The notes under the pieces: model-generated | What the model saw: the letters and a program-made list of their open reading frames with translations, nothing else | Database searches by the model: none | What the model was told of the DNA's origin: nothing | Shown: positions 1 through 64,000 of the stretch, one piece after another | Position numbering within the stretch: position 1 is the first letter of the stretch | How the letters are laid out: each line of letters opens with the position of its first letter | Assembly: GCA_027063305.1 (NCBI GenBank) | Contig: JAMORY010000034.1 | Span: 1 to 64,000, forward strand | Reading direction: 5' to 3' | Source of the DNA: Sulfurovum sp. | Lineage (GTDB): Bacteria; Campylobacterota; Campylobacteria; Campylobacterales; Sulfurovaceae | Length of the DNA: 64,000 bases | Translations under genes and position numbers: made by a program

Positions 1-242
1 GAGCGAACCTCAAAGCGGTCTTGGAGGTCAAAGAGGAGGTCTTTGTTCAAGAGAGTATTCTCTATGTGGTGATGATCGGCGGGAAAAAACGTACCGAGAT
101 CGAAGTAAGCCCAAGCGCATCCCAAGAGGAGATACTTGCAGCTGCCAAAGAAGCGGGAGAGAAGTGGTTAAACGGTATGCAGATCGTTAAAGAGATCGTC
201 GTACCGAACAAGCTGGTGAACCTTGCGGTGAAACCGGCTTGA
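1..242 (+). CDS. leuS: Leucyl-tRNA synthetase, C-terminal end (5' truncated by window)
   Basis: The reading frame is open from the first bases of the window (codons in phase with position 3) to a TGA at 240-242, so this is the tail of a longer gene. About 79 residues are visible. The pattern [18 protein letters not shown], then a short spacer and [12 protein letters not shown], is the C-terminal domain of bacterial LeuRS, which contacts tRNA-Leu during aminoacylation. The catalytic core, editing domain and KMSKS loop lie outside the window. An internal TTG at 21 could be misread as a start. The family call rests only on the C-terminal domain. Confidence 0.85.
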
Positions 243-243
243 T

Positions 244-426
244 CAATGCATAGTGAATAGTGAATGATGAATAATGTAGGTAAGCGGTGCAGTGGCTCCG
301 CTTTTATTAGGATGAAGGGAACAACAAGTATGTTTAGATATTTAAGTCAGTTTTTTTCGAAGGAAAAAAGATTAGTATCATTCATCATTCATCATTCATC
401 ATTCATTTTAATAGCTTTGCTATTAA
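244..426. repeat. Heptad-armed repeat element 1
   Basis: The left arm (about 244-276) is built of 7-mers such as AGTGAAT and GATGAAT. The right arm (about 375-407) is built of the complementary 7-mers ATTCATC, so the arms can pair. Between them lies a core at 284-310 that is identical over 27 bp to 6328-6354. The element ends in a perfect hairpin, TTAATAGC-ttt-GCTATTAA (408-426). The right arm and the hairpin lie inside the coding sequence of the next gene and encode its signal peptide. Confidence 0.75.
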
Positions 427-893
427 CCGCATGCGGCTACAAACCCTCCGCTCATGCGATTCAAAATCTTTTTTTTGATACGGTCTATGTTGAGGTGAAG
501 GTCGATCGTGCGGAGCCGGAGAATGCGCCTTATCTGAAAGATGAGATGAACCGTATGGTCTATACACGCTTTAAGGGGCGTGTAGTGCCTAAAGATCAGG
601 CACAAAGCCAGATCGTTGTAAGTTATGCCGGAAGCCGTTTTACGCCGCTAACCTATACTGACGGGTATGTAACCCGCTACCGTGTGCATGTGCGGGTGCA
701 TTTCGATATGGTTACAAAGCAGGGGAAACTAAGCAAGAGCATTACTACAATATATGACTCTGATATTGACGAGAGTGCATTGAGCTCTTCGGCACTGCGT
801 ATCGAGGCGATCCGTAAGGGCTTAGAGAAAGCGATGGATGAGTTCTTGGCATATGCAACCGCTAAAGGTATGCTAAGTGCCAAATCCAAGTGA
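330..893 (+). CDS. lptE: LptE-like LPS-assembly lipoprotein
   Basis: 187 aa from the ATG at 330, which follows a GAAGGGA ribosome site; an ATG at 264 would lie inside the repeat element and is less likely. Residues 1-35 form a lipoprotein signal ending in the lipobox LLTAC (Cys35), followed by GYKP, the start typical of LptE/RlpB. The mature part is a small alpha/beta domain of the size expected for the plug of the LptD outer-membrane LPS translocon. LptE sequences diverge strongly, so the call leans on the GYKP lipoprotein start, the size and the position after leuS, where lptE sits in many proteobacteria. Part of the signal-peptide hydrophobic core (SFIIHHSSFI) is encoded by tandem ATTCATC heptads, meaning that repeat DNA has been recruited as signal sequence. 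Confidence 0.7.
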   Translation: MFRYLSQFFSKEKRLVSFIIHHSSFILIALLLTACGYKPSAHAIQNLFFDTVYVEVKVDRAEPENAPYLKDEMNRMVYTRFKGRVVPKDQAQSQIVVSYAGSRFTPLTYTDGYVTRYRVHVRVHFDMVTKQGKLSKSITTIYDSDIDESALSSSALRIEAIRKGLEKAMDEFLAYATAKGMLSAKSK

Positions 894-903
894 GCAGTGA
901 GCA

Positions 904-2157
904 GTGAGAACTGAGCAGTTACAAGTTTTTTTAGATAAGAAACCGCTTTACTATAAAGAGATCGACCATGAGCGGGTGCATATCGCCTATGGGATGCTCA
1001 AACCGCATATCAGGCGACCTAAGACCGTGCATATCGTTGGAACCAACGGCAAGGGCAGTACGGGACGGATGATCGCTTACCTTGCATGGAAACAAGGGAA
1101 CAGGGAGCAGGGAGCAGATAGTAGGTATAGTGTTGGACATTATACTTCACCGCATATCCTGAAATTTAATGAACGTATCTGGCTTGACGGTGCGGACGCT
1201 TCCGATGTGGTGCTTGAAACAGCACATCAACGACTTTATGCAATTCTCGGTAAAGAGATGAGTGAAGCGCTCTCTTATTTTGAATACACCACCCTTTTGG
1301 CCTTTGTCATTTTTGAAAAGTGTGATCTGATGGTACTTGAAGCAGGGCTTGGCGGGGAGTTCGATGCGACGAATGTGTGCGACAAGGAGCTTAGTGTCAT
1401 TGCCCCCATCGGCATTGACCATCAAGCTTTTTTGGGAGAGACCATAGAGGAGATCGCAGCAACGAAAATACGGAGTATCCGAAAGTTGGCGTTGTTGGCA
1501 CCGCAGCCGTATCTGGAGGTGGTGGAAGTTGCCAAAACGATCGCATCGGATGTAGGGGCAGACCTATGTGTCTGCCCTCAAAATGGAAATGTAGGAGCAG
1601 ACTCTCATATTTGCCAACGGGTCAACACACAGGTTGTCCCCTACGAATTAAAAGATATTGCCAAAGCCAAAGGCTGGGGTGACTATCTCATTGACAATGC
1701 CATGGTCGCGTTGAAGGCATTGGAACTGTTAGATATTGACTATGACATCAACGACCTTTATGACCTTGAACTCTTTGGACGTTTCTACCCTTTAACCAAG
1801 AATATCCGCATCGATGTGGGGCACAACCCGTTGGCGGCACAAGCCATTGTCAAAGCGATGGAGGCTGAGACGGTGCTTATCTATAATTCGCTGGATGATA
1901 AGGATTATGAAGCGGTACTTAGAACGCTCAAATCCAAGGTCAAACGGGTGGAGATCATCCCTATCGAATCACAGCGGGCAACGACGATGGAAGCCATTGA
2001 AACGGCAGTTGAAAAGGTGGGGTTGTCTTATGGATTATTTGATGGGAAGCTGGATGAGAATGAACACTATTTGGTGTTTGGGTCGTTCTATACGGTAGAA
2101 GCGTTTTTGAAAGCGGTGGGCTTTCAAAAGAGTGAGGAAGTAGGAGTGAGGAAGTAG
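904..2157 (+). CDS. folC: Bifunctional dihydrofolate/folylpolyglutamate synthase with two repeat-derived insertions
   Basis: 417 aa, Mur-ligase superfamily, adding glutamate to dihydropteroate and folates in the cytoplasm. HIVGTNGKGSTGR near residue 45 is the FolC P-loop; GHYTSPHI and the later LEAGLGGEFDATN are family signatures. The start is a GTG lying inside AGTGAGC-type heptads. Two in-frame insertions stand out. One lies between the P-loop helix and VGHYTSP (about 1090-1128; residues NREQGADSRY) and is made of GGGAGCA-like units. The other is a 93-bp palindromic element (1552-1644; residues 217-247). Neither is needed in ordinary FolC, yet the frame stays open to the end. Activity of the enlarged protein is an inference from the intact motifs. 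Confidence 0.88.
   Translation: MRTEQLQVFLDKKPLYYKEIDHERVHIAYGMLKPHIRRPKTVHIVGTNGKGSTGRMIAYLAWKQGNREQGADSRYSVGHYTSPHILKFNERIWLDGADASDVVLETAHQRLYAILGKEMSEALSYFEYTTLLAFVIFEKCDLMVLEAGLGGEFDATNVCDKELSVIAPIGIDHQAFLGETIEEIAATKIRSIRKLALLAPQPYLEVVEVAKTIASDVGADLCVCPQNGNVGADSHICQRVNTQVVPYELKDIAKAKGWGDYLIDNAMVALKALELLDIDYDINDLYDLELFGRFYPLTKNIRIDVGHNPLAAQAIVKAMEAETVLIYNSLDDKDYEAVLRTLKSKVKRVEIIPIESQRATTMEAIETAVEKVGLSYGLFDGKLDENEHYLVFGSFYTVEAFLKAVGFQKSEEVGVRK
1552..1644 (+). repeat. In-frame palindromic element inside folC
   Basis: The element starts GTAGGGG (1552-1558) and ends CCCCTAC (1638-1644), perfect 7-bp terminal inverted repeats. Inside the left end is a hairpin GGGCAGAC-ctatgt-GTCTGCCC, and an imperfect second copy (gtaggagcagac) lies in the middle. 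The length is 93 bp, exactly 31 codons, with no stop in the folC frame. It encodes VGADLCVCPQNGNVGADSHI plus 11 further residues, a Cys-containing stretch unlike the rest of FolC. The layout resembles Rickettsia palindromic elements that survive inside genes, though sequence identity with those is not claimed. Confidence 0.75.
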
Positions 2158-2169
2158 GAGTTTTAGTAT

Positions 2170-2195
2170 GCATTGCTTTGCAATGCTTTTGTTTT
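2170..2195 (+). terminator. Probable folC terminator
   Basis: A perfect stem GCATTGC-ttt-GCAATGC (2170-2186) is followed by TTTTGTTTT, just after the folC stop codon. The layout fits an intrinsic terminator. Confidence 0.6.
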
Positions 2196-2201
2196 GCTTC
2201 T

Positions 2202-2270
2202 GTCATTCTCGGACGTGATCCGAGAATCTTGAATAGTTACTCTAAGATTCCCGATGAATTCGGGAATGAC
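2202..2270. repeat. Palindromic interspersed element upstream of mfd
   Basis: A 69-bp element begins GTCATTCTCGG and ends TCGGGAATGAC, nearly perfect inverted ends. Each half holds its own smaller palindrome (ATTCTCGG...CCGAGAAT and GATTCCCGA...TCGGGAATG). The form matches widespread REP/MITE-like repeats of bacteria. An ATG at 2254 in the mfd frame lies inside it and would artificially lengthen Mfd by 16 residues. Confidence 0.7.
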
Positions 2271-2301
2271 ATTGAAGAATTTATATTTTTGGAACATTGG
2301 A

Positions 2302-5280
2302 ATGGTTTATCAAAGTAATATTTACGAATTTTTAGAGACTGGTGGTGAAGGAAAAGCGCTTCTTATCTGTAAAGATGACAAAGAGGCCAAGCAGGTTGCT
2401 GATGTGGCGCGGTTGTTGGAGTATGATACCTTTACACTTCCTGATATTCGTGTAAGTGTCGGGGAAGACCTGCGTGCATACGGGGAGGAGCTGCAACAGT
2501 TCTTTAGTGCACTGCAGGGATTTTATGAGAGTACAAAAAGAAAAGTGCTGGTCTCACCGCTTCGTACGACACTGCTGCCGTTCCCGAAGGCTGAGCATTT
2601 TGCCAAAAAATGCATAGAGTTTGGTGAAACGCTTGATATGAATGCTCTCAAAGATGAACTCTACCACTGGGGCTATCACTTTACCGATATTGCCGCCAGC
2701 CGTGGGGAGGTGTCGTTTCGCGGGGATATTATTGATATCTTTCCCATTCAAAGTGAGCAGCCTTACCGTATCAGTCTCTTTGATGAGGAGATAGAGAGCA
2801 TTCACCATTTTGATGCAACCACACAAAAGCGTTTGGGTGATGAGCTGGAGGGATTTGAGATCACGCCGGCATTCTTGGCACTTAAAGCTGATGCCTACGA
2901 AGCGTTGAAGAACCGCTGTGAGCACAGTCCTTACGATACTTTTGTTAAAGATATCGACTCTTTGGGCTTGTGGCACTTAGATGAGCTTGGCTATATCGCC
3001 TTAGAAGCGTTTGGAGCCATCTTGACAAGCAATATGGATGCGGAGCTTGAAGAGATCTATGAACTCGATATGCCGTTGGTACCTCGCAAGGACTTCTTTC
3101 TGCCTATTATCCCCGAAGCCAAGCACTACCGTGATCTTGAAGCGGTCGATCCGAACAAACTGCTTGAAGCACATAACGACAAAGCCATTACTATCCTCGC
3201 AAAGAACGAGAGTATCGTACGTGGTTCGCAGCTAAGCACATTTGAGAACATCACCTTTGTCTACCAAGACGGTATCGTCAACATTATGGGAAAAGAGAAG
3301 CTCATTCTCTCCCTTAATAAGCCCATCAAGCGCAAGAAGGTCAAAAAGGCGACCATTATCCTCGATGAGCTTAAACCCGGTGATTATGTGGTGCATGAGA
3401 ACCACGGTGTGGGGATATTCAGAGGGATAGAGAAGCGGGATGTACTGGGAGCGACCTCGGAGTTTGTGACCATCATGTACCAAAACGAAGATACGCTGCT
3501 TATTCCTGTGAGCAACCTTGAGGTGATCGACCGTTATGTGGCAGAAGGCGGGGCGCTGCCTGTGCTTGACCGCATGGGGAAAGCCAGCTTTAAAAAGCTC
3601 AAAGCCAAAGTCAAAGAGAAACTCTTTGCCATCGCTTCACAGATCATCAACCTCTCGGCACAGCGGCACCTTAAGAAAGGGATCGTGCTCAAAGTGCCTG
3701 AAGAGCATGCCGTCTTTATGTCCAAAGCAGGGTTTGTGCACACTGAAGATCAAGAACGCGCTATTTTTGATATGCTCGATGACATGCAAAGCGGCCGGAT
3801 GATGGACAGGCTTCTCTCTGCCGATGTGGGCTTTGGGAAGACCGAAGTGGCGATGAATGGGATGTTTGTAGCCGTCAAGAACGGCTATCAGGCGATGATG
3901 ATCGCACCGACCACGCTGCTGAGCTCTCAGCACTACAAGAGCCTTAAAGAGCGGTTCTACGAATGGGGGATCAAAGTCGCCAAACTCGACCGTTTCTCCA
4001 CAGCCAAAGAGAAACGGGAGGTCTTGGCAGGCTTGGCGGATGGCAGCATCGATGTGGTGGTGGGAACCCATGCGCTGCTTAAAGCGAAGTTCAAGAACCT
4101 TGCGCTTGTGGTCATCGATGAAGAGCATAAGTTCGGGGTGAAGCAGAAAGAAGCGCTTAAAGAGATGAGCATCGATGTGCATCTGCTCTCGATGTCGGCG
4201 ACACCTATCCCGCGTTCACTCAATATGGCGTTGAGTGAAGTGAAGAGCTTCTCGGAGATCCTCACACCGCCGACCGAACGGCAAGGGGTGCGTACCTTTG
4301 TCAAGAGTTACGATGACAAAGTGGTCAAGGAAGCGATACTCAGAGAGCTTCGCCGTGGTGGGCAGGTCTTCTATGTCTTCAATGCCATTGCAGGGATAGA
4401 GGAGAAGAAAAAGCAGCTGCTTGAGATACTGCCCAAGCTTCGTATTGCGGTACTGCACTCGAAGATTTCGGCTAAAGAGACCGAAGAGGAGATGATGAAG
4501 TTCGAGGACGGCGAGTATGACGTGTTGCTTTCCACCTCCATTGTCGAATCGGGTATTCATATGCCCCACGCCAATACCATGATCGTCGATGGAGCCGATC
4601 GTTTCGGTATTGCCGACTTGCACCAGCTTCGTGGCCGTGTAGGACGGGGTGGCAAAGAGGGGTACTGTTATTTTATGGTCACGGACAAAGATAGGCTGAC
4701 CGACAATGCCAAACGCCGACTCTTAGCACTCGAATCACATTCAGACCTTGGTAGCGGCGCGGTGCTTGCCTTCCATGACCTTGAAATACGAGGAGGCGGT
4801 AATATCATCGGTGAGGCACAAAGTGGGCACATCAAACAGATAGGATACAGCCTCTACCTGCGTATGCTTGAAGATGCCATTAGAGAACTGAGTGGTCAAA
4901 GCAAAGAGGTATCGCGGCAGGTCGATATGAAGCTGAGCATCCAAGCCTACCTGAGTGAAGAGCTCATCGAAGAGGATAGGCTCAGACTGGAGCTTTACCG
5001 TCGTCTTTCACTGTGTGAGAGTGTTGGAGAGGTCTACGAGATCGAAGCAGAGATCGCCGACAGGTTCGGTAAGCTTGATACCATCACCCGCCAGTTCATT
5101 GATGTAATGGTGATGAAAGTCCTTGCCAGAGAACAGGGTATCTCCAAAGTCTCTTCCTATGGGGAGAATGTCTTTATCGAGTTTGCCCAGGAGGGCAAAG
5201 AGCGGGTGGTACTTAAATCACGAAGTAAAGATGATGATGATATCATCGCGACGGCGATGGGGTATTTAAAGGGGAACTAA
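2302..5280 (+). CDS. mfd: Transcription-repair coupling factor Mfd
   Basis: 992 aa from the ATG at 2302 (MVYQSNIYEFLE). Mfd displaces RNA polymerase stalled at DNA damage and recruits UvrA. The N-terminal UvrB-like region (YHFTDIAASRGEVSFRGDII) is followed by the RNA-polymerase-interaction domain (GDYVVHENHGVGIFRGIE), then the RecG-like SF2 motor: Walker A ADVGFGKTEVAM, DEEH box VVIDEEHKFGVKQKE, MSATPIPRSL, and the motif-VI region HQLRGRVGRGGKEGYCYF. A TRCF C-terminal domain ends the protein. It is somewhat shorter than the E. coli enzyme (about 1150 aa), mainly in the N-terminal third. The ORF runs 16 codons further upstream, into the palindromic repeat, so the later start is preferred. Confidence 0.95.
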   Translation: MVYQSNIYEFLETGGEGKALLICKDDKEAKQVADVARLLEYDTFTLPDIRVSVGEDLRAYGEELQQFFSALQGFYESTKRKVLVSPLRTTLLPFPKAEHFAKKCIEFGETLDMNALKDELYHWGYHFTDIAASRGEVSFRGDIIDIFPIQSEQPYRISLFDEEIESIHHFDATTQKRLGDELEGFEITPAFLALKADAYEALKNRCEHSPYDTFVKDIDSLGLWHLDELGYIALEAFGAILTSNMDAELEEIYELDMPLVPRKDFFLPIIPEAKHYRDLEAVDPNKLLEAHNDKAITILAKNESIVRGSQLSTFENITFVYQDGIVNIMGKEKLILSLNKPIKRKKVKKATIILDELKPGDYVVHENHGVGIFRGIEKRDVLGATSEFVTIMYQNEDTLLIPVSNLEVIDRYVAEGGALPVLDRMGKASFKKLKAKVKEKLFAIASQIINLSAQRHLKKGIVLKVPEEHAVFMSKAGFVHTEDQERAIFDMLDDMQSGRMMDRLLSADVGFGKTEVAMNGMFVAVKNGYQAMMIAPTTLLSSQHYKSLKERFYEWGIKVAKLDRFSTAKEKREVLAGLADGSIDVVVGTHALLKAKFKNLALVVIDEEHKFGVKQKEALKEMSIDVHLLSMSATPIPRSLNMALSEVKSFSEILTPPTERQGVRTFVKSYDDKVVKEAILRELRRGGQVFYVFNAIAGIEEKKKQLLEILPKLRIAVLHSKISAKETEEEMMKFEDGEYDVLLSTSIVESGIHMPHANTMIVDGADRFGIADLHQLRGRVGRGGKEGYCYFMVTDKDRLTDNAKRRLLALESHSDLGSGAVLAFHDLEIRGGGNIIGEAQSGHIKQIGYSLYLRMLEDAIRELSGQSKEVSRQVDMKLSIQAYLSEELIEEDRLRLELYRRLSLCESVGEVYEIEAEIADRFGKLDTITRQFIDVMVMKVLAREQGISKVSSYGENVFIEFAQEGKERVVLKSRSKDDDDIIATAMGYLKGN

Positions 5281-5317
5281 AGCCGTTAAACTTTAGTTAG
5301 TATCACTCAAGTATACT

Positions 5318-5342
5318 ACTCCTAATAAACTATTTTAGGAGT
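5318..5342 (+). promoter_or_regulatory. Hairpin enclosing the moxR Shine-Dalgarno
   Basis: ACTCCTA (5318-5324) pairs perfectly with TAGGAGT (5336-5342) over an 11-nt loop. The right arm contains the AGGAG ribosome site for the TTG start at 5348, so folding would hide it. Confidence 0.5.
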
Positions 5343-5347
5343 GAACT

Positions 5348-6295
5348 TTGAGTCAAACCGTAGAGAATATTAAAAAAGAGATTTCAAAAGTCCTGGTCGG
5401 TCAAGAGAAGATGGTAGAGGGGCTTTTGGCGGGACTGCTATGCCGTGGGCATATTTTACTTGAAGGGGTTCCCGGACTTGCAAAGACCACTGCGGTCAAC
5501 GCATTGGCAAAAACATTGGGCTTGAACTTCAAGCGTGTGCAATTTACCCCGGACCTTCTTCCTTCTGACATTATCGGAACGGAGATCTACGATCCTTCCA
5601 ACAATACCTTCAAGATCAAACAAGGGCCGGTCTTTACCAACCTTCTTTTAGCAGATGAGATCAACCGTGCACCGGCAAAAGTACAGTCAGCACTACTGGA
5701 AGTAATGCAAGAGCGTCAGGTGACCATTGGGGATGAAACATTCAAGATCGACCTTCCGTTCCTTGTTATGGCGACCCAGAACCCTGTTGAGCAGGAGGGT
5801 GCCTATGAGCTTCCTGAAGCACAGCTTGACCGTTTTATGATGAAGGTGGTCGTCGGTTACAATACCAAAGCCGAAGAGTTGGAGATCGCACGTCGGGTGG
5901 CGAACAATGCTTTTGAGAAGATCGAGCAGGTAGCAACGGTTGAGGATCTCGATCGTATCAGAGAAGAGGCGATGGCGGTACATATGGATGAAGAGGTCGA
6001 GAAGTATATCATCGAACTGGTCTCCGCTACCCGTGATCCGAAAGCCTACGGACTTGAAGAGTTGGAGCCTTTCATTGAATTTGGTGCAAGTCCACGTGCA
6101 AGTATCGATATGTATAAAGCCGCACGTGCCATTGCCTACCTCAAAGGGCAAGATTTCGTCTCACCGCTGGAGATCGCCTACATTGCCAAAGAGGTGCTCA
6201 GACACCGTATTATTCTCAGTTATGAAGCGCAGGCGGAAGATATTACACAGGACTATATTATTGAAAAAATTCTTGCGGCAGTACCGATTCCTTGA
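5348..6295 (+). CDS. MoxR-family AAA+ ATPase (Bat operon)
   Basis: 315 aa, starting at a TTG 6 nt after AGGAGT. MoxR ATPases act as chaperone-like motors with VWA proteins. Visible are Walker A (GVPGLAKT, residues about 40-47), Walker B (LLADEINRAPAKVQSALLEV), sensor-1 ATQNP and the AAA_3 tail with PRASIDMYKAARA. It is the first gene of a run DUF58 - small membrane protein - VWA - VWA - TPR - BatD, the standard composition of Bat (Bacteroides aerotolerance) loci, whose molecular role is still poorly defined. The rare start codon together with a hairpin that can mask the ribosome site suggests low or controlled translation; this is inference. Confidence 0.92.
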   Translation: MSQTVENIKKEISKVLVGQEKMVEGLLAGLLCRGHILLEGVPGLAKTTAVNALAKTLGLNFKRVQFTPDLLPSDIIGTEIYDPSNNTFKIKQGPVFTNLLLADEINRAPAKVQSALLEVMQERQVTIGDETFKIDLPFLVMATQNPVEQEGAYELPEAQLDRFMMKVVVGYNTKAEELEIARRVANNAFEKIEQVATVEDLDRIREEAMAVHMDEEVEKYIIELVSATRDPKAYGLEELEPFIEFGASPRASIDMYKAARAIAYLKGQDFVSPLEIAYIAKEVLRHRIILSYEAQAEDITQDYIIEKILAAVPIP

Positions 6296-6299
6296 ATCG

Positions 6300-6468
6300 G
6301 AAAATGAATAGTGAATAATTGTAGTATGCGGTGCAGTGGCTCCGCTTTTATTAGATGGAGAAAAGATTGAGAGAGAATATAATAAATAGCATTTTGAAAA
6401 AATGCATACCAGTATCATTCATCATTCATCATTCATCATTCACTAAAATAACCTGTGGAGGTTATTTT
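6300..6468. repeat. Heptad-armed repeat element 2
   Basis: This fills the 170-bp gap between moxR and the DUF58 gene. The left arm is GAATAGTGAATAA (about 6305-6319). The core at 6328-6354 is identical over 27 bp to 284-310. A stem GCATTTT-gaaa-AAATGC lies in the middle, and ATTCATC heptads form the right arm (about 6416-6443). It terminates in the hairpin described at 6445-6468. No gene is seen in this stretch. Confidence 0.75.
6445..6468 (+). promoter_or_regulatory. Hairpin enclosing the DUF58 gene Shine-Dalgarno
   Basis: AAAATAACCT (6445-6454) and AGGTTATTTT (6459-6468) are perfect 10-bp arms with a GTGG loop. The GGAGG ribosome site (6457-6461) straddles loop and right arm, 8 nt before the ATG at 6470. 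Confidence 0.55.
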
Positions 6469-6469
6469 A

Positions 6470-7303
6470 ATGAATAAAGCAGTGAAAAAGATCATTCTCA
6501 AGACCAAGAAGCAGGTCTATGGCGATATGCTTGGGAACAACGCCTCTCTTTTTCAGGGTGAGGGGTTTGAGTTTGCCGAACTGCGTGAGTATGTCTATGG
6601 GGATGATGTCCGTAAGATCGACTGGAAAACGACGGCGAAATTGGGTAAGCCCTTTGTCAAGGTCTACAAAGAGGAGCGAGAGCTCAATGTCGTGGTCGTT
6701 ACGATGCTAAGTGGGTCGATGTATTTTGGAACAGTGAAACAAAAAAGTGAAACGGCGGCGGAAGTGGTATCGACACTGGGGTTTTCCGCGGTGAAGAATG
6801 CCGATCTCTTTTCCCATATGCTCTTTGCCGACAAGATGTACGACCTGAGCAGACCAAGTAAAAAGCTCTTCTCCGTGCATAAGGCGGTAGAGGAAGTACT
6901 GCATTTTGATCCTATCGGAAAAGCGGCAGATTATCAGATGCTTGTCGATACGTTGACCAAACGCTTGAAGAAGAAAGCACTGCTGTTTATTATTTCAGAT
7001 TTTGTCGGAGATATTGATTTGAAGCTTTTAAGCAAGAAGCATGATGTCTTTGCCGTGATGGTACGTGACAGGTTCGAAGAGGATCCCAGTGAGCTTGGCT
7101 ATCTGCGCCTGATCGATATGGAGACTAAGCAGAGCTTTGAGGGAAATATAGACAGCGGTACATTGATGAGTTACAAAAAAGCGCTCTTGAAGAATGATGA
7201 CAGGCTTTATAAACAGTTCAAAAAGCAGGGGATACGATTTACCAAAGTCTATACCCATGAAGATGCGGCGATCAAGTTGATGAAAAGTATGAGGAAAATG
7301 TGA
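6470..7303 (+). CDS. DUF58 domain protein (Bat operon)
   Basis: 277 aa from the ATG at 6470 with GGAGG upstream. The signature EGFEFAELREYVYGDDVRKI, continuing DWKTTAK, is the DUF58 core, and the domain has a VWA-like fold with the degenerate metal site LSGSMYF. DUF58 proteins are always found beside MoxR ATPases and are thought to be handled by them. No transmembrane segment is evident, so it is probably cytoplasmic or peripheral. The gene ends in a TGATG overlap with the next ORF, implying translational coupling. The upstream gap is filled by repeat element 2. Confidence 0.9.
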   Translation: MNKAVKKIILKTKKQVYGDMLGNNASLFQGEGFEFAELREYVYGDDVRKIDWKTTAKLGKPFVKVYKEERELNVVVVTMLSGSMYFGTVKQKSETAAEVVSTLGFSAVKNADLFSHMLFADKMYDLSRPSKKLFSVHKAVEEVLHFDPIGKAADYQMLVDTLTKRLKKKALLFIISDFVGDIDLKLLSKKHDVFAVMVRDRFEEDPSELGYLRLIDMETKQSFEGNIDSGTLMSYKKALLKNDDRLYKQFKKQGIRFTKVYTHEDAAIKLMKSMRKM

Positions 7304-7710
7304 TGAATGAGCAGAATCTGACGGCACAGCTTAAAGATATCAAACCGCTTTTGGAGATCCCCGACAGCAGTTTCTACATCTACTGGGGGCTTATCGGTAC
7401 GGGAGTCGTGCTTTTACTGGCTATCCTTTTCTTTGTTGCCAAAAAGCTTTGGGAGAACCGTAAAGTGAACAAAGAAAAGCAGTATCTTGCAGCACTCAAA
7501 GCGATAGACTGGAGTGACAGTAAGAAAGCGGCGTATGCGGCAACACACTATGCAAGGCTTTTGGCAACGGATGATAGGCGTAAAGAGCTCTTTGCACAGC
7601 TTGAGCCGCTATTGGAGAAGTATAAGTATAAAAAGGTGGTCGATAAGGTCGATCAGAAGACATTGAACCAATTTAATCTTTATGTGCAGGTAGCAGATGA
7701 GTCAATTTAG
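7303..7710 (+). CDS. Small single-span membrane protein of the Bat operon
   Basis: 135 aa; the ATG at 7303 overlaps the TGA of the DUF58 gene. One transmembrane segment is obvious (about residues 26-48, YIYWGLIGTGVVLLLAILFF), followed by a Lys/Arg-rich stop-transfer and a helical cytoplasmic domain. Position and topology match the DUF4381-type protein found between DUF58 and VWA genes in Bat loci of proteobacteria, but sequence similarity cannot be verified here. The 3' end overlaps the next gene by 14 nt. Its function is unknown; anchoring the MoxR/VWA assembly to the membrane is a guess. Confidence 0.75.
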   Translation: MNEQNLTAQLKDIKPLLEIPDSSFYIYWGLIGTGVVLLLAILFFVAKKLWENRKVNKEKQYLAALKAIDWSDSKKAAYAATHYARLLATDDRRKELFAQLEPLLEKYKYKKVVDKVDQKTLNQFNLYVQVADESI

Positions 7711-8614
7711 TTTTGAATATCCGTTAGCATTTTTAGTCATTTTGCTTTTTATGACATGTGCGAAGTGGTGTAAGGAGAGAAGCCGAGCGATCTTCTTTCC
7801 GCATGTGGCGACACTGATCGCAGGAAAGGGGCATAAGAGTTCGCTCCTTGCATGGCTCAAATGGGTCGGGATCATTGCCGCTGTAACGGCATTGGCATCG
7901 CCGGTCATTACCAAGAGCTACACCAACTCCAAAAAAGAGGGGCGTGATATCGTACTGGTGATCGATAGTTCCGACTCGATGAGGCAGTTTGGGTTCGATA
8001 TGAACGATCCGTATAAGAGCAAGTTCGATGTGGTCAAAGAGGTGGTGGTGGACTTTATCCGAAAGCGTCCCGATGATCGTATCGGTATGGTCACGTTCGC
8101 CGATGTCGCTTTCATCGCATCACCGTTGACCTTTGAGAAGGATTTTCTGGAGAACATTACCCGTATGCAAAAACTGGGTTTGGCAGGAAAGCGTACGGCG
8201 ATCAATGATGCGTTGGTGCAGGCATACAATATGCTGAGTAAAAGCAAAGCCAAAAGCAAGATCGTTATCTTGTTGACCGACGGGATGGACAATATGAGTA
8301 AGGTCTCTTTTCAGGATGTCAAGAAGATGATCAAAAAGCAAGATGTCAAACTCTATGCGATCGGTATCGGAGGTCCGAGAGATTATGATGCCAACTATCT
8401 AAAGGCATTAGCGCAAGCAGGCAATGGTGAAGCGTTCGGGGCAAGTGATGCGCAGGCACTAGAGCGTGTCTATGCGCAGATCGACAAGATGGAAGCAAGC
8501 AAGCTTAACAATAAAAAAGTGGTCGAACACACCTATTTGTTCGTCTATCCGCTCTTTTTGGCGGTCTTGAGCCTGTTGCATTTCATCTATTTTAGAAACC
8601 AAAGAGGCGTATAA
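7697..8614 (+). CDS. VWA-domain membrane protein, BatA/BatB type (first copy)
   Basis: 305 aa. N-terminal transmembrane segments (about residues 5-20 and 55-75) are followed by a von Willebrand A domain with an intact MIDAS: VIDSSDSMRQFG (DxSxS) and LLTDGMDN. A C-terminal transmembrane helix follows (YLFVYPLFLAVLSLLHFIYF), a BatA-like layout with the VWA domain outside the membrane. The start overlaps the previous gene, so it is probably coupled. A second VWA gene follows after repeat element 3. MIDAS proteins bind partners through a divalent metal; the partner here may be the TPR or BatD protein downstream. Confidence 0.88.
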   Translation: MSQFSFEYPLAFLVILLFMTCAKWCKERSRAIFFPHVATLIAGKGHKSSLLAWLKWVGIIAAVTALASPVITKSYTNSKKEGRDIVLVIDSSDSMRQFGFDMNDPYKSKFDVVKEVVVDFIRKRPDDRIGMVTFADVAFIASPLTFEKDFLENITRMQKLGLAGKRTAINDALVQAYNMLSKSKAKSKIVILLTDGMDNMSKVSFQDVKKMIKKQDVKLYAIGIGGPRDYDANYLKALAQAGNGEAFGASDAQALERVYAQIDKMEASKLNNKKVVEHTYLFVYPLFLAVLSLLHFIYFRNQRGV

Positions 8615-8783
8615 TAATGAATAATGAACAATTAATAATGAATAATATCGGTATGCTTTTCTGCGAAAAGCATTTATTCGATAGCGGCACTGCACAGCAG
8701 TGCAAACCAACACTATTGTCCTCGTACCTGCGGGATTTTATCACTATTCACTATTCACCATTCACTCAACCTCAAGGAGGTTG
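8614..8783. repeat. Heptad-armed repeat element 3
   Basis: Left arm: AATAATGAATAATGAACAAT-type 7-mers (8614-8648). The interior holds two hairpins, ATGCTTTT-ctgcg-AAAAGCAT and CACTGC-acA-GCAGTG. The right arm is CACTATT/CACCATT heptads (about 8741-8766). The terminal hairpin contains the next gene's ribosome site. The architecture is the same as elements 1 and 2 but the core sequence differs. Confidence 0.65.
8767..8783 (+). promoter_or_regulatory. Hairpin enclosing the second VWA gene Shine-Dalgarno
   Basis: CAACCTC (8767-8773) pairs with GAGGTTG (8777-8783) over a 3-nt loop. The AAGGAGG ribosome site (8774-8780) for the ATG at 8787 is inside the stem-loop. Confidence 0.5.
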
Positions 8784-8786
8784 CTA

Positions 8787-9782
8787 ATGGAATTTGTCTA
8801 TCCGTATCTGTTTTGGATCATGATCGTTCCGTTCATCCTCTTTGCCGTGCTGGTCTCGACCAATAAAGAGCGTCTTTCACGTATTTTTGATGAGAAAGTG
8901 CTGGAGCGGTTGAGTGCGGGGGATGAGAGTATGCCCCAACGTATGCGAAATATCATTCTCTTTACGGCGATCTTTTTTATGATCGTTGCGATGGCACGAC
9001 CGGTCGTGGATGAGGGTGAGAAGCGTGTAGAGGTACAGGGGCTGACGGTGCTGAGTGCGCTGGATATCTCCGGTTCGATGCGAAGTAAAGATATCTACCC
9101 AAACAGGCTGGAGTTTGCCAAGAAGAAGATGGATGCTTTCTTCGATGCAATGCCTTCCGATGAGATCGGAGTGGCGGCGTTTGCCTACAGTTCGTTCGTA
9201 CTGGCACCTTTCACCAGTGATAAAGATACGTTGAAGATGATCGTAGACGGTGTTGATGACAGCTACATTAACTTCGGTTCGACCGATTTTTCGGTGCTGG
9301 GAGAGTTGGCGGCTAATCTTCTGGAAGAGAAAAAACCTAAGATATTGGTGCTTTTTACCGATGGGGGTGACGAGAAAGCCATTGCAGGTTTTTCCGATAT
9401 TTTAAAGTCGAATAGTATCGATCTTTATGTAGTGCTTGTGGGGACGAAAAAAGGTGCGCCTGTTCTGGATGCGCAGGGGAAGCCGATGCGTGGGAAAGAC
9501 GGAAATATCGCGATCACTCAGCGTAACGACGCATTGGGAGAGTTGGCAAAGGCCAATGGCGGTGCTTATGTTATCGCAGGGAACGGAGATGCGGATATGA
9601 AGCAGTTGGGCGATGTGATCCATGCAAAATATAAGGTGCATTCGCAAGGAGAGGTGAATATCCGTCAACGTACAGAGTATTTTTATGTACCGTTGGCTTT
9701 AGGATTGCTTCTGTTGCTGATAGGGTTGAGCTCTTTCCCTCAGTTTCAAAGTACAAGAAGGGCTAAAGGAGGTGTCAAATGA
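8787..9782 (+). CDS. VWA-domain membrane protein, BatA/BatB type (second copy)
   Basis: 331 aa from the ATG at 8787 with AAGGAGG upstream; the ORF is open further 5' but that part is repeat DNA. Topology is as in the first copy: two N-terminal helices (about 5-22 and 55-72), a VWA domain with MIDAS (LDISGSMRSKD, DxSxS; LFTDGGDEKAIA), and a C-terminal helix (FYVPLALGLLLLLIGLSSF). Paired VWA proteins are usual in Bat loci and may form a heteromeric periplasmic assembly. The last codons overlap the TPR gene by 4 nt (ATGA). Confidence 0.88.
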   Translation: MEFVYPYLFWIMIVPFILFAVLVSTNKERLSRIFDEKVLERLSAGDESMPQRMRNIILFTAIFFMIVAMARPVVDEGEKRVEVQGLTVLSALDISGSMRSKDIYPNRLEFAKKKMDAFFDAMPSDEIGVAAFAYSSFVLAPFTSDKDTLKMIVDGVDDSYINFGSTDFSVLGELAANLLEEKKPKILVLFTDGGDEKAIAGFSDILKSNSIDLYVVLVGTKKGAPVLDAQGKPMRGKDGNIAITQRNDALGELAKANGGAYVIAGNGDADMKQLGDVIHAKYKVHSQGEVNIRQRTEYFYVPLALGLLLLLIGLSSFPQFQSTRRAKGGVK

Positions 9783-10732
9783 GAATATCCCTCGCAAAAG
9801 GCTTGATCGCAAGTATACTGCTTAGTACACTCCATGCGGGGCTTACTGATTTTAAGACGATCGAAGCGGCGAAAGCGGCGTATGATGCCAAGGCGTATAG
9901 CAAAAGTGCGGCACTCTTTATCCAACTGCCCAATGCCACACCGCAAAAAGAGTTCGATCTGGGAGATGCCTACTATAAGTCAAAGAACTATAAAGCGGCA
10001 CTTGAAGCGTATGAGAAGGCGAAAGGTGAAGGGGTTGATGAAGCACAGCGTCTACACAATATCGGTAATACCTACTTTATGCAGAATAAACTCGATAAGG
10101 CGATCAAAGCCTACGAGTCGGCGTTGAAGATAAGAGAAGATAAAGATACACGATTCAATCTGGAGCTTGCCAAGCGTAAGAAACAACAGCAAGAACAGAA
10201 GAAAAAGCAACAGCAAAAAGAGCAGCAAAAGAACCAAAAGCAGAATAAGAAGCAAGATCAGCAAAAAAAGAGTGGCGATCAACAGAAGAAAGATCAACAG
10301 AAAAAGCAGAAAGAGCAGAATAAAAAGCAGGACTCACAACAACAAAAAGAGCAGAAGAGTCAACAGAATAAGCAGGGCAAGCAGGGGCAAAAACAGCAAG
10401 ATAAGCAGCAGAAGCAAAACTCGTCTTCTCAAAAAGAGAAGGAGAAGAAAAAGTCTCAACAAAAACCGCAAGACCCTCAGTCCTCCAAAGAGAAGAAAGA
10501 GGGTAAACAGCAGCAAAAAAGCCCTCGATCGGGTGATCAAAAGCAGAAGAAAAAAGGGACGGAAGATGCTGCGGGTACAGGAGCAAAAAAAACTATGAGC
10601 CAAGAGGAGAAGATGAGACAAGCGGAGTTGAAACGGTTGTTAAAAAAGATGGGGCAGAAGAAAACCCCGACAATGATGTACCAGATGAACAGTGGTAAGC
10701 CTAAACCCATTGACAAGGTCAATCCGTGGTAG
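9779..10732 (+). CDS. TPR protein with long Lys/Gln-rich low-complexity tail (BatC/BatE-like)
   Basis: 317 aa. A signal peptide (residues 1-19, ending LLSTLHAG) precedes about three tetratricopeptide repeats (ALYDAKAYSKSAALF-type, FDLGDAYYKSKNYKAALEAY, HNIGNTYFMQNKLDKAIKAY). Residues about 130-275 are almost entirely Lys, Gln, Ser, Asn and Glu in blocks such as KKQQQEQKKKQQQK, predicted disordered and highly basic. A short ordered tail ends in PIDKVNPW. Bat operons commonly encode such TPR proteins, which pair with the VWA proteins. The A-rich repetitive DNA also yields long spurious reading frames on both strands. Confidence 0.85.
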   Translation: MRISLAKGLIASILLSTLHAGLTDFKTIEAAKAAYDAKAYSKSAALFIQLPNATPQKEFDLGDAYYKSKNYKAALEAYEKAKGEGVDEAQRLHNIGNTYFMQNKLDKAIKAYESALKIREDKDTRFNLELAKRKKQQQEQKKKQQQKEQQKNQKQNKKQDQQKKSGDQQKKDQQKKQKEQNKKQDSQQQKEQKSQQNKQGKQGQKQQDKQQKQNSSSQKEKEKKKSQQKPQDPQSSKEKKEGKQQQKSPRSGDQKQKKKGTEDAAGTGAKKTMSQEEKMRQAELKRLLKKMGQKKTPTMMYQMNSGKPKPIDKVNPW

Positions 10733-10769
10733 GGCAGTGCCAACGAAAGAATAGAGTGAAGGAAAAGAG

Positions 10770-12293
10770 ATGAAACAGATATACTATTTAGGCATGATAC
10801 TTTATATCGTACTATCGGTGAACCTATTTGCTGCAGGGGTCAGTGCGGAGCTAAGTCAGCAAGAGGTCGTTGCGGGAAATCCTGCACAGCTACTGATCCG
10901 AGCGGAGGGAGACCGGGTGAACTTCCCGCCGATCAAAGAGATAGACGGTGTAACGGTAGAGGGAAGAAGCCAGTCACAGCATACATCGATGCAGATCATC
11001 AACGGAAAGAGCAGTGTTACCCATACGACCAATTTGATACTGACCTTTACCCCTACACATGATATGCAGATCCCTTCCTTTGATGTCGAGATAGACGGGA
11101 AGCATTATCAGACACAGCCTTTGGCATTGAAGGTTGTGAAAGTCGATACGCCACAGCGTTTGACCAAGGGTGCGTTCTCTTTGATGATGGAGGCGGGCCC
11201 TAAACGTGTGGTAGTGGGAGAGCCGCTTGTCGTTAAGGTCTACTTCTCTTTACGCAACGATATCCAACTCTCGGACAACCCGCAATACAACCGTCCTGAG
11301 TTCAAAGGTTTCTTGGTCAAAGAGGTGGGAGAACAGAAGCACTATGTAAAAGGCGATCATCAGATCACAGAGTTGCATTATGTATTGATCCCTGAGAAGG
11401 AGGGGCACTTCACTATCGGACCTGCAACGGCAAAGATCGGAGTACCTGATACCAGCAGACGCGATATCTTCGGACGCTTTTTCGGTACCATATGGAAGCC
11501 AATCGCATCCAACCGTGTCGATATAGAGGTCGACCCTCTGCCTCAAGCAAGCGATCTTGTCGGGTCGTTCTATGTCGAGAGCCAACTGGACAAGCAGGAG
11601 ACAAAGGCGAACAAACCGGTAAACTTGACCATCACGATCTCCGGTAACGGTTCATTGGAGGATTTCGACCTTTCTGATTATGAGATCGATGGAGTCACGG
11701 TCTATGGTGATGATGCGCAAGTAAGTAGCAAGATCATGGGGAGCAAACTCCAAAGTCGTTATGTCAAGAAGTTTGTTTTTATCAGTGATCATGATTTTAC
11801 GATACCTGAACGTACGATCACAGCGTATGATCCTAAGAGCAAACAGCTTAAGCAGTTGACGATCCCATCATACGAGGTGCATGTCACACAGAGCAAGCAG
11901 CAATCTGCCCTAACAGTAAACAATGAGAAAAAAAGTGGAAGCGTACAGACCGATATCACCTTGCCTTCGGATACACAGCACCTTCGATCTGACAGCACGC
12001 TAAAAGGAGATAAAGATAGTACCTTGGACAGAAGCATGGTATGGGTGGTGGCACTCTTGGCGTTCATTGCGGGAATGGTCACGATGTTCTTGCTTTCAAA
12101 ACTGACCCGTCGTGAGAGAAAGCAGCACTTTAGAACATCCGATGCGCTGAAGATACTCTATGCACATATGAGCGAGGATCCCGAAGTTGAAGCGATGGTT
12201 CGTAAACTCTACGCTAAACAAAAAGGGGATAAAAGTGTTATAATTGACAAAAAAGCGCTCAAGGCACTGGTAGAGAAGTACCGTATGCCGTGA
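10770..12293 (+). CDS. batD: BatD-like periplasmic protein (oxygen tolerance)
   Basis: 507 aa. A signal peptide (residues 1-22, MILYIVLSVNLFAAG) leads into beta-rich immunoglobulin-like modules typical of BatD (QEVVAGNPAQLLIRAEG; TNLILTFTPTHDMQIPSFDV; VVGEPLVVKVYFSLRNDI). One transmembrane helix sits near residues 425-445 (MVWVVALLAFIAGMVTMFLL), followed by a cytoplasmic tail. It is the last gene of the Bat run, 37 nt after the TPR gene, with AAGGAAAAGAG upstream of its ATG. The protein probably sits in the inner membrane with most of its mass in the periplasm next to the VWA proteins. Confidence 0.85.
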   Translation: MKQIYYLGMILYIVLSVNLFAAGVSAELSQQEVVAGNPAQLLIRAEGDRVNFPPIKEIDGVTVEGRSQSQHTSMQIINGKSSVTHTTNLILTFTPTHDMQIPSFDVEIDGKHYQTQPLALKVVKVDTPQRLTKGAFSLMMEAGPKRVVVGEPLVVKVYFSLRNDIQLSDNPQYNRPEFKGFLVKEVGEQKHYVKGDHQITELHYVLIPEKEGHFTIGPATAKIGVPDTSRRDIFGRFFGTIWKPIASNRVDIEVDPLPQASDLVGSFYVESQLDKQETKANKPVNLTITISGNGSLEDFDLSDYEIDGVTVYGDDAQVSSKIMGSKLQSRYVKKFVFISDHDFTIPERTITAYDPKSKQLKQLTIPSYEVHVTQSKQQSALTVNNEKKSGSVQTDITLPSDTQHLRSDSTLKGDKDSTLDRSMVWVVALLAFIAGMVTMFLLSKLTRRERKQHFRTSDALKILYAHMSEDPEVEAMVRKLYAKQKGDKSVIIDKKALKALVEKYRMP

Positions 12294-12308
12294 GCATAAG
12301 GAACCGCT

Positions 12309-14207
12309 ATGGCACTATCACATATCGCCTTCTTCTACGGGACGGTAGAGGAGGCATATCTTCAAAAGATACGGACACATTTGGATGTGCAGCGTGTCTC
12401 CTTCTTTCCTATTCATCAACTACTACAGATCTCACATGATCACTTTAGCCACTTTGTCGTATGCGGTACGTTAGAAGAGATCAAAACAGTATTCTACTTC
12501 GCTTCACAGGAGAGTATGAGTGTGGGGATCGTTCCGCTTCCCGAGCAGAAACGGCTGATGCGTACTTTTGCACTCCCCTCTCAGATAGAGAAAGCATTGG
12601 TACTTGCCACAACCTCAAAGGAGGAGCGGATCGATCTGATGTTGTGCAATAACGAGATCGTTCTGCAGGAGGTCGTTGTGGGGGAGGCTCCGCCGCTGGA
12701 TACGGATGAGAGCACACTTCTTCGCAGAGGCTCCTTTGCCCGTTTATCACTCTTTTGGCATACGCTACAGCGGGTAGGGAGGTTGCATCATCGGCGGATG
12801 AGCTTGATCGATGAAAATGAAAAACGTATCTCTATCTCTGCGGTCGGAGTGGTGGCATTGGAGTATCATAACGGAAGTTTCGCTTCCCGATTGATATCCT
12901 CGCAGATCCATGCGGCTGATGGCAAGTTGTCCCTCTTGATCCTTGCCCCTGTCTCTATGGTTCAGTATATGGGGTATCTTCTTCAAACCTTGATCCCTCG
13001 CATGGCAAGCCGAACACTTCCCCGCTCACTGGGATATATACGTGCGAGCGCATTACGTATCGAGACTGAAGAGGTATTGCCCGTACGTATTGACGGTACG
13101 GTACACCCTGAAGAGAATATTGTTTTGCGTGTAGAGGAGCGTGGTGTGGCACTTAGTGTGGGCGATGCCTTTTGGGAGCGCCAGAACGAGGAGGTAAAAG
13201 GAAAGAACAGTGCCAAGGTGGACCATCTCCCTAACGATGAGGAGAGTGCAGCCTATTTGAGAAAAAGCATACCGTTCTTTACACACGCTTCACAGCAGCG
13301 TTATGCGGCACTCTTCTCCAACCTGAGAGAGGAGGCGAAGTTCACCTCTATGTTCGCGACACTGTTGATATTGGCGACTATGATCGCTACTTTCGGTCTC
13401 TTTATCGATTCAGCTTCCGTAATCATCGGTGCGATGCTACTTGCTCCATTGATGCAGCCTATTGTCAGTTTGAGCATGGGGGTATTAAGACAGGATAGTG
13501 TTCTGGAGGTGACTGCGGCAAAGACGATCGGAACAGGGGTCTCTTTGGTTCTTCTTACGGCAATGTTGATCGCATGGTTCACTCCGATTGGCACATTGAG
13601 TACGGAGATGGCAGGACGACTGAGCCCTACTTTGCTGGATCTGTGTGTGGCAATGGTCTCCGGAGCGGCGGCGGCATATGCCAAGAGTAACGAGAAGATC
13701 GTCAGCTCTCTTGCCGGTGTGGCGATCGCGGTGGCGTTGGTTCCGCCTATTGCCGTTGCCGGTATCGGTATGGGATGGGGTGTTTGGCATATCTTCTCTT
13801 CTGCTTTTTTGCTTTTTTTGACCAACCTTGTAGGGATCGTACTTGCAGCCGCATTGACCTTTGTCTTCTTGGGCTTCTCTCCGATCCATGTGGCAAAGAA
13901 AGGGGTGGCGATATGGGTGGTGATCGCGCTACTTATCGCTATGCCGCTCTACCGTTCGTTCGAGACCATGAGCCGTCATGCCGCGATCAAGGAGGCCTTG
14001 ACGAACCGGCATATCCGGTTTGCTAAGGATGAGGCGGTATTGAGCCATATCGAACTGGTACGTCAGCCGAAGGTCATGCAGGTTCGTTGTGAAGTGATCA
14101 CCAAAGAGGTGTTGGGCAGTGAAGAGAAGAGGATACTAAAAGAGAAGATCGCAAAAGCAGTGGGCATGCCGGTGGAAGTGATCGCCACGTTCCGCTATAG
14201 GCTCTAA
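12309..14207 (+). CDS. DUF389 multi-pass membrane protein
   Basis: 632 aa. The first about 330 residues are soluble and include a diacylglycerol-kinase-like stretch (SLIDENEKRISISAVGVVAL...). The DUF389 membrane core follows with 6-7 helices, starting TSMFATLLILATMIATFGLF and containing the family signature SASVIIGAMLLAPLMQPIVS. A short alpha/beta C-terminal domain closes the protein. Its function is unknown; DUF389 proteins are widespread and sometimes proposed as transporters. The gene begins 15 nt after batD and may be co-transcribed, though a TATAAT at 12239-12244 could give a private promoter. It converges on tyrA with 3 nt between stops. Confidence 0.8.
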   Translation: MALSHIAFFYGTVEEAYLQKIRTHLDVQRVSFFPIHQLLQISHDHFSHFVVCGTLEEIKTVFYFASQESMSVGIVPLPEQKRLMRTFALPSQIEKALVLATTSKEERIDLMLCNNEIVLQEVVVGEAPPLDTDESTLLRRGSFARLSLFWHTLQRVGRLHHRRMSLIDENEKRISISAVGVVALEYHNGSFASRLISSQIHAADGKLSLLILAPVSMVQYMGYLLQTLIPRMASRTLPRSLGYIRASALRIETEEVLPVRIDGTVHPEENIVLRVEERGVALSVGDAFWERQNEEVKGKNSAKVDHLPNDEESAAYLRKSIPFFTHASQQRYAALFSNLREEAKFTSMFATLLILATMIATFGLFIDSASVIIGAMLLAPLMQPIVSLSMGVLRQDSVLEVTAAKTIGTGVSLVLLTAMLIAWFTPIGTLSTEMAGRLSPTLLDLCVAMVSGAAAAYAKSNEKIVSSLAGVAIAVALVPPIAVAGIGMGWGVWHIFSSAFLLFLTNLVGIVLAAALTFVFLGFSPIHVAKKGVAIWVVIALLIAMPLYRSFETMSRHAAIKEALTNRHIRFAKDEAVLSHIELVRQPKVMQVRCEVITKEVLGSEEKRILKEKIAKAVGMPVEVIATFRYRL

Positions 14208-14210
14208 TGC

Positions 14211-15044
14211 TTAGAGGATGTCGTGAAGCCTGTTGGCATCCGCCATCCAGTGGTTGAGCGCTTCCCACTCTTCTTGCTCGACCATTGTTTTACACATCTT
14301 CATCTCCTGTTCAAAGGCTTCGATCGCCTCAATCAGGTTCGCTTTGTTCTGACGGAAGATATCTTCCCACATATTGGGGCTTGATTTAGCGATACGGCTC
14401 ATATCTCGGAACCCTCCACCTGCAAGTGCAACGATGCTTTCGGGGTCTTCTTGGCGCATGACGGCATTGGCAAGGGCATAGCTTAGTGCATGCGGCATAT
14501 GGGAGATGAACGCTGCGTGCCTGTCATGCTCTTTGGCACCCATAAAGACCAGTCGCATACCGATCTGGGTAAAGAGCTTTTTGGCGGTATGCTGCTGGTG
14601 CTCACCGCTTTTTTCCATATCGCACAAGACAACGACCTTGTTCTCATAGAGTTCTGCGAATGCAGCGGAGGGGCCGAACTTCTCCGTTCCCGTCATCGGA
14701 TGGGCGGTAACGAAAAGATGGCGCTTAGAGGCAGGAATGGCATTTGAGATTTTCTCTTTGGTGCTTCCTAGATCGATAACGGTACACATATTGCTGCTTG
14801 GATTGAGCTGTTGTGCAACGGTGATAATACCATCAACGGGGATACTAAGAAAGATAATATCACACGACTCGATCGTTCCGAGATCATCGGTGATCTCATC
14901 TACAATACCAAGGGTGAGTGCCTCTTTGGTGTGTTCTTTATTGTGGTCAAGACCGATGAAGTAGTGATCGGGGGAGCTTCTGCGCAGTGCCAAAGCCAAA
15001 GAACCACCCATTAATCCAAGCCCGATAATACCGATGCGTTTCAT
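14211..15044 (-). CDS. tyrA: Prephenate dehydrogenase
   Basis: 277 aa, NAD(P)-dependent oxidative decarboxylation of prephenate in tyrosine synthesis. The Rossmann motif GLGLMGGSLALAL is at residues 8-20; HPMTGTEKFGPSAA carries the catalytic-histidine region (TAHPMTGTE), and SHMPHALSYALANAV is the helical dimerisation domain. The length is that of a stand-alone TyrA without a chorismate mutase or ACT domain. It is transcribed away from bamA; a TATAAT on the minus strand at 15103-15108 is a likely promoter. Confidence 0.92.
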   Translation of the reverse strand: MKRIGIIGLGLMGGSLALALRRSSPDHYFIGLDHNKEHTKEALTLGIVDEITDDLGTIESCDIIFLSIPVDGIITVAQQLNPSSNMCTVIDLGSTKEKISNAIPASKRHLFVTAHPMTGTEKFGPSAAFAELYENKVVVLCDMEKSGEHQQHTAKKLFTQIGMRLVFMGAKEHDRHAAFISHMPHALSYALANAVMRQEDPESIVALAGGGFRDMSRIAKSSPNMWEDIFRQNKANLIEAIEAFEQEMKMCKTMVEQEEWEALNHWMADANRLHDIL

Positions 15045-15102
15045 CTCTTAAACTCCCTTGTAGCGCCACTTTTTTTAGATTCGGCGCTTCTGTGTCTGCG
15101 CG

Positions 15103-15108
15103 ATTATA
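15103..15108 (-). promoter_or_regulatory. tyrA -10 box
   Basis: TATAAT on the minus strand about 59 nt upstream of the tyrA ATG. No clear -35 is seen, which is usual for sigma-70 promoters in this phylum. Confidence 0.45.
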
Positions 15109-15176
15109 CCATCTTTTCATACGCCTCTTATTGAAAAAAAGATAAAATTAATACAAATTATTTTAAGGTGACTTTA

Positions 15177-17504
15177 ATGCTCAGAAAAATTGTATTTTCA
15201 TGGATGCTCATAGGATCTCTCCTGCTTGCGCAGAAGATCACACAGATCAAGTTCGAAGGGCTTTCACACCTCTCACCGTCAGTGGCAAAGGAGATCTCCG
15301 GACTACATGTCGGTGAGGAGATGGATGCAGACAAGATTAATGAAGCGTTGGTGAACTTCTTTAATCAAGGCTATTTCGAGGATGTCTGGGTCGATAGGGA
15401 AGGTGGCGTATTGACTTTTCACTTCAAAGAGAGAAAGGCGATCGCAAATGTTGAGGTCAAAGGATTTGGCTCAGACGACCAAACAGAACAACTGCTTAAG
15501 AGTATTGGGCTTAAAAAAGGGGATCTGTATGATGAAGTGCGTGTACAAAGAGCGAAGAAGCTTTTAGCAGAACGTCTTCAAAGCCAAGGGAACTACGACT
15601 CTGTTATTGAAGTGACTGAGACACCGGTAGGGAAGAATGCAGTTTCGATCGTATTTGAAATGAATAAAGGGGAGAAGATCAAGATCAAAAAGATCAAGTT
15701 CGAGGGTGCAAAAGCACTGAACAAGAGCGACCTTGAACGTGATCTTGTGAACAAAGAGGAGGATTTCCTTGGATGGATCCCGTTCTTGAACAATGGGGAA
15801 GTGCATGTCGATCAACTTGAGTATGATGCCTACCGCCTAAAAGAGACCTATATGAAGCATGGGTACCTTGATGCTGAGGTAAGTAAACCTTTGATGAAGG
15901 TCGACTACAGCAACTATAGTGCGGAAATCGATTATAAGATCAAAGAGGGACCGCAGTATCGTATCGGAAATGTTTCGATCGCAAAAGGGGTACATGGATT
16001 GGACGTTACGGCATTGAGCAGTAATTTGAAATTGAAGTCCGGTCGTATATTCAATATCAGTAAAATGAGAAAAGATATCGAGATGATCCGTAATGCCGTT
16101 GGAGATCTTGGATATGCTTTTGCCAAAGTATCACCTCAAATGAGAAAGGACCCGGCAAAGAAGATCGTCAATATCCAGTATGTGATCGATCCGGGTAAAA
16201 GGGTGAAGATCCATGATGTTCTGATATCAGGGAACGATGTGACAAAAGATAGAGTGATCCGTCGCTATATCTATTTGGCACCGGGGGACTACTTTAGTGC
16301 GACAGACCTTAAAGACAGCCGAAGTGCATTAGGAAGGACAGGATTCTTCGAGCATGTCGATATTCAGAGTGAACGTATCTCCGATGATGAGATCGATCTT
16401 CTTGTAAAGGTGAAAGAGGCGCATACGGGTACGATCTCTCTAGGGGGTGGATATGGTAGTTATGAAGGGATCATGGTCAATGCCAGTGTTTCCGATAAGA
16501 ACCTGTTTGGTTCAGGGATCACCGGAAGTTTTGGGATCGATGTCTCCAAGATATCTCAGAACTATAACTTTTCATTGATCAACCCAAAAGTATGGGACAG
16601 CCCGTATAGTCTTGGTGTAAACCTTTATAAGCGTAACTATGAATATATCGACTATACCGAAGATAGTATAGGAGGATCATTGACACTAGGAAGAGAGTTC
16701 TTCCGTCATTTCTATGCATCGGTAGGTGTAGGATATGTCGATAACCAATCGACCTACAACGATGATGCGAACCTTACGAATATCGAGCAGTTGATCTATA
16801 ACGACCAGTATAGCAAGACCTCATTCTTCGCCAGCATTAAATTTGACAATACCGATGACTATTATCAGCCAAGAGAGGGGATGATCGCAGCGCTCAATCT
16901 TGAGTTCGCTTCTCTAAGCGGAGATGATTACAACAATACGACCTACCCTGACGGATACGGTACGTTCGTCAAGTCGACCATGAAGTTCGGAGTATACTAT
17001 GGAATGGAAGATATTATCGATTATGATCTTATCTTGCGTTTTAAGGCAAGAGCGACCTATATTAGTAAGCGTAGTGAGGATGAGAAACTTCCTGTAGCAG
17101 AAAGACTCTATATGGGAGGGATAGGAAGTGTAAGAGGGTATGACCCTTATTCGATCTCTCCTGTATTGCCAAACGGTGACCGTATAGGGGGAACCTACCG
17201 TAGTTCAGCTTCCTTTGAAGCAAGTATCCCACTCTCCGAAGCAGCGAAAATGCGTTTGGCATTCTTCTACGATATCGGTATGGTCGGTATGGATAAAGAA
17301 CCATATACTGTGATCGATCCCGATACGGGAGATACGATCAGAAAATACTATGAGCAGGATGATATCGTACGCTCTTCGATCGGTGCAGTTGTTGAGTGGC
17401 AGTCTGGTTTTGGTCCGATCAACTTGGTATTCGGATATGCACTGGATGACGAACCGGGAGATGAAACCTCTGTCTTCGAATTCTCCATGGGGTCTAAGTT
17501 CTAA
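15177..17504 (+). CDS. bamA: BamA outer-membrane protein assembly factor
   Basis: 775 aa from the ATG at 15177 (AAGG 9 nt upstream); a GTG at 15168 overlaps the ribosome site and is disfavoured. A signal peptide (MLRKIVFSWMLIGSLLLAQ) is followed by five POTRA modules (from ITQIKFEGLSHLSPSVAKEI; VEVKGFG; IKKIKFEGAKALNKSDLERD; GNVSIAKGVHGLDV; IHDVLISGNDVTKDRVI) and a C-terminal 16-strand barrel. The barrel carries the loop-6 motif GSVRGYDP (VRGY instead of the common VRGF) and ends in FSMGSKF with a terminal aromatic beta-signal. It is the essential insertase for outer-membrane beta-barrels. TAAAAT at 15143-15148 may be its -10. Confidence 0.94.
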   Translation: MLRKIVFSWMLIGSLLLAQKITQIKFEGLSHLSPSVAKEISGLHVGEEMDADKINEALVNFFNQGYFEDVWVDREGGVLTFHFKERKAIANVEVKGFGSDDQTEQLLKSIGLKKGDLYDEVRVQRAKKLLAERLQSQGNYDSVIEVTETPVGKNAVSIVFEMNKGEKIKIKKIKFEGAKALNKSDLERDLVNKEEDFLGWIPFLNNGEVHVDQLEYDAYRLKETYMKHGYLDAEVSKPLMKVDYSNYSAEIDYKIKEGPQYRIGNVSIAKGVHGLDVTALSSNLKLKSGRIFNISKMRKDIEMIRNAVGDLGYAFAKVSPQMRKDPAKKIVNIQYVIDPGKRVKIHDVLISGNDVTKDRVIRRYIYLAPGDYFSATDLKDSRSALGRTGFFEHVDIQSERISDDEIDLLVKVKEAHTGTISLGGGYGSYEGIMVNASVSDKNLFGSGITGSFGIDVSKISQNYNFSLINPKVWDSPYSLGVNLYKRNYEYIDYTEDSIGGSLTLGREFFRHFYASVGVGYVDNQSTYNDDANLTNIEQLIYNDQYSKTSFFASIKFDNTDDYYQPREGMIAALNLEFASLSGDDYNNTTYPDGYGTFVKSTMKFGVYYGMEDIIDYDLILRFKARATYISKRSEDEKLPVAERLYMGGIGSVRGYDPYSISPVLPNGDRIGGTYRSSASFEASIPLSEAAKMRLAFFYDIGMVGMDKEPYTVIDPDTGDTIRKYYEQDDIVRSSIGAVVEWQSGFGPINLVFGYALDDEPGDETSVFEFSMGSKF

Positions 17505-17509
17505 CTAGG

Positions 17510-17577
17510 GGAATAAGCAGGCAAGGTCGGTAAAACTGACTCCTGCAAATCCCACTGCCTCTTTTTATACCCCTAAA
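17510..17577. terminator. Possible bidirectional terminator between bamA and ppx
   Basis: TAGGGG near 17510 and CCCCTA near 17570-17575 are inverted ends around a smaller stem (GCAGG...CCTGC), with a CTTTTT run before the right arm. It lies between convergent genes and overlaps the ppx stop region. Confidence 0.35.
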
Positions 17578-19091
17578 GCCTTACAATGAGGCAATTTCTC
17601 CTCATCTTCAATAATAATAGCGAACGGTATCGGTTTCTCCAGTGAACGTATCTTCTCTTTAGCAAGGTAGAGAGACTGGTCGGAGATGATCGTCAAGGTA
17701 CGGTTTTCGTAGGTAAAACGTATCTTTGCATCATTGGAAGCTTCATGTAGAAAGAGGCTGAGCGTATAGATAAAACTCAGCCACAATAGCGTCTCTTTGG
17801 AAGGAAGTAGTGACTCAAAGCTTTTAAAAAGAGGTTTATGTAAAAGCTCTTTACCATGCATTCTCAAAAGTAAAGAGATCAGCAGAATCTCTTCATGGGT
17901 AAAACCGTAATTGAGCTCTTGCATAGCGATATAGAAGGCATGTTGGTGTGATCTGTAGATAGTCAGCGTCTTTCCGATATTAGAGAGCCTGAGCGCTGTT
18001 TGAAGCTCTTTCTCATAGGCTTTCTTATCGCCGATCTCCACTTGGAGCAGCTCGTAAAGTGCCATTCCCAGTTTACGTTTATGTTTTTTCTTTGAAGCGA
18101 TGTTCACATAGGTTTTGAAGCGGTCGAGTAACGAGACGACACTAGGGTTGATCGTTTTTGGAAAGGAGAGCTTATCGTGTTTGAGAAGTTGTTCCAAAAA
18201 CACCCCCTCTCTGACCCCGACCGAGCTTGTGATAACACGTTTTGCGCCGATGTGAGAGAGGATCTCCAGCCAAATGATCGTTCCTTCACGGATCGTATCG
18301 TAGCGGTTCTTCTTCAAGCCGAAGGCTTTAAGCCCTTTGGCACTGGAGTGGGTAATCGCTTCTAGGTAGCTGTGATGCGTCTTTATATCGTAAGTAAATG
18401 CGTGGAGCTTATCCAAAGGATAGTCGATCTGCTTCATGATCCCTTTGCTAAGAGTACGTGCCGTTCCTCCGATCCCTACGGCAATATGACTCTTAAAGTG
18501 TGCAGGAAGTGTCTGTAGGGCCTCTTCTACATAGGCTTTTGCCTTCTTATAGGCATGTTTCCGTGAGGACTCCCTATCGAAGAAGAGCTCTTTTAGCCGT
18601 ACCGTACCGACATTCAGTGAGTAGGTATCGATAATGACCCCATCTTTAATGAGAGACATATCGGCCGATCCCCCGCCAATATCGATAGTGATGATACTCT
18701 CTTGGATCGGGAGGAGGTTTTTGACCGCAATCGCTCCATAGGTCGCTTCTTGTTTTCCATCGATGATCTTTATCGAGAGTCCCAGCTCTTTTTTGATCCA
18801 GCGTACGAAGTGTGTACCGTTAGGGGCATCTCTGAGTGCAGATGTCGCAACACATATAGTCTTGTGTACCTGATACTTCTCGATGGTAAAAAGAAAGGAT
18901 TGCAGTGCAAGAAAGGCACGTCTGATGCCTATGGGTTGGAGATAGCCGCTCTTTTCGTACGCACCTTCACCGATGCGTACTTTGGACTTCTGCTCACAGA
19001 TAAGATGAAATCCATAACGGCTTGTTTTTTCATAAATGACCAAACGGGCGGAGTTGGAACCGATATCGATGATCGCGGTTCGCTTTGCCAC
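17565..19091 (-). CDS. ppx: Exopolyphosphatase / pppGpp phosphohydrolase (Ppx/GppA)
   Basis: 508 aa of the actin-like ASKHA fold. N-terminal phosphate-1 motif IIDIGSNSARLVIYE, connecting motif ATSALRDAPNG, and phosphate-2 motif IITIDIGGGSADMSLIKDG are followed by an HD-like helical C-terminal domain. The family hydrolyses polyphosphate and/or the 5'-phosphate of pppGpp; which one applies here cannot be decided from sequence. It lies 6 nt downstream of the ferredoxin gene on the same strand, an operon arrangement that recurs in Campylobacterota as I recall. Confidence 0.88.
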   Translation of the reverse strand: MAKRTAIIDIGSNSARLVIYEKTSRYGFHLICEQKSKVRIGEGAYEKSGYLQPIGIRRAFLALQSFLFTIEKYQVHKTICVATSALRDAPNGTHFVRWIKKELGLSIKIIDGKQEATYGAIAVKNLLPIQESIITIDIGGGSADMSLIKDGVIIDTYSLNVGTVRLKELFFDRESSRKHAYKKAKAYVEEALQTLPAHFKSHIAVGIGGTARTLSKGIMKQIDYPLDKLHAFTYDIKTHHSYLEAITHSSAKGLKAFGLKKNRYDTIREGTIIWLEILSHIGAKRVITSSVGVREGVFLEQLLKHDKLSFPKTINPSVVSLLDRFKTYVNIASKKKHKRKLGMALYELLQVEIGDKKAYEKELQTALRLSNIGKTLTIYRSHQHAFYIAMQELNYGFTHEEILLISLLLRMHGKELLHKPLFKSFESLLPSKETLLWLSFIYTLSLFLHEASNDAKIRFTYENRTLTIISDQSLYLAKEKIRSLEKPIPFAIIIEDEEKLPHCKALGV

Positions 19092-19097
19092 GTCGGA

Positions 19098-19349
19098 CTA
19101 CTCTTCTTCTTGAAGTTTTTGGAACTTGAATTTCAGTTCGTCGATATTCTCTACATTATCAGGGTCCGAGATGATACAATCGACCGGACATACAGCAATA
19201 CACTGTGGCTCGTCGAAGTAACCTACACACTCTGTACATCTGTCAGGGTCGATCACATAGATCGGATCGTTCTCTTCAATAGATTCGCTTGGACATTCTT
19301 CTCTACATGCATCGCATGCGATACATTCGTCAGTGATTAATAGTGCCAT
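19098..19349 (-). CDS. 2[4Fe-4S] ferredoxin, YfhL/Alvin type
   Basis: 83 aa from the ATG at 19349 with GAGG upstream. Two clusters are visible: CIACDACREECP (CxxCxxCxxxCP) and CTECVGYFDEPQCIAVCP, where the second motif has an eight-residue loop between its second and third Cys, the hallmark of Allochromatium-type ferredoxins. An acidic C-terminal helix follows. It is a low-potential electron carrier in the cytoplasm. An in-frame upstream start would add 15 residues and lacks support. Confidence 0.92.
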   Translation of the reverse strand: MALLITDECIACDACREECPSESIEENDPIYVIDPDRCTECVGYFDEPQCIAVCPVDCIISDPDNVENIDELKFKFQKLQEEE

Positions 19350-19444
19350 ATTTTCCTCGGTTTGTTTAAATTTATAGGAGTTATAACCTAGCAATGCTTA
19401 TGCTTTATTTAAATGAAAGGATTTTTTAAATGTTTGGAGAGAAA

Positions 19445-19467
19445 GGATGGGAGAGAGTTTCCCATCC
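19445..19467 (-). terminator. Hairpin downstream of the hsrA-like gene
   Basis: GGATGGGA (19445-19452) and TCCCATCC (19460-19467) form a perfect 8-bp stem, with TTTCTCTCC following on the minus strand. It probably terminates the regulator gene. Confidence 0.45.
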
Positions 19468-19485
19468 GGCATAGAAAGAGACGGC

Positions 19486-20163
19486 TCAATCGATCTTTTT
19501 GGGGAAGCAGAAGCGGTATCCGCGTCTTCTTACGGTCTCGATAGTCGTGATGTTGAGTGGTTTGTCCATCTTCTGTCTGATCTGGTTGATCGCAACTTCA
19601 ATGACATTGGGTGTGACAAGTTCAGGCTCTTCCCAGATCGCATCGAGTAGTTGCTCTTTGGAGACGATCTGGTCTTTGTGCATGGCAAGATGTGTCAAGA
19701 CCTCGAACGGTTTACCTTTGAGTTCGATCTCGTTGTTCTGATAGATGATCTTCTCTTCCTCAGGATTGATGATCAAGTCTTCGATCTCGATGATATTGGA
19801 AGCACCAAAACGGAGTTTCGCTTCGATACGTACAAGAAGTACATCGTTATCAAGCGGCTTTCTGATGTAGTCGTCCGCACCGGAACGGAGGGCTTCTATC
19901 TCGCTTTCTTTGTCAAATCGTTCCGAGATCACGATGACCGATGTCTTCGGAGTCACCTTTTTAATCTCTGAAATGATATTGAGCCTTGTTTGGGGTGTAG
20001 AGGCCGGCCATGCCAACAGTAGCAGGTCGTAATTGCGAATATCAAAGTAGTATTGGGCATCTTTGACATTGCCAACGACATCACACTGATAGTTGTGCTC
20101 TGTCAAAAGGTTCGCTATCTCTTTTGACAGACCTATATCCTCTTCTAGCATTAATACTCTCAT
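19486..20163 (-). CDS. hsrA: HsrA/CosR-type atypical OmpR-family response regulator
   Basis: 225 aa. The C-terminal winged helix (EEKIIYQNNEIELKGKPFEV, then LDAIWEEPE, VIEVAINQIRQKMDKPL and VRRRGYRFCFP) closely recalls Helicobacter pylori HsrA (HP1043) and C. jejuni CosR, essential orphan regulators of housekeeping and redox genes. The receiver domain lacks the phospho-acceptor aspartate: RNYDLLLLAWPAS places Ala51 where OmpR proteins have Asp. E7/E8/D9 and K102-region (YIRKP) remain. It therefore probably works without phosphorylation. A strong extended -10 (TGCTATAAT) lies upstream at 20199-20207, and the gene is divergent from a degenerate hybrid kinase. Confidence 0.88.
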   Translation of the reverse strand: MRVLMLEEDIGLSKEIANLLTEHNYQCDVVGNVKDAQYYFDIRNYDLLLLAWPASTPQTRLNIISEIKKVTPKTSVIVISERFDKESEIEALRSGADDYIRKPLDNDVLLVRIEAKLRFGASNIIEIEDLIINPEEEKIIYQNNEIELKGKPFEVLTHLAMHKDQIVSKEQLLDAIWEEPELVTPNVIEVAINQIRQKMDKPLNITTIETVRRRGYRFCFPKKID

Positions 20164-20198
20164 CTCTCTATGCCCCTTTTCATTTAAGATATTTTTAA

Positions 20199-20207
20199 AT
20201 TATAGCA
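20199..20207 (-). promoter_or_regulatory. Extended -10 of the hsrA-like gene
   Basis: On the minus strand the sequence reads TGCTATAAT, an extended -10, 36 nt before the ATG. The whole divergent gap (20164-20386) is strongly A+T-rich. Confidence 0.55.
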
Positions 20208-20386
20208 TAAAAAATCCATTTCTGAAATTTTTTTTAAAATAAGCGGCTATTTATGGTTCAAAATGATAACTTTGATTTGCTTTATTGATATAGAACAACA
20301 TACCTTTTGAGTTTTTTCGATATGATTATTTACAGATATTTCAACGATAAACAAGATGTTGGATATTGTATAAGAGGATTAATGTG

Positions 20387-22564
20387 ATGAAGCGTATCGT
20401 ATATGTATGGCTGTTTTTACTTTCTGTGACTTTTGCAGCGGAAGTCTCCCCCGGATCGATCGATATGACAACGATGTGGATCGCCCTGTTCGCGATGGGC
20501 TTTATTGGCATATTGATCCTCTATACCTCTTCAAGACGTATGAAGAAAATTGAAGACCTGCATAAGAATATGGTAGAGAAACAAAAAGAGATCGAACATA
20601 AGCAGAATGTGTTCCTCTCCAGTATTACGGAGAACATCCATGAGATCGTGGAACATACCTATAAAGAGGTAACGGTTCAGCACAAGGAGTGTTTGCCGCA
20701 AGAGATCATCGATAAAGAGGAACAGCTTTTGAGTGTGACCAATGACCTGATCGAATTTTTACGATTAAAGTCTAAAAAGGTCAAGGTGATCCATGAGAAG
20801 CTGAACCTGAACAACGTACTGAATGAAGCGGCGGGATCTGCCTGTTCCAAATTTTACGGAAGCCGTACGGAGCTGATCTTCGATATCGATAATAATATCC
20901 CGCGTTATTTGATCGGAGATGCACTCCACTTGGAGAAAGCACTGCACAATCTGCTGGAGTATGTTCTAGGCACAATGAAAGAGGGAGAGGTGAGTCTTGC
21001 TATTTCAATGTTCGGTAACTATCAAAAAGATATCGAACTTCAGTTCCGCTTGAGTGATACGGGGGATGGGCTTGAAAAAGAGGCGATAGAGAAACTCTTT
21101 ATTCCCGAGTACGATGAAAAGACCAAGCAGTATAGCGGATTGGGGCTCTATGTTGCCAAAGAGCTTATCTCGCTTATGGGCGGAGAGCTCTCTGTTCAGA
21201 GTAAAGTAGGGAAAGGAACGACATTCACTACAACGATCCCGTTCAAGATGATCGATCCGAACAATCGCCGTAACTACCATCTTCCGACAAAAGAGCTTAC
21301 GATTAAACGGGTATTCATCGTAGATAGCAATTACAATTCGGCACTGGCGATCAAGAAGATGTTCTCTTATTTCAGACATGATGTCAAGACCATGGAGAAA
21401 GAGGAATTCCTTCGTAAGAAAGTGGATCTTAGCGGATATGATATGGTCGTACTGGAAGTCGGTATCTTTGGTTATAAGAAGATATACAACTATTTAGAAC
21501 AGGTCAAAGCCAAACATGATACCAAGGTGATCGCACTTGACAGTCTGCTTCGTGACCCTGAGAAGAAGCGTCAGTATGATGTTGTGGACCGTACGCTGAA
21601 CAAGCCGTTAAGTCAAGAGCGTGTATTTGAATTGATCGTGGGACTTTATGCCAAAGCGAAACCTGAACCGCGCCGTGTAGAGGCGGTACGGATCCCTGAG
21701 GTCAAAGAGGAGCAGGGATTGACCCATATGGGTGCGATCCGTGAAGCGACAGGTATCACACAGCAGAGTTTCAGTGACTTTAGCGGTGTACGTCTATTGA
21801 TTGTTGAGGATGATACGATCAATCAGAAAGTACTGGCGAACATCTTGAAGGTATCGGGCATGGATATCACCTTTGCCGATAACGGTCGTATCGCGGTCAA
21901 TACGCTTAAAGAGAGTGATGAACCGTTCGATCTGGTTCTTATGGATATCAATATGCCTGTGATGGATGGATATACGGCAACGGAGGAGATCCGTAAGGAT
22001 GCACGTTTTGATACCATGCCTATTGTAGCGTTCACGGCACTTGCTTTAGAGAGTGAAAGAGAGAAGATATTTAAATGCGGGATGAACGCATATCTGACCA
22101 AACCGTTGAATATCGGTAAGCTCTATACGGTCTTTGAGATGTATCTTAAAGAGAGACGAGGCGCTACTACACGACCGCTTAAACAAAAAGAGGTTGTCGC
22201 ATCGAAGGCTACAAAAGAGATCGATCCGCATATTCTTGATATCCAAAGTGGATTGCTCCATACCAATAGGAACAGTGGTTTTTATATGGAGATACTCTCT
22301 GAGTTCGAAGATGCATACGGAGAGAGTGCAGAGACATTTGCCAAGCTTGTCAAAGAGCACCGTTATGAGCAGATCAAAATGCTCTGTATCGATATGAAGG
22401 GATTGACAGGAACGATAGGTGCAAGAGCGATGTATGAGTTGATCGTTGAGATCCATCAGCAGATACTTTATAAAAAAGAGTCCTTACTGGAGAATTATAT
22501 CGAGCCGTACCGCACAACGCTAGAAGCGCTTAAACATGAGATATCACGTTATGTAGAGGAGTGA
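20387..22564 (+). CDS. Degenerate hybrid sensor kinase with two receivers and an HPt-like tail
   Basis: 725 aa from the ATG at 20387 (AAGAGG upstream). A signal/transmembrane segment and a second helix (WIALFAMGFIGILIL) are followed by a coiled coil, then a dimerisation helix FLSSITENIHEIVE where the H-box histidine is replaced by Glu82 (a histidine three positions later, H85, is out of register). The ATP-binding domain keeps a D-box (LSDTGDGLE) and G-box (SGLGLYVAKEL). Receiver 1 has Glu357 instead of Asp (VVLEVGI). Receiver 2 is canonical (LMDINMP, Asp520). The C-terminal HPt-like helix reads LCIDMKG, with Ile668 in place of His. Only one of four phosphorelay residues survives. It is divergent from the receiver-less hsrA-type gene. 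The 3' end overlaps the convergent ychJ-like gene by 16 nt. Confidence 0.85.
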   Translation: MKRIVYVWLFLLSVTFAAEVSPGSIDMTTMWIALFAMGFIGILILYTSSRRMKKIEDLHKNMVEKQKEIEHKQNVFLSSITENIHEIVEHTYKEVTVQHKECLPQEIIDKEEQLLSVTNDLIEFLRLKSKKVKVIHEKLNLNNVLNEAAGSACSKFYGSRTELIFDIDNNIPRYLIGDALHLEKALHNLLEYVLGTMKEGEVSLAISMFGNYQKDIELQFRLSDTGDGLEKEAIEKLFIPEYDEKTKQYSGLGLYVAKELISLMGGELSVQSKVGKGTTFTTTIPFKMIDPNNRRNYHLPTKELTIKRVFIVDSNYNSALAIKKMFSYFRHDVKTMEKEEFLRKKVDLSGYDMVVLEVGIFGYKKIYNYLEQVKAKHDTKVIALDSLLRDPEKKRQYDVVDRTLNKPLSQERVFELIVGLYAKAKPEPRRVEAVRIPEVKEEQGLTHMGAIREATGITQQSFSDFSGVRLLIVEDDTINQKVLANILKVSGMDITFADNGRIAVNTLKESDEPFDLVLMDINMPVMDGYTATEEIRKDARFDTMPIVAFTALALESEREKIFKCGMNAYLTKPLNIGKLYTVFEMYLKERRGATTRPLKQKEVVASKATKEIDPHILDIQSGLLHTNRNSGFYMEILSEFEDAYGESAETFAKLVKEHRYEQIKMLCIDMKGLTGTIGARAMYELIVEIHQQILYKKESLLENYIEPYRTTLEALKHEISRYVEE

Positions 22565-22962
22565 TCGAACACGCCGTCCGCATAGAGCCACTTCCCGTCC
22601 ACTCTAAGGAAGCGGCTCTTCTCTTTTAAGATGCCAGAAGAGAGTTCCGCTTCAAATGTAACGAACGCTTCTTTCTCTTCTTCTTGAAAGTCCATCACAT
22701 TTAAGTGTAGAAACTCCGTATATGTCGAGAACTGTACGATCTCCTCTTTCCATGTGGGTCTATCTTTATTATACTCTGGGTTTTGGGGGTGTGTGGTCTT
22801 GATGATATACTCTGCCAAGCCAAAAGCGTAGGCGCTATAGCGAGAGCGCATCAATGCTTCAGCATTTTTAGGCAGAGCGCCTTTATGGTACTTTTGGCAG
22901 CACTTCTTATATTTCTGTCCACTTCCGCAAGGGCAGGGGAGGTTTGCAGAGGGTTTTTTCAT
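22549..22962 (-). CDS. YchJ-like SEC-C motif protein (UPF0225)
   Basis: 137 aa. The N-terminal SEC-C zinc motif CPCGSGQKYKKCCQKYH is followed by a YchJ domain (ALMRSRYSAYAFGLAEYIIK; FSTYTEFLHLNV; SRFLRVDGKWLYADG) related to the NTF2 fold. Function is unknown; SEC-C modules bind zinc and, in SecA, SecB or ribosomes. The start abuts the stop of the NlpC/P60 gene (1-nt overlap), so the two are transcribed together. Its 3' end runs into the end of the opposing kinase gene. Confidence 0.85.
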   Translation of the reverse strand: MKKPSANLPCPCGSGQKYKKCCQKYHKGALPKNAEALMRSRYSAYAFGLAEYIIKTTHPQNPEYNKDRPTWKEEIVQFSTYTEFLHLNVMDFQEEEKEAFVTFEAELSSGILKEKSRFLRVDGKWLYADGVFDHSST

Positions 22963-23843
22963 TAGCGTATCTCCGCGATAAAGGCATCTTTTCTGATCTC
23001 TTTTCGTACCTTTGCCCGTGCCTCTTCCGCCTCTTTATGCGTTCTATACGGGCCAATAAGCAGTTTGTTGATCATCTCCTTTCCTTTAGGGAAACGGATG
23101 ATCTTGTACTCAAAGCCGTTGCGTTTGATCTTATAGAGCAGAGAGGAGGCAGGTGCGCCGCTAAATGAGCCTACTTGTACATAGAAGTTCCCCTCTGCAT
23201 GCTTTTGTTCTATCTGTTTCATCGGTGCTTTGATGACCACGGCACGCTTTTTATCGCCTTGTGTGGTTTGTGGTGCAGGAGCGGTTTGTGCACTCTGTTT
23301 CCACGGTGCCTCATTCGTATTGAGAGGGACACGCTCTTCAGGTAGGTAGCGGCGGCAGACGCGAAGTCGCTTTTTATAGTAAGGCGATGTATAGAGGTTT
23401 GAGTAGATCACCTCTTTTTTCACCGTACTTGCATGGGTGAACCATCCGTCCCCCAAGTACATCCCTACATGGGTGATCTTACGCGGGTGACGTCTGTCGG
23501 TCGAGAAGAAGATGAGGTCTCCGTACTGAAGCTCTTTGGGGCTGATGCGTTTCCCTACCTTCGCCTGTTCTCTGGCTACACGTGGGATCTCGATGCCCAT
23601 TGAGCCGTAGAGGTAGTAAGTGAAGCCTGAACAGTCAAACTTGTCCGGCCCCTCTTCCGCCCAGACATAAGGGCTTCCTTGCAGCTGTTTTACCATCTTC
23701 TCAAGGTTCTTTCTATCAGGTGTATACCGAACTTTCGGTTTCTCTATCTCATAGTTGGGATGTTTGGGATAGGGGTCGGGTTTACATCCTGAGATCAAAA
23801 GTGCCAATGCCGATAGAACGAGGTATTGTGATGGATTTTTCAT
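22962..23843 (-). CDS. NlpC/P60 peptidoglycan endopeptidase lipoprotein with SPOR domain
   Basis: 293 aa. Lipoprotein signal with lipobox LLISGC (Cys20). The NlpC/P60 domain (about 60-175) has the catalytic Cys in DKFDCSGFTYYLYG and the His in ITHVGMYLGDGWFTHAS. A basic/Ala-Pro-rich linker leads to a C-terminal SPOR domain (NFYVQVGSFSGAPASSLLY...KLLIGPYRTHKEAEEARAKV), which binds denuded septal glycan. It probably cuts peptide stems during division at the inner face of the outer membrane. A TATAAT on the minus strand (23851-23856) ends only 7 nt before the ATG, and no Shine-Dalgarno is seen, suggesting a leaderless or near-leaderless mRNA. Confidence 0.88.
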   Translation of the reverse strand: MKNPSQYLVLSALALLISGCKPDPYPKHPNYEIEKPKVRYTPDRKNLEKMVKQLQGSPYVWAEEGPDKFDCSGFTYYLYGSMGIEIPRVAREQAKVGKRISPKELQYGDLIFFSTDRRHPRKITHVGMYLGDGWFTHASTVKKEVIYSNLYTSPYYKKRLRVCRRYLPEERVPLNTNEAPWKQSAQTAPAPQTTQGDKKRAVVIKAPMKQIEQKHAEGNFYVQVGSFSGAPASSLLYKIKRNGFEYKIIRFPKGKEMINKLLIGPYRTHKEAEEARAKVRKEIRKDAFIAEIR

Positions 23844-23850
23844 AAAGAAG

Positions 23851-23856
23851 ATTATA
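23851..23856 (-). promoter_or_regulatory. -10 box placed to give a leaderless NlpC/P60 mRNA
   Basis: TATAAT on the minus strand, separated from the ATG at 23843 by CTTCTTT. If used, transcription would begin within a base or two of the start codon. Confidence 0.4.
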
Positions 23857-23886
23857 GGTGAAGTTATGTAAAACGAGGCTAAAAGC

Positions 23887-23905
23887 CTTCGCTAAAGGGG
23901 CGAAG
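23887..23905 (-). terminator. Possible queA terminator hairpin
   Basis: CTTCGC and GCGAAG arms with a 7-nt loop lie just past the queA stop on the minus strand. The stem is short and no long T-run follows. Confidence 0.3.
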
Positions 23906-23911
23906 ATACTT

Positions 23912-24931
23912 TTAGAGTATCAGCATCGCATCACCGTATGAGAAGAAACGGTACTTTTTGGTGATGGCCTCTTGATAAAGAGCCAATGTCTTTTCTCTAC
24001 CGACAAAGGCGCTTACGAGCATAATGAGGGTGCTTTTGGGCAGGTGAAAGTTGGTCAGCAGGTGTGTGACACGCTGCGGGGGATTATGCGGATTTAGAAA
24101 GAGGTCGCACTCCCCCTCTTTTTTATGGGTGCGGACGTAATACTCCACTGTGCGTGTAACCGTTGTTCCGATGGCAAGGATAGGGGCTGTTGAATCGAGT
24201 ACTTTCGCAGCATTATCGGAGATGTGAAAATACTCCGAGTGCATTGGATGCTCAAGAATGTTCTCCGCTTCAACGGGCTTGAATGTACCTGCACCTACAT
24301 GCAGGGTGAGTGTGTGGGTCGGGTGTGTGGCTTTGAGCACTTCAAAGAGTTCGGGTGTAAAGTGCAAAGAAGCGGTCGGTGCGGCAACGGCACCGGCATT
24401 TTTGGCAAAGAGTGTCTGATAGTCGGTCTCATCTTCTGCTTTGTCCTCTCTTTGCATATAGGGGGGGAGTGGGATATGCCCTATCTCATCAAGAAGTGTG
24501 ACCAGCCTCTCAAAGCGGATCGTTTCTTCGTTTTGTGTGAATGTTACGATCCTTGAACCGTCATCGTTGAGTGTTTCTACTGTAGCAACGAGCCCCCTGT
24601 CGAAGAAGAGTTCGGTACCGATGCGCACTTTTCCGCGTATCATTACCAAATAGCGGTGGGCATCAAGCGGTTTGTTAAAGAGCAGTTCCACTTTCCCGCC
24701 ACTTCTCTTTTTACCGAAGATACGAGCCTTGATGACACGGGTATCGTTGAGAAATACATCACACGGAGGGAGAAATTCAAGTAGGTGTTTGAATGTGGTA
24801 TGGGTAACGGTATCGCTCTTTCTGTCGTAGACCAGCAGTTTGGCATGGTCTCTAGGATGTACAGGCTCAGAAGCGATCAGTTCGCTTGGGAGTGTATAAT
24901 CGTAGCTTTGGGTCAGAAGTTCGACGGACAT
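23912..24931 (-). CDS. queA: tRNA preQ1(34) S-adenosylmethionine ribosyltransferase-isomerase
   Basis: 339 aa. QueA transfers and isomerises the ribose of SAM onto preQ1 at tRNA position 34 in queuosine synthesis. Characteristic segments are YDYTLPSELIASEPVHPRDHAKLLV, DVFLNDTRVIKARIFG, GHIPLPPYMQR, VAAPTASLHFTPEL, HVGAGTFKPV, EYFHIS and LLTNFHLPKSTLIMLVSAF. Length is typical. It abuts tatC (stop/start adjacent) in a tatB-tatC-queA run on the minus strand, an order known from Campylobacter. Confidence 0.96.
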   Translation of the reverse strand: MSVELLTQSYDYTLPSELIASEPVHPRDHAKLLVYDRKSDTVTHTTFKHLLEFLPPCDVFLNDTRVIKARIFGKKRSGGKVELLFNKPLDAHRYLVMIRGKVRIGTELFFDRGLVATVETLNDDGSRIVTFTQNEETIRFERLVTLLDEIGHIPLPPYMQREDKAEDETDYQTLFAKNAGAVAAPTASLHFTPELFEVLKATHPTHTLTLHVGAGTFKPVEAENILEHPMHSEYFHISDNAAKVLDSTAPILAIGTTVTRTVEYYVRTHKKEGECDLFLNPHNPPQRVTHLLTNFHLPKSTLIMLVSAFVGREKTLALYQEAITKKYRFFSYGDAMLIL

Positions 24932-25954
24932 CTATACGCCAGCGGATGCATCTTTCCCATCCTCCTCCTCATCATCCGACTTCTCAGGGTTGACCGCCGC
25001 AACGATCAGAATGGAGAGCCCGTAAAGCAGTACCAACGGTGCGGCCATAAGCAGCTGTGTCAAGATATCCGGTGGTGTAAGCAGTGCGGCAAGGATGAAG
25101 ATCATTACCACAGCATACTTGAAGAAGTCTTTGAGGGTTCTGTCGGTGACCAATCCCAGAAGTGCCAGGAAGTAGGCAAAGACAGGTAGTTCAAAAGCGA
25201 TACCGAACCCCATCATGATCTTGGTGAAGAACCCGACATAATCTTCAATGTTGATAAGCGGTGTATAGAGGAACGATCCAAAGGTGATGAGAAACTGGAA
25301 TCCGAACGGCGTAACGATATAGTAGGCAAAAAGCACACCGATAAAGAACATCACCGATCCACCGATAACAAAGGGCAGTACCATCTTCTTCTCATGGCTG
25401 TAGAGTCCCGGAGCGACAAAGAGCCAGAGCTGATAGAGAATGAACGGCATCGCCATCAATAACCCTGCAAAGAAAGAGACCTTCAGCGCAACGAAGAATG
25501 CACCTCCGACCTGATGGGTGGTGATCTGTCCGTTAAAGGTGTTGTGTATGGAGAGGTCCTTCGATCCGTTGCCGTCCATCCCTTTGATCTGTTTGAGTGT
25601 ACGTGTCAGCTCTTTGGCGGCTGATGCGGCATCTTTGAGTAGCGGTGCAAGTGTTCCCTGTGCGGCGTTTGCAGCGCTATCAAGTTTCTCTTCGAGTTTG
25701 GTTGCTGCAGCGACCGGAGTATTCGCCTTGAGGGAGATGTTGTGCTCTTGCGCTTGCATCTTCCATGTCGCTTTATCTTGCGATTCGATAATACGACCCA
25801 CTTCGGTCAATGCATTATTGAGCGGTTGTGTGATCCAAGTAAGGATGGTATTGTGGAAAGTAAAGGCGATGACAAATGCGATGAAGACCGAAAGAACGGA
25901 GAGACCGAGTCTTTTTCTCAGTTCGGCAAGGTGTGGGCGGAGCTCTTCAAACAT
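24932..25954 (-). CDS. tatC: TatC twin-arginine translocase with enlarged first periplasmic loop
   Basis: 340 aa; usual TatC is about 250. HLAELRKRLGLSVLSVF is the N-terminal signature, then TM1. Normal TatC follows with a roughly 25-residue periplasmic loop; here residues about 45-150 intervene, including an Ala-rich helical stretch (KLEEKLDSAANAAQGTLAP, KDAASAAKELTRTLKQI). The rest is canonical: LYQLWLFVAPGLYSHEKK, FGIAFELPVFAYFLALLGLV, LTPPDILTQLLMAAPL. The C-tail is acidic (KSDDEEEDGKD). TatC recognises RR signal peptides and forms the translocase with TatB, encoded immediately upstream. What the extra loop does is unknown. Confidence 0.92.
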   Translation of the reverse strand: MFEELRPHLAELRKRLGLSVLSVFIAFVIAFTFHNTILTWITQPLNNALTEVGRIIESQDKATWKMQAQEHNISLKANTPVAAATKLEEKLDSAANAAQGTLAPLLKDAASAAKELTRTLKQIKGMDGNGSKDLSIHNTFNGQITTHQVGGAFFVALKVSFFAGLLMAMPFILYQLWLFVAPGLYSHEKKMVLPFVIGGSVMFFIGVLFAYYIVTPFGFQFLITFGSFLYTPLINIEDYVGFFTKIMMGFGIAFELPVFAYFLALLGLVTDRTLKDFFKYAVVMIFILAALLTPPDILTQLLMAAPLVLLYGLSILIVAAVNPEKSDDEEEDGKDASAGV

Positions 25955-26400
25955 CAGGCGTTCTCCTCTTTCTTATCCATATCGACGGACTTGAATGTTG
26001 TCTGTTCTTTCTTCTTGAACGTCACGGTCTCCATCTTCGGCTCGACCTGTGTGGTCGGTTTCTTCACATCGTCAGCATAGGCGCTCTTGAACGATGCGGT
26101 CTCCGAACGCTCTTGAGGGATAACAGGTTCGTCGAGTATCTCATCCATAGAGATGTTCTTAAAGCCTTGCAGTTCACTGGTCGCACTGTTGAGCTTCTGT
26201 TTATAGCTGAGTGCTTCCTCTTTCAAGTCGGCGATCTTCATCTCCTCTTCAAGGGAGCTTTTCGCTTCGTTGACGGTTCGTTTCACGCTTTTGAAGAATT
26301 TTGCGATCTGTACCATCGCTTCGGGGAGTTTGTCCGGTCCCAAAAAGAGGATCGCAATGATCGCAATAAGAAGTATTTCGGTAAATCCGATGCCAAACAT
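25954..26400 (-). CDS. tatB: TatB subunit of the twin-arginine translocase
   Basis: 148 aa. MFGIGFTEILLIAIIAILFL, followed by GPDKLPE, is the TatB N-terminal membrane helix with its conserved GP hinge; an amphipathic helix follows (MVQIAKFFKSVKRTVNEAKS). The rest is a charged, coiled cytoplasmic tail. Its stop overlaps the start of tatC by 1 nt. TatB, rather than TatA, is supported by length and linkage to tatC. No tatA is visible in the window. Confidence 0.92.
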   Translation of the reverse strand: MFGIGFTEILLIAIIAILFLGPDKLPEAMVQIAKFFKSVKRTVNEAKSSLEEEMKIADLKEEALSYKQKLNSATSELQGFKNISMDEILDEPVIPQERSETASFKSAYADDVKKPTTQVEPKMETVTFKKKEQTTFKSVDMDKKEENA

Positions 26401-26439
26401 GGTCTGCCTTCATAGTAAATTGGTTTGTATTTTAACAAA

Positions 26440-27495
26440 TTAATCTAAAATGTAGAGAGCAAGGCTGTCGGCAATGAAAAGGTCGGGGTTGATAAAGCGC
26501 CCCTCATGCCTAAGAAGCTTCCCCTCCTCACAGAGTAGAGTCGCTCTCTCATACATGGTGGGGGTAAGTATATCGGCATTGATGCCGATGGTACTGCGAA
26601 GACCGAGAAAAATGCTTTCTGTTCGCAACATATCGGGAGTGAGCACTTCGGTCTTGGTATGAAGAGGATTGTCAATATAGGCGTGAATGTCACTATGGGG
26701 GTAGAAGCGTTCGTTCTTGCAGAACCCGACCGCACCCGCACCTGCACCGATATACGCCTCCAGTTGCCAGTACCCTTGGTTGTGTCGGCTTTGGTAGCGT
26801 CCGAAATTGGAGATCTCATAGTGTGTAAACCCGTGTGCCTTGATCGTATCGGCGACAAAAAAGGCAATTTCATCATCCGATTGTCTTACTTCGGGTGTGG
26901 CGGTGAACTTCGTGCCATCCTCAATGGTCAGTTCATAGGCGGAAATGTGGTCGATCGGAAGCGAGAATGCGGTCTCTATATCGTCATGAAGTAGTCTTTT
27001 CGTATCTCCGGCATAGTTGTAGATGAGATCGAGAGAGATATGTTCGATACCGATGGCTTTTGCATTGTTGACCGCTTTTATGGCCTCTTCAGGGCTATGC
27101 GCACGGTTGAGCTTTCGCAATTTTTGCGCATCGAAACTCTGTACTCCGAAGCTGACACGGTTGACACCGAGATCATGCATCCCTTTTAGCCACGCTTTGG
27201 ATGCGGAATTGGGGTTTGCCTCTGTCGTGATCTCGGCATTCGGTGCGAAATAGGGGGTAAGCAGTTCGAATATCGGAGCGTAAGCCTCGGGTACGACCGT
27301 AGAGGGGGTGCCTCCGCCGATGAAGAGGGTCTCTATACTTCCTTTTTTCGCCTCGAAACGTTCCAGCTCGTAAGCGAGTTGACGGGTGAGCGCTTGCATG
27401 TAGTCGTGACGTGTATCGAACTTGTCGACATAGGAGTTGAAGCTGCAATAGTGGCATTTGGAGTCGCAATAGGGGATATGGATATAGGTTAACAT
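26440..27495 (-). CDS. hemW: HemW-like radical SAM protein (formerly HemN-like coproporphyrinogen oxidase)
   Basis: 351 aa. The radical-SAM cluster motif is CDSKCHYC (CxxxCxxC) within IHIPYCDSKCHYCSFNSYVD. Other markers: ETLFIGGGTPSTV, ITTEANPNSASKAWL, VNRVSFGVQSFDAQKLRKLN, HISLDLIYNYAGDT and YEISNFGRYQSRHNQGYW. The short N-terminus before the first Cys marks HemW, a haem chaperone, rather than true HemN. It is read away from rppH; the 135-bp gap between them is A+T-rich and should hold both promoters. Confidence 0.88.
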   Translation of the reverse strand: MLTYIHIPYCDSKCHYCSFNSYVDKFDTRHDYMQALTRQLAYELERFEAKKGSIETLFIGGGTPSTVVPEAYAPIFELLTPYFAPNAEITTEANPNSASKAWLKGMHDLGVNRVSFGVQSFDAQKLRKLNRAHSPEEAIKAVNNAKAIGIEHISLDLIYNYAGDTKRLLHDDIETAFSLPIDHISAYELTIEDGTKFTATPEVRQSDDEIAFFVADTIKAHGFTHYEISNFGRYQSRHNQGYWQLEAYIGAGAGAVGFCKNERFYPHSDIHAYIDNPLHTKTEVLTPDMLRTESIFLGLRSTIGINADILTPTMYERATLLCEEGKLLRHEGRFINPDLFIADSLALYILD

Positions 27496-27630
27496 CGATG
27501 GCTCTTTTCATTTGCTTGTAATGGTATTTTAGATAAAATCATATCAGAAATTTCAGAGTTTAGCTCTAAATTACCAAAGTCTTGTTCTCAAGACCGTATA
27601 TCAAAAATTTACCGAAGATGAGTATTGAAG

Positions 27631-28104
27631 ATGCAAAAACAAAAGCGATATCGACCGAATGTCGCTGCGGTCATACTCTCTTCAAAATATCCGGAGAAGT
27701 GCGAGTTTTTCGTCGCACACAGAAGCGATATCAAAAACGCATGGCAGTTCCCTCAAGGAGGGATCGATGAGGGAGAGACACCGGAAGAGGCTTTAAAACG
27801 CGAACTGCTCGAAGAGATCGGCTGTAACAATGTCGAGATACTGGGAGAGTATCCGGAGTGGATCACCTACGATTTCCCCAAAGTGGCACGAGGAAAGTGT
27901 TACCCTTTCGACGGGCAGACACAGAAATATTTTCTCGTCCGTCTCAAAGAGGATGCCAAGATCGACCTTCATGCGTTCGAGATACCGGAGTTTGAAGAGT
28001 ATGAGTTCGTAGCGTACGAAGAGTTGTTCAAGAAGGTGACCTACTTCAAGCGGAAGGTCTATAGGAAAGTGATCGATTATTTTATTCAGGAAGGATTGAT
28101 TTAG
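27631..28104 (+). CDS. rppH: RNA pyrophosphohydrolase (Nudix)
   Basis: 157 aa from the ATG at 27631; an in-frame TTG six bases earlier is a less likely start. RppH/NudH removes pyrophosphate from mRNA 5' ends to start decay. [12 protein letters not shown] and the Nudix box [20 protein letters not shown], continuing IG (GX5EX7REUXEEXGU), are intact; AWQFPQGGI and PEWITYDFP are RppH-specific. The head of the rppH-lysC-hobA-holB-folP run matches the order in H. pylori and C. jejuni. Confidence 0.93.
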
Positions 28105-28106
28105 TT

Positions 28107-29312
28107 ATGTTAGTCGTACAAAAATATGGTGGGACCAGTGTCGGAGACCTTGAACGCATCGAGAATGTCGCCAACCGTGTCGCCAAGGCAAGAGAAGAGG
28201 GGAAAGACCTCGTAGTCGTTGTCTCCGCAATGAGCGGGGAGACCAATAAGCTTATCGGCTATGCGGAGCATTTCACGAAGAACCCTGCGAAAAAAGAGAT
28301 GGATATGCTGCTTAGTTCGGGTGAGCGTGTGACAGCGGCACTGCTCTCTATTGCACTTCAGGCAAAAGGGTACGATGCGGTCGCCATGACGGGACGTCAG
28401 GCGGGTATCGTCACTGATGACCTGCACACCTACGCACGCATCGAGAAGATCGATCCTACCGCAATGCAAAATGCCATCAAAGAGGGCAAGATCGTCATTG
28501 TCGCAGGTTTCCAAGGGATCAATAAGGACGGTTCCGTCACGACACTCGGACGTGGAGGATCGGACCTTTCTGCAGTTGCCCTTGCCGGTGCGCTCAATGC
28601 AGACCAGTGTGAGATCTATTCTGACGTTGACGGGATCTACACGACCGATCCGCGTATTGAACCTAAGGCGAAGAAGCTTGATGTCATCTCATACGATGAG
28701 ATGCTGGAGCTCTCCTCTTTGGGAGCGAAAGTATTGCAGAACCGTTCGGTAGAGCTTGCGAAGAAGCTGAAGGTGAAACTCTATGCCAAGAGCAGCTTTT
28801 CGGACAATGAAGGAACATTAATTACAGAGGAGAGTGAAAATATGGAAGAGGTTTTGGTAAGCGGTGTAGTTCTAGATAAAAATCAGGCACGTGTGACACT
28901 AAGAGGCGTATCGGACAGACCGGGGATCGCCGCGGAGATCTTCTCGAAGTTGGCGGATGAGAACATCAATGTCGATATGATCATTCAAAATGTCGGTACG
29001 GATGGTGCGACCAACCTTGGTTTCACCGTACCGCAAAGCGAGATCGACAATGCCAAGAAAGTGATGGAGGAGTTCGATCACGATATCGAAGGGATGGACT
29101 ATGATGAGAACGTCTGTAAAGTCTCCGTTGTCGGTGTCGGAATGAAATCTCACTCCGGTGTTGCGGCAAAAGCCTTCTCTGCACTTGCTGCGAACAACAT
29201 CAATATTCAGATGATCTCTACTTCCGAGATCAAAGTCTCTATGATCATTGATGAAAAGTACGGAGAACTTGCGATCCGTACGCTTCATGAAGCATATGAA
29301 CTAGACAAGTAA
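28107..29312 (+). CDS. lysC: Aspartate kinase
   Basis: 401 aa. First step to lysine, methionine, threonine and diaminopimelate. VQKYGGTSVGDLERI, SSGERVTAALLS, GRGGSDLSAVALAGAL and EIYSDVDGIYTTDPR are the catalytic-domain signatures. Two C-terminal ACT domains (about 265-401; VTLRGVSDRPGIAAEIFSKL and VSVVGVGMKSHSGVAAKAF) mediate feedback inhibition. It starts 2 nt after the rppH stop and is 10 nt before hobA. Confidence 0.96.
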   Translation: MLVVQKYGGTSVGDLERIENVANRVAKAREEGKDLVVVVSAMSGETNKLIGYAEHFTKNPAKKEMDMLLSSGERVTAALLSIALQAKGYDAVAMTGRQAGIVTDDLHTYARIEKIDPTAMQNAIKEGKIVIVAGFQGINKDGSVTTLGRGGSDLSAVALAGALNADQCEIYSDVDGIYTTDPRIEPKAKKLDVISYDEMLELSSLGAKVLQNRSVELAKKLKVKLYAKSSFSDNEGTLITEESENMEEVLVSGVVLDKNQARVTLRGVSDRPGIAAEIFSKLADENINVDMIIQNVGTDGATNLGFTVPQSEIDNAKKVMEEFDHDIEGMDYDENVCKVSVVGVGMKSHSGVAAKAFSALAANNINIQMISTSEIKVSMIIDEKYGELAIRTLHEAYELDK

Positions 29313-29322
29313 AGAGTGACAG

Positions 29323-29868
29323 ATGCAGCAGCTTTTAAAGTGGACACTACAGACCATTCGTGACGAGGATTGCTTCTCTTGGATGGAGGAGTACCGTTAT
29401 GAGTGGGCACCGCTGGTAAAGAGTGCTGTATCGCAAATGATCGAGGGGAAGACGGTACTTCTTGTTACCGATACCCAGCGTCAATGGTTTGGACGCTATA
29501 TCCTCGGAAAGGTCAACGCCTTGGAGAAGAACCGACCGCTTTTGCCCGTCTATCCTTTGGTACAGATGTTCCCATCCATTCAGAACTTCTCAAATACGCA
29601 GGATCTGCAACTGCTTGAAGATATGCTTGAGATCTCCTATCCTAATGGCTATTTCGTCTGGTATATCGGGAAAGGGGATCACCCTTTTACAAAGTTCGTC
29701 TATCGTTGTGAAGAGAGTTTTCTATGGATACTCGATGAAGAGGTCGAGAATAGTTTTCTCCTGCGCAGTAGCGATGAACTTCTTGATATTAAACTACTGC
29801 AACTCTACAAACTTTTTGATATGACACTTTCCGAAGTGCTCTTTGGGGATCTTGACCTTGAGTCGTGA
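29323..29868 (+). CDS. hobA: HobA, DnaA-interacting replication initiation factor
   Basis: 181 aa. HobA is a Campylobacterota-specific, DiaA-like SIS-fold protein that tetramerises and bridges DnaA monomers at oriC. Visible are an N-terminal helix (LLKWTLQTIRDEDCFSWMEE), VLLVTDTQRQWFGRYILGKVN, LPVYPL and a hydrophobic C-terminus. Length and position between lysC and holB match HP1230 and its Campylobacter counterpart. Its 3' end overlaps holB. Confidence 0.88.
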   Translation: MQQLLKWTLQTIRDEDCFSWMEEYRYEWAPLVKSAVSQMIEGKTVLLVTDTQRQWFGRYILGKVNALEKNRPLLPVYPLVQMFPSIQNFSNTQDLQLLEDMLEISYPNGYFVWYIGKGDHPFTKFVYRCEESFLWILDEEVENSFLLRSSDELLDIKLLQLYKLFDMTLSEVLFGDLDLES

Positions 29869-30499
29869 ACTGATTCTTCAGAGTCAAGTACTCATCAGTA
29901 GCGATATCGAACAGACACTGGCACAACTGCGTACACTGCAACAGAATGAACGTCTTGTGGAGATCGTCAAGCTTGAACCTAAGGATGACACCTTCAAGGT
30001 CGAAGATGCCAAACTTGCCATAGAGAAGGCCTATATGGCAAGCGAAGAGACCACGGTCATTATTTTGGCAGCCAGAACATTTTCACCGATCGTACAGAAC
30101 AAACTGCTTAAAGTTATAGAGGAGCCACCGCCTAAAAAGGAGTTTATCCTCATCACTCCGTCAAAAGCGACGATCCTTCCTACCATTCGTTCACGTCTAC
30201 CTATTCGGGTACTGCATGATGCATTGGATGACTATGCATTAGAGCTTGAGGTGTCACAGTTAAGTTTAGGAAACGTATATGCATTTGTACAAGCGCATAA
30301 ACGTACCGATGCAAAGCAGATGAAACGCATTATTGAGCGTATTGCAAAAGAGGCGATGCTCTCACAGCGTTTCGATCTTGACGAAAAGACATTGATACTC
30401 TTCTCCAACGCCTATATCGCACTCGATGTCGGCTCTCCGCCGCAGTTTGTTCTGACTACGCTGCTGTTGAAGCTTTTGGCACGTAAAAAACGCACATAA
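29858..30499 (+). CDS. holB: DNA polymerase III delta' subunit, short form
   Basis: 213 aa, much shorter than E. coli HolB (about 330). Clamp-loader delta' features: EDAKLAIEKAYMASEETTVI, ARTFSPIVQNKLLKVIEEPP (the helix before the sensor) and ITPSKATILPTIRSRLPI, containing the SRC-like TIRSR. No Walker A is seen, as expected for delta'. In-frame TTG codons occur at 29843, 29852 and 29858; the last is best placed behind GGGGA, and all overlap the hobA end. The short form is usual in the phylum, judging by the neighbouring order. Confidence 0.82.
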   Translation: MSRELILQSQVLISSDIEQTLAQLRTLQQNERLVEIVKLEPKDDTFKVEDAKLAIEKAYMASEETTVIILAARTFSPIVQNKLLKVIEEPPPKKEFILITPSKATILPTIRSRLPIRVLHDALDDYALELEVSQLSLGNVYAFVQAHKRTDAKQMKRIIERIAKEAMLSQRFDLDEKTLILFSNAYIALDVGSPPQFVLTTLLLKLLARKKRT

Positions 30500-30519
30500 C
30501 ATGCCTAGAAGGAGAGCGT

Positions 30520-31659
30520 ATGCATATCTATCGACTCGGAACCATTGCAGATAAACAAGCGGCACTCAAAGCTTTAGGGGTTGAGAGCGGCGGTATTGCC
30601 ATTATGTCAAAGAAGATGGAACTGCTCTGCTTCTACATCAAAGAGCTCAAAACCCCCGCAGCGAACATCCTTAAACAAGATGCCTTGAGCGTTGGTGCGG
30701 AGCTTGCCGTACCAAGCGGGGTGATCACCTGTGAAAAACCGACCTTTGACTGTATGCTCATTGGTACGCGAAAACATATGGAGATCCTCTCCAAAAAAGA
30801 GCTGGCACAACCCTTTGGACTTAAGAGCGTAGCCCAAGCGTTACAGCAATTTCTCACTGCTAAGTCTTACCCCGTTCGTATTATGGGGGTGGTCAATGCC
30901 AATGAGGACAGCTTTTACGAAGGCAGCCGTTTTATGGCGGAAGATGCCGTAGCACAGATAGAAAAAATGATCGATAAGGGTGCGGATATCATCGATATCG
31001 GAGCGGTCTCTTCCCGCCCGGGTTCAAAGCCGGTGAGCGAGTGTGTCGAACTCGAACGCATCAAACCCATCTGTGATACCATAGCGCAAAACAGGCTTTA
31101 TGAGAAAGCAGTCTTCAGTGTGGACAGCTACACCCCCTCAGTCATTGCCTATGTGCTCAAAAGCGGCTTTGGTATTGTCAACGACATCACCGGTGGTACG
31201 AACGATGAGGTGGTGAAACTGGCAGTAGAGTATGGTGCGAAACTCTGCATCATGCATATGCAAGGCACCCCGCAGACAATGCAGCAAAACCCGCACTATG
31301 ACGATGTAACGGCAGAAGTGAGCGACTTTTTTGAAACACGCATCGCCAAGTGTGAAGCGTTGGGGATGAAACGGGAAGATATTATCCTCGATGTGGGCAT
31401 CGGGTTTGGCAAAACACTCGAACACAACCTTACACTTATCAAAAATATGAAACACTTTACCCACTTTGGATGTGAAGTGCTCATCGGGGCAAGCCGTAAG
31501 TCGATGATAGATAAGATCATCCCGACACCGACAGAAGAGAGACTCCCGGGTACGCTTGCCATTCATCTTAAAGCGGTGCAGAACGGTGCGAGTATCGTAC
31601 GGTGTCATGATGTGGTGGAGCATAAGCAGGCGTTGGTAGTGTGGGAAGCGTTGAAATAA
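30520..31659 (+). CDS. folP: Dihydropteroate synthase with N-terminal extension
   Basis: 379 aa, about 100 longer than E. coli FolP. Residues 1-115 form an extra domain of unknown role; the TIM-barrel synthase follows: VRIMGVVNANEDSFYEGSRF, DIGAVSSRPGSKPVS, VNDITGG, IMHMQGTPQTMQQNPHYDDV, ILDVGIGFGKTLEHN and IGASRKSMI. It condenses pABA with the pterin pyrophosphate, upstream of FolC (also in this window). AAGGAG precedes the ATG. The extended form seems typical of Campylobacterota (HP1232 type). Confidence 0.93.
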   Translation: MHIYRLGTIADKQAALKALGVESGGIAIMSKKMELLCFYIKELKTPAANILKQDALSVGAELAVPSGVITCEKPTFDCMLIGTRKHMEILSKKELAQPFGLKSVAQALQQFLTAKSYPVRIMGVVNANEDSFYEGSRFMAEDAVAQIEKMIDKGADIIDIGAVSSRPGSKPVSECVELERIKPICDTIAQNRLYEKAVFSVDSYTPSVIAYVLKSGFGIVNDITGGTNDEVVKLAVEYGAKLCIMHMQGTPQTMQQNPHYDDVTAEVSDFFETRIAKCEALGMKREDIILDVGIGFGKTLEHNLTLIKNMKHFTHFGCEVLIGASRKSMIDKIIPTPTEERLPGTLAIHLKAVQNGASIVRCHDVVEHKQALVVWEALK

Positions 31660-31660
31660 A

Positions 31661-32395
31661 ATGACTTTAAAACCATTATCTCGAGAATTAGAAGAGAGAA
31701 TAAATTCTTATATTGACTCTTTTGTAAGAGAATATGCTGATGGATATCAGATGTTTAATGAGCAAAATGCCAAAGGCTTGGGAACTGTAGAAGATTTATC
31801 CGTACTTGAGTGGATGTACTATGAAGGCATATATAGTACAGAAGAAGAGTTGATAGAGGCAACAGCATATTTAGTAGGTAAGGCATTAGTAAGATATGCA
31901 GGATTTGAATGGGGTGAAATCGATATTCATGGTGAGACTAGACTAGTATTGGTGCGTAAGGAGTATGATTATAGTTTTACACCTCTCGAGTATGTTCTTA
32001 TAAAACATCAATTATTGTTTAGTGAAAATTATAGTATTGAAGATCTGTTTTTTGATGCTATTTTCCTTTCAGATTATCGTGTTAGAAATGATGAGGTACA
32101 TCCTTTGTTCGCACTGAATTATACTGAGGAGTATCAAAGTGAATTAGGATTTAGTCTACCTATAGAAATTAAGACAATTTTAAAAAAGTTTTGGGAACAG
32201 GATTATGAACTTCTTATAAGAGAACTAGGAATTGAGTTTTATGAGCAGTACTATGAGGAAGACTGGAAAACAATAGAAACAAAACTTAAAGATATCGACT
32301 TTGTATTTTCAGAAAAATACTATAAAAATAAAGTATGGGTTCCCCTATATGAAAGTACTGTAGAAATGTTAAAAATAATAGATATGGAAGAATAA
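31661..32395 (+). CDS. Hypothetical acidic protein, A+T-rich orphan between folP and ligA
   Basis: 244 aa. I do not recognise the family. It is acidic and rich in Tyr, Glu and aromatics, with predicted helices and no signal peptide or transmembrane span; short motifs such as FEWGEIDIHGETRLVLV are visible. Codon use is strongly A/T-biased (about 22% G+C in 32281-32340) against about 47% in nearby ligA DNA. It sits one base after the folP stop and 3 nt before ligA, so it is transcribed with them but looks acquired. Its size and acidity would fit an orphan immunity-type protein, which is speculation. Confidence 0.7.
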   Translation: MTLKPLSRELEERINSYIDSFVREYADGYQMFNEQNAKGLGTVEDLSVLEWMYYEGIYSTEEELIEATAYLVGKALVRYAGFEWGEIDIHGETRLVLVRKEYDYSFTPLEYVLIKHQLLFSENYSIEDLFFDAIFLSDYRVRNDEVHPLFALNYTEEYQSELGFSLPIEIKTILKKFWEQDYELLIRELGIEFYEQYYEEDWKTIETKLKDIDFVFSEKYYKNKVWVPLYESTVEMLKIIDMEE

Positions 32396-34627
<2,232 letters not shown>

Positions 34628-34635
34628 GTTTTACT

Positions 34636-34641
34636 TATAAT
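34636..34641 (+). promoter_or_regulatory. -10 box before the pseudo-PBP gene
   Basis: TATAAT 46 nt upstream of the ATG at 34687, downstream of the ligA stop. A second candidate, TAAAAT, follows at about 34646. Confidence 0.4.
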
Positions 34642-34686
34642 CTGATAAAATATTTTGGAAAATATTCAAATACTAGGGTAGGAATA

Positions 34687-35628
34687 ATGGCAAAAATATT
34701 AACAGTGTGGATAGGAATCTGTATTTTAGCATGGGGTGGAAGTTGGCAATCACGTTTTGACAAAAAGGCCGAAGCCTACCGGATGACGCATGATGAAGGG
34801 CTACTACTTCTGGCGCTTACCGATGTTGATACTGGGCATATCGTAGCATATGCAACATCAATGCATGCGTTTGAGCCTGCGGGGATGAAAAAAAAAGAGC
34901 CTTACTGGCACGATCCTGCACTGGCGCATACGCTGCTTTTCCCCGGTGGGTTGATGAAGCCGATTACGCTTGCAGTGGCACTGGAAACGGGAATGATAGA
35001 TGCTATGGGGTATCGCTATGCACCTAAAACACTACAAGTTGGCAAAGCAGTCGTCAAAGATAAAAATGCCACCGAAGCGTTTGGCATTGCTGATATATTG
35101 CGCAGCAAAAGTCATACCGTTACGGCACAAATTGCTACGGAACTGGATGAGAACACATGGCTTTTGCTACTGCGCAAGCTGAATTTTGGTAAGGCTATTG
35201 CAATGGACATCACCGTACCTGAAGAGCTTGCCGCCTCCAAAGGTGTGTTGCCGTCTCTTGAACACCTTGTCTCATCTGAACCTGTTAAGGTTGCACTTGC
35301 CAACGGCTATGCCGTGCAGGCAACGCCCATACAGCTTATCGCGGCATACAGTGCGATGCTAAACGGCGGGTATGTGCTGCGCCCGCATCTGCTGAAGCAG
35401 ACTCCAGCGGACAAAAGGCGTGTTCTAAGTGAAAAAACAGCACACGCTATGCGCCAAGCTCTACATGATGCAGGTGATGAAGTATGTACCCATACCCGCT
35501 TTGTCAAGCAAGGCAGATTTGTGATCGGCACATACAATACGCTATGCATGCGTGTGGTGTTAGAAGAGGGCAAAACCTACTTGCAGACGAAAATGGTTTT
35601 GCGTCAACCTACGATTTGGAGGGATTAA
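34687..35628 (+). CDS. Pseudo-penicillin-binding (transpeptidase-like) protein lacking the catalytic serine
   Basis: 313 aa with an N-terminal signal or anchor (ILTVWIGICILAWGG). The fold resembles the transpeptidase domain of FtsI/PBP2: LLALTDVDTGHIVAYAT, LLFPGGLMKPITLAVALE, YAVQATPIQLIAAYSAMLNG and YVLRPHLLK. The SxxK motif (normally GSTFK) reads G88-L-M-K91, so the nucleophilic serine is Gly; the SxN region reads SKSHTVTAQIA, and no KTG(T) motif is found. The protein is likely catalytically inactive, perhaps a regulator or decoy in wall synthesis. The N-terminal PBP dimerisation domain is also missing. GGTAGGAATA precedes the ATG. It is followed by a secreted protein gene 3 nt downstream. 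Confidence 0.68.
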   Translation: MAKILTVWIGICILAWGGSWQSRFDKKAEAYRMTHDEGLLLLALTDVDTGHIVAYATSMHAFEPAGMKKKEPYWHDPALAHTLLFPGGLMKPITLAVALETGMIDAMGYRYAPKTLQVGKAVVKDKNATEAFGIADILRSKSHTVTAQIATELDENTWLLLLRKLNFGKAIAMDITVPEELAASKGVLPSLEHLVSSEPVKVALANGYAVQATPIQLIAAYSAMLNGGYVLRPHLLKQTPADKRRVLSEKTAHAMRQALHDAGDEVCTHTRFVKQGRFVIGTYNTLCMRVVLEEGKTYLQTKMVLRQPTIWRD

Positions 35629-35631
35629 GCG

Positions 35632-36516
35632 GTGCGAAGGTATGTGTTAAGCTGGGTGATAGCGTGCATGGCGGCGGTATCTGCCGAAGAGATATCATCG
35701 TCTCCATACCCCTACGGGATAGATATCGAAATATCTCAGGAGGGTCATAGCCTGCAAATTGACAACGAGCGGTGCGACATCACCGTTACCCAACAAGGCA
35801 AACTTGTAGGAAAGATACATGACATGCGTTGTTACAACCCCGTAGAAGCGGATCTAAACGGTGATGGAAAAAAAGAGGTTGTCATCAAAACCTTTGACGG
35901 AGGAAGAGATTTCCGACTTTATGTTATCCCGTTGCGTCCTCATCTGCGTCGCATCGTCTCTCTGCCTCCGAGTGAAGTCGAGTTTTACGATGTGGAAGAT
36001 GTGGATAAGGATGGTGTCAAGGAGATAGTTTCATGGACGCGTCCTTTTAGTAATATGTTCCTGGAAACAGACGGTGCGGCGGATATACAAATAGCTTTAA
36101 AACCGGATGCGAACGCGACGCGTCTTATGTTGGATGCCAAAGCGACGGCCATGTTGCATCAACAAACGCCTAAAACGCAAACGGCTTACAAACCGCATCG
36201 TATCTATCTTGACAAAGAAGGGTATTTACGCACGGATGATGTGCGCGGGTTTGCCGATTTTTTTGAAAATGTCGTTATCGCGTTTTATTCGGGCAAGCCG
36301 AAAAAGGCATATACTCTTATGCAAAAGTATCTGCGTTTTGATCATCCCGCGGTACGGATGCTGTTTTGTCAGGATATAGCGGAGCGTTTGAATAAATCGC
36401 CGTTTTTTGAGGATTTGGTGCGCATAAACGGATGGGATAAAGATATGCTTGACGATATGTTCCGCTCCATTCGGGAGGATATATTGGCAAGGGAGTTGTT
36501 TAAAAGCATGGATTAG
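35632..36516 (+). CDS. Secreted protein with FG-GAP/VCBS-like repeats, unknown function
   Basis: 294 aa from a GTG at 35632. The signal peptide (YVLSWVIACMAAVSA) is followed by two Ca-binding-like repeats, EADLNGDGKKEVVIKTFDGG and DVEDVDKDGVKEIVSWT, of the kind found in FG-GAP/VCBS beta-propeller blades, though only two are visible. A helical C-terminal domain (about 195-294) contains FFENVVIAFYSGKPKKAYTL. It lies 3 nt after the pseudo-PBP gene and probably forms an operon with it, hinting at an envelope role. I do not recognise the family as a whole. Confidence 0.6.
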   Translation: MRRYVLSWVIACMAAVSAEEISSSPYPYGIDIEISQEGHSLQIDNERCDITVTQQGKLVGKIHDMRCYNPVEADLNGDGKKEVVIKTFDGGRDFRLYVIPLRPHLRRIVSLPPSEVEFYDVEDVDKDGVKEIVSWTRPFSNMFLETDGAADIQIALKPDANATRLMLDAKATAMLHQQTPKTQTAYKPHRIYLDKEGYLRTDDVRGFADFFENVVIAFYSGKPKKAYTLMQKYLRFDHPAVRMLFCQDIAERLNKSPFFEDLVRINGWDKDMLDDMFRSIREDILARELFKSMD

Positions 36517-36529
36517 TTTGCGCTTTTTG

Positions 36530-36566
36530 AAACATTGTGCGTTTTAATTGCAAGCGCACAATGTTT
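36530..36566. terminator. Bidirectional terminator
   Basis: AAACATTGTGCG (36530-36541) and CGCACAATGTTT (36555-36566) are perfect 12-bp arms around a 13-nt loop. It lies between the convergent genes ending at 36516 (+) and 36585 (-). Confidence 0.65.
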
Positions 36567-36584
36567 ACTTCGATTAAAAACCGG

Positions 36585-36692
36585 CTATAACCCTTTCCCG
36601 TAAATAGGATCGTCGTCGTCGTTATCGTTTGAATCGAATAAAGAGCCGATCATAACGGCTATAGCCAGTAATATGGCCAACCATACAGGCAT
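36585..36692 (-). CDS. 35-residue membrane microprotein
   Basis: Minus-strand ORF from an ATG at 36692 to TAG at 36585, preceded by an ideal AAGGAG 6 nt upstream. The peptide MPVWLAILLAIAVMIGSLFD is one hydrophobic helix, followed by an acidic tail SNDNDDDDPIYGKGL. The strong ribosome site, membrane helix and dedicated terminator at 36530-36566 argue that it is real despite its size. Function unknown. It is too short for most gene callers. Confidence 0.6.
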   Translation of the reverse strand: MPVWLAILLAIAVMIGSLFDSNDNDDDDPIYGKGL

Positions 36693-36774
36693 CTTGCACT
36701 CCTTATAGTTTATTTCGGGGTAACCCTAAATGTATGATATGATGATCAAATCGGATTGTTCGGAAGGAAGAGTG

Positions 36775-37593
36775 ATGAAAATTGCTTACACCAGCGACAT
36801 ACATCTTGACTTTTGGGTCAATCCCAAAGAGAATGACGCCAAACAGCACAAACTGCTACGGCGGTTTATAGATGATGTACTTAAACCGCCCGATGCCGAT
36901 GTACTGGTCATTGCCGGTGACATAGGCCATTACAACCGGCAAAATCTTCTACTGATAGAAAAATTGAGGGAACGTTACAAATACATTGTGCTTACGTGGG
37001 GCAATCACGACTTGTATCTTGTTAGCAAACGACAGGAAAAAGAGTACGGTACTTCGCAGCAACGGTTGGAAGCGTTCAAGCAAGGGTGTAAAGAAATAGA
37101 AGGGGTCTTTTTCCTTGACGGCGATACCGTGGAGATAGAAGGAGTGCGTTTTTGGGGAAGCGGGCTTTGGTATTTCGTCGAAAATGTGGCACATTGGAGA
37201 GCAACTATGACCGATGCTATGCGTATTGTCACGCCTCATACGACACATATCGATTTTGATGGTTACGGCAAGCGTGTGCGGTATCGGTTCGATCCGCACG
37301 TACTCTACGAGCAGGAAATGCAAAAGCTAAAAACGGCACCCAAAGCGGATGTTGTGGTAACGCATGTCGCACCGACACTTCCGTTTGATATCGAAAAACC
37401 GGCCGATAGTTACTACCGTTTTGACGGGAAAGAGCATATCTTGCGCATCAACCCTAAACTCTGGATATTCGGCCATGATCATCGATCTTATGACTTTACC
37501 GTCGGTACGACTCGATTGGTAAGTTGCCCGTTGGGTTATCCGGGAGAAAAGATTAATAAAGTACATACGATCAAAACTTTCAATATTGCATAA
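36775..37593 (+). CDS. Calcineurin-like metallophosphoesterase
   Basis: 272 aa from the ATG at 36775 behind GGAAGGAAGAG; an ORF start at 36730 has no such site. Dimetal motifs in order: D-x-H (TSDIHLDFW), GDIGHY, GNHDLYL, THVAP and GHDHRSYDFTVG. No signal peptide, so it is cytoplasmic. Substrate cannot be told; relatives act on nucleotides, cyclic nucleotides or phosphoproteins. It is followed after 7 nt by a NADAR gene, suggesting a joint function in nucleotide/ADP-ribose chemistry (inference). Confidence 0.85.
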   Translation: MKIAYTSDIHLDFWVNPKENDAKQHKLLRRFIDDVLKPPDADVLVIAGDIGHYNRQNLLLIEKLRERYKYIVLTWGNHDLYLVSKRQEKEYGTSQQRLEAFKQGCKEIEGVFFLDGDTVEIEGVRFWGSGLWYFVENVAHWRATMTDAMRIVTPHTTHIDFDGYGKRVRYRFDPHVLYEQEMQKLKTAPKADVVVTHVAPTLPFDIEKPADSYYRFDGKEHILRINPKLWIFGHDHRSYDFTVGTTRLVSCPLGYPGEKINKVHTIKTFNIA

Positions 37594-37600
37594 GAGTAGT

Positions 37601-38041
37601 ATGATGAGTACAATTTATTTTAACGATACAGCACAAAAGTATGGAGAGTTTTCAAATTTTTATCTAGCTTCTTTTCGTAATACGTCGGGTATCTTTTTTT
37701 CAAGTGTTATTCACTTTTATTACGCGAATGCTTTGATCAAAATATATCCGGATATTGCAAGGAAAATAAGGACTATGCAGTCTCCTATCGAAGTATATGC
37801 ATATGCAAAGGAGTATATTAGTACCATATCTCTTGATGAAGATATGAAATGTGCTCTGATGAGAAGTGGACTCTTTTTTAAGTTCACACAAAATAAAAAC
37901 TTGAAACACATACTTCTTGAGACACGAGGAAAAGAGATAGTTTATGATAATCAGAAAGATCTTTTTTGGGGAGTAAATAGAGATGGGAGGGGAGAGAATA
38001 AGCTGGGTATATTGTTGAGTGAACTAAGGGGTATATTATAA
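37601..38041 (+). CDS. NADAR (YbiA/COG3236-like) domain protein
   Basis: 146 aa; paired ATG codons at 37601 and 37604. The NADAR pattern is visible: GEFSNFYLASF, then a helix with SSVIHFYYANALI (family: W-S-V-E-HYYQA), QSPIEVYAYAKEY, QNKNLKHILLETRGKEI, and the C-terminal DLFWGVNRDGRGENKLGILL. NADAR domains are N-glycosidases; members cleave riboflavin-pathway intermediates, and others remove ADP-ribose from DNA guanine beside DarT toxins. The conserved Glu of the HYYQ helix is replaced (SVIHFYY), so activity is uncertain. No DarT gene is seen nearby. DNA here is more A+T-rich than the flanks. Confidence 0.72.
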   Translation: MMSTIYFNDTAQKYGEFSNFYLASFRNTSGIFFSSVIHFYYANALIKIYPDIARKIRTMQSPIEVYAYAKEYISTISLDEDMKCALMRSGLFFKFTQNKNLKHILLETRGKEIVYDNQKDLFWGVNRDGRGENKLGILLSELRGIL

Positions 38042-38048
38042 TAAAACT

Positions 38049-38077
38049 TTGACAACATAATCTATATCTGCTACAAT
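38049..38077 (+). promoter_or_regulatory. Sigma-70 promoter of the toxin-antitoxin pair
   Basis: TTGACA (38049-38054) and TACAAT (38072-38077) are separated by exactly 17 nt, a textbook -35/-10 arrangement, unlike most promoters in this window that lack a -35. AAAGGAG follows before the ATG at 38102. Confidence 0.7.
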
Positions 38078-38101
38078 AAACATATATCGTCAAAGGAGCT
38101 A

Positions 38102-38386
38102 ATGATGACAACAAAGATGAGCATCCGTGAGTTGACACGCAGCGGCAGTAAGATCGCCGACTATGATTACATTGATATAGAAGACAGGAAATCTCATGAG
38201 TACAAAGGGGTGTTGATCTCGGCAAAGTATGCCGATGATGTCAAAGCCTTTTTGGAAAAGAAGATCGCCAAAGAGAAGCAGAAGAAACTTGATGAGATCA
38301 TGCAGTTTGCGGGTATACTCTCTGGTGCAACAGAGAATATGAGTGTGCAGGAGATTAAGGCAAAAAAAATGAGAGAGATGCAGTAG
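38102..38386 (+). CDS. Putative antitoxin partner of a PIN toxin
   Basis: 94 aa, small and charged. The N-terminal MSIRELTRSGSKIADYDYID could be a DNA-binding strand-helix element; the C-terminal half is a Lys/Glu-rich helix (KAFLEKKIAKEKQKKLDEI). The size, its own strong promoter and a PIN-domain gene 4 nt downstream are the grounds for calling it an antitoxin. I cannot assign it to a named antitoxin family. Confidence 0.6.
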   Translation: MMTTKMSIRELTRSGSKIADYDYIDIEDRKSHEYKGVLISAKYADDVKAFLEKKIAKEKQKKLDEIMQFAGILSGATENMSVQEIKAKKMREMQ

Positions 38387-38390
38387 CTAT

Positions 38391-38801
38391 ATGCAAAAAG
38401 TATTTCTTGATACCAACATTATATTGGATTTTTTAGATGATAAACGCCCGCATCATGAAGATGCACTTAAACTTATAGCACTACTGGCTACGCATGATTG
38501 GCAAATTGTCATCAGTGAAGATATGATGAGTACAATCTTTTATATTAGAAAAAATCCAAAGCAGGTATTGGCATTTTACCAATATGTACTCTTCCATTGG
38601 AATGTTGTACCTTATGGATTGGATCTGATGAAAGAAGCTGTTGAAAGGTCACTAAAAAACAATTTGGATCTTGAAGATATGCTCCAATGCTTGTGTGCCA
38701 AAAAAGAGGGGTGTGCTATCGTGGTAACAGAAGATCAAAAGTTTGTCGATTGTGGCATAGATGTAATGGATTATGAAAGATGTTTAAATGAGATTAGATA
38801 A
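38391..38801 (+). CDS. PIN-domain toxin (VapC-like ribonuclease)
   Basis: 136 aa. PIN acidic residues are visible: VFLDTNIILDFLD (Asp7), an acidic position in VISEDMMSTIFYI, DLEDMLQCLCA, and the C-terminal IVVTEDQKFVD. Such domains are Mg-dependent RNases that act as type II toxins. It follows the antitoxin-like gene and overlaps the start of tlyA by 14 nt, so the module is physically fused to a housekeeping transcription unit. Confidence 0.78.
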   Translation: MQKVFLDTNIILDFLDDKRPHHEDALKLIALLATHDWQIVISEDMMSTIFYIRKNPKQVLAFYQYVLFHWNVVPYGLDLMKEAVERSLKNNLDLEDMLQCLCAKKEGCAIVVTEDQKFVDCGIDVMDYERCLNEIR

Positions 38802-39504
38802 ATACCTCGTAGAAGAGGGCTATTTTGAGAGCCGTAACCGTGCGCATGAGGCGATCAAAGCTGGAGAAGTGACGGTAGATGGGAAGAAGGCGAAGCCCTC
38901 ATTGAAGATCGATGAGAATACGTTAGTGGAAGTGGCGGATGCAAAGTTCTATGTCAGCCGTGCGGCGCGGAAACTGGAGAACTTTTTGGTGGAGCACCCT
39001 GTAAAAATGAGTGGTAAACGAGCGCTTGATATCGGCTCTTCAACAGGTGGGTTTGCGCAGATCGTGTTGGAGAATGGTGTGGCTTCTCTTGCATGTGTCG
39101 ATGTGGGCAGTGACCAACTGCATGTCTCTGTGCGTCAAGATGAGAGGGTGTCAGTGCATGAAGAGACAGATATCCGTGCGTTTGAGAGTGAACCATTCGA
39201 TCTCATTACCTGTGATGTATCGTTCATCTCTATTTTACAGATCATCAATGATATAGACAGGCTTGCCAAAGAGGGAACGGACATCATTATTCTCTACAAG
39301 CCGCAGTTTGAAGTAGGCAAGGATGTCAAGCGTGACAGTAAAGGGGTGGTACAAGATGCCGATGCGATCGCCAGAAAGAAAGAGGGCTTTGTCGCAGAGG
39401 CACAGAAGCTTGGCTGGAAGCTTGTAAAAGAGGCGGAGTCGAAGGTAGCAGGGAAAGAGGGAAACCTTGAATACCTGTTTCACTTTGTGAAAAGTGAGGA
39501 GTGA
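38788..39504 (+). CDS. tlyA: TlyA-family 2'-O-methyltransferase of rRNA
   Basis: 238 aa. N-terminal S4 RNA-binding domain (MRLDKYLVEEGYFESRNRAH) and FtsJ-like SAM methyltransferase (RALDIGSSTGGFAQIVLENG; ACVDVGSDQLH; DLITCDVSFISI; YKPQFEVGK). TlyA methylates 16S and/or 23S rRNA and affects capreomycin sensitivity. The ATG lies inside the PIN-toxin gene. It is followed by ribF and cmoA, the same order as in C. jejuni. Confidence 0.9.
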   Translation: MRLDKYLVEEGYFESRNRAHEAIKAGEVTVDGKKAKPSLKIDENTLVEVADAKFYVSRAARKLENFLVEHPVKMSGKRALDIGSSTGGFAQIVLENGVASLACVDVGSDQLHVSVRQDERVSVHEETDIRAFESEPFDLITCDVSFISILQIINDIDRLAKEGTDIIILYKPQFEVGKDVKRDSKGVVQDADAIARKKEGFVAEAQKLGWKLVKEAESKVAGKEGNLEYLFHFVKSEE

Positions 39505-39530
39505 AGAGTGAAGAGTGAGGAGTTAAAGGT
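39488..39530 (+). repeat. AGTGAGG/AGTGAAG heptad run spanning the ribF start
   Basis: Units AGTGAGG-AGTGAAG-AGTGAAG-AGTGAGG occur in tandem at 39493-39520, crossing the tlyA stop and supplying both the GAGGAG ribosome site and the GTG start of ribF. Similar 7-mers occur at 894-920 and about 2131-2160. Confidence 0.65.
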
Positions 39531-40332
39531 ACAAAATAGTATCAAGTCCATCGCCATCGGTTCGTTTGACGGAATTCATGTGGCGCATCAGGCACTCATC
39601 GCGCGTGCGGAAGCAGTGGTGGTTATTGAGCGAAACGGTGGTTACTTGACTCCCGGCTATAAGCGGACGTGGTATGTGGACAAACCGGTCTGCTTTTACC
39701 ACTTTGAGAAGATCAAAGATCTCTCTCCCCAAGCATTTGTGGAGAAGCTGGAAGCGGACTTTCCTGCCTTGGAGAAGATTGTGGTGGGGTATGACTTCTC
39801 TTTTGGGAAAGGAAGAGAGGGGAGTGTGGAGGTGCTTGAAGCACTTTTTTCCAAAGAGGTGGAGGTGGTCTCCGAGGTAACGGTAGACAGTGTGTCGGTA
39901 CACTCGCGAACCATACGTAATTACCTTAAAGAGGGTGATGTCATGATGGCAAACCGTCTTTTGGGCAGAGCCTACAGTATTGACGGAGAGGTCGTTGCGG
40001 GGCAGGGGCTTGGTAGAGAGAAACTGGTACCGACACTGAACTTGAAGGTGATGCACTATCAGCTGCCCAAAGAGGGGGTCTATGTGACAACTACACAAAT
40101 TGGAGAGAGATTGTATGATTCTGTCACTTTTTTGGGACACCGTGCAACTACGGATGGAAGCTTTGCGGTCGAGAGCTATGTGATAGACGAGGATATCGGT
40201 AAGGTTACAGGGCGTATCTTTATCTCGTTTCTCTCATTTGTGCGTCCTAACCGTAAGTTCGATAGTCTCGAAGCGCTCAAAATACAGATCATGAACGATA
40301 TTGAGACGGCAAAAGGGATATTAGATGGATAA
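39508..40332 (+). CDS. ribF: Bifunctional riboflavin kinase / FAD synthetase
   Basis: 274 aa; GTG start behind GAGGAG, both within heptad repeats. N-terminal nucleotidyl-transferase: [16 protein letters not shown] (the G-x-FDGxHxGH motif with Ala for the second Gly), [14 protein letters not shown] and [14 protein letters not shown]-terminal flavokinase: [20 protein letters not shown] and GVYVTT. Slightly shorter than E. coli RibF (313 aa), with a compact kinase domain. It makes FMN and FAD in the cytoplasm. Its end overlaps cmoA by 8 nt. Confidence 0.9.
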
Positions 40333-41035
40333 AGACAAGGTATTTACAAAACCGATAGCAAAGAAGTTCGAGTTTGATGAAGCGGTCGCTTCGGTATTTG
40401 ACGATATGCTGAGCCGTTCGGTTCCTTTTTATGACGAGGTGCGAAAATTGGTGATCGCGTTGATACTAGCAGAGCAAAAAGAGGGAATGAAGGTACTTGA
40501 TCTTGGCTCTTCAACGGCGAAGTTCCTGCTTGATCTGCATGCGAAGAAGTCCGTACCGATGCAGCTTAAAGGGCTGGACAACTCCTCTGCCATGATCGAA
40601 AGAGCGAAACAGAAGTGTCAGGCGTTTGGTGCGGAGATCTCTCTTGAACTTGCCGATATGCTGACATACGACTATAACGATGAAGATGTAATAGTCGCGA
40701 ACTATACGCTTCAGTTCATCCGTCCTATGCAGCGGATAGAGTTGATCAAGCGGCTTTATGAGGGGTTGAATGAGGAGGGGATTTTTATCTTCTCGGAGAA
40801 GGTGGTCTTTGAGGACAAGAAGCTTGATAAGCAGATGATCGATATCTACTATGAGTACAAGAAGCGTCAGGGCTATAGTGAATATGAGATCGCACAAAAG
40901 CGTGAGGCGCTAGAGAATGTACTGATCCCCTTTACAATCGAAGAGAACATCCGTATGTGCAAGGATGCCGGTTTCACACGCGTAGATACGATCTTTCAGT
41001 GGGCGAACTTCGTAACGTTCGTAGCTAAGAAGTAA
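40325..41035 (+). CDS. cmoA: Carboxy-S-adenosyl-L-methionine synthase
   Basis: 236 aa. CmoA turns SAM plus prephenate into carboxy-SAM for wobble-uridine modification by CmoB. Features: [12 protein letters not shown]-like [17 protein letters not shown] motif [43 protein letters not shown] and [11 protein letters not shown]. It overlaps ribF, so it is co-translated. No cmoB is visible in the window. Confidence 0.9.
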
Positions 41036-41354
41036 AGTGCTCTTTACTGCTTGGAATATGTGAAGAACATATCAAAAATATCACACATTATAGAGAGAAA
41101 ACAGATTAAAAGCGCACAGTTATTCACAACTTATTCACTCTGTGAAAAATTATATTTTTTCACTATCCAAAAAGGTACCCTAATTTACGGGTTGCATTAT
41201 TTAATATGAGTTATTCACGCTCTATTCACGGTGTAAATTGTGAATAATTTTTCTTACTATGATGAAGAAATTTCAGTTTTTTATGCTAAAGCATACATTT
41301 GTTTCATCTTTTTTCAGCTATAATCTTGGCAATTTATTTTGAAGGAAGTAACCC
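41036..41354. promoter_or_regulatory. Gene-free region with clustered DnaA-box-like sites
   Basis: 319 bp without a credible gene. TTATTCAC-type 9-mers lie at 41120-41128 (TTATTCACA), 41131-41139 (TTATTCACT) and 41211-41219 (TTATTCACG), with TTATTCACA on the minus strand at 41239-41247; near matches are CTATTCACG at 41222-41230 and TTTTTCACA (minus) at 41141-41149. Two pairs are spaced 11 bp, one helical turn. A+T-rich tracts lie between them. Hairpins occur at 41056-41072 (ATATGT/ACATAT, perhaps the cmoA terminator) and 41282-41295 (TATGC/GCATA). The aroF promoter closes the region. Confidence 0.6.
41319..41324 (+). promoter_or_regulatory. -10 box of the DAHP synthase gene
   Basis: TATAAT 31 nt before the ATG at 41355, with GAAGGAAG as ribosome site. 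T-rich DNA upstream and no -35 are usual for the phylum. Confidence 0.5.
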
Positions 41355-42689
41355 ATGAGTTGGACACCAAGCAGCTGGAGAGATTTTCCCATTAAGCAAC
41401 AACCGACCTATACCGACAAAGAGGCACTTAAGCGTGTAGAGGAGGAGCTTAGCTCATACCCGCCGCTGATCTTTGCAGGTGAAGCGCGCAGACTCAAAGA
41501 GAAGCTTGCCGCAGCAGGACGTGGCGAAGCGTTCTTGCTTCAAGGGGGTGACTGTGCGGAGAGTTTTGCGGACTTCAACGCACAGAACATCAAGAACCTC
41601 TTTAAGTTGATGTTGCAGATGAACATGGTCTTGATGTACTCTACGGGGAAACCGGTGGTAAAAGTGGGGCGTATCGCAGGACAGTTCGCCAAGCCTAGAA
41701 GCTCCGACTTCGAAGAGAAAGACGGGGTAAAACTGCCAAGCTACCGCGGGGATATCATCAACTCTATCGAGTTCAGCGAAGAGGCGCGTGTGCCGAACCC
41801 TGAGAATATGCTCAAAGCCTATAATCAGTCGGCTGCGACACTCAACCTGCTTCGTGCTTTCAGCCGTGGTGGATTGGCGGATTTGAACAAGGTGCATCAG
41901 TGGAACCTTGAATTCATCAAGGATAATCCGCTTGGTAAACGCTACGATGAGCTAAGCGACAAGATCGACCATGCGATGAAGTTCATGGCTGCATGCGGTC
42001 TGACAAGCGATGTGATGCCGCAGCTTCACCAAACAACGCTTTACACATCACATGAAGCGTTGTTGCTAAACTACGAAGAGGCACTTACCAGACAAGACAG
42101 TGAAACGGGCGAGTGGTACGACTGCTCTGCGCATATGCTTTGGATCGGTGACAGAACGCGTGACCTGAACGAAGCGCATATCGAGTATTTCAGAGGTATT
42201 AATAACCCTATCGGGTGTAAGGTAGGTCCCAGTATGGGTGAAGATGAGCTGATTGCACTGATCGATGCGCTTAATCCGAACAACGAAGAAGGACGCTTGA
42301 ATCTGATCGTACGTATGGGAGCGGACAAGATCTCCGAACGCTACCCACCGCTTTTGAAAAAAGTGCGTGATGCAGCTAAGAACGTGGTCTGGACGATCGA
42401 CCCGATGCACGGAAATGTCGAGAAGTCCTCTACCGGATTTAAGACACGTGACTTTGCGAATATCCTCTCTGAGGTCGAGCAGTTCTTCAATATCCATAAA
42501 GAGCACGATACGGTTGCTGCGGGTATTCATCTTGAGATGACGGGGAATGATGTAACGGAGTGTACTGGAAGTACCTCATGTGCCATTACCGATGAAGGGC
42601 TTGCAAGCCGCTACCACACACAGTGTGATCCGAGACTCAACGCTTCTCAGGCGCTTGAACTTGCATTTATGATCTCCGATACGATCTAG
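41355..42689 (+). CDS. aroF: Class II 3-deoxy-7-phosphoheptulonate synthase (DAHP synthase)
   Basis: 444 aa, plant-like AroA-II family; first step of the shikimate pathway, joining PEP and erythrose-4-phosphate. [75 protein letters not shown] and TIDPMHGN are diagnostic. Length is standard. It is the only gene between the DnaA-box-like cluster and the two-component genes. aroE, tyrA and trpE in the window draw on the same pathway. Confidence 0.96.
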
Positions 42690-42699
42690 TTGTTCTTCA

Positions 42700-42718
42700 A
42701 AGAGGCTTTATGCCTCTT
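42700..42718. terminator. Terminator between aroF and the sensor kinase gene
   Basis: AAGAGGC-tttat-GCCTCTT forms a perfect 7-bp stem in the 27-bp gap between convergent genes. Confidence 0.6.
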
Positions 42719-43913
42719 AATGTATCGTAAAGATATTCTCTCCATTCTCATAGCGGTAGCTAAGCTCCATCGTATGGATATCTAAAATACTTTTCACAAT
42801 ATATAGCCCAAGTCCCAATCCGCCTTTTGAGGTGTGGAAGGGTTTAAAGTAGTTCTCAAGCGGTTCGCTAAGCGCTTCGCCCTTGTTGCGAATGTCGATG
42901 TAGTCGGTGTCAATAGTGACGATAACACGTTTATCGGGTGCATACTTGATAGCATTATCAAGCAGGTTCTTGATCACCAGCGTAAAGAGCTCAAAATCGA
43001 CTTTGATGATGTAGTCTTTATGTATCTCGACCCCAACATAGCGCAGCGGGTTCTCTACCATCAGCAAGTCTGTACTTGCTTCGACAAGGTCACTCATCTT
43101 ATAAGGCTTAAGGTGCAGCTCGAAGTTCTTGGAGGTGATCTTCTCAATTTTGGCAAATTCGTCAATGAGCAGGTTGAGGCGTTCAAAAATACTGTGCATT
43201 CTTGCTTTGCTCTTCTCATCGGGCAGCATCTCGCTCACCAGCCTTCCTTTGGCAATAGGGGTTTTCAGCTCATGCATAATAGCACGCAAGAAGAGTTGAC
43301 GTGATTGAAGCAGTTCGCGTATCATCGTTACGGCATGGTCGAACTCATTGGCAACTTCTGCGATCTCATCTTTCTTGTCACTGTGACACTGGATGTTCAG
43401 ATCCCCTTCCGAGAACTTCTTGATCTTGTTCTTCAGCTCCGTCAACGGGCGCAGAGAGCGGATGACCCAGAAGTAGAGGATAATAATGAGCAAGAAGACA
43501 ATGGTAAAGACGATCATCCGTTTAATCGGATATTTGGGCTTGTTCTTGTTTTTTAAGAAGAGCTTGAAGCGGTCGTTGTTAATAAGAATGACACGCTGTA
43601 GTTTGAACGTATCGACGGCATACTTCTTGTACTTACCCTTTTTCTTGAAGTATCGCTCTATCTGTACGGTTTTTGCCTTGTCTTTAATGAGTGAGAAGTT
43701 CTGTGACTCCAAGTATGGTTCGTCTATCTTACCGTATTTGAGGTAGTAGGTGTAGAGATAGTGTGCGATGGCACGCTCTCTTGCTTCGTTGAGCTCTTCA
43801 TATCGGGCATGGTCATACTTGATCGAGCCGATGAAGAGAATGGCAAGCAGCAGCAGCGTAATAGAGAAGATCAGTTTGATCTTGCTGCGCAGTGAGGTGA
43901 AGTGGTTAAACAA
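42717..43913 (-). CDS. Sensor histidine kinase, ArsS-like
   Basis: 398 aa. Two membrane helices (about 15-30 and 133-150) flank a periplasmic sensor of about 100 residues. HAMP domain (RSLRPLTELKNKIKKFSEGD), H-box AIMHELKTPIAKG with intact His, N-box (VIKNLLDNAIKYAP) and G-box (GLGLGLYIVKSIL). Partner of the response regulator upstream (8-nt overlap). The IMHELKTPIAKG segment recalls the acid-sensing ArsS of H. pylori; the signal sensed here is unknown. Confidence 0.85.
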   Translation of the reverse strand: MFNHFTSLRSKIKLIFSITLLLLAILFIGSIKYDHARYEELNEARERAIAHYLYTYYLKYGKIDEPYLESQNFSLIKDKAKTVQIERYFKKKGKYKKYAVDTFKLQRVILINNDRFKLFLKNKNKPKYPIKRMIVFTIVFLLIIILYFWVIRSLRPLTELKNKIKKFSEGDLNIQCHSDKKDEIAEVANEFDHAVTMIRELLQSRQLFLRAIMHELKTPIAKGRLVSEMLPDEKSKARMHSIFERLNLLIDEFAKIEKITSKNFELHLKPYKMSDLVEASTDLLMVENPLRYVGVEIHKDYIIKVDFELFTLVIKNLLDNAIKYAPDKRVIVTIDTDYIDIRNKGEALSEPLENYFKPFHTSKGGLGLGLYIVKSILDIHTMELSYRYENGENIFTIH

Positions 43914-44565
43914 GTTTGTACCCTACGCCTCTAACGGCTTGTATGCGTTTGTTGTCTCCGAGTTTGGAGCGGATCTTGGAGATGATGACATCGAGGCTCT
44001 TACCCTGTGAGTCGATGCTCATGGTTGCCGAAGAGTTGATGATCTGCTCTCTGGATTGGGTGATGCCTTGGTTCTTGACCAGCAAGGATAGCACTTCGAA
44101 CTCTGCGGGTGTGAGGTTGAGCGCTTCGCCTTTGTAGTAGATGGTATCGCCTCTGATTTCAAAGTCGCTCTTGGGTGTGTTGGTGGCACCGCTTTTTCCT
44201 TCGCCTTTGTTGACGCGGTTGAGTATCGCCATAATGCGTGCATACATCTCTTTGGGGTCGTAAGGTTTTGGCAGGTAATCGTATGCGCCAAGCTCGAAGC
44301 TTTGTACTTTGTCGTTGATGTCCGAACGCGCCGAAGAGATGATAACGGGGATATCATATTTGCGAACGAGCTCTTCACACACTTCCAGTCCGTCCATGCC
44401 CGGAAGGGTCAGGTCGAGAATAACAAGGTCGAACTTCTTCACCCCTGCGCTCAGTCCTAAAAAAGGGTCTTCGTAGTTGGTCACTTTGATGTCGAATTGT
44501 GCGAGATACTCGCTTAAAAGTTCCGCAAATTCCGGATCGTCTTCAATCATTAAGATGTTGATCAT
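43906..44565 (-). CDS. OmpR-family response regulator, ArsR-like
   Basis: 219 aa from the ATG at 44565 (MINILMIEDDPEFAELLSEY). The receiver is canonical: acidic pair, phospho-acceptor in DLVILDLTLPGMDG, and Lys in YLPKPYDP. The winged helix includes LTPAEFEVLSLLVKNQG and VRGVGYKLV. It is operonic with the kinase gene. Upstream is a 91-bp inverted repeat and, beyond it, a TATAAT on the minus strand. Confidence 0.88.
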   Translation of the reverse strand: MINILMIEDDPEFAELLSEYLAQFDIKVTNYEDPFLGLSAGVKKFDLVILDLTLPGMDGLEVCEELVRKYDIPVIISSARSDINDKVQSFELGAYDYLPKPYDPKEMYARIMAILNRVNKGEGKSGATNTPKSDFEIRGDTIYYKGEALNLTPAEFEVLSLLVKNQGITQSREQIINSSATMSIDSQGKSLDVIISKIRSKLGDNKRIQAVRGVGYKLV

Positions 44566-44590
44566 GATGGTAAATCCTGTCGGCAAAAGA

Positions 44591-44681
44591 GTGTGGTGAA
44601 GCAAAGCACTCCTGTACAATGCAAACGCAAGCGCCCCGATGGGGTTAGGTGCATTGTTTGTCGCACTTTACTTCACCACAC
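44591..44681. repeat. Long imperfect inverted repeat upstream of the response regulator
   Basis: The left arm begins GTGTGGTGAAG (44591-44601) and the right arm ends CTTCACCACAC (44671-44681). The arms continue inward with few mismatches (AAAG..., ACAATGCA/TGCATTGT) over about 32 nt, with a central CCCC-gat-GGGG mini-stem. The whole can fold into one long hairpin in the 5' leader of the regulator mRNA. It could be a MITE-like element or a structured leader. Confidence 0.65.
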
Positions 44682-44698
44682 ATTACGCCTTTTTGTTT

Positions 44699-44710
44699 AT
44701 ATTATATCCT
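44699..44710 (-). promoter_or_regulatory. -10 region for the response regulator operon
   Basis: The minus strand reads AGGATATAATATAAAC here, containing TATAAT. A transcript would run through the inverted repeat before reaching the ATG at 44565. Confidence 0.4.
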
Positions 44711-44732
44711 CACAAGGTTAATTGAACCCAAA

Positions 44733-46073
44733 TCACTTTTGCATTCGGGGTGTGTCGGACATCTCTTCCCATGAGACCATTCCCCACGACTCCAAATCTT
44801 TTTGAAGGCTTTTGAGCGTGCGATCTTGATGGCAGGAAAAGCAGGCGTTGGTCTGTGGCGGCATACCGTAGGCTTCGGTCTGTGCGGGGTAGGTGAATGC
44901 AAAGCGGTGCGAACGCACAGTAAGCGGAGATTTTCCCGTATGTTTACCGGTTTTTGGCATATGACACTCGATACACTGCGAGCCTTTGGAGTCGGCTTTG
45001 TGGTGCGTATGCGCTTCGAGTGTCGGTTGGTGCGGTCCGATGAGGGAGCCGAAGCTGTGGCATTTCATGCAGGTGCGGTTGCCTTCGGGTTTTTTGGCGG
45101 TGTTGGTGAGGCGGTGCGGGTCGTGACAGTTGATACAGGTGATCCCGTGACGGTACATCGCATCGTGAACATATTCGTTTCCTTGCGTACGGTTCTTTTT
45201 TGCCGCACCATTAGGCCAGAACTCTTTGCTCTCTTTACCCGGAGTGAAAGGGGCGGGGAGTTTATACGCAACCAGCGGTTTGCCCGGTTCGAACCCTTGA
45301 GGGTAGTCGACCGCCTGCATCCAGAGGCTCTTTTGGGTGACATTGGACGCTTGCAGCCGTTTGTCACGGTTACGCATATGACACTGCAAACAGACTTCGT
45401 TGGTTCGGATAGGGTCGCTCATGTCAGCACGGAAGATAGCGCTTTTGGGATCGGCGGCATGGTTGCTTCCTGGTCCGTGACAGCTTTCGCAGGCGATGGC
45501 TGGTTCAATGCGTTTACCTGTGGACATAAAGCCTGTAAAGTGACAGCCGTCACAGGTGGTCGAGGTAGGAAACTGCTTATTGTCATGCGGGTAGGCATGT
45601 TTGTACCAGTATTTATAGGGTTTGAAGCGCTGCCATTTGCCCGTTTGGGTGTTCCATTGGTAGTTTCCCAGACGGAAATCCTCTTTGCTGTTGATGGTTG
45701 CGGGGATCATATAACGCTGCTTAAATTTGCTTCCGATAGTATAGACGGCATCTTTAAGCGTAAAGTCTGCATCTTTAGGGAGTTTGGAGAAATCTGCGAC
45801 AATAACATTAGTGTTTTTGCGGATATCCTGTATCATCTTCGCATGCATCGATGCGTGCCAGTCATGGTACTTCTCTTTATGGCACGCTTTACACTTGGAC
45901 GAACCGACGAATGTCGCCTCTTTTTGTGCTGCCGGCTGCAAATCGACATTTTTTGGAATGCGTGTACGGGTCAGTTGGTCGTAGTAGTCGGTGATCTTTG
46001 GCATATTGCCCAGTATGAACGCCAATGCGATCAAGAGAATAAAAAAGAGCCAAAAGAGTAGTTTCTTCATCAT
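44733..46073 (-). CDS. Membrane-anchored eight-haem c-type cytochrome
   Basis: 446 aa. An N-terminal uncleaved helix (LLFWLFFILLIALAFILG) anchors a periplasmic domain with eight CxxCH haem sites: CKACH, CDGCH, CESCH, CLQCH, CINCH, CMKCH, CIECH and CFSCH. Spacing and segments such as CESCHGPGSNHA and CINCHDPH resemble cytochrome c554/multihaem nitrite- or sulfur-compound reductase relatives, but the exact subfamily is not certain. It likely moves electrons between the quinone pool and periplasmic acceptors. Its start overlaps aroE. A long antisense frame on the plus strand is a shadow of its codon pattern. Confidence 0.85.
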   Translation of the reverse strand: MMKKLLFWLFFILLIALAFILGNMPKITDYYDQLTRTRIPKNVDLQPAAQKEATFVGSSKCKACHKEKYHDWHASMHAKMIQDIRKNTNVIVADFSKLPKDADFTLKDAVYTIGSKFKQRYMIPATINSKEDFRLGNYQWNTQTGKWQRFKPYKYWYKHAYPHDNKQFPTSTTCDGCHFTGFMSTGKRIEPAIACESCHGPGSNHAADPKSAIFRADMSDPIRTNEVCLQCHMRNRDKRLQASNVTQKSLWMQAVDYPQGFEPGKPLVAYKLPAPFTPGKESKEFWPNGAAKKNRTQGNEYVHDAMYRHGITCINCHDPHRLTNTAKKPEGNRTCMKCHSFGSLIGPHQPTLEAHTHHKADSKGSQCIECHMPKTGKHTGKSPLTVRSHRFAFTYPAQTEAYGMPPQTNACFSCHQDRTLKSLQKDLESWGMVSWEEMSDTPRMQK

Positions 46074-46861
46074 AAAAATGCCTTTTGCATATGGGGTTTG
46101 ATCTCGTCGAATGTGTATTTGTAGTCGGTAAAGTGCTCGAATGCGATAATACCTTGGTAGAGCAGCATATCGCTGCCGTCTTTGGTCGGTTTTCCATAAG
46201 TTTTCGCCAATTTCAAGAAGGATGTCTCTTTACCGTAGATGACATCGACACAGGCATTTGCTTGGGGGATGACCGCATCGAGGAGGGCTTGCGGGGCGGG
46301 GAGGCTTTCATCTTCCAACCCTGCGGAGGTCATGTTGACGACAAGATCGTAGCGTTGTGGGGTAAAAGTTTCGAATGTGGCGGTCTTGAAGCCCTCTTCT
46401 TCGAATTTTGCCAAACGACCCGCACTGCGGTTAAGAACGCTGACATCGTATCCTGCTTCTTTCAATATGACGGCAGTCGATTGTGCCGTACCCCCTGCAC
46501 CTAAAAAGAGTACGCGCTTGCCCTCAAGTTCGCTTATTGCTTTAAGAAAGCCCGGTGCGTCGGTATTGTAGCCGTAGAGTTTGCCTTCTCTCTCGACGAT
46601 GGTATTGACCGCGCCTACCTTTCGTGCAAAATCATCCAACTTGTCACACGCTGCAAACGCCGCCTCTTTATGCGGTACGGTGATGTTGATACCCTTGAGC
46701 TTGAGTGTGAAAAAAATCTCTTTGAGTCTGTTTCCCTCTTCGAGCCTGTAGCGGTTGTAGCATCCGTTAAATCCCAAGCCTTTGAATGCATAGTTGTGCA
46801 TCAGCGGTGACTTGGAGTGGGAGACGGGGTTGCCGAAGATGGCGTAGAGGTAATGGCTCAT
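46070..46861 (-). CDS. aroE: Shikimate dehydrogenase
   Basis: 263 aa. IFGNPVSHSKSPLMHN at the start binds shikimate; NITVPHKE holds the catalytic Lys; YNTDAPGFL, the NADP-binding FLGAGGTAQSTAVIL, and YQGIIAFEHFTDY close the fold. It reduces dehydroshikimate with NADPH. It overlaps the cytochrome gene downstream and the response-regulator gene upstream by 4 nt each, so it is translationally coupled in a run of five minus-strand genes. Confidence 0.95.
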   Translation of the reverse strand: MSHYLYAIFGNPVSHSKSPLMHNYAFKGLGFNGCYNRYRLEEGNRLKEIFFTLKLKGINITVPHKEAAFAACDKLDDFARKVGAVNTIVEREGKLYGYNTDAPGFLKAISELEGKRVLFLGAGGTAQSTAVILKEAGYDVSVLNRSAGRLAKFEEEGFKTATFETFTPQRYDLVVNMTSAGLEDESLPAPQALLDAVIPQANACVDVIYGKETSFLKLAKTYGKPTKDGSDMLLYQGIIAFEHFTDYKYTFDEIKPHMQKAFL

Positions 46862-47253
46862 AGTGTGCTTCCTTTTGGGTTGATCAGTGCTGTATCCATG
46901 ATCTCAAAAAGTTGTGTGAACTCAATGGGTTTGGTGATCAAAGCATAGCCACCGGCATCTTTCATTTTGCTAAGATTTATCTGGTCATCACAAGCACTGA
47001 CGAAAATGATCGGAATGTGAGTTGTCGCAGGGTCTGTCTTTAGTGCTTTACATACGGCAAATCCATCGATACCCGGCATCATGATATCAAGTAGGATGAG
47101 CTCGGGCTGTTCCTCTTTGGCTGTTTCGATCGCGTATGCTCCGTCAGCAATGGCAATGACATCATAGAGCTGAGAGAGTGCTTCATATAGTAGTTCGAGA
47201 TTTGTCTCGTTGTCATCGATGATCATAATGGTGTGTTCTTCTGTCTGGGTCAC
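46858..47253 (-). CDS. Single-domain response regulator
   Basis: 131 aa receiver with intact acidic pair ([14 protein letters not shown]), phospho-acceptor in [15 protein letters not shown], Thr/Ser (FVSACDD) and Lys (ITKPIEF). There is no output domain. Its start overlaps the end of the large hybrid kinase (ATGA), which makes the two a likely phosphotransfer pair. Confidence 0.88.
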
Positions 47254-50177
47254 GAAAGTTCCTTTATCTGTGCAATTGCCTGTTTAAAATCGAATTTATG
47301 GACGAGTTTATCGATACGGGAGATAATGTCTCTCTCCTCCTCTGTCAATGTGTTGCTTTTTAGAAGTTTCTCCAAGAGTGGCTTACATGCTTTAAGGCGT
47401 TTATGTTGAAGTGCCTCTTCTAGTTCCGAGATAAGATGTGTTTTATCCATAGCATCACTTTTTGCTTCTTCCTTCTCATCTTGTTGGGAGCTAGGTACTT
47501 CTATCTGTTGTAACTCCTCAATGACCTCTTGAAGTGTATCATGGAAAATAGGGAAGAGGGAGCGGTCATAGGTTTGATCCAATATTTTGGTGATCTCATG
47601 AAGTTCAGTTGCCCCTATACCTGCGGACATCCCTTTGATATTGTGGATCGTACGTCTACAGTTCTCCTCATCCAGTGTATCCAGATTAAGCATCTCAAAA
47701 TCACTCTTGAATCGTTGAAGCATCATACGGTAGAGCTTGATGTTCTCTCCTGCATACTTCATTCCGATCTGAGTATCGATATGGGTGAAATGCGGTATGG
47801 TATCCGTATCGGTCTGTGTCGTATGTAGGGAGATGCTCTCTTTTTGATGACAGCTATCTTTTTTCTCTTGTTCTTGATGAGGCTGTTCTGGCAGGCAGTG
47901 GATCAAGAGTTCATAGAACTGTTCTGCATTAATAGGTTTGCTAAGGTGGGAGTTCATACCGGCGAGTGCTGTGGCCTCTATATCTTCTTTCATTGCGTTC
48001 GCAGTCAAGGCTACGATCATGATCTGTGTATCCTTCTCTCTAATGATCTTGGTCGCTTCAAACCCATCCATGACAGGCATTTGAATATCCATCAAGATCA
48101 GATCATAGGTATTATGAAGGGCTTTGTCCACCCCCTCTTGCCCGTTTTGTGCAATATCGAGTATGATTCCTGTATCTTCAAGTAATCCTTTGATGATCTC
48201 TTGGTTGGTCTCATTATCTTCTACCAGCAGGATCGATGAACCTGCATATCGACGTAGTTCTTCTTGAAGGGATAAGACAGATGTCTGTTGTTCTTGAGAT
48301 TCTTGTTTGGGTGTGGTCTGATAGAAGATACCGCTGAGAATATCGTTGAGCGTTGAAGGGTTGATCGGTTTTTGCAAGAATATATCGATCCCTGACCGTT
48401 TGGCTGTCTCAATAATACTCTCTTGACGGAAACTGCTTATCATGATCATCGATGGGGGTTGAGGCATATGATGGGCTTTACAGAGTGCCTGAAGCTGTTT
48501 TGCTGTCTCTATTCCGTCGGTCTGTGGCATGTTCCAGTCAACGATAATAAGGTCGAACTTCGTTCTACACTCTTGGAACATCTCCAGCGCATCGGTTGCA
48601 TTATAGGCATGGTGTGTTTGAATGTCAAAACTCTCAAGCATATCCCCAAGGATCTTATGCCAACTCTCAGAGTCATCGATAAGCAGTACACGCTTATTGC
48701 TGAAGAGGGTATAGTGACACGCCTCTTCCACCTCTTCGAGTGGAAGTTCAAAAATGAACCGGCTTCCTTTTCCCTCTTCGCTCTCGACCCAGATCTGTCC
48801 CCCCATCATCTCTACAAGTTGCTTAGAGATACTAAGCCCTAATCCTGTTCCGCCGTATTTACGTGTGGTGCTGTTATCTGCCTGTGTAAAGGAGCTAAAG
48901 AGTTTCTCTTGTTGCGCTTCTGTTAGACCGATGCCCGTATCTTCTACGATAAATCGGTATAGCCCCTTTTCAATACGTACGATATAGACACCGATATGTC
49001 CCGTTTGTGTGAACTTGACGGCGTTACTAAGCAGGTTCGTCAATATCTGTCCGATACGCAGTCCGTCCCCTATATAGGTACGACCCATATTGCAGTCGTA
49101 ACTTACGATCAGCTCAAGGTTCTTCTCCTGTACTTTCATCTCTATTAATGCCAGAGAGTTCTCAACCATTTTGAATAGATCGAACTTCGTATGTTCAATG
49201 GCAAGTTTCCCCGCTTCGATCTTTGAAAAGTCCAAGATATCATTGATGATGTTCAGAAGTGATTTCGCACTCTGATCGATTTTTTGAAGAAAGCGTTTCT
49301 GTTTTTCGTTCAGTTCCGTTTGCAAAAGAAGGTGTGTCATCCCCAGAACACCATTCATCGGTGTACGTATCTCATGAGACATGTTCGCAAGGAAGTCGGC
49401 TTTGACCTGTGCGGAGTGTTCCGCTTTCTGTTTCGCGATCTTTAGTGAATGTGTCTTGATCTTGATCTCGTTGGAGAGGTCTTTTTCTATTTGGTGTATC
49501 TGCTTATAGTCTTGGTGCGAGAGGTAGATGAAGTAGAAGAAGATTGCAAAGAGTACGATCAGGATCAGGAACTGCATGGTGAAGATAGCGTTAAAGTTCT
49601 TGAACAGTAGCTGTTTGATCGTATCGATACGCATATCCGCACCAATAATATAAGGCGTGCCGTTTTGTGTATGTTTGGGGATCAATATACTTCTAAATGT
49701 ACCCCATTGATCACTACTCTCTTCAAAAAAAGGGCTGTTGCTCTCAAAGATATGCAAGAGCTCTTTACTTGCTTTGTCATAACTGTCAAAATAGCGTGTA
49801 AATGTCTTTTCCCGTATTTCCGAAGGGGTTGCACTGGAGAGAATAAAGTGAACCTTACCGTTCTTTATCGTCATAGCATAAACATAGGCTATGTCACTGT
49901 TTTGGGTAAATTGAGAAAGTTTACGGATATTGTTGAGATCTTCTTCTTTTTTGATAGAGGCTGCATCGATTGCCCGGTCGAAAAAGTCTTGATCGACAAG
50001 GAGCTCTGTATTTAGCGCAGCGGTCTTGAGTTTGCCGTCAACCATTTGATAGAGTAGCTCTTTATTGGTCTGGTATGTCCAGTAGGCATTCAAAAGTGAA
50101 ATAAAGACCAGCGAACTAAAAAGATAGATGATCAGATGACGCTTTTTTTTATGACTGATATAGAGTGTATGGATCAT
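47250..50177 (-). CDS. BarA-like hybrid sensor kinase (HK-REC-REC-HPt)
   Basis: 975 aa. Two membrane helices (about 14-32 and 196-214) flank a periplasmic double-Cache-like sensor. A coiled coil is followed by H-box [20 protein letters not shown]-box ([13 protein letters not shown]), G-boxes ([21 protein letters not shown]), two receivers ([26 protein letters not shown]), and an HPt domain with His in [14 protein letters not shown]. Every phosphorelay residue is present, in contrast to the degenerate hybrid at 20387-22564. It is upstream of the single receiver gene. Signal unknown. Confidence 0.88.
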
Positions 50178-50241
50178 TATTTCTCCCTCCCCGTTCAGAG
50201 AAATATTTGTAACCTTAATGAGATGAAGTGTGCACTGTCCC

Positions 50242-51645
50242 CTATGCTTTCATCTCTTTAAGTGTAGCCAAAAGGGCACCTAGTTTATTCTTTACTTCCA
50301 AGTATTCCAGCTCCGGTACGGAGTCTGCGACCACTCCGGCTCCCGCTTGCAGTATGATCCCCTCATCATTGATAAGAGAGGTACGTATGGCAATAGCGGA
50401 ATCCATGTTTCCGTTGAATGAGAAGTATCCTACACTTCCCGAGTAGAAACCACGCTTAAGACCTTCGAACTTGGCGATGAGCTCCATCGCTTTGATCTTT
50501 GGTGCACCTGTCATGGTTCCTGCGGTGAAGGTGGCGGCAAAGAGATCGAACATATCTTTGTCGTCACGGATGTGTGCTTCGACATCCGAAACCATGTGCA
50601 TGACGTGGCTATAGCGTTCGACACGCATCATCTCTGTCACCTTGACCGTTCCTGTCTGTGCAACACGTCCTACGTCATTACGTCCCAGGTCGATGAGCAT
50701 GAGGTGTTCCGCGCACTCTTTTGGGTCGTTGATCATCTCGATCTCAAGCTCTTTGTCGCGCTGGGCGTTCTTGCCACGCTTTCGTGTTCCTGCAATAGGG
50801 CGAAGCAGTATCTCACCGTCGGTCAGGCGCACCATGACCTCCGGACTGGAACCGCAGATCGAGAAATCCTCATAGTCAAGTAAGAAGAGGTAGGGTGAGG
50901 GGTTCTTCGAGCGTAAAACACGATAGAAGCTTAGTGGGTCGATCTTCCCTTTTTGTGTATAGCGGTTAGAGAGAAGTATCTGGAAGATATCTCCTGAACG
51001 TATATGCTCTTTAGATTCGATGACCAGCTGTTTAAAGCGCGTTTCATCGATACTGAACTCCCCTTCTCCTTCAAGCTCTACGGGTTTGACCGGCAGTGGT
51101 GTGAAGCAGCCGAGAATGATAGATTCGATCTCCTCGATCGCCTCTTTCATCGAGTCGTCGTTCAATATCAGTGTTAATTTGGCGCTTTTGTGAGAATAGG
51201 CGATAATGATCTTGGGACGTACGAGATCAAGGTCAGGTGTGTTAAGTGGGTCATAGAGCGGATCCATGCTCTCTTCGAGTATCGGCTCGAAGACCTTGAC
51301 CATATCGTAGGCGATGAAGCCGATGAACCCATCAACAAACGAAAAGCCGACCTCTTGGGCTTTTTGCTTATATGCTGCCTTGTCAATATTGTTGTAGTAG
51401 CCTTTAAGAAAAGAGAAGGGATCCTCTTCCAAGATACGAGTATGTCCGTCCTCAGCATGGAATGTGGTGATCTTATTCTTATAGACGATACGCTCTTTCG
51501 TGCCGATAGTGATGAAAGAGAAGTTCCCGTCACTGGTATTGACAACACTTTCAAAAAGCATGGTCACTTCATTGGGGAATCGCTGCTTTATCTCTCCATA
51601 GAGTGCGACAGGGGTCAGTTGGTCAAAAAGAATGGTCTTGTGCAT
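50242..51645 (-). CDS. trpE: Anthranilate synthase component I
   Basis: 467 aa of the chorismate-binding family. [70 protein letters not shown] and [18 protein letters not shown] match Trp[10 protein letters not shown] plus the length favours TrpE over PabB, although PabB cannot be fully excluded without a neighbouring trpG. It lies 9 nt downstream of the SPOR gene on the same strand. Confidence 0.88.
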
Positions 51646-51654
51646 CGTATCTCC

Positions 51655-52431
51655 TTATCGCTTGATCACAAATGCGCTTTTGTTGATGAGTGCTTTGACA
51701 CGTACGATGGCTCTATCGGCAGCAGCTCTGCTCGGGTACGGCCCGATAACAAGTTTTTTCATCCCGTTAATAGTAAAGATACGATGTTTGAACCCTTGTT
51801 TTCTAATGGCTGTGACCAGTTGTGAGTTAGGCTCAGGCGCTTTGGAGAAGGATCCTACCTGAATATAGAACTGTTCATGAGATGCTGCAATAGGCTTAGG
51901 GCGTGATGTAGTTGTAGCTGTACTTTTTATCGGTTTCTTATGTGTTTGCTGTGGTTTTGGTTTAGCCGTATGTGCAGATGTAACCGATGTCGGTATTTTA
52001 ACCACCTCTTTAGGTTTTGTATGTGGTGGAGTCGTATGCTCTGGTTTTGGCGGCTTGGTACTTGCCGGTGTGCTTACAGGTGCAGTCTGTGGTGTAGAGA
52101 GCGGTGACTCTTCTTGCGGTGCGGAGGTATCCTCTTGTACTACACTTGTCTCTTCTATCGTTGTGGTTTTGGGTGCTACGGCTTCAGGTGACTCATCCGT
52201 TCCCATCGTAACATGCTGAAGGGTCAGCTCCGGACTGATCATCTCCATATCTGTCTCTTCAAGTACAGCAGGTTGTGCGTCAGGGTCTTTGAGAATGATC
52301 TTTGTCAATACGATCGCAGCGATCATGATGATGATCAAAAGTGCGATAATGGTCAAGATCCCCTTGGCTTTTCCGCCGTTCTGGTGGTCTGGGGTATCGA
52401 TAATCAAGTCATCTAGATTGTGATCGTTCAT
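51655..52431 (-). CDS. Single-pass SPOR-domain protein
   Basis: 258 aa from the ATG at 52431. A short cytoplasmic N-terminus, one helix (about 24-45, ILTIIALLIIIMIAAIVLTK), a Pro/Thr/Lys-rich periplasmic linker (KPPKPEHTTPPHTKP-like) and a C-terminal SPOR domain (QFYIQVGSFSKAPEPNSQLV; KLVIGPYPSRAAADRAIV). SPOR domains target septal peptidoglycan. A matching gene (Cj0404 type) sits near glyA/aroE in Campylobacter. A TATAAT on the minus strand at about 52466-52471 lies in the right place for its promoter; reading from further upstream would translate that promoter. Confidence 0.82.
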   Translation of the reverse strand: MNDHNLDDLIIDTPDHQNGGKAKGILTIIALLIIIMIAAIVLTKIILKDPDAQPAVLEETDMEMISPELTLQHVTMGTDESPEAVAPKTTTIEETSVVQEDTSAPQEESPLSTPQTAPVSTPASTKPPKPEHTTPPHTKPKEVVKIPTSVTSAHTAKPKPQQTHKKPIKSTATTTSRPKPIAASHEQFYIQVGSFSKAPEPNSQLVTAIRKQGFKHRIFTINGMKKLVIGPYPSRAAADRAIVRVKALINKSAFVIKR

Positions 52432-52493
52432 AGTAGAGGTACGCTCCGGAGTTAATTTTGGATCAATTATACCCAATGATATGTTATAGAAAA

Positions 52494-53012
52494 ATGTACG
52501 CAGAAAATGTATCGTTTTCTCTCAATGCTTTACTTCTCTCGTACGATCCCTCCTTTGCTTTTAGAATGAATAAAAGAGCGGCTATCATTGCACTATGTGC
52601 AAGTAAACAGCTTGTTCTACGTTATCTGATAAGGAAAGAGATGAAAACAGATATCTTACGGGAGTTGAAAGAAGAACTAAAAGAGGAAGAGGTTGCGTTT
52701 TGGAGGCTTAAACGGTACTATCCGCCGCTTGCTTCCATGAAAGAGAAAGAGATCATGTCCTATCTCCATCTTTATGAGAGAAAGGAGCTTGTAGCCTATG
52801 TCAAACGTCTCTTAGTTGTAGAGGAAGGGCAGAAAGCAAAAAGGACACAGAAAGGGTGTTGCTGTCTGGATGCAATGGGAATTCCCAAGAATCTCTATCT
52901 TGACCGTTCAGATGCATTGCGTGTGAGGGAGATGTTGGAGAAGGAACAGGGAATAGCTTTGAAGATCTACACCTGTCCGAGGGAGCAGGGATGGCATTTG
53001 AGCAAGGTGTAG
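52494..53012 (+). CDS. Hypothetical protein with degenerate C-terminal zinc-ribbon-like motif
   Basis: 172 aa if started at 52494; other ATGs at 52566 and 52641 are possible, and only 52641 has a good ribosome site (AAGGAAAGAG). The body is helical and highly charged (LRELKEELKEEEVAFWRLKR). The end, IYTCPREQGWHLSKV, resembles the YxCPxCxGWHLT motif that closes some small zinc-ribbon proteins, but with only one Cys of the usual pair; an unusual KGCCCLDA stretch lies upstream. I do not recognise the family. The gene is divergent from the SPOR gene and converges on the RND permease gene. Confidence 0.5.
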   Translation: MYAENVSFSLNALLLSYDPSFAFRMNKRAAIIALCASKQLVLRYLIRKEMKTDILRELKEELKEEEVAFWRLKRYYPPLASMKEKEIMSYLHLYERKELVAYVKRLLVVEEGQKAKRTQKGCCCLDAMGIPKNLYLDRSDALRVREMLEKEQGIALKIYTCPREQGWHLSKV

Positions 53013-53018
53013 TAGGGG

Positions 53019-56000
53019 CTATGTACGTTTGAGCTTCTTTTCGTTCAGTATCGTGTAGAGTACAGGAAGATAGAGCAGGTTGAGGATTGTTCCCCATGCC
53101 AGTCCGAACCCCAAAGCGATCGCCATAGGCTGGAAGATAGCTGCTTGTCCTGTCGGGAAGAATATCAGTGTTGCCAAACCGATCAATGTCGTAACGGAGG
53201 TGAGGATGATAGGACGGAACCTTTTTGCTGCATAGTCGAATATCTCATCGATATTACGTGCTTTTTTCAGGTTCATGATCATAATGATACCGTCGTTGAC
53301 CACGACACCGGAGAGTCCCAGCATTCCGATGATCGAAGGTAAAGAGAGGTTGACACCCAGTAGAAAATGTCCGATGATCACACCTAAAAAGGCAAATGGG
53401 ATCACGGACATCATCATGAACGTTTCTCTAAATGAGTTGAAGAGGTAGAGCAGAGATAGCATGATAAGGACCATAGCCACTGCAGAGGCAAGTAACATGT
53501 CGCTTTTGAGCTCCTTTTTCTTCTCCGCCTCTCCTTTGAGAACGATCTTGATCCCCTCTTTACGTACTTGATCGAGGATCGGTCGTAATTGCTCAAGCAC
53601 TTCGGTCGCCGTGATCTTCTTGCTGTTGACATTGGCATAGATATAGAAGTTTTTCACTCCGCCATCTTTGATGATCTTCTCAAAAGAGTGTACGGTCTGA
53701 AATGTCACGACATCTTTGAGTGCTACGAAAGTACCATCACCTAAGGGAAGTTGGAAGTTTTTGAGCGTATCGAGACGGTCTTGCTGTTCGCTGCGTACTT
53801 TCAATTCCAAAAGATGGTTCTTGTCAAATGCCAACGCGATACGTCGTTCAAGGAATGCATTGGAGAGTAATGCTCCGATACGTTGTTCTGTCAATCCCAA
53901 TGATTCTCCATAAGGGTTGACCTTGAGCTTTATCTCATCTCGACCGTAGTTCATGCTGTCATTGACCGAGACTACTCCTTTGATATGCCAAAGCTGCTCT
54001 TCTATCACCTTGCTAAAGTGCATGATCTTTTGTGAGTCATTGCTGACAAGTCCGATCTTTAGGTCGGATTTGATCGGACCTACTTTCTTTTCAACAACGG
54101 CAAGGTCGCTGAGACCGAAGCGTTGTTTGAAGTTCTCTTTGTTCAGGAGTGCCCGTATCTTTGCGGCAATGATATCGGATTTCTCCTCTCTGGTACGTCC
54201 CTTCTCGTCATAATAGAAACTCAATGTCGGTGTAATGAACCTGTCGACAAAGTTCTGAGGCTTGAGCTTTTGGAGTTCGATGGTCATCTCTCCGACATAG
54301 GGGTAGGTTTCGGAGTTTCCGGCACTGTCTCGTCTCCATCCCGCAACCGAACCGACATGTGTGATGGAGAGCTCATCTTTATGTGCATAGAGTGTCTTCT
54401 CGATCGCTTTAAGATAGGAGAGGGTCTGCTCATTGGTGGTGTTGACGTTCGCCTTAAGCGTGACAGAGAGTGTCGTGGCATCGAACTTGGGGAACATCTG
54501 GAATTTACTCGACTCAAGACCCCAGAAGGTCAATAGCGGGACTAATATCACAAAGAGTGCTAAAAAGCGTTTTCTTCGTTGCATGAAGTAGTGGATGATA
54601 CGGCTGTAGATACGGTTTGCCCGCTCCCATGACGTGGTCTTCTCTTTGGCATTGAGCAGGTGTGCCGCATGGATAGGGAGAAAGATGAACGACTCGATCA
54701 GTGATGCAAGTACCAAAACGGAAACGGCAATAGGGATCAGTTTGATCACTTCACCCATCGTTCCGTGCATCATCAATGCCGGAATAAAAGCGAAAAGGGT
54801 GGTAAGTGAAGCAATAGTGACCGGCTCGAACATCTCTTTTGCCCCTTGTACCGCAGCTTCTTTTGGCGGCATACCCGCTTCGATATACTGTTGGATATTC
54901 TCACTGACGACGATCGCATCATCAACGATGATACCCAGTGCGATCAATACACCGATAAGAGAGATCATATTGATGGTATATCCGGCAAAATAAAGGTAAG
55001 CTGCCCCCATGACAAAGGAGGTGGGTATACCCAGTGAGATGATGAACGCCATACGTTTGTTGATGAGTAGTGCTACGAGCAGGGTGATAAGTATGAGGCC
55101 AAGCAGAATATTGGATGCAATGATATTGAGCCTGTCCTTGATCGCAACGGAGCGGTCATCATGAATGGTGTAGGTAATGTCGGGGTGTGCTTGATTACTC
55201 TCTTCAACGATACGGTAGATCTCTTTGGAGAGGGTCAGTGCATTTCCCTCAGGACTCTGTTTCACGTTCAGGTCGAATGCGTTCTTGGTATCGATGGAGT
55301 AGAGAGTGGCAGTATCCTCATATCGTTTCGATACGGTAGCGATATCTTTAATATAGAGTGTTTTCCCATCGATATGAAGACGGCTTTGGAGCATCTGTTT
55401 GGCATCTTTTGGACCATTATGGGTCGAGATGAAATAGAAGCCGTGTGTTTTGTCCTCTATCGTTCCTATCGGATAGATATAGCTTAATTCTGCCAAAGCA
55501 TCGATCACTCTGTTCTCATCCAATCCTAAAGCACGGATCTTCTCGGAGTTGAGTTTAATGTCGTAATATTTGTCAGAATCCCCGTAGATCGTGACTTCGG
55601 CAATATTGTTCAATGCATTGATACGGGATTTTAGAAGATTCGCCTCTTCAAGCAGTGTGGCTCTATCGACACTGCTTGAAGAGACAGCGATCCTGAGCAG
55701 GTTACGCTTGATATCCAATACCTTGACCGTAGGTTCGTCCATATCGGAGGGAAGGTACTGTTTGGCGAGTGTTACGGCATCTTTGACCTTATCTGCAACA
55801 TTGTACTTGTCGACACGTTTTTCAAGCTCAAGGATAATATTGAACTTTCCTGAAGAGATAATCGTCGCCATCTTGTCAATACCGTCAATGTTCTTGATCT
55901 CATCCTCGATCTTTTGAACGGCCATCTTATCGAGCATTTCGATTGATGTGCCGGCATAGTGTCCGTTCACGGAGACCATATCAAGTTCGAACGAAGGGAA

Positions 56001-56114
56001 TATCTCCTTCGGGGTCTTGGTGTAGAAGATGACACCCATAACAAAGACAAAGACAAATAGAAAGTAGTTAAGCCGTGCATGCTCAACAAAAAAGCGTAAG
56101 ATTTTTTCAACCAT
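53019..56114 (-). CDS. RND-superfamily efflux permease
   Basis: 1031 aa from the ATG at 56114 (MVEKILRFFVEHARLNYFLF); the ORF is open 24 codons further but without a ribosome site. AcrB/HAE-type topology: TM1, a large periplasmic porter loop, TM2-6, a second porter loop, TM7-12. Proton-relay acidic residues sit in TM4 (GIIVDDAIVVSENIQQYIEAG) and the second half has VVVNDGIIMIMNLKKARN. No periplasmic adaptor or outer-membrane channel gene is next to it, which is unusual, so partners must be encoded elsewhere. Substrate unknown. Confidence 0.88.
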   Translation of the reverse strand: MVEKILRFFVEHARLNYFLFVFVFVMGVIFYTKTPKEIFPSFELDMVSVNGHYAGTSIEMLDKMAVQKIEDEIKNIDGIDKMATIISSGKFNIILELEKRVDKYNVADKVKDAVTLAKQYLPSDMDEPTVKVLDIKRNLLRIAVSSSSVDRATLLEEANLLKSRINALNNIAEVTIYGDSDKYYDIKLNSEKIRALGLDENRVIDALAELSYIYPIGTIEDKTHGFYFISTHNGPKDAKQMLQSRLHIDGKTLYIKDIATVSKRYEDTATLYSIDTKNAFDLNVKQSPEGNALTLSKEIYRIVEESNQAHPDITYTIHDDRSVAIKDRLNIIASNILLGLILITLLVALLINKRMAFIISLGIPTSFVMGAAYLYFAGYTINMISLIGVLIALGIIVDDAIVVSENIQQYIEAGMPPKEAAVQGAKEMFEPVTIASLTTLFAFIPALMMHGTMGEVIKLIPIAVSVLVLASLIESFIFLPIHAAHLLNAKEKTTSWERANRIYSRIIHYFMQRRKRFLALFVILVPLLTFWGLESSKFQMFPKFDATTLSVTLKANVNTTNEQTLSYLKAIEKTLYAHKDELSITHVGSVAGWRRDSAGNSETYPYVGEMTIELQKLKPQNFVDRFITPTLSFYYDEKGRTREEKSDIIAAKIRALLNKENFKQRFGLSDLAVVEKKVGPIKSDLKIGLVSNDSQKIMHFSKVIEEQLWHIKGVVSVNDSMNYGRDEIKLKVNPYGESLGLTEQRIGALLSNAFLERRIALAFDKNHLLELKVRSEQQDRLDTLKNFQLPLGDGTFVALKDVVTFQTVHSFEKIIKDGGVKNFYIYANVNSKKITATEVLEQLRPILDQVRKEGIKIVLKGEAEKKKELKSDMLLASAVAMVLIMLSLLYLFNSFRETFMMMSVIPFAFLGVIIGHFLLGVNLSLPSIIGMLGLSGVVVNDGIIMIMNLKKARNIDEIFDYAAKRFRPIILTSVTTLIGLATLIFFPTGQAAIFQPMAIALGFGLAWGTILNLLYLPVLYTILNEKKLKRT

Positions 56115-56213
56115 GCTGATCCATATGAAGTGATTTAAAGAGATATTGTAACGTAGATTTGATAATGAGCTTGGAAAGGAAGCCAAAGGCTTTGGTATTT
56201 TGGCTTAACTGAG

Positions 56214-56219
56214 TATACT
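56214..56219 (+). promoter_or_regulatory. -10 box of the Sel1 lipoprotein gene
   Basis: TATACT 39 nt before the ATG at 56259 in the divergent gap with the RND gene; AAGGAG is the ribosome site. Confidence 0.4.
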
Positions 56220-56258
56220 TTTAGGCCAAAATAGAAGTTATTGAAGAAGGAGTGCAGT

Positions 56259-57224
56259 ATGCAGGTAGTACAAAAAGGGATACTCTCTTTAGGGGTGGTA
56301 CTTTTGGTTGCAGGGTGTGGCTCTGAGCCCACACCGGAAGCACCGAAGAAAAAAGTCCCTCAGCCAATGAACGGACAGACGGTAGTTACGACCACCAGTG
56401 AAGGAAAGGTCTACGCCTCACAAAAAGAGAACTATCTGATCCGTTGTCAAAATGGGGACGGGCAAGGGTGTAGAGACATCTCAACACTCTATGAAAAAGG
56501 GTTTGGTGCAGCAAAAGATATGCAAAAGGCACTCTATTATGTTGAGCGAGGGTGTGAACTTGGTCATGGGTCCTCTTGTAACCGTGCCGGGAACTTTTAC
56601 GATCATGGGTATGCAGGTGTAGTGGATAAGCAAAAAGCGGCATCTTACTACATGAAAGGGTGTGAACTCAATAACGGTACAGCATGTAACAATATCGGTA
56701 ATTCCTATATGGATGGTTCCGGTGTGGTGAAGAACCTCGACCTTGCAGAGACCTATTTGCAAAAAGCGATCCGTATAGGAAGCAATGCCTACAATAATCT
56801 GGGCTATCTGTATGAGATGAAGGGTGATCTGCAAAAGGCTGAGTCATACTATATTCAAGGGTGTGAGCGTAAAGATCCTACAGCATGCTCGAACCTTGGC
56901 TATCTCTATCAGAAAGAGAAGAAATTCACTGCGGCATATAATCAGTTCATCAAAGCGTGTAATCTCGCACATGGAAGTGCATGTCATGCCGCTTCGATGA
57001 TGATCTATAATAAACAGGTTCAGGTCGCTTCACCAAGTAGTGAGATGTTCAAGCTCGATTCGAACAGTTGTGAGCTTAATTCCCCCGTAGGGTGTGCGGA
57101 CCTTGCGTATGACTATACTGTAGGAATCGGTACGGCAAAGAGTACGAAAGAGGCGAAGCGTTATTATCAAAAAGCATGTAAGCTCGGGCATAAAGGGAGC
57201 TGTGAGAAGTTAAAAACCCTCTAA
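56259..57224 (+). CDS. Hcp-like Sel1-repeat lipoprotein
   Basis: 321 aa from the ATG at 56259 (AAGGAG upstream). Lipobox LLVAGC (Cys near residue 20) is followed by seven or so Sel1-like repeats, most with the paired cysteines of Helicobacter cysteine-rich proteins (GCELGHGSSCNRAGNFYDHG; GCELNNGTACNNIGNSYMDG; GCERKDPTACSNLGYLYQ; ACKLGHKGSCEKLKTL). One repeat (AIRIGSNAYNNLGYLYE) has lost both cysteines. Disulfide-stapled Sel1 proteins are periplasmic or secreted; roles include host recognition or envelope scaffolding. The 3' end overlaps the DUF1882 gene by 4 nt. Confidence 0.85.
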   Translation: MQVVQKGILSLGVVLLVAGCGSEPTPEAPKKKVPQPMNGQTVVTTTSEGKVYASQKENYLIRCQNGDGQGCRDISTLYEKGFGAAKDMQKALYYVERGCELGHGSSCNRAGNFYDHGYAGVVDKQKAASYYMKGCELNNGTACNNIGNSYMDGSGVVKNLDLAETYLQKAIRIGSNAYNNLGYLYEMKGDLQKAESYYIQGCERKDPTACSNLGYLYQKEKKFTAAYNQFIKACNLAHGSACHAASMMIYNKQVQVASPSSEMFKLDSNSCELNSPVGCADLAYDYTVGIGTAKSTKEAKRYYQKACKLGHKGSCEKLKTL

Positions 57225-57715
57225 AGCTCCTGATATGGAAGCGTAACGATATTGTACGCTTCTGGCAACTGCTTTGAGGGGAGGCATTTCCACCGTTTGG
57301 TAAGGCGTTGCTCCAACTTTGCAGATATCTCTTGCAGTCGTTGATCCGCCTCTTCGAGTAGAAGGCGCTTCACATCGATGAATACTTGCACTTTCTGTGT
57401 ATCTCTCCCACGATAGATATGGTATGACGTGATCCCCATGGTACGAAAAAGATGTTTGACCAGTGGTGCGAAGCGCTGATGCTCCTTTCCTTTGTATTCG
57501 AGTACCAAATAGTTGGTATATCCCTCATGAAGCAGTGGTACGGCAACGGTATATTGTTTGTTGAGGTGTTGTTGTAAAAGAAGTGGGGAGAGTGGCTCTT
57601 CTATGCGCTCGAACTTGGCATAGAAGGTACGGTTGTCGAACTGGATACGTTCGACAATGGAGGGACGCTTGATGTAGTAGTGATCGGTCTCAAACTCCAG
57701 ATCGAAGACTTTGAT
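57221..57715 (-). CDS. DUF1882-like protein with apparent ATC start codon
   Basis: The frame is open from 57718 to TAA at 57221. A perfect AAGGAG (57727-57722 on the minus strand) stands 6 nt before ATC at 57715-57713; there is no ATG or GTG in the first part of the frame, and a TAA lies two codons upstream. Starting at ATC gives 164 aa. The residues DLEFETDHYYIKRPSIVERI and NYLVLEYKGKEHQRF recall DUF1882, a Campylobacterota-specific family encoded next to glyA (H. pylori, C. jejuni). Gene callers would begin at a TTG at 57508 and lose 69 residues. Function unknown. Confidence 0.68.
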   Translation of the reverse strand: MKVFDLEFETDHYYIKRPSIVERIQFDNRTFYAKFERIEEPLSPLLLQQHLNKQYTVAVPLLHEGYTNYLVLEYKGKEHQRFAPLVKHLFRTMGITSYHIYRGRDTQKVQVFIDVKRLLLEEADQRLQEISAKLEQRLTKRWKCLPSKQLPEAYNIVTLPYQEL

Positions 57716-57732
57716 GTGTTACTCCTTAAACA

Positions 57733-57748
57733 ATGCGACTAGTCGCAT
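57733..57748. promoter_or_regulatory. Perfect 16-bp palindrome upstream of the DUF1882-like gene
   Basis: ATGCGACTAGTCGCAT is its own reverse complement. It lies 5 nt upstream of the AAGGAG ribosome site. Further stems (GCTGA/TCAGC; GTTTTG/CAAAAC) fill the rest of the 100-bp gap to glyA. It could be an operator or an mRNA hairpin. Confidence 0.45.
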
Positions 57749-57815
57749 GAGCCTGCTGCTGAAGCAAACTCAGCGTTAGCGCAGTGTTTTGGACTTTGTT
57801 CAAAACGCGTCCTAT

Positions 57816-59066
57816 TTAATAAATCGGTTTTTCGTAGATGACGAAATTAGAAGCCAATTCCTTCATCTCTTCTTTGATCTTCGTGTGAAGTTCACTGTCA
57901 TTGATGTTGTCAAGTACATCGGCGATCTTGTTGGCGATGATCTCGAATTCCGCCTCTTTCATCCCACGACTGGTCAATGCCGGAGAACCGATACGGATAC
58001 CTGAAGTGACGAACGGACTTCTTGTTTCACCCGGAACAGTGTTCTTGTTAACGGTGATACCTGCCGCGCCAAGCGCTGCATCGGCATCTTTACCGCTGAA
58101 CTCTTTGTCTAGGAAGCTGACAAGTACAAGGTGGTTGTCCGTTCCGCCTGAAACGACGTCATATCCACGAGAAACAAGTACTTCCGCCAGTTTGGAAGCG
58201 TTGGCTTTAACCTGTTTTGCATAGACTTTCCACTCATCAGAGAGGTTGTGCTTGAAGCCTACCGCTTTTGCAGCAACGACGTGAACCAGCGGACCACCCT
58301 GAAGACCCGGGAAGATTGCAGAGTTGATCTTTTTAGCGATGTCCTCATCGTTTGTCATGATCATACCACCGCGAGGACCTGCAAGTGTTTTGTGTGTTGT
58401 TGTCGTTACTACATCTGCATACGGGAACGGACTTGGATGTTCACCTGCACAGACAAGACCTGCGATGTGTGCGATGTCTGCAAAAAGAATGGCACCTACT
58501 TCATCAGCGATCTCGCGGAACTTTTTGAAGTCGATCTCTCTGGCATATGCAGATGCACCACATACGATGATCTTAGGCTGAACGATCTTGGCTATGTCCA
58601 TGACTCTATCGTAGTTGATACGACCGTCAAGTTCTACACCGTAAGTGAAGCTCTGATAGTTCTTTCCTGAGAAGCTCGGTTTACTTCCGTGAGTGAGGTG
58701 TCCACCGTGGCTAAGGTCCATTCCCAAGATCTTGTCATACGGCTTAAGAAGTGCAGCATAGACCGCACCGTTTGCTTGAGAACCTGAATGTGGCTGTACA
58801 TTGGCGAATTTACAATCAAAAAGCTCACATGCTCTGTCGATAGCCAGTTGCTCTACTTTGTCGGCAAATTCACATCCGCCGTAGTAACGTTTACCGGGGT
58901 ATCCTTCGGCATATTTATTGGTAAATACAGAACCCATCGCTTCCATCACTGCCGGAAGCGTGAAGTTCTCAGATGCGATCATTTCAAGATGGTCTGTCTG
59001 TCTCTGGCGCTCATTTTCGATCGCCTCAAAGATCTCCGGGTCAAAACTTTCAATAGCATAGCTCAT
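57816..59066 (-). CDS. glyA: Serine hydroxymethyltransferase
   Basis: 416 aa PLP enzyme interconverting serine and glycine with tetrahydrofolate. [89 protein letters not shown] (PLP-Lys) and [11 protein letters not shown] are canonical. TATAAA on the minus strand at 59104-59109 may be the -10. It produces one-carbon units for the folate pathway whose FolP and FolC are also in the window. Confidence 0.97.
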
Positions 59067-59194
59067 TGACTTTCCTTTAATGGGGGGGTGAAATATATGC
59101 GTATTTATAGCGAAAAAGTGCTAAAAAGGGCATTATGCTCAAATATATAGTCTTTATATATATATAATTAAGATTATGATTTTTTTTGATTTGC

Positions 59195-59200
59195 TATAAT
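59195..59200 (+). promoter_or_regulatory. -10 box of the large lipoprotein gene
   Basis: TTTGCTATAAT, 38 nt before the ATG at 59238, with AAAAGGAG as ribosome site. The upstream DNA (59140-59190) is almost pure A+T. Confidence 0.5.
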
Positions 59201-59237
59201 TTTACTGTCTAAAACTCAAAAAAAGGAGACTAGGAAA

Positions 59238-62200
59238 ATGACTAAAGTTTTACAGTGGCTTTTGATAAGTCTAACGGTCATAATGCTTAGTGCATGTGGA
59301 GGAGGTAGCAGTACTACCAATGTAGAGATCTCAGGTTATGCCGAGGATGATCCGATAGCAGGTGCAAAAGTCAAATTGTATGATAATGGCGGTAATGTCA
59401 TATCTGAGACAAAGGCCGATGAGAACGGGCATTATCAATTGGATGCAAGAGTGGAAAAAGGTAAGCAGTATACGCTTGAGAGTCAGGGAGTGCTGGCAGG
59501 TCAGGATGTAGTATTACATAGTATTTTTCAGTATGCTTCCAATACCGAGATCAATACGAACCCAATTACAGAGTTAAAATATCAACTGGTAAGATCGGGT
59601 AAAAGTATTGATGAGGCAGAAGCGTTGATTAGAGATTACTTTATTGAGATCAACGGTGAAACATTAGAAGAGAACCGGTTTGATGTTCAAAGTTCTTTGG
59701 CTATGGGAATGACGGAGTTGGCTCAGTTATACGGAGGGCAACTGCCTGTAGATGCTGTTGAAAAGATAAAAGAGGATATCTTGAACAATGATGGTATTGA
59801 AAATAAAGATTTCTCTTATCGAAACCTTGTAAAGAACACTATTACACTAGAAGCATCGGCTGAAAGTGTTCCCGTAGGAGAACCCGTAACCGTTAAAGTT
59901 TCCGGACTCTCAGAGCTAAATAGTAATTATGAGATTAAATGGAGTGGCATTCCGGAAGATGCGAATGTGTCTGAGAAGAGTGTTTCATTTACTGTAAATG
60001 ATTTTGCTCAAGATCTCGTTATTGGTATGATCGTTATAAATAAAAGTAATGAACAAATTATTTTAAGTGTAGAAAAAACAATAAATTTTTATAAAAAAAT
60101 TGCAGAACAAACTTTTCGTATTCTAGATACAGAAGTTGATTATAATTTAACAATAGGAGAGAATGTACTTTTAGTTCCTGCTAATACTTTATTTGCTGAA
60201 ACAAGTTTGAACATTGCTGAATACACTCCAAGTACAGTAAATACAATTTCAAGATTTGAAATTAATTTTAGTGAAGGTAGTGATAAAAATGTTACGTTTA
60301 AATATAAATATAATCCATATATTGTGCCTGATCCACGTAAACTAAGAATTGTTTATAGTAATGGTGAGAATTCAGAGGTCTTAAAAATTACAAATATTGA
60401 TTATGCACAAAATACGATAGACTTTGAAATTCCTTTGAAAAAACAAGTTTCAAGAGGCGTATTTTCATCTGAGATAATTCGAGTTGAAATGGTACAGTCT
60501 CAACCATCAAAAAGACAAGTATATAGTTTTATAACAGACTATAAAAAATATATTGAACAACTGATAGGAGAGCTATTTGGTGAGAATGATAAAATAGATA
60601 TTATAAATTATTTATATGAAGATGATTTTGGAAATGCAAAGTTTATAAAGGTATTAACTGAGCAAAATAGTAATGGAATATATAACTATAATATATTAGC
60701 AGGTATAGTCAATCAAATGATAGCTTATGAGAATGCCAAAATGCTACATTATTATAATGAAAACGATTGGAAAGAATTTACATATAGATATCTTGCTAGT
60801 GAGAAGCTAAATGTTAACTATCGAACAAGTTTTGACTACTTTACACCAATTAAGCAAATAACGCAAGTTATTGCTCCATGGGTAGGAGCTGTGAAAGCTA
60901 CAAATGAGCAAATATCTTTTGTAAATAATGTGAAATTGGCTATTAATATTGGATTTACTGTTGCTGCTACAGCTGCTGCTGCTGAAACAGGAGGTACGGC
61001 AGCGACAGTTGCAGCTTCAGTTGGATTAGCAGGAGCGGCAATAGATTATGCTTGGCCAAGTGATATGGCACCAGATGCTACAGGATATGCATGGACAACT
61101 TTTACTACGCTTGCTCAAGAGGGGATTAAGTATGCTGATTTAGCTAGGGAGTTAGGTACAAACTTTATTATTGGATTTGGTGGAAAATTTGTGACAGCTT
61201 ACTATGAGAAAGATAATATTAAAGCTAGTGCTCCTGTATTTTTAACTTTGGGACTAGATCAAAAATGGTCAAAACTTGGAGGAGAATTTAGTTGGTTACT
61301 AGGTCTTAATGCCAAATCTTATACAATTGAAGAGTTTAAAGAAGAATTTTTTCCTAATCCTGTAGTAATAGAAAATGATATTGATAGATTTTATGAATTT
61401 GCATTAGAAGATATTAATGACTGTAGACCATCTGAGTATGTGAGTCAGTGTGATGGTGAAAGTTACTTAGGAAAACTTGACCCTTCTGGTATTTTGGGAA
61501 GAACATTTCTAAGTCCATATACAGATATACAAGCGGATTATTTTTTAGTAGAAGAAGTATATAGTGATATGTCTCAAGAAGATAGAAATATGTTATATAC
61601 AATTATCCGTTTTGCATACGGGGATACAAAATCTGAAGAACAACTAAAAAAACTTATAAGTATTAATAAAATAGCCGGATATAAAATCTTATTGAAGTCA
61701 TTACTTATGAAAAAAGAAGAAGTAATTGACCCTATAACTTTTTCTCCATGTGTACCAGAGGCAGGGGATATATGTAATTTATCTGTAATTCATGTAAGTA
61801 GCAAATATAAAGTAGATACCTTTGATTGGATATTAACACAAATAGGATATACAAGAAGTGTAAGATCTGTAGAAGGAGAACAACATATATATGGTATAAC
61901 AAATTATGATACATTTAAGCAAGTAATGGAGCAAGCAAGTTTAAAGTTCTCAGATAGTCAGCTTGAAGAAATTCAGATAAAAAAGATAATGGTTAATGCA
62001 TATGGTCTACCTTTAACATATGATGAGAAAAAAAGTATTTGGGTTATTGATAATATTAATATAGAGCATGATACTTTTAATATTGAAGGAAACTTGAATG
62101 AGAACTTTATTTATGATGAAGATCTTGGTAAGTATGTATTGAGTTTTGATAAATTATTTGATAATGAAAAGTTTGAAGTTTTTAATAATAAATATGTTGC

Positions 62201-63350
62201 CTTTAAAGTATCTCTATTGATAGAGGTAGCAGGTAAACAAAAAATCGTTAGTAAAAACTTTGTTGTTTCAACATTAGAAAATGTGGTAGATGAAACCATT
62301 ATTGGCTCTACCCTGAAAAGCTCAGTTAAGGATGCTGCAACAGGTGCACCTATTGTAAACGCTCAGGTAACATTGGTGCCGGGTGGATTAACGGACTTTA
62401 CAGATGAAGAAGGAAACTATGAAGTGAGTGGATTGGCCGCAGGTGAGTATACTATTCTTATTTCAAAACCTGGATATCAGTCTGTTGAAGCTACGTTGAC
62501 ACTGGGAGAAGATGAAACAAAAGTATACGAAGTATCACTTGTTATTGATGATGAACATGCTACAACATTAGGTGGGGCGGATATTCTTGTTAAAGATGCA
62601 CTTAACGGAAGTGTGATAACCAATGGTTATATCAGAGTAAGAGAAGGGCAGAACAATAAGACCGGTGATGTAGTTCAAGAGATCGTTAACAGTGATGGAA
62701 ATGAAACAATTCATCTTGAGATGTATCCGGGTATCTATACCGTAGAGATCGGTGCTAACGGATATACGAATGCATATAATACAGTTACGATACTGGGAGA
62801 TACGAATACTTCATATGAGTTCTCTATTTCTCCAGCGTTAGCCGGAGATCAAGTACGTATCGTACTTACATGGGGAGAGAGCCCAAGCGACCTTGATAGT
62901 CACCTTGTAAGATTTACAAATGAAGTGCAAGATTACCATGTAGCATACTATGATATGGCACCTGCTGATGCTGATGCGAATCTAGATATAGATGATATAA
63001 GCAGTTACGGACCGGAAACGATCACGATAAATGGTGTAAGTAACAGTTCTGTATATAAGTACTATGTACATGACTATAGTAATGGAAGTGACCAGAATGA
63101 TACCCAACTTGCTGCATCCGGAGCAAAAGTGGATGTATATTACGGTGATGTTTCGCAAACATTCTATGTCCCGAACGAGACAGGGAATGCATGGAAGGTA
63201 TTTGAGATCGTCAATGGTGAGATCGTACCATGTACTTCAGAATGTCTATTCGGTGTAGATGGAAGTAGTGATGAAGATATTGGGGAAAGAAGCTTGACAC
63301 AGGATCAGACTCCTGATAGCACACTCTTCCAAGACCTTCCGGCAAAATAA
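59238..63350 (+). CDS. Large mosaic lipoprotein with carboxypeptidase-regulatory-like and YfaP-like domains
   Basis: 1370 aa. Lipobox LSAC followed by GGGSS (Cys near residue 20). Residues about 28-90 form a carboxypeptidase-regulatory-like beta domain (GYAEDDPIAGAKVKLYDNGG). The centre (about residues 270-1020; 60050-62290) is unrecognised and strikingly A+T-rich (about 18% G+C in 60061-60120 against about 43% in 59341-59400). It contains an Ala/Gly-rich helical stretch (VAATAAAAETGGTAATVAAS) that could insert in or lie on a membrane. Another regulatory-like domain (SSVKDAATGAPIVNAQVTLV) and a DUF2135/YfaP-like end (VLTWGESPSDLDSHLVRF) follow. Composition suggests the core was swapped into an older frame. 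Downstream genes look co-transcribed. Confidence 0.72.
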   Translation: MTKVLQWLLISLTVIMLSACGGGSSTTNVEISGYAEDDPIAGAKVKLYDNGGNVISETKADENGHYQLDARVEKGKQYTLESQGVLAGQDVVLHSIFQYASNTEINTNPITELKYQLVRSGKSIDEAEALIRDYFIEINGETLEENRFDVQSSLAMGMTELAQLYGGQLPVDAVEKIKEDILNNDGIENKDFSYRNLVKNTITLEASAESVPVGEPVTVKVSGLSELNSNYEIKWSGIPEDANVSEKSVSFTVNDFAQDLVIGMIVINKSNEQIILSVEKTINFYKKIAEQTFRILDTEVDYNLTIGENVLLVPANTLFAETSLNIAEYTPSTVNTISRFEINFSEGSDKNVTFKYKYNPYIVPDPRKLRIVYSNGENSEVLKITNIDYAQNTIDFEIPLKKQVSRGVFSSEIIRVEMVQSQPSKRQVYSFITDYKKYIEQLIGELFGENDKIDIINYLYEDDFGNAKFIKVLTEQNSNGIYNYNILAGIVNQMIAYENAKMLHYYNENDWKEFTYRYLASEKLNVNYRTSFDYFTPIKQITQVIAPWVGAVKATNEQISFVNNVKLAINIGFTVAATAAAAETGGTAATVAASVGLAGAAIDYAWPSDMAPDATGYAWTTFTTLAQEGIKYADLARELGTNFIIGFGGKFVTAYYEKDNIKASAPVFLTLGLDQKWSKLGGEFSWLLGLNAKSYTIEEFKEEFFPNPVVIENDIDRFYEFALEDINDCRPSEYVSQCDGESYLGKLDPSGILGRTFLSPYTDIQADYFLVEEVYSDMSQEDRNMLYTIIRFAYGDTKSEEQLKKLISINKIAGYKILLKSLLMKKEEVIDPITFSPCVPEAGDICNLSVIHVSSKYKVDTFDWILTQIGYTRSVRSVEGEQHIYGITNYDTFKQVMEQASLKFSDSQLEEIQIKKIMVNAYGLPLTYDEKKSIWVIDNINIEHDTFNIEGNLNENFIYDEDLGKYVLSFDKLFDNEKFEVFNNKYVAFKVSLLIEVAGKQKIVSKNFVVSTLENVVDETIIGSTLKSSVKDAATGAPIVNAQVTLVPGGLTDFTDEEGNYEVSGLAAGEYTILISKPGYQSVEATLTLGEDETKVYEVSLVIDDEHATTLGGADILVKDALNGSVITNGYIRVREGQNNKTGDVVQEIVNSDGNETIHLEMYPGIYTVEIGANGYTNAYNTVTILGDTNTSYEFSISPALAGDQVRIVLTWGESPSDLDSHLVRFTNEVQDYHVAYYDMAPADADANLDIDDISSYGPETITINGVSNSSVYKYYVHDYSNGSDQNDTQLAASGAKVDVYYGDVSQTFYVPNETGNAWKVFEIVNGEIVPCTSECLFGVDGSSDEDIGERSLTQDQTPDSTLFQDLPAK

Positions 63351-63386
63351 AATTTAGAGCCGCATAAATGCGGCTCATCTAAGGAA

Positions 63387-63776
63387 ATGAAAATGCGAAA
63401 AGCGATTATGTTTTTTCTAGTATTAGTTCAGTATGGTTGCTCTAGTGACTTTTACTATAAAGATCATAAAAAGATTATTTTGAAACCGGTTACGGAAGCA
63501 GAAAGCAGATCGGAGGAAGTACGGTATTATAAGACTATGGAGGGTATACAAGTAGGTATTACCAATAAGATCCTTGTAAAGCTTGCAAAAGATATTTCCA
63601 TTGAACCGTATGTTAAAAAATATCATCTTAAGCATATTCGACAGTTGAGTGCCTCTATGTATCTTGTAGAAGTAGGATCGCTGGATCAAACCTTAGATAT
63701 TGCAAATGCTTTGGATAAGGAGGAATGTATTGTGTATGCTAGTCCGGACTTTATTAAAAGAAGGGTTCTTCGGTAG
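63387..63776 (+). CDS. Stand-alone subtilisin-type prodomain lipoprotein
   Basis: 129 aa. Signal ends in QYGC (Cys18), a weak lipobox. The C-terminal part, KILVKLAKDISIEPYVKKYH...YLVEVGSLDQTLDIANALDK...YASPDFIKRR, has the pattern of the N-terminal propeptide/inhibitor domain of S8 proteases (V-x-A-x-PxF end). It stops, and the next gene starts on the following base with what looks like the matching protease. In most subtilases this domain is fused and then cleaved; here it seems to be a separate lipidated protein. AAGGAAATG is the ribosome site. Confidence 0.65.
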   Translation: MKMRKAIMFFLVLVQYGCSSDFYYKDHKKIILKPVTEAESRSEEVRYYKTMEGIQVGITNKILVKLAKDISIEPYVKKYHLKHIRQLSASMYLVEVGSLDQTLDIANALDKEECIVYASPDFIKRRVLR

Positions 63777-64000
63777 ATGCGTTATCTATATTTAGGACTC
63801 TGTTTATCATTTATTATTGGATGCGGGGGAAGTGGTCATAGCAGAGAGGAGGCTAGTACGGATACCTTGATCGATCCTTCTGCCGAGCCGTATTATACGC
63901 AGCAATGGTATCTGGAGTATAATGAGAGTTATTACAATATGCATACGATCGATATGAATGCAAGTATCCATGCAGGAAAGATACTGAAGGCGTACAGTGG
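63777..64000 (+). CDS. Subtilisin-like (S8) protease lipoprotein, N-terminal part (truncated by window)
   Basis: The ATG at 63777 directly follows the TAG of the prodomain gene; 74 codons are open to the window edge. The signal peptide has a lipobox IIGCGGSG (Cys near residue 17). After a short linker, AEPYYTQQWYLEYNESYYNM and IDMNASIHAGKILKAYSG match the segment preceding the catalytic Asp in many secreted subtilases (family: D-P-x-x-x-x-QW-x-L). Catalytic residues lie beyond the window, so the protease assignment is provisional. Confidence 0.6.
   Translation, partial: MRYLYLGLCLSFIIGCGGSGHSREEASTDTLIDPSAEPYYTQQWYLEYNESYYNMHTIDMNASIHAGKILKAYS

Follow-up and report, generated by a model that had tools for sequence, protein, structure and literature searches.

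A stretch of 64,000 nucleotides from Sulfurovum sp. (here called the window) carries, at 20387..22564 on the + strand, the gene of a 725-aa pseudo-hybrid histidine kinase that has lost both relay histidines, one in the H-box and one in the HPt domain, and keeps a single intact receiver (R2). Both losses are old and conserved among the orthologues, as expected from the earlier reading of this DNA from sequence alone (the sequence-only reading), according to which the kinase has no relay of its own. Pseudo-kinases (DivL), pseudo-receivers (ShkA and others) and pseudo-HPts (in plants) are each known singly. What stands out here is a large and old family in which both relay histidines are gone, every domain is under selection and one receiver is left intact. 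We judge the chances to be evenly balanced that the protein is a membrane-anchored pseudo-kinase whose R2 receives its phosphate in trans and is read through protein contact.

The span first described, 20164-22564, consists of this coding sequence and the intergenic region before it. The ATG at 20387 was chosen as the best start, GTG 20384 and TTG 20366 being in-frame alternatives. The domains follow in the order signal/TM anchor, pseudo-DHp, HATPase-like CA domain, pseudo-receiver R1, live receiver R2 and pseudo-HPt; Pfam recognizes Response_reg and HATPase_c domains, and the AlphaFold model of the full-length protein has a pLDDT of 79. Residues 1-57 (20387..20557, +) form an N-terminal hydrophobic segment and a TM helix, as seen in the sequence and in model helices 2-17 and 27-97. 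This segment shows the weakest constraint by dN/dS, and with one TM helix the protein is nearly devoid of a periplasmic domain. The best NCBIfam resemblance is to BarA (235 bits, under the cut-off of 890), and the top structural match of the full-length model is ShkA (6qrj, E 3.8e-21), with the kinase cores of RetS and DivL also among the top matches. The order TM-DHp-CA-receiver(s)-HPt is that of BarA, GacS and ArcB, and the pseudo-kinase resembles, and probably descends from, an unorthodox hybrid kinase of the BarA/GacS type. However, among the features that define BarA-type kinases only HATPase_c and a receiver Asp (in R2 only) are present; the two histidines are absent, the R1 acceptor is unconserved and there is no autonomous relay, which places the family outside the BarA-type kinases.

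Searches with the window protein covered 175 genomes of the same taxonomic family and samples of the phylum, with one genome per species, most of them metagenome assemblies. They gave 57 orthologues (window included) and an alignment of 98 family members, in both of which very divergent members are under-represented because the window protein was the query. The residues named in the sequence-only reading (Glu82, Glu357, Asp520 and Ile668, and Ala51 of the neighbouring HsrA) are all exact in the 725-aa numbering. The codon of Glu82 (20630..20632, +) lies at the phospho-acceptor column of the H-box, where the orthologues have Glu in 55 cases, Gln in one, Asn in one and His in none; across the wider family Glu occupies the column in 85/98 members, again with no His. 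A profile-profile alignment of the helix-1 region of the family with 17 canonical kinases of the same phylum (probability 97%, E 4e-10) pairs the family motif 'FLSSITENIH' with the canonical H-box without gaps, so that the Glu falls on the phospho-His column and a shifted H-box alignment is ruled out. His85 is likewise ruled out as a substitute acceptor, its column being His in 45/57 orthologues and otherwise Tyr, Leu, Phe, Arg or Ser. Pfam HisKA was called in none of the 45 family members scanned at E <= 0.01. Since the H-box region of the full-length model (residues 76-103) has a pLDDT below 50, it is the sequence profiles, not this model, that support the DHp assignment.

The HATPase_c-like CA domain (residues 177-287; 20915..21247, +; Pfam E 5.3e-17) was found in all 45 family members scanned. 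The family combines a kinase fold with a conserved replacement of the His, as in pseudo-histidine kinases of the DivL kind. The G1 Asp is conserved in 57/57 orthologues, in agreement with the earlier observation that the ATP-binding boxes remain; the N-box Asn, however, is kept in only 32 of them (Ser in 23), and the G1 box is gone from many paralogues. The residues of the ATP site are therefore not kept universally across the family.

The C-terminal domain (residues 619-724; 22241..22558, +) was assigned by predicted fold and family alignment, Pfam Hpt giving only E 0.13 on the window protein. An AlphaFold model of this domain alone, built with 59 sequences, is an HPt four-helix bundle (pLDDT 96) that matches a Shewanella HPt (Z 17.7, 1.4 A) and the HPt of E. 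coli BarA (Z 15.0). The predicted bundle is without His, like a pseudo-HPt of the AHP6 kind: the His column, Ile668 here (22388-22390), holds Leu in 22, Val in 19, Ile in 12, Met in three and Phe in one of the 57 orthologues, and the residue right after it, Asp669 (22391-22393), is Asp in every one. In the literature, the His is missing from 0.9% of HisKA and 0.9% of Hpt domains (PMC12632262), and the absence of both in 57/57 orthologues is beyond chance. Not every member of the broad family has a pseudo-HPt: in genus g48 (family f7) a long member keeps the HPt His ('AHDIKG') next to the same Asp (L113:5874-10011, also L301). This His + Asp state suggests that the Asp may have arisen before the His was lost. 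In g48, a second degenerate relative lies 13 bp upstream of the long member, with a CA domain, a domain like a receiver and an end resembling an HPt; it has no DHp, and an active kinase adjoining the long member is thereby ruled out.

The two receivers differ in conservation. Pseudo-receiver R1 (residues 308-421; 21308..21649, +) has a receiver-like fold in the model, and its acceptor column (Glu357, 21455-21457) is Asp in 19 orthologues, Asn in 14, His in 11, Glu and Lys in four each, Ser in three, and Tyr and Gly in one each. Thus, of the three substitutions whose conservation was in question, the Glu of the H-box and the loss of the HPt His are defining traits of the family, but Glu357 is one local variant at a column that varies freely. 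Live receiver R2 (residues 468-590; 21788..22156, +; Pfam Response_reg over 471-581) has the highest mean pairwise identity (66%, versus 53-54% for DHp, CA, R1 and HPt). Asp475, Asp520 (21944-21946) and Lys572 are each present in 57/57 orthologues and in 95/98 of the wider family, Thr or Ser stands at 550 in 57/57 orthologues, and the aromatic/Thr switch pair is kept, with Phe or Tyr at 569 in 56/57. The proposal that both neighbouring proteins had abandoned His-Asp chemistry is not borne out by this receiver, whose Asp, acid pair, Thr/Ser and Lys are kept almost without exception. The alpha-1 docking face of R2 ('IN[QR]K') is common to canonical hybrid-kinase receivers and could be mere inheritance. 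R2 chemistry is dispensable in some branches: in genus g5 three divergent members (L017, L018, L170) have lost the R2 Asp and are wholly dead proteins. Genus g5 also has a copy with an intact R2 (L204).

In close pairs, dN/dS lies at about 0.02-0.3, for the most part at 0.02-0.2, in each of the domains, the pseudo-domains among them. Every domain is thus under purifying selection, and because the His columns are lost yet dN/dS stays low throughout, the pseudo-domains are in use. Family members occur in Sulfurovum/Sulfurovaceae and Sulfurimonas/Sulfurimonadaceae, bacteria of vents and sediments. As 76 of the 175 Sulfurovaceae genomes, many of them incomplete, gave no match at E 1e-50, the pseudo-kinase is not essential to the lineage. 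Most members in Sulfurimonadaceae are short proteins of 340-400 aa whose only parts are the TM anchor, one complete receiver and a pseudo-HPt, without the ATPase domain and without any transmitter. Their pseudo-HPt motif, 'LLLDIxGxxANIGA', likewise has a hydrophobic residue in place of His and Asp at +1. This replacement and the +1 Asp also mark the short TM + REC + pseudo-HPt proteins of two Sulfurovaceae genomes. On the tree, long forms, short forms and their relatives make up one clade apart from the canonical hybrid kinases (100/97). The short gene is often divergent from rsmH; at eight Sulfurimonadaceae loci (L285, L287-L289, L293, L294, L300, L304) it is divergent from an rsmH-like gene and is followed by a gene of 92-98 aa and an AcrB-like gene.

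The absence of His from the H-box should leave the pseudo-kinase unable to autophosphorylate by the usual route, and its absence from the HPt should prevent phosphate transfer through that domain. The protein would thus have given up the making and the passing of phosphate and kept one acceptor, R2. Because a relay of its own is impossible, one acceptor is kept and possible donors are encoded in the genome, phosphorylation of R2 in trans is favoured. We infer a mechanism, including the direction of its switch, its partner and its output, in which R2 would both gain and lose phosphate through a different His protein in the cell, be it a kinase or a free HPt, or through a small phosphodonor. The state of R2 would alter its packing against the pseudo-HPt and the pseudo-transmitter, and the output would be a protein contact at the membrane that titrates or allosterically controls a partner relay. 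The core device would be the pair of R2 and pseudo-HPt on a membrane anchor, with CA and R1 as accessories. Candidate donors in the same genome are its His-bearing free HPts and a canonical unorthodox kinase in the window (47250-50177). A further open frame of 234 aa (G000 contig C11:135985-136233, L306) encodes, after a TM helix at the N terminus and a long linker, an HPt with its His ('LTHSIKGSSTTIG'), and this membrane-anchored HPt is a possible donor for R2.

More tentatively, and with rather less than even confidence, the same device may be shared by two Campylobacterota families: a receiver wired in cis to a pseudo-HPt in which His is replaced by a hydrophobic residue with an invariant Asp, such that phosphate would enter the receiver from outside and be read, held or destroyed there, not relayed. 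If true, a family of conserved pseudo-HPts would exist in bacteria, and the relay would work in reverse, sensing the phosphorelay state of the cell. One protein would separate the 'making' from the 'reading' of phosphate, and the family offers a natural experiment on the role of transmitter and HPt folds that are unable to carry it. Domain surveys would miss these proteins, since the Pfam HisKA and Hpt models barely or never recognize them.

Several known systems share single features with the family. DivL, the pseudo-histidine kinase of Caulobacter, likewise has a conserved non-His residue in the H-box and a preserved kinase fold (PMC4211667); however, this residue is Tyr or Ala, and DivL reads a separate regulator, DivK~P, whereas the pseudo-kinase described here carries its receiver and HPt-like domain in the same chain. 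Caulobacter ShkA has the same DHp-CA-pseudo-receiver-receiver order but, unlike the family, is an active kinase with a c-di-GMP switch on its pseudo-receiver and without a fused HPt (PMC12632262). In our literature searches, no title pointed to a paper on a protein of this kind from Sulfurovum or Sulfurimonas, and the papers searched described no family of bacterial proteins that lacks both His, has a conserved residue in place of each and retains one intact receiver. Papers found with 'pseudo-HPt' and its variants dealt with plants. The AHP6-type pseudo-HPt of plants is likewise an HPt fold without His, but AHP6 is a free protein, in contrast to the pseudo-HPt described here, which is joined to a receiver within a membrane protein and has an invariant Asp next to the position where the His was lost.

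Another explanation, unlikely in our estimate but deserving attention, is that the protein serves as a decoy or sink, without conformational signalling of its own: the pseudo-HPt would occupy the receivers of other systems, as AHP6 does, or R2 would drain shared HPts. Purifying selection on a His-less HPt fold, a complete R2 whose docking face suits His bundles and the free HPts of the genome are all consistent with such a role. It leaves unexplained, however, the low dN/dS of pseudo-DHp, CA and R1 and the invariance of Asp669 next to the former His.

We regard as rather improbable a modulator that acts by heterodimerization, in the manner of RetS and LadS, the Pseudomonas hybrid proteins that act on the relay of another kinase. 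The pseudo-transmitter would then pair with a canonical hybrid kinase and block or feed its relay, and R2 would pass phosphate to the HPt of the partner. The structural matches to the RetS and DivL cores point in this direction, as does the signalling of LadS through its receiver to the HPt of GacS (PMC4866733). LadS, however, has active H1 and D1 (PMC4866733), and no lineage common to LadS or RetS and the present family is shown here. A complete unorthodox hybrid kinase, a candidate partner, lies in the window 25 kb from the pseudo-kinase (47250-50177, -), with an H-box SHEIRTP, two receivers and an HPt with 'IHNIKG'. Against such pairing, a partner kinase is not linked to the gene in the contexts examined, and the short members, which have no transmitter with which to pair, still keep R2 and the pseudo-HPt.

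The sequence-only reading had suggested a phosphorylation-independent switch, possibly by ATP binding, that would involve the divergent HsrA as well. The invariant G1 Asp and the strong HATPase_c match would fit it, but the Ser in 23 N-boxes, the G1 boxes lost from many paralogues, the intact R2 and the short members without the whole ATPase domain make it very improbable, and the supposed link with hsrA has another origin. At 56 orthologue loci, ruvX lies divergently upstream of the kinase in 43, several of the other 13 having no upstream DNA, and hsrA adjoins the kinase in none. In the closed genomes G225, G221 and G332 the two genes are more than 1 Mb apart by coordinate. In the genome of the window, contig C27 carries folB and ruvX (29736-30059 and 30062-30448) with 2 bp between them, flanked by plsY and its block at one end and by the ruvX-side genes at the other; in G225, folB-plsY lies upstream of hsrA. 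A single rearrangement, broken at hsrA|folB and ruvX|kinase, accounts for the folB-ruvX junction as its reciprocal product. The lack of linkage at the orthologue loci and this junction show the adjacency of kinase and hsrA to be an accident of one genome, and their linkage is thereby ruled out. This is an example of a rearrangement imitating a functional pair.

The 3' side of the kinase (22549..27495, -) carries genes that, from reading their sequences, we take to encode SEC-C/YchJ-like, NlpC/P60, QueA, TatC, TatB and HemW-like proteins. Most of the 20-kb contexts that were examined show this order next to the orthologue, with the NlpC-queA-tatC block in common with the window. No conserved cognate kinase or regulator was found beside orthologues or short forms in these contexts, where the usual neighbours are ruvX, queA/tat, rsmH and recO/htpG-like genes; the pseudo-kinase gene stands as an orphan among housekeeping genes. 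A decaying gene without function, to which the absence of three of four relay residues might point, is hardly credible and is contradicted for the family by the open frame in orthologues, purifying selection in every domain, conserved synteny and invariant replacement residues.

On the other side of the breakpoint, the HsrA/CosR-type regulator of the OmpR family (19486..20163, -) is an ordinary neighbour outside the system of the kinase. HsrA/CosR (HP1043) is a receiver-degenerate orphan regulator of this family (PMC8345958). The block that travels with hsrA (15168..19394) comprises a BamA-like gene (15168-17504, +), Ppx/GppA (17565-19091, -) and a ferredoxin (19098-19394, -); BamA-like and Ppx genes adjoin hsrA in G225, and Ppx and ferredoxin genes in G221. 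Comparison with relatives places both the breakpoint and the hsrA promoter (TATGCTATAAT, - strand) in the intergenic region 20164..20386. An exact match to the HsrA-type direct repeat TTTAAG-N5-TTTAAA (motif from PMC5253667) stands at 20183-20199 beside the TATAAT box of hsrA and recurs at the same place in several relatives; the hsrA promoter thus survived the rearrangement, and the repeat suggests that hsrA may be autoregulated. An HsrA orthologue is present in 164 of the 175 genomes of the taxonomic family. The description of this HsrA as receiver-dead agrees with its Ala51 and with the known degeneracy of the HsrA family; however, column 51, which is Gly, Ala or Ser in most sequences, is Asp in six of 30 from Sulfurovaceae (L070, L072-L075, L082), and receiver death of HsrA is accordingly not uniform.
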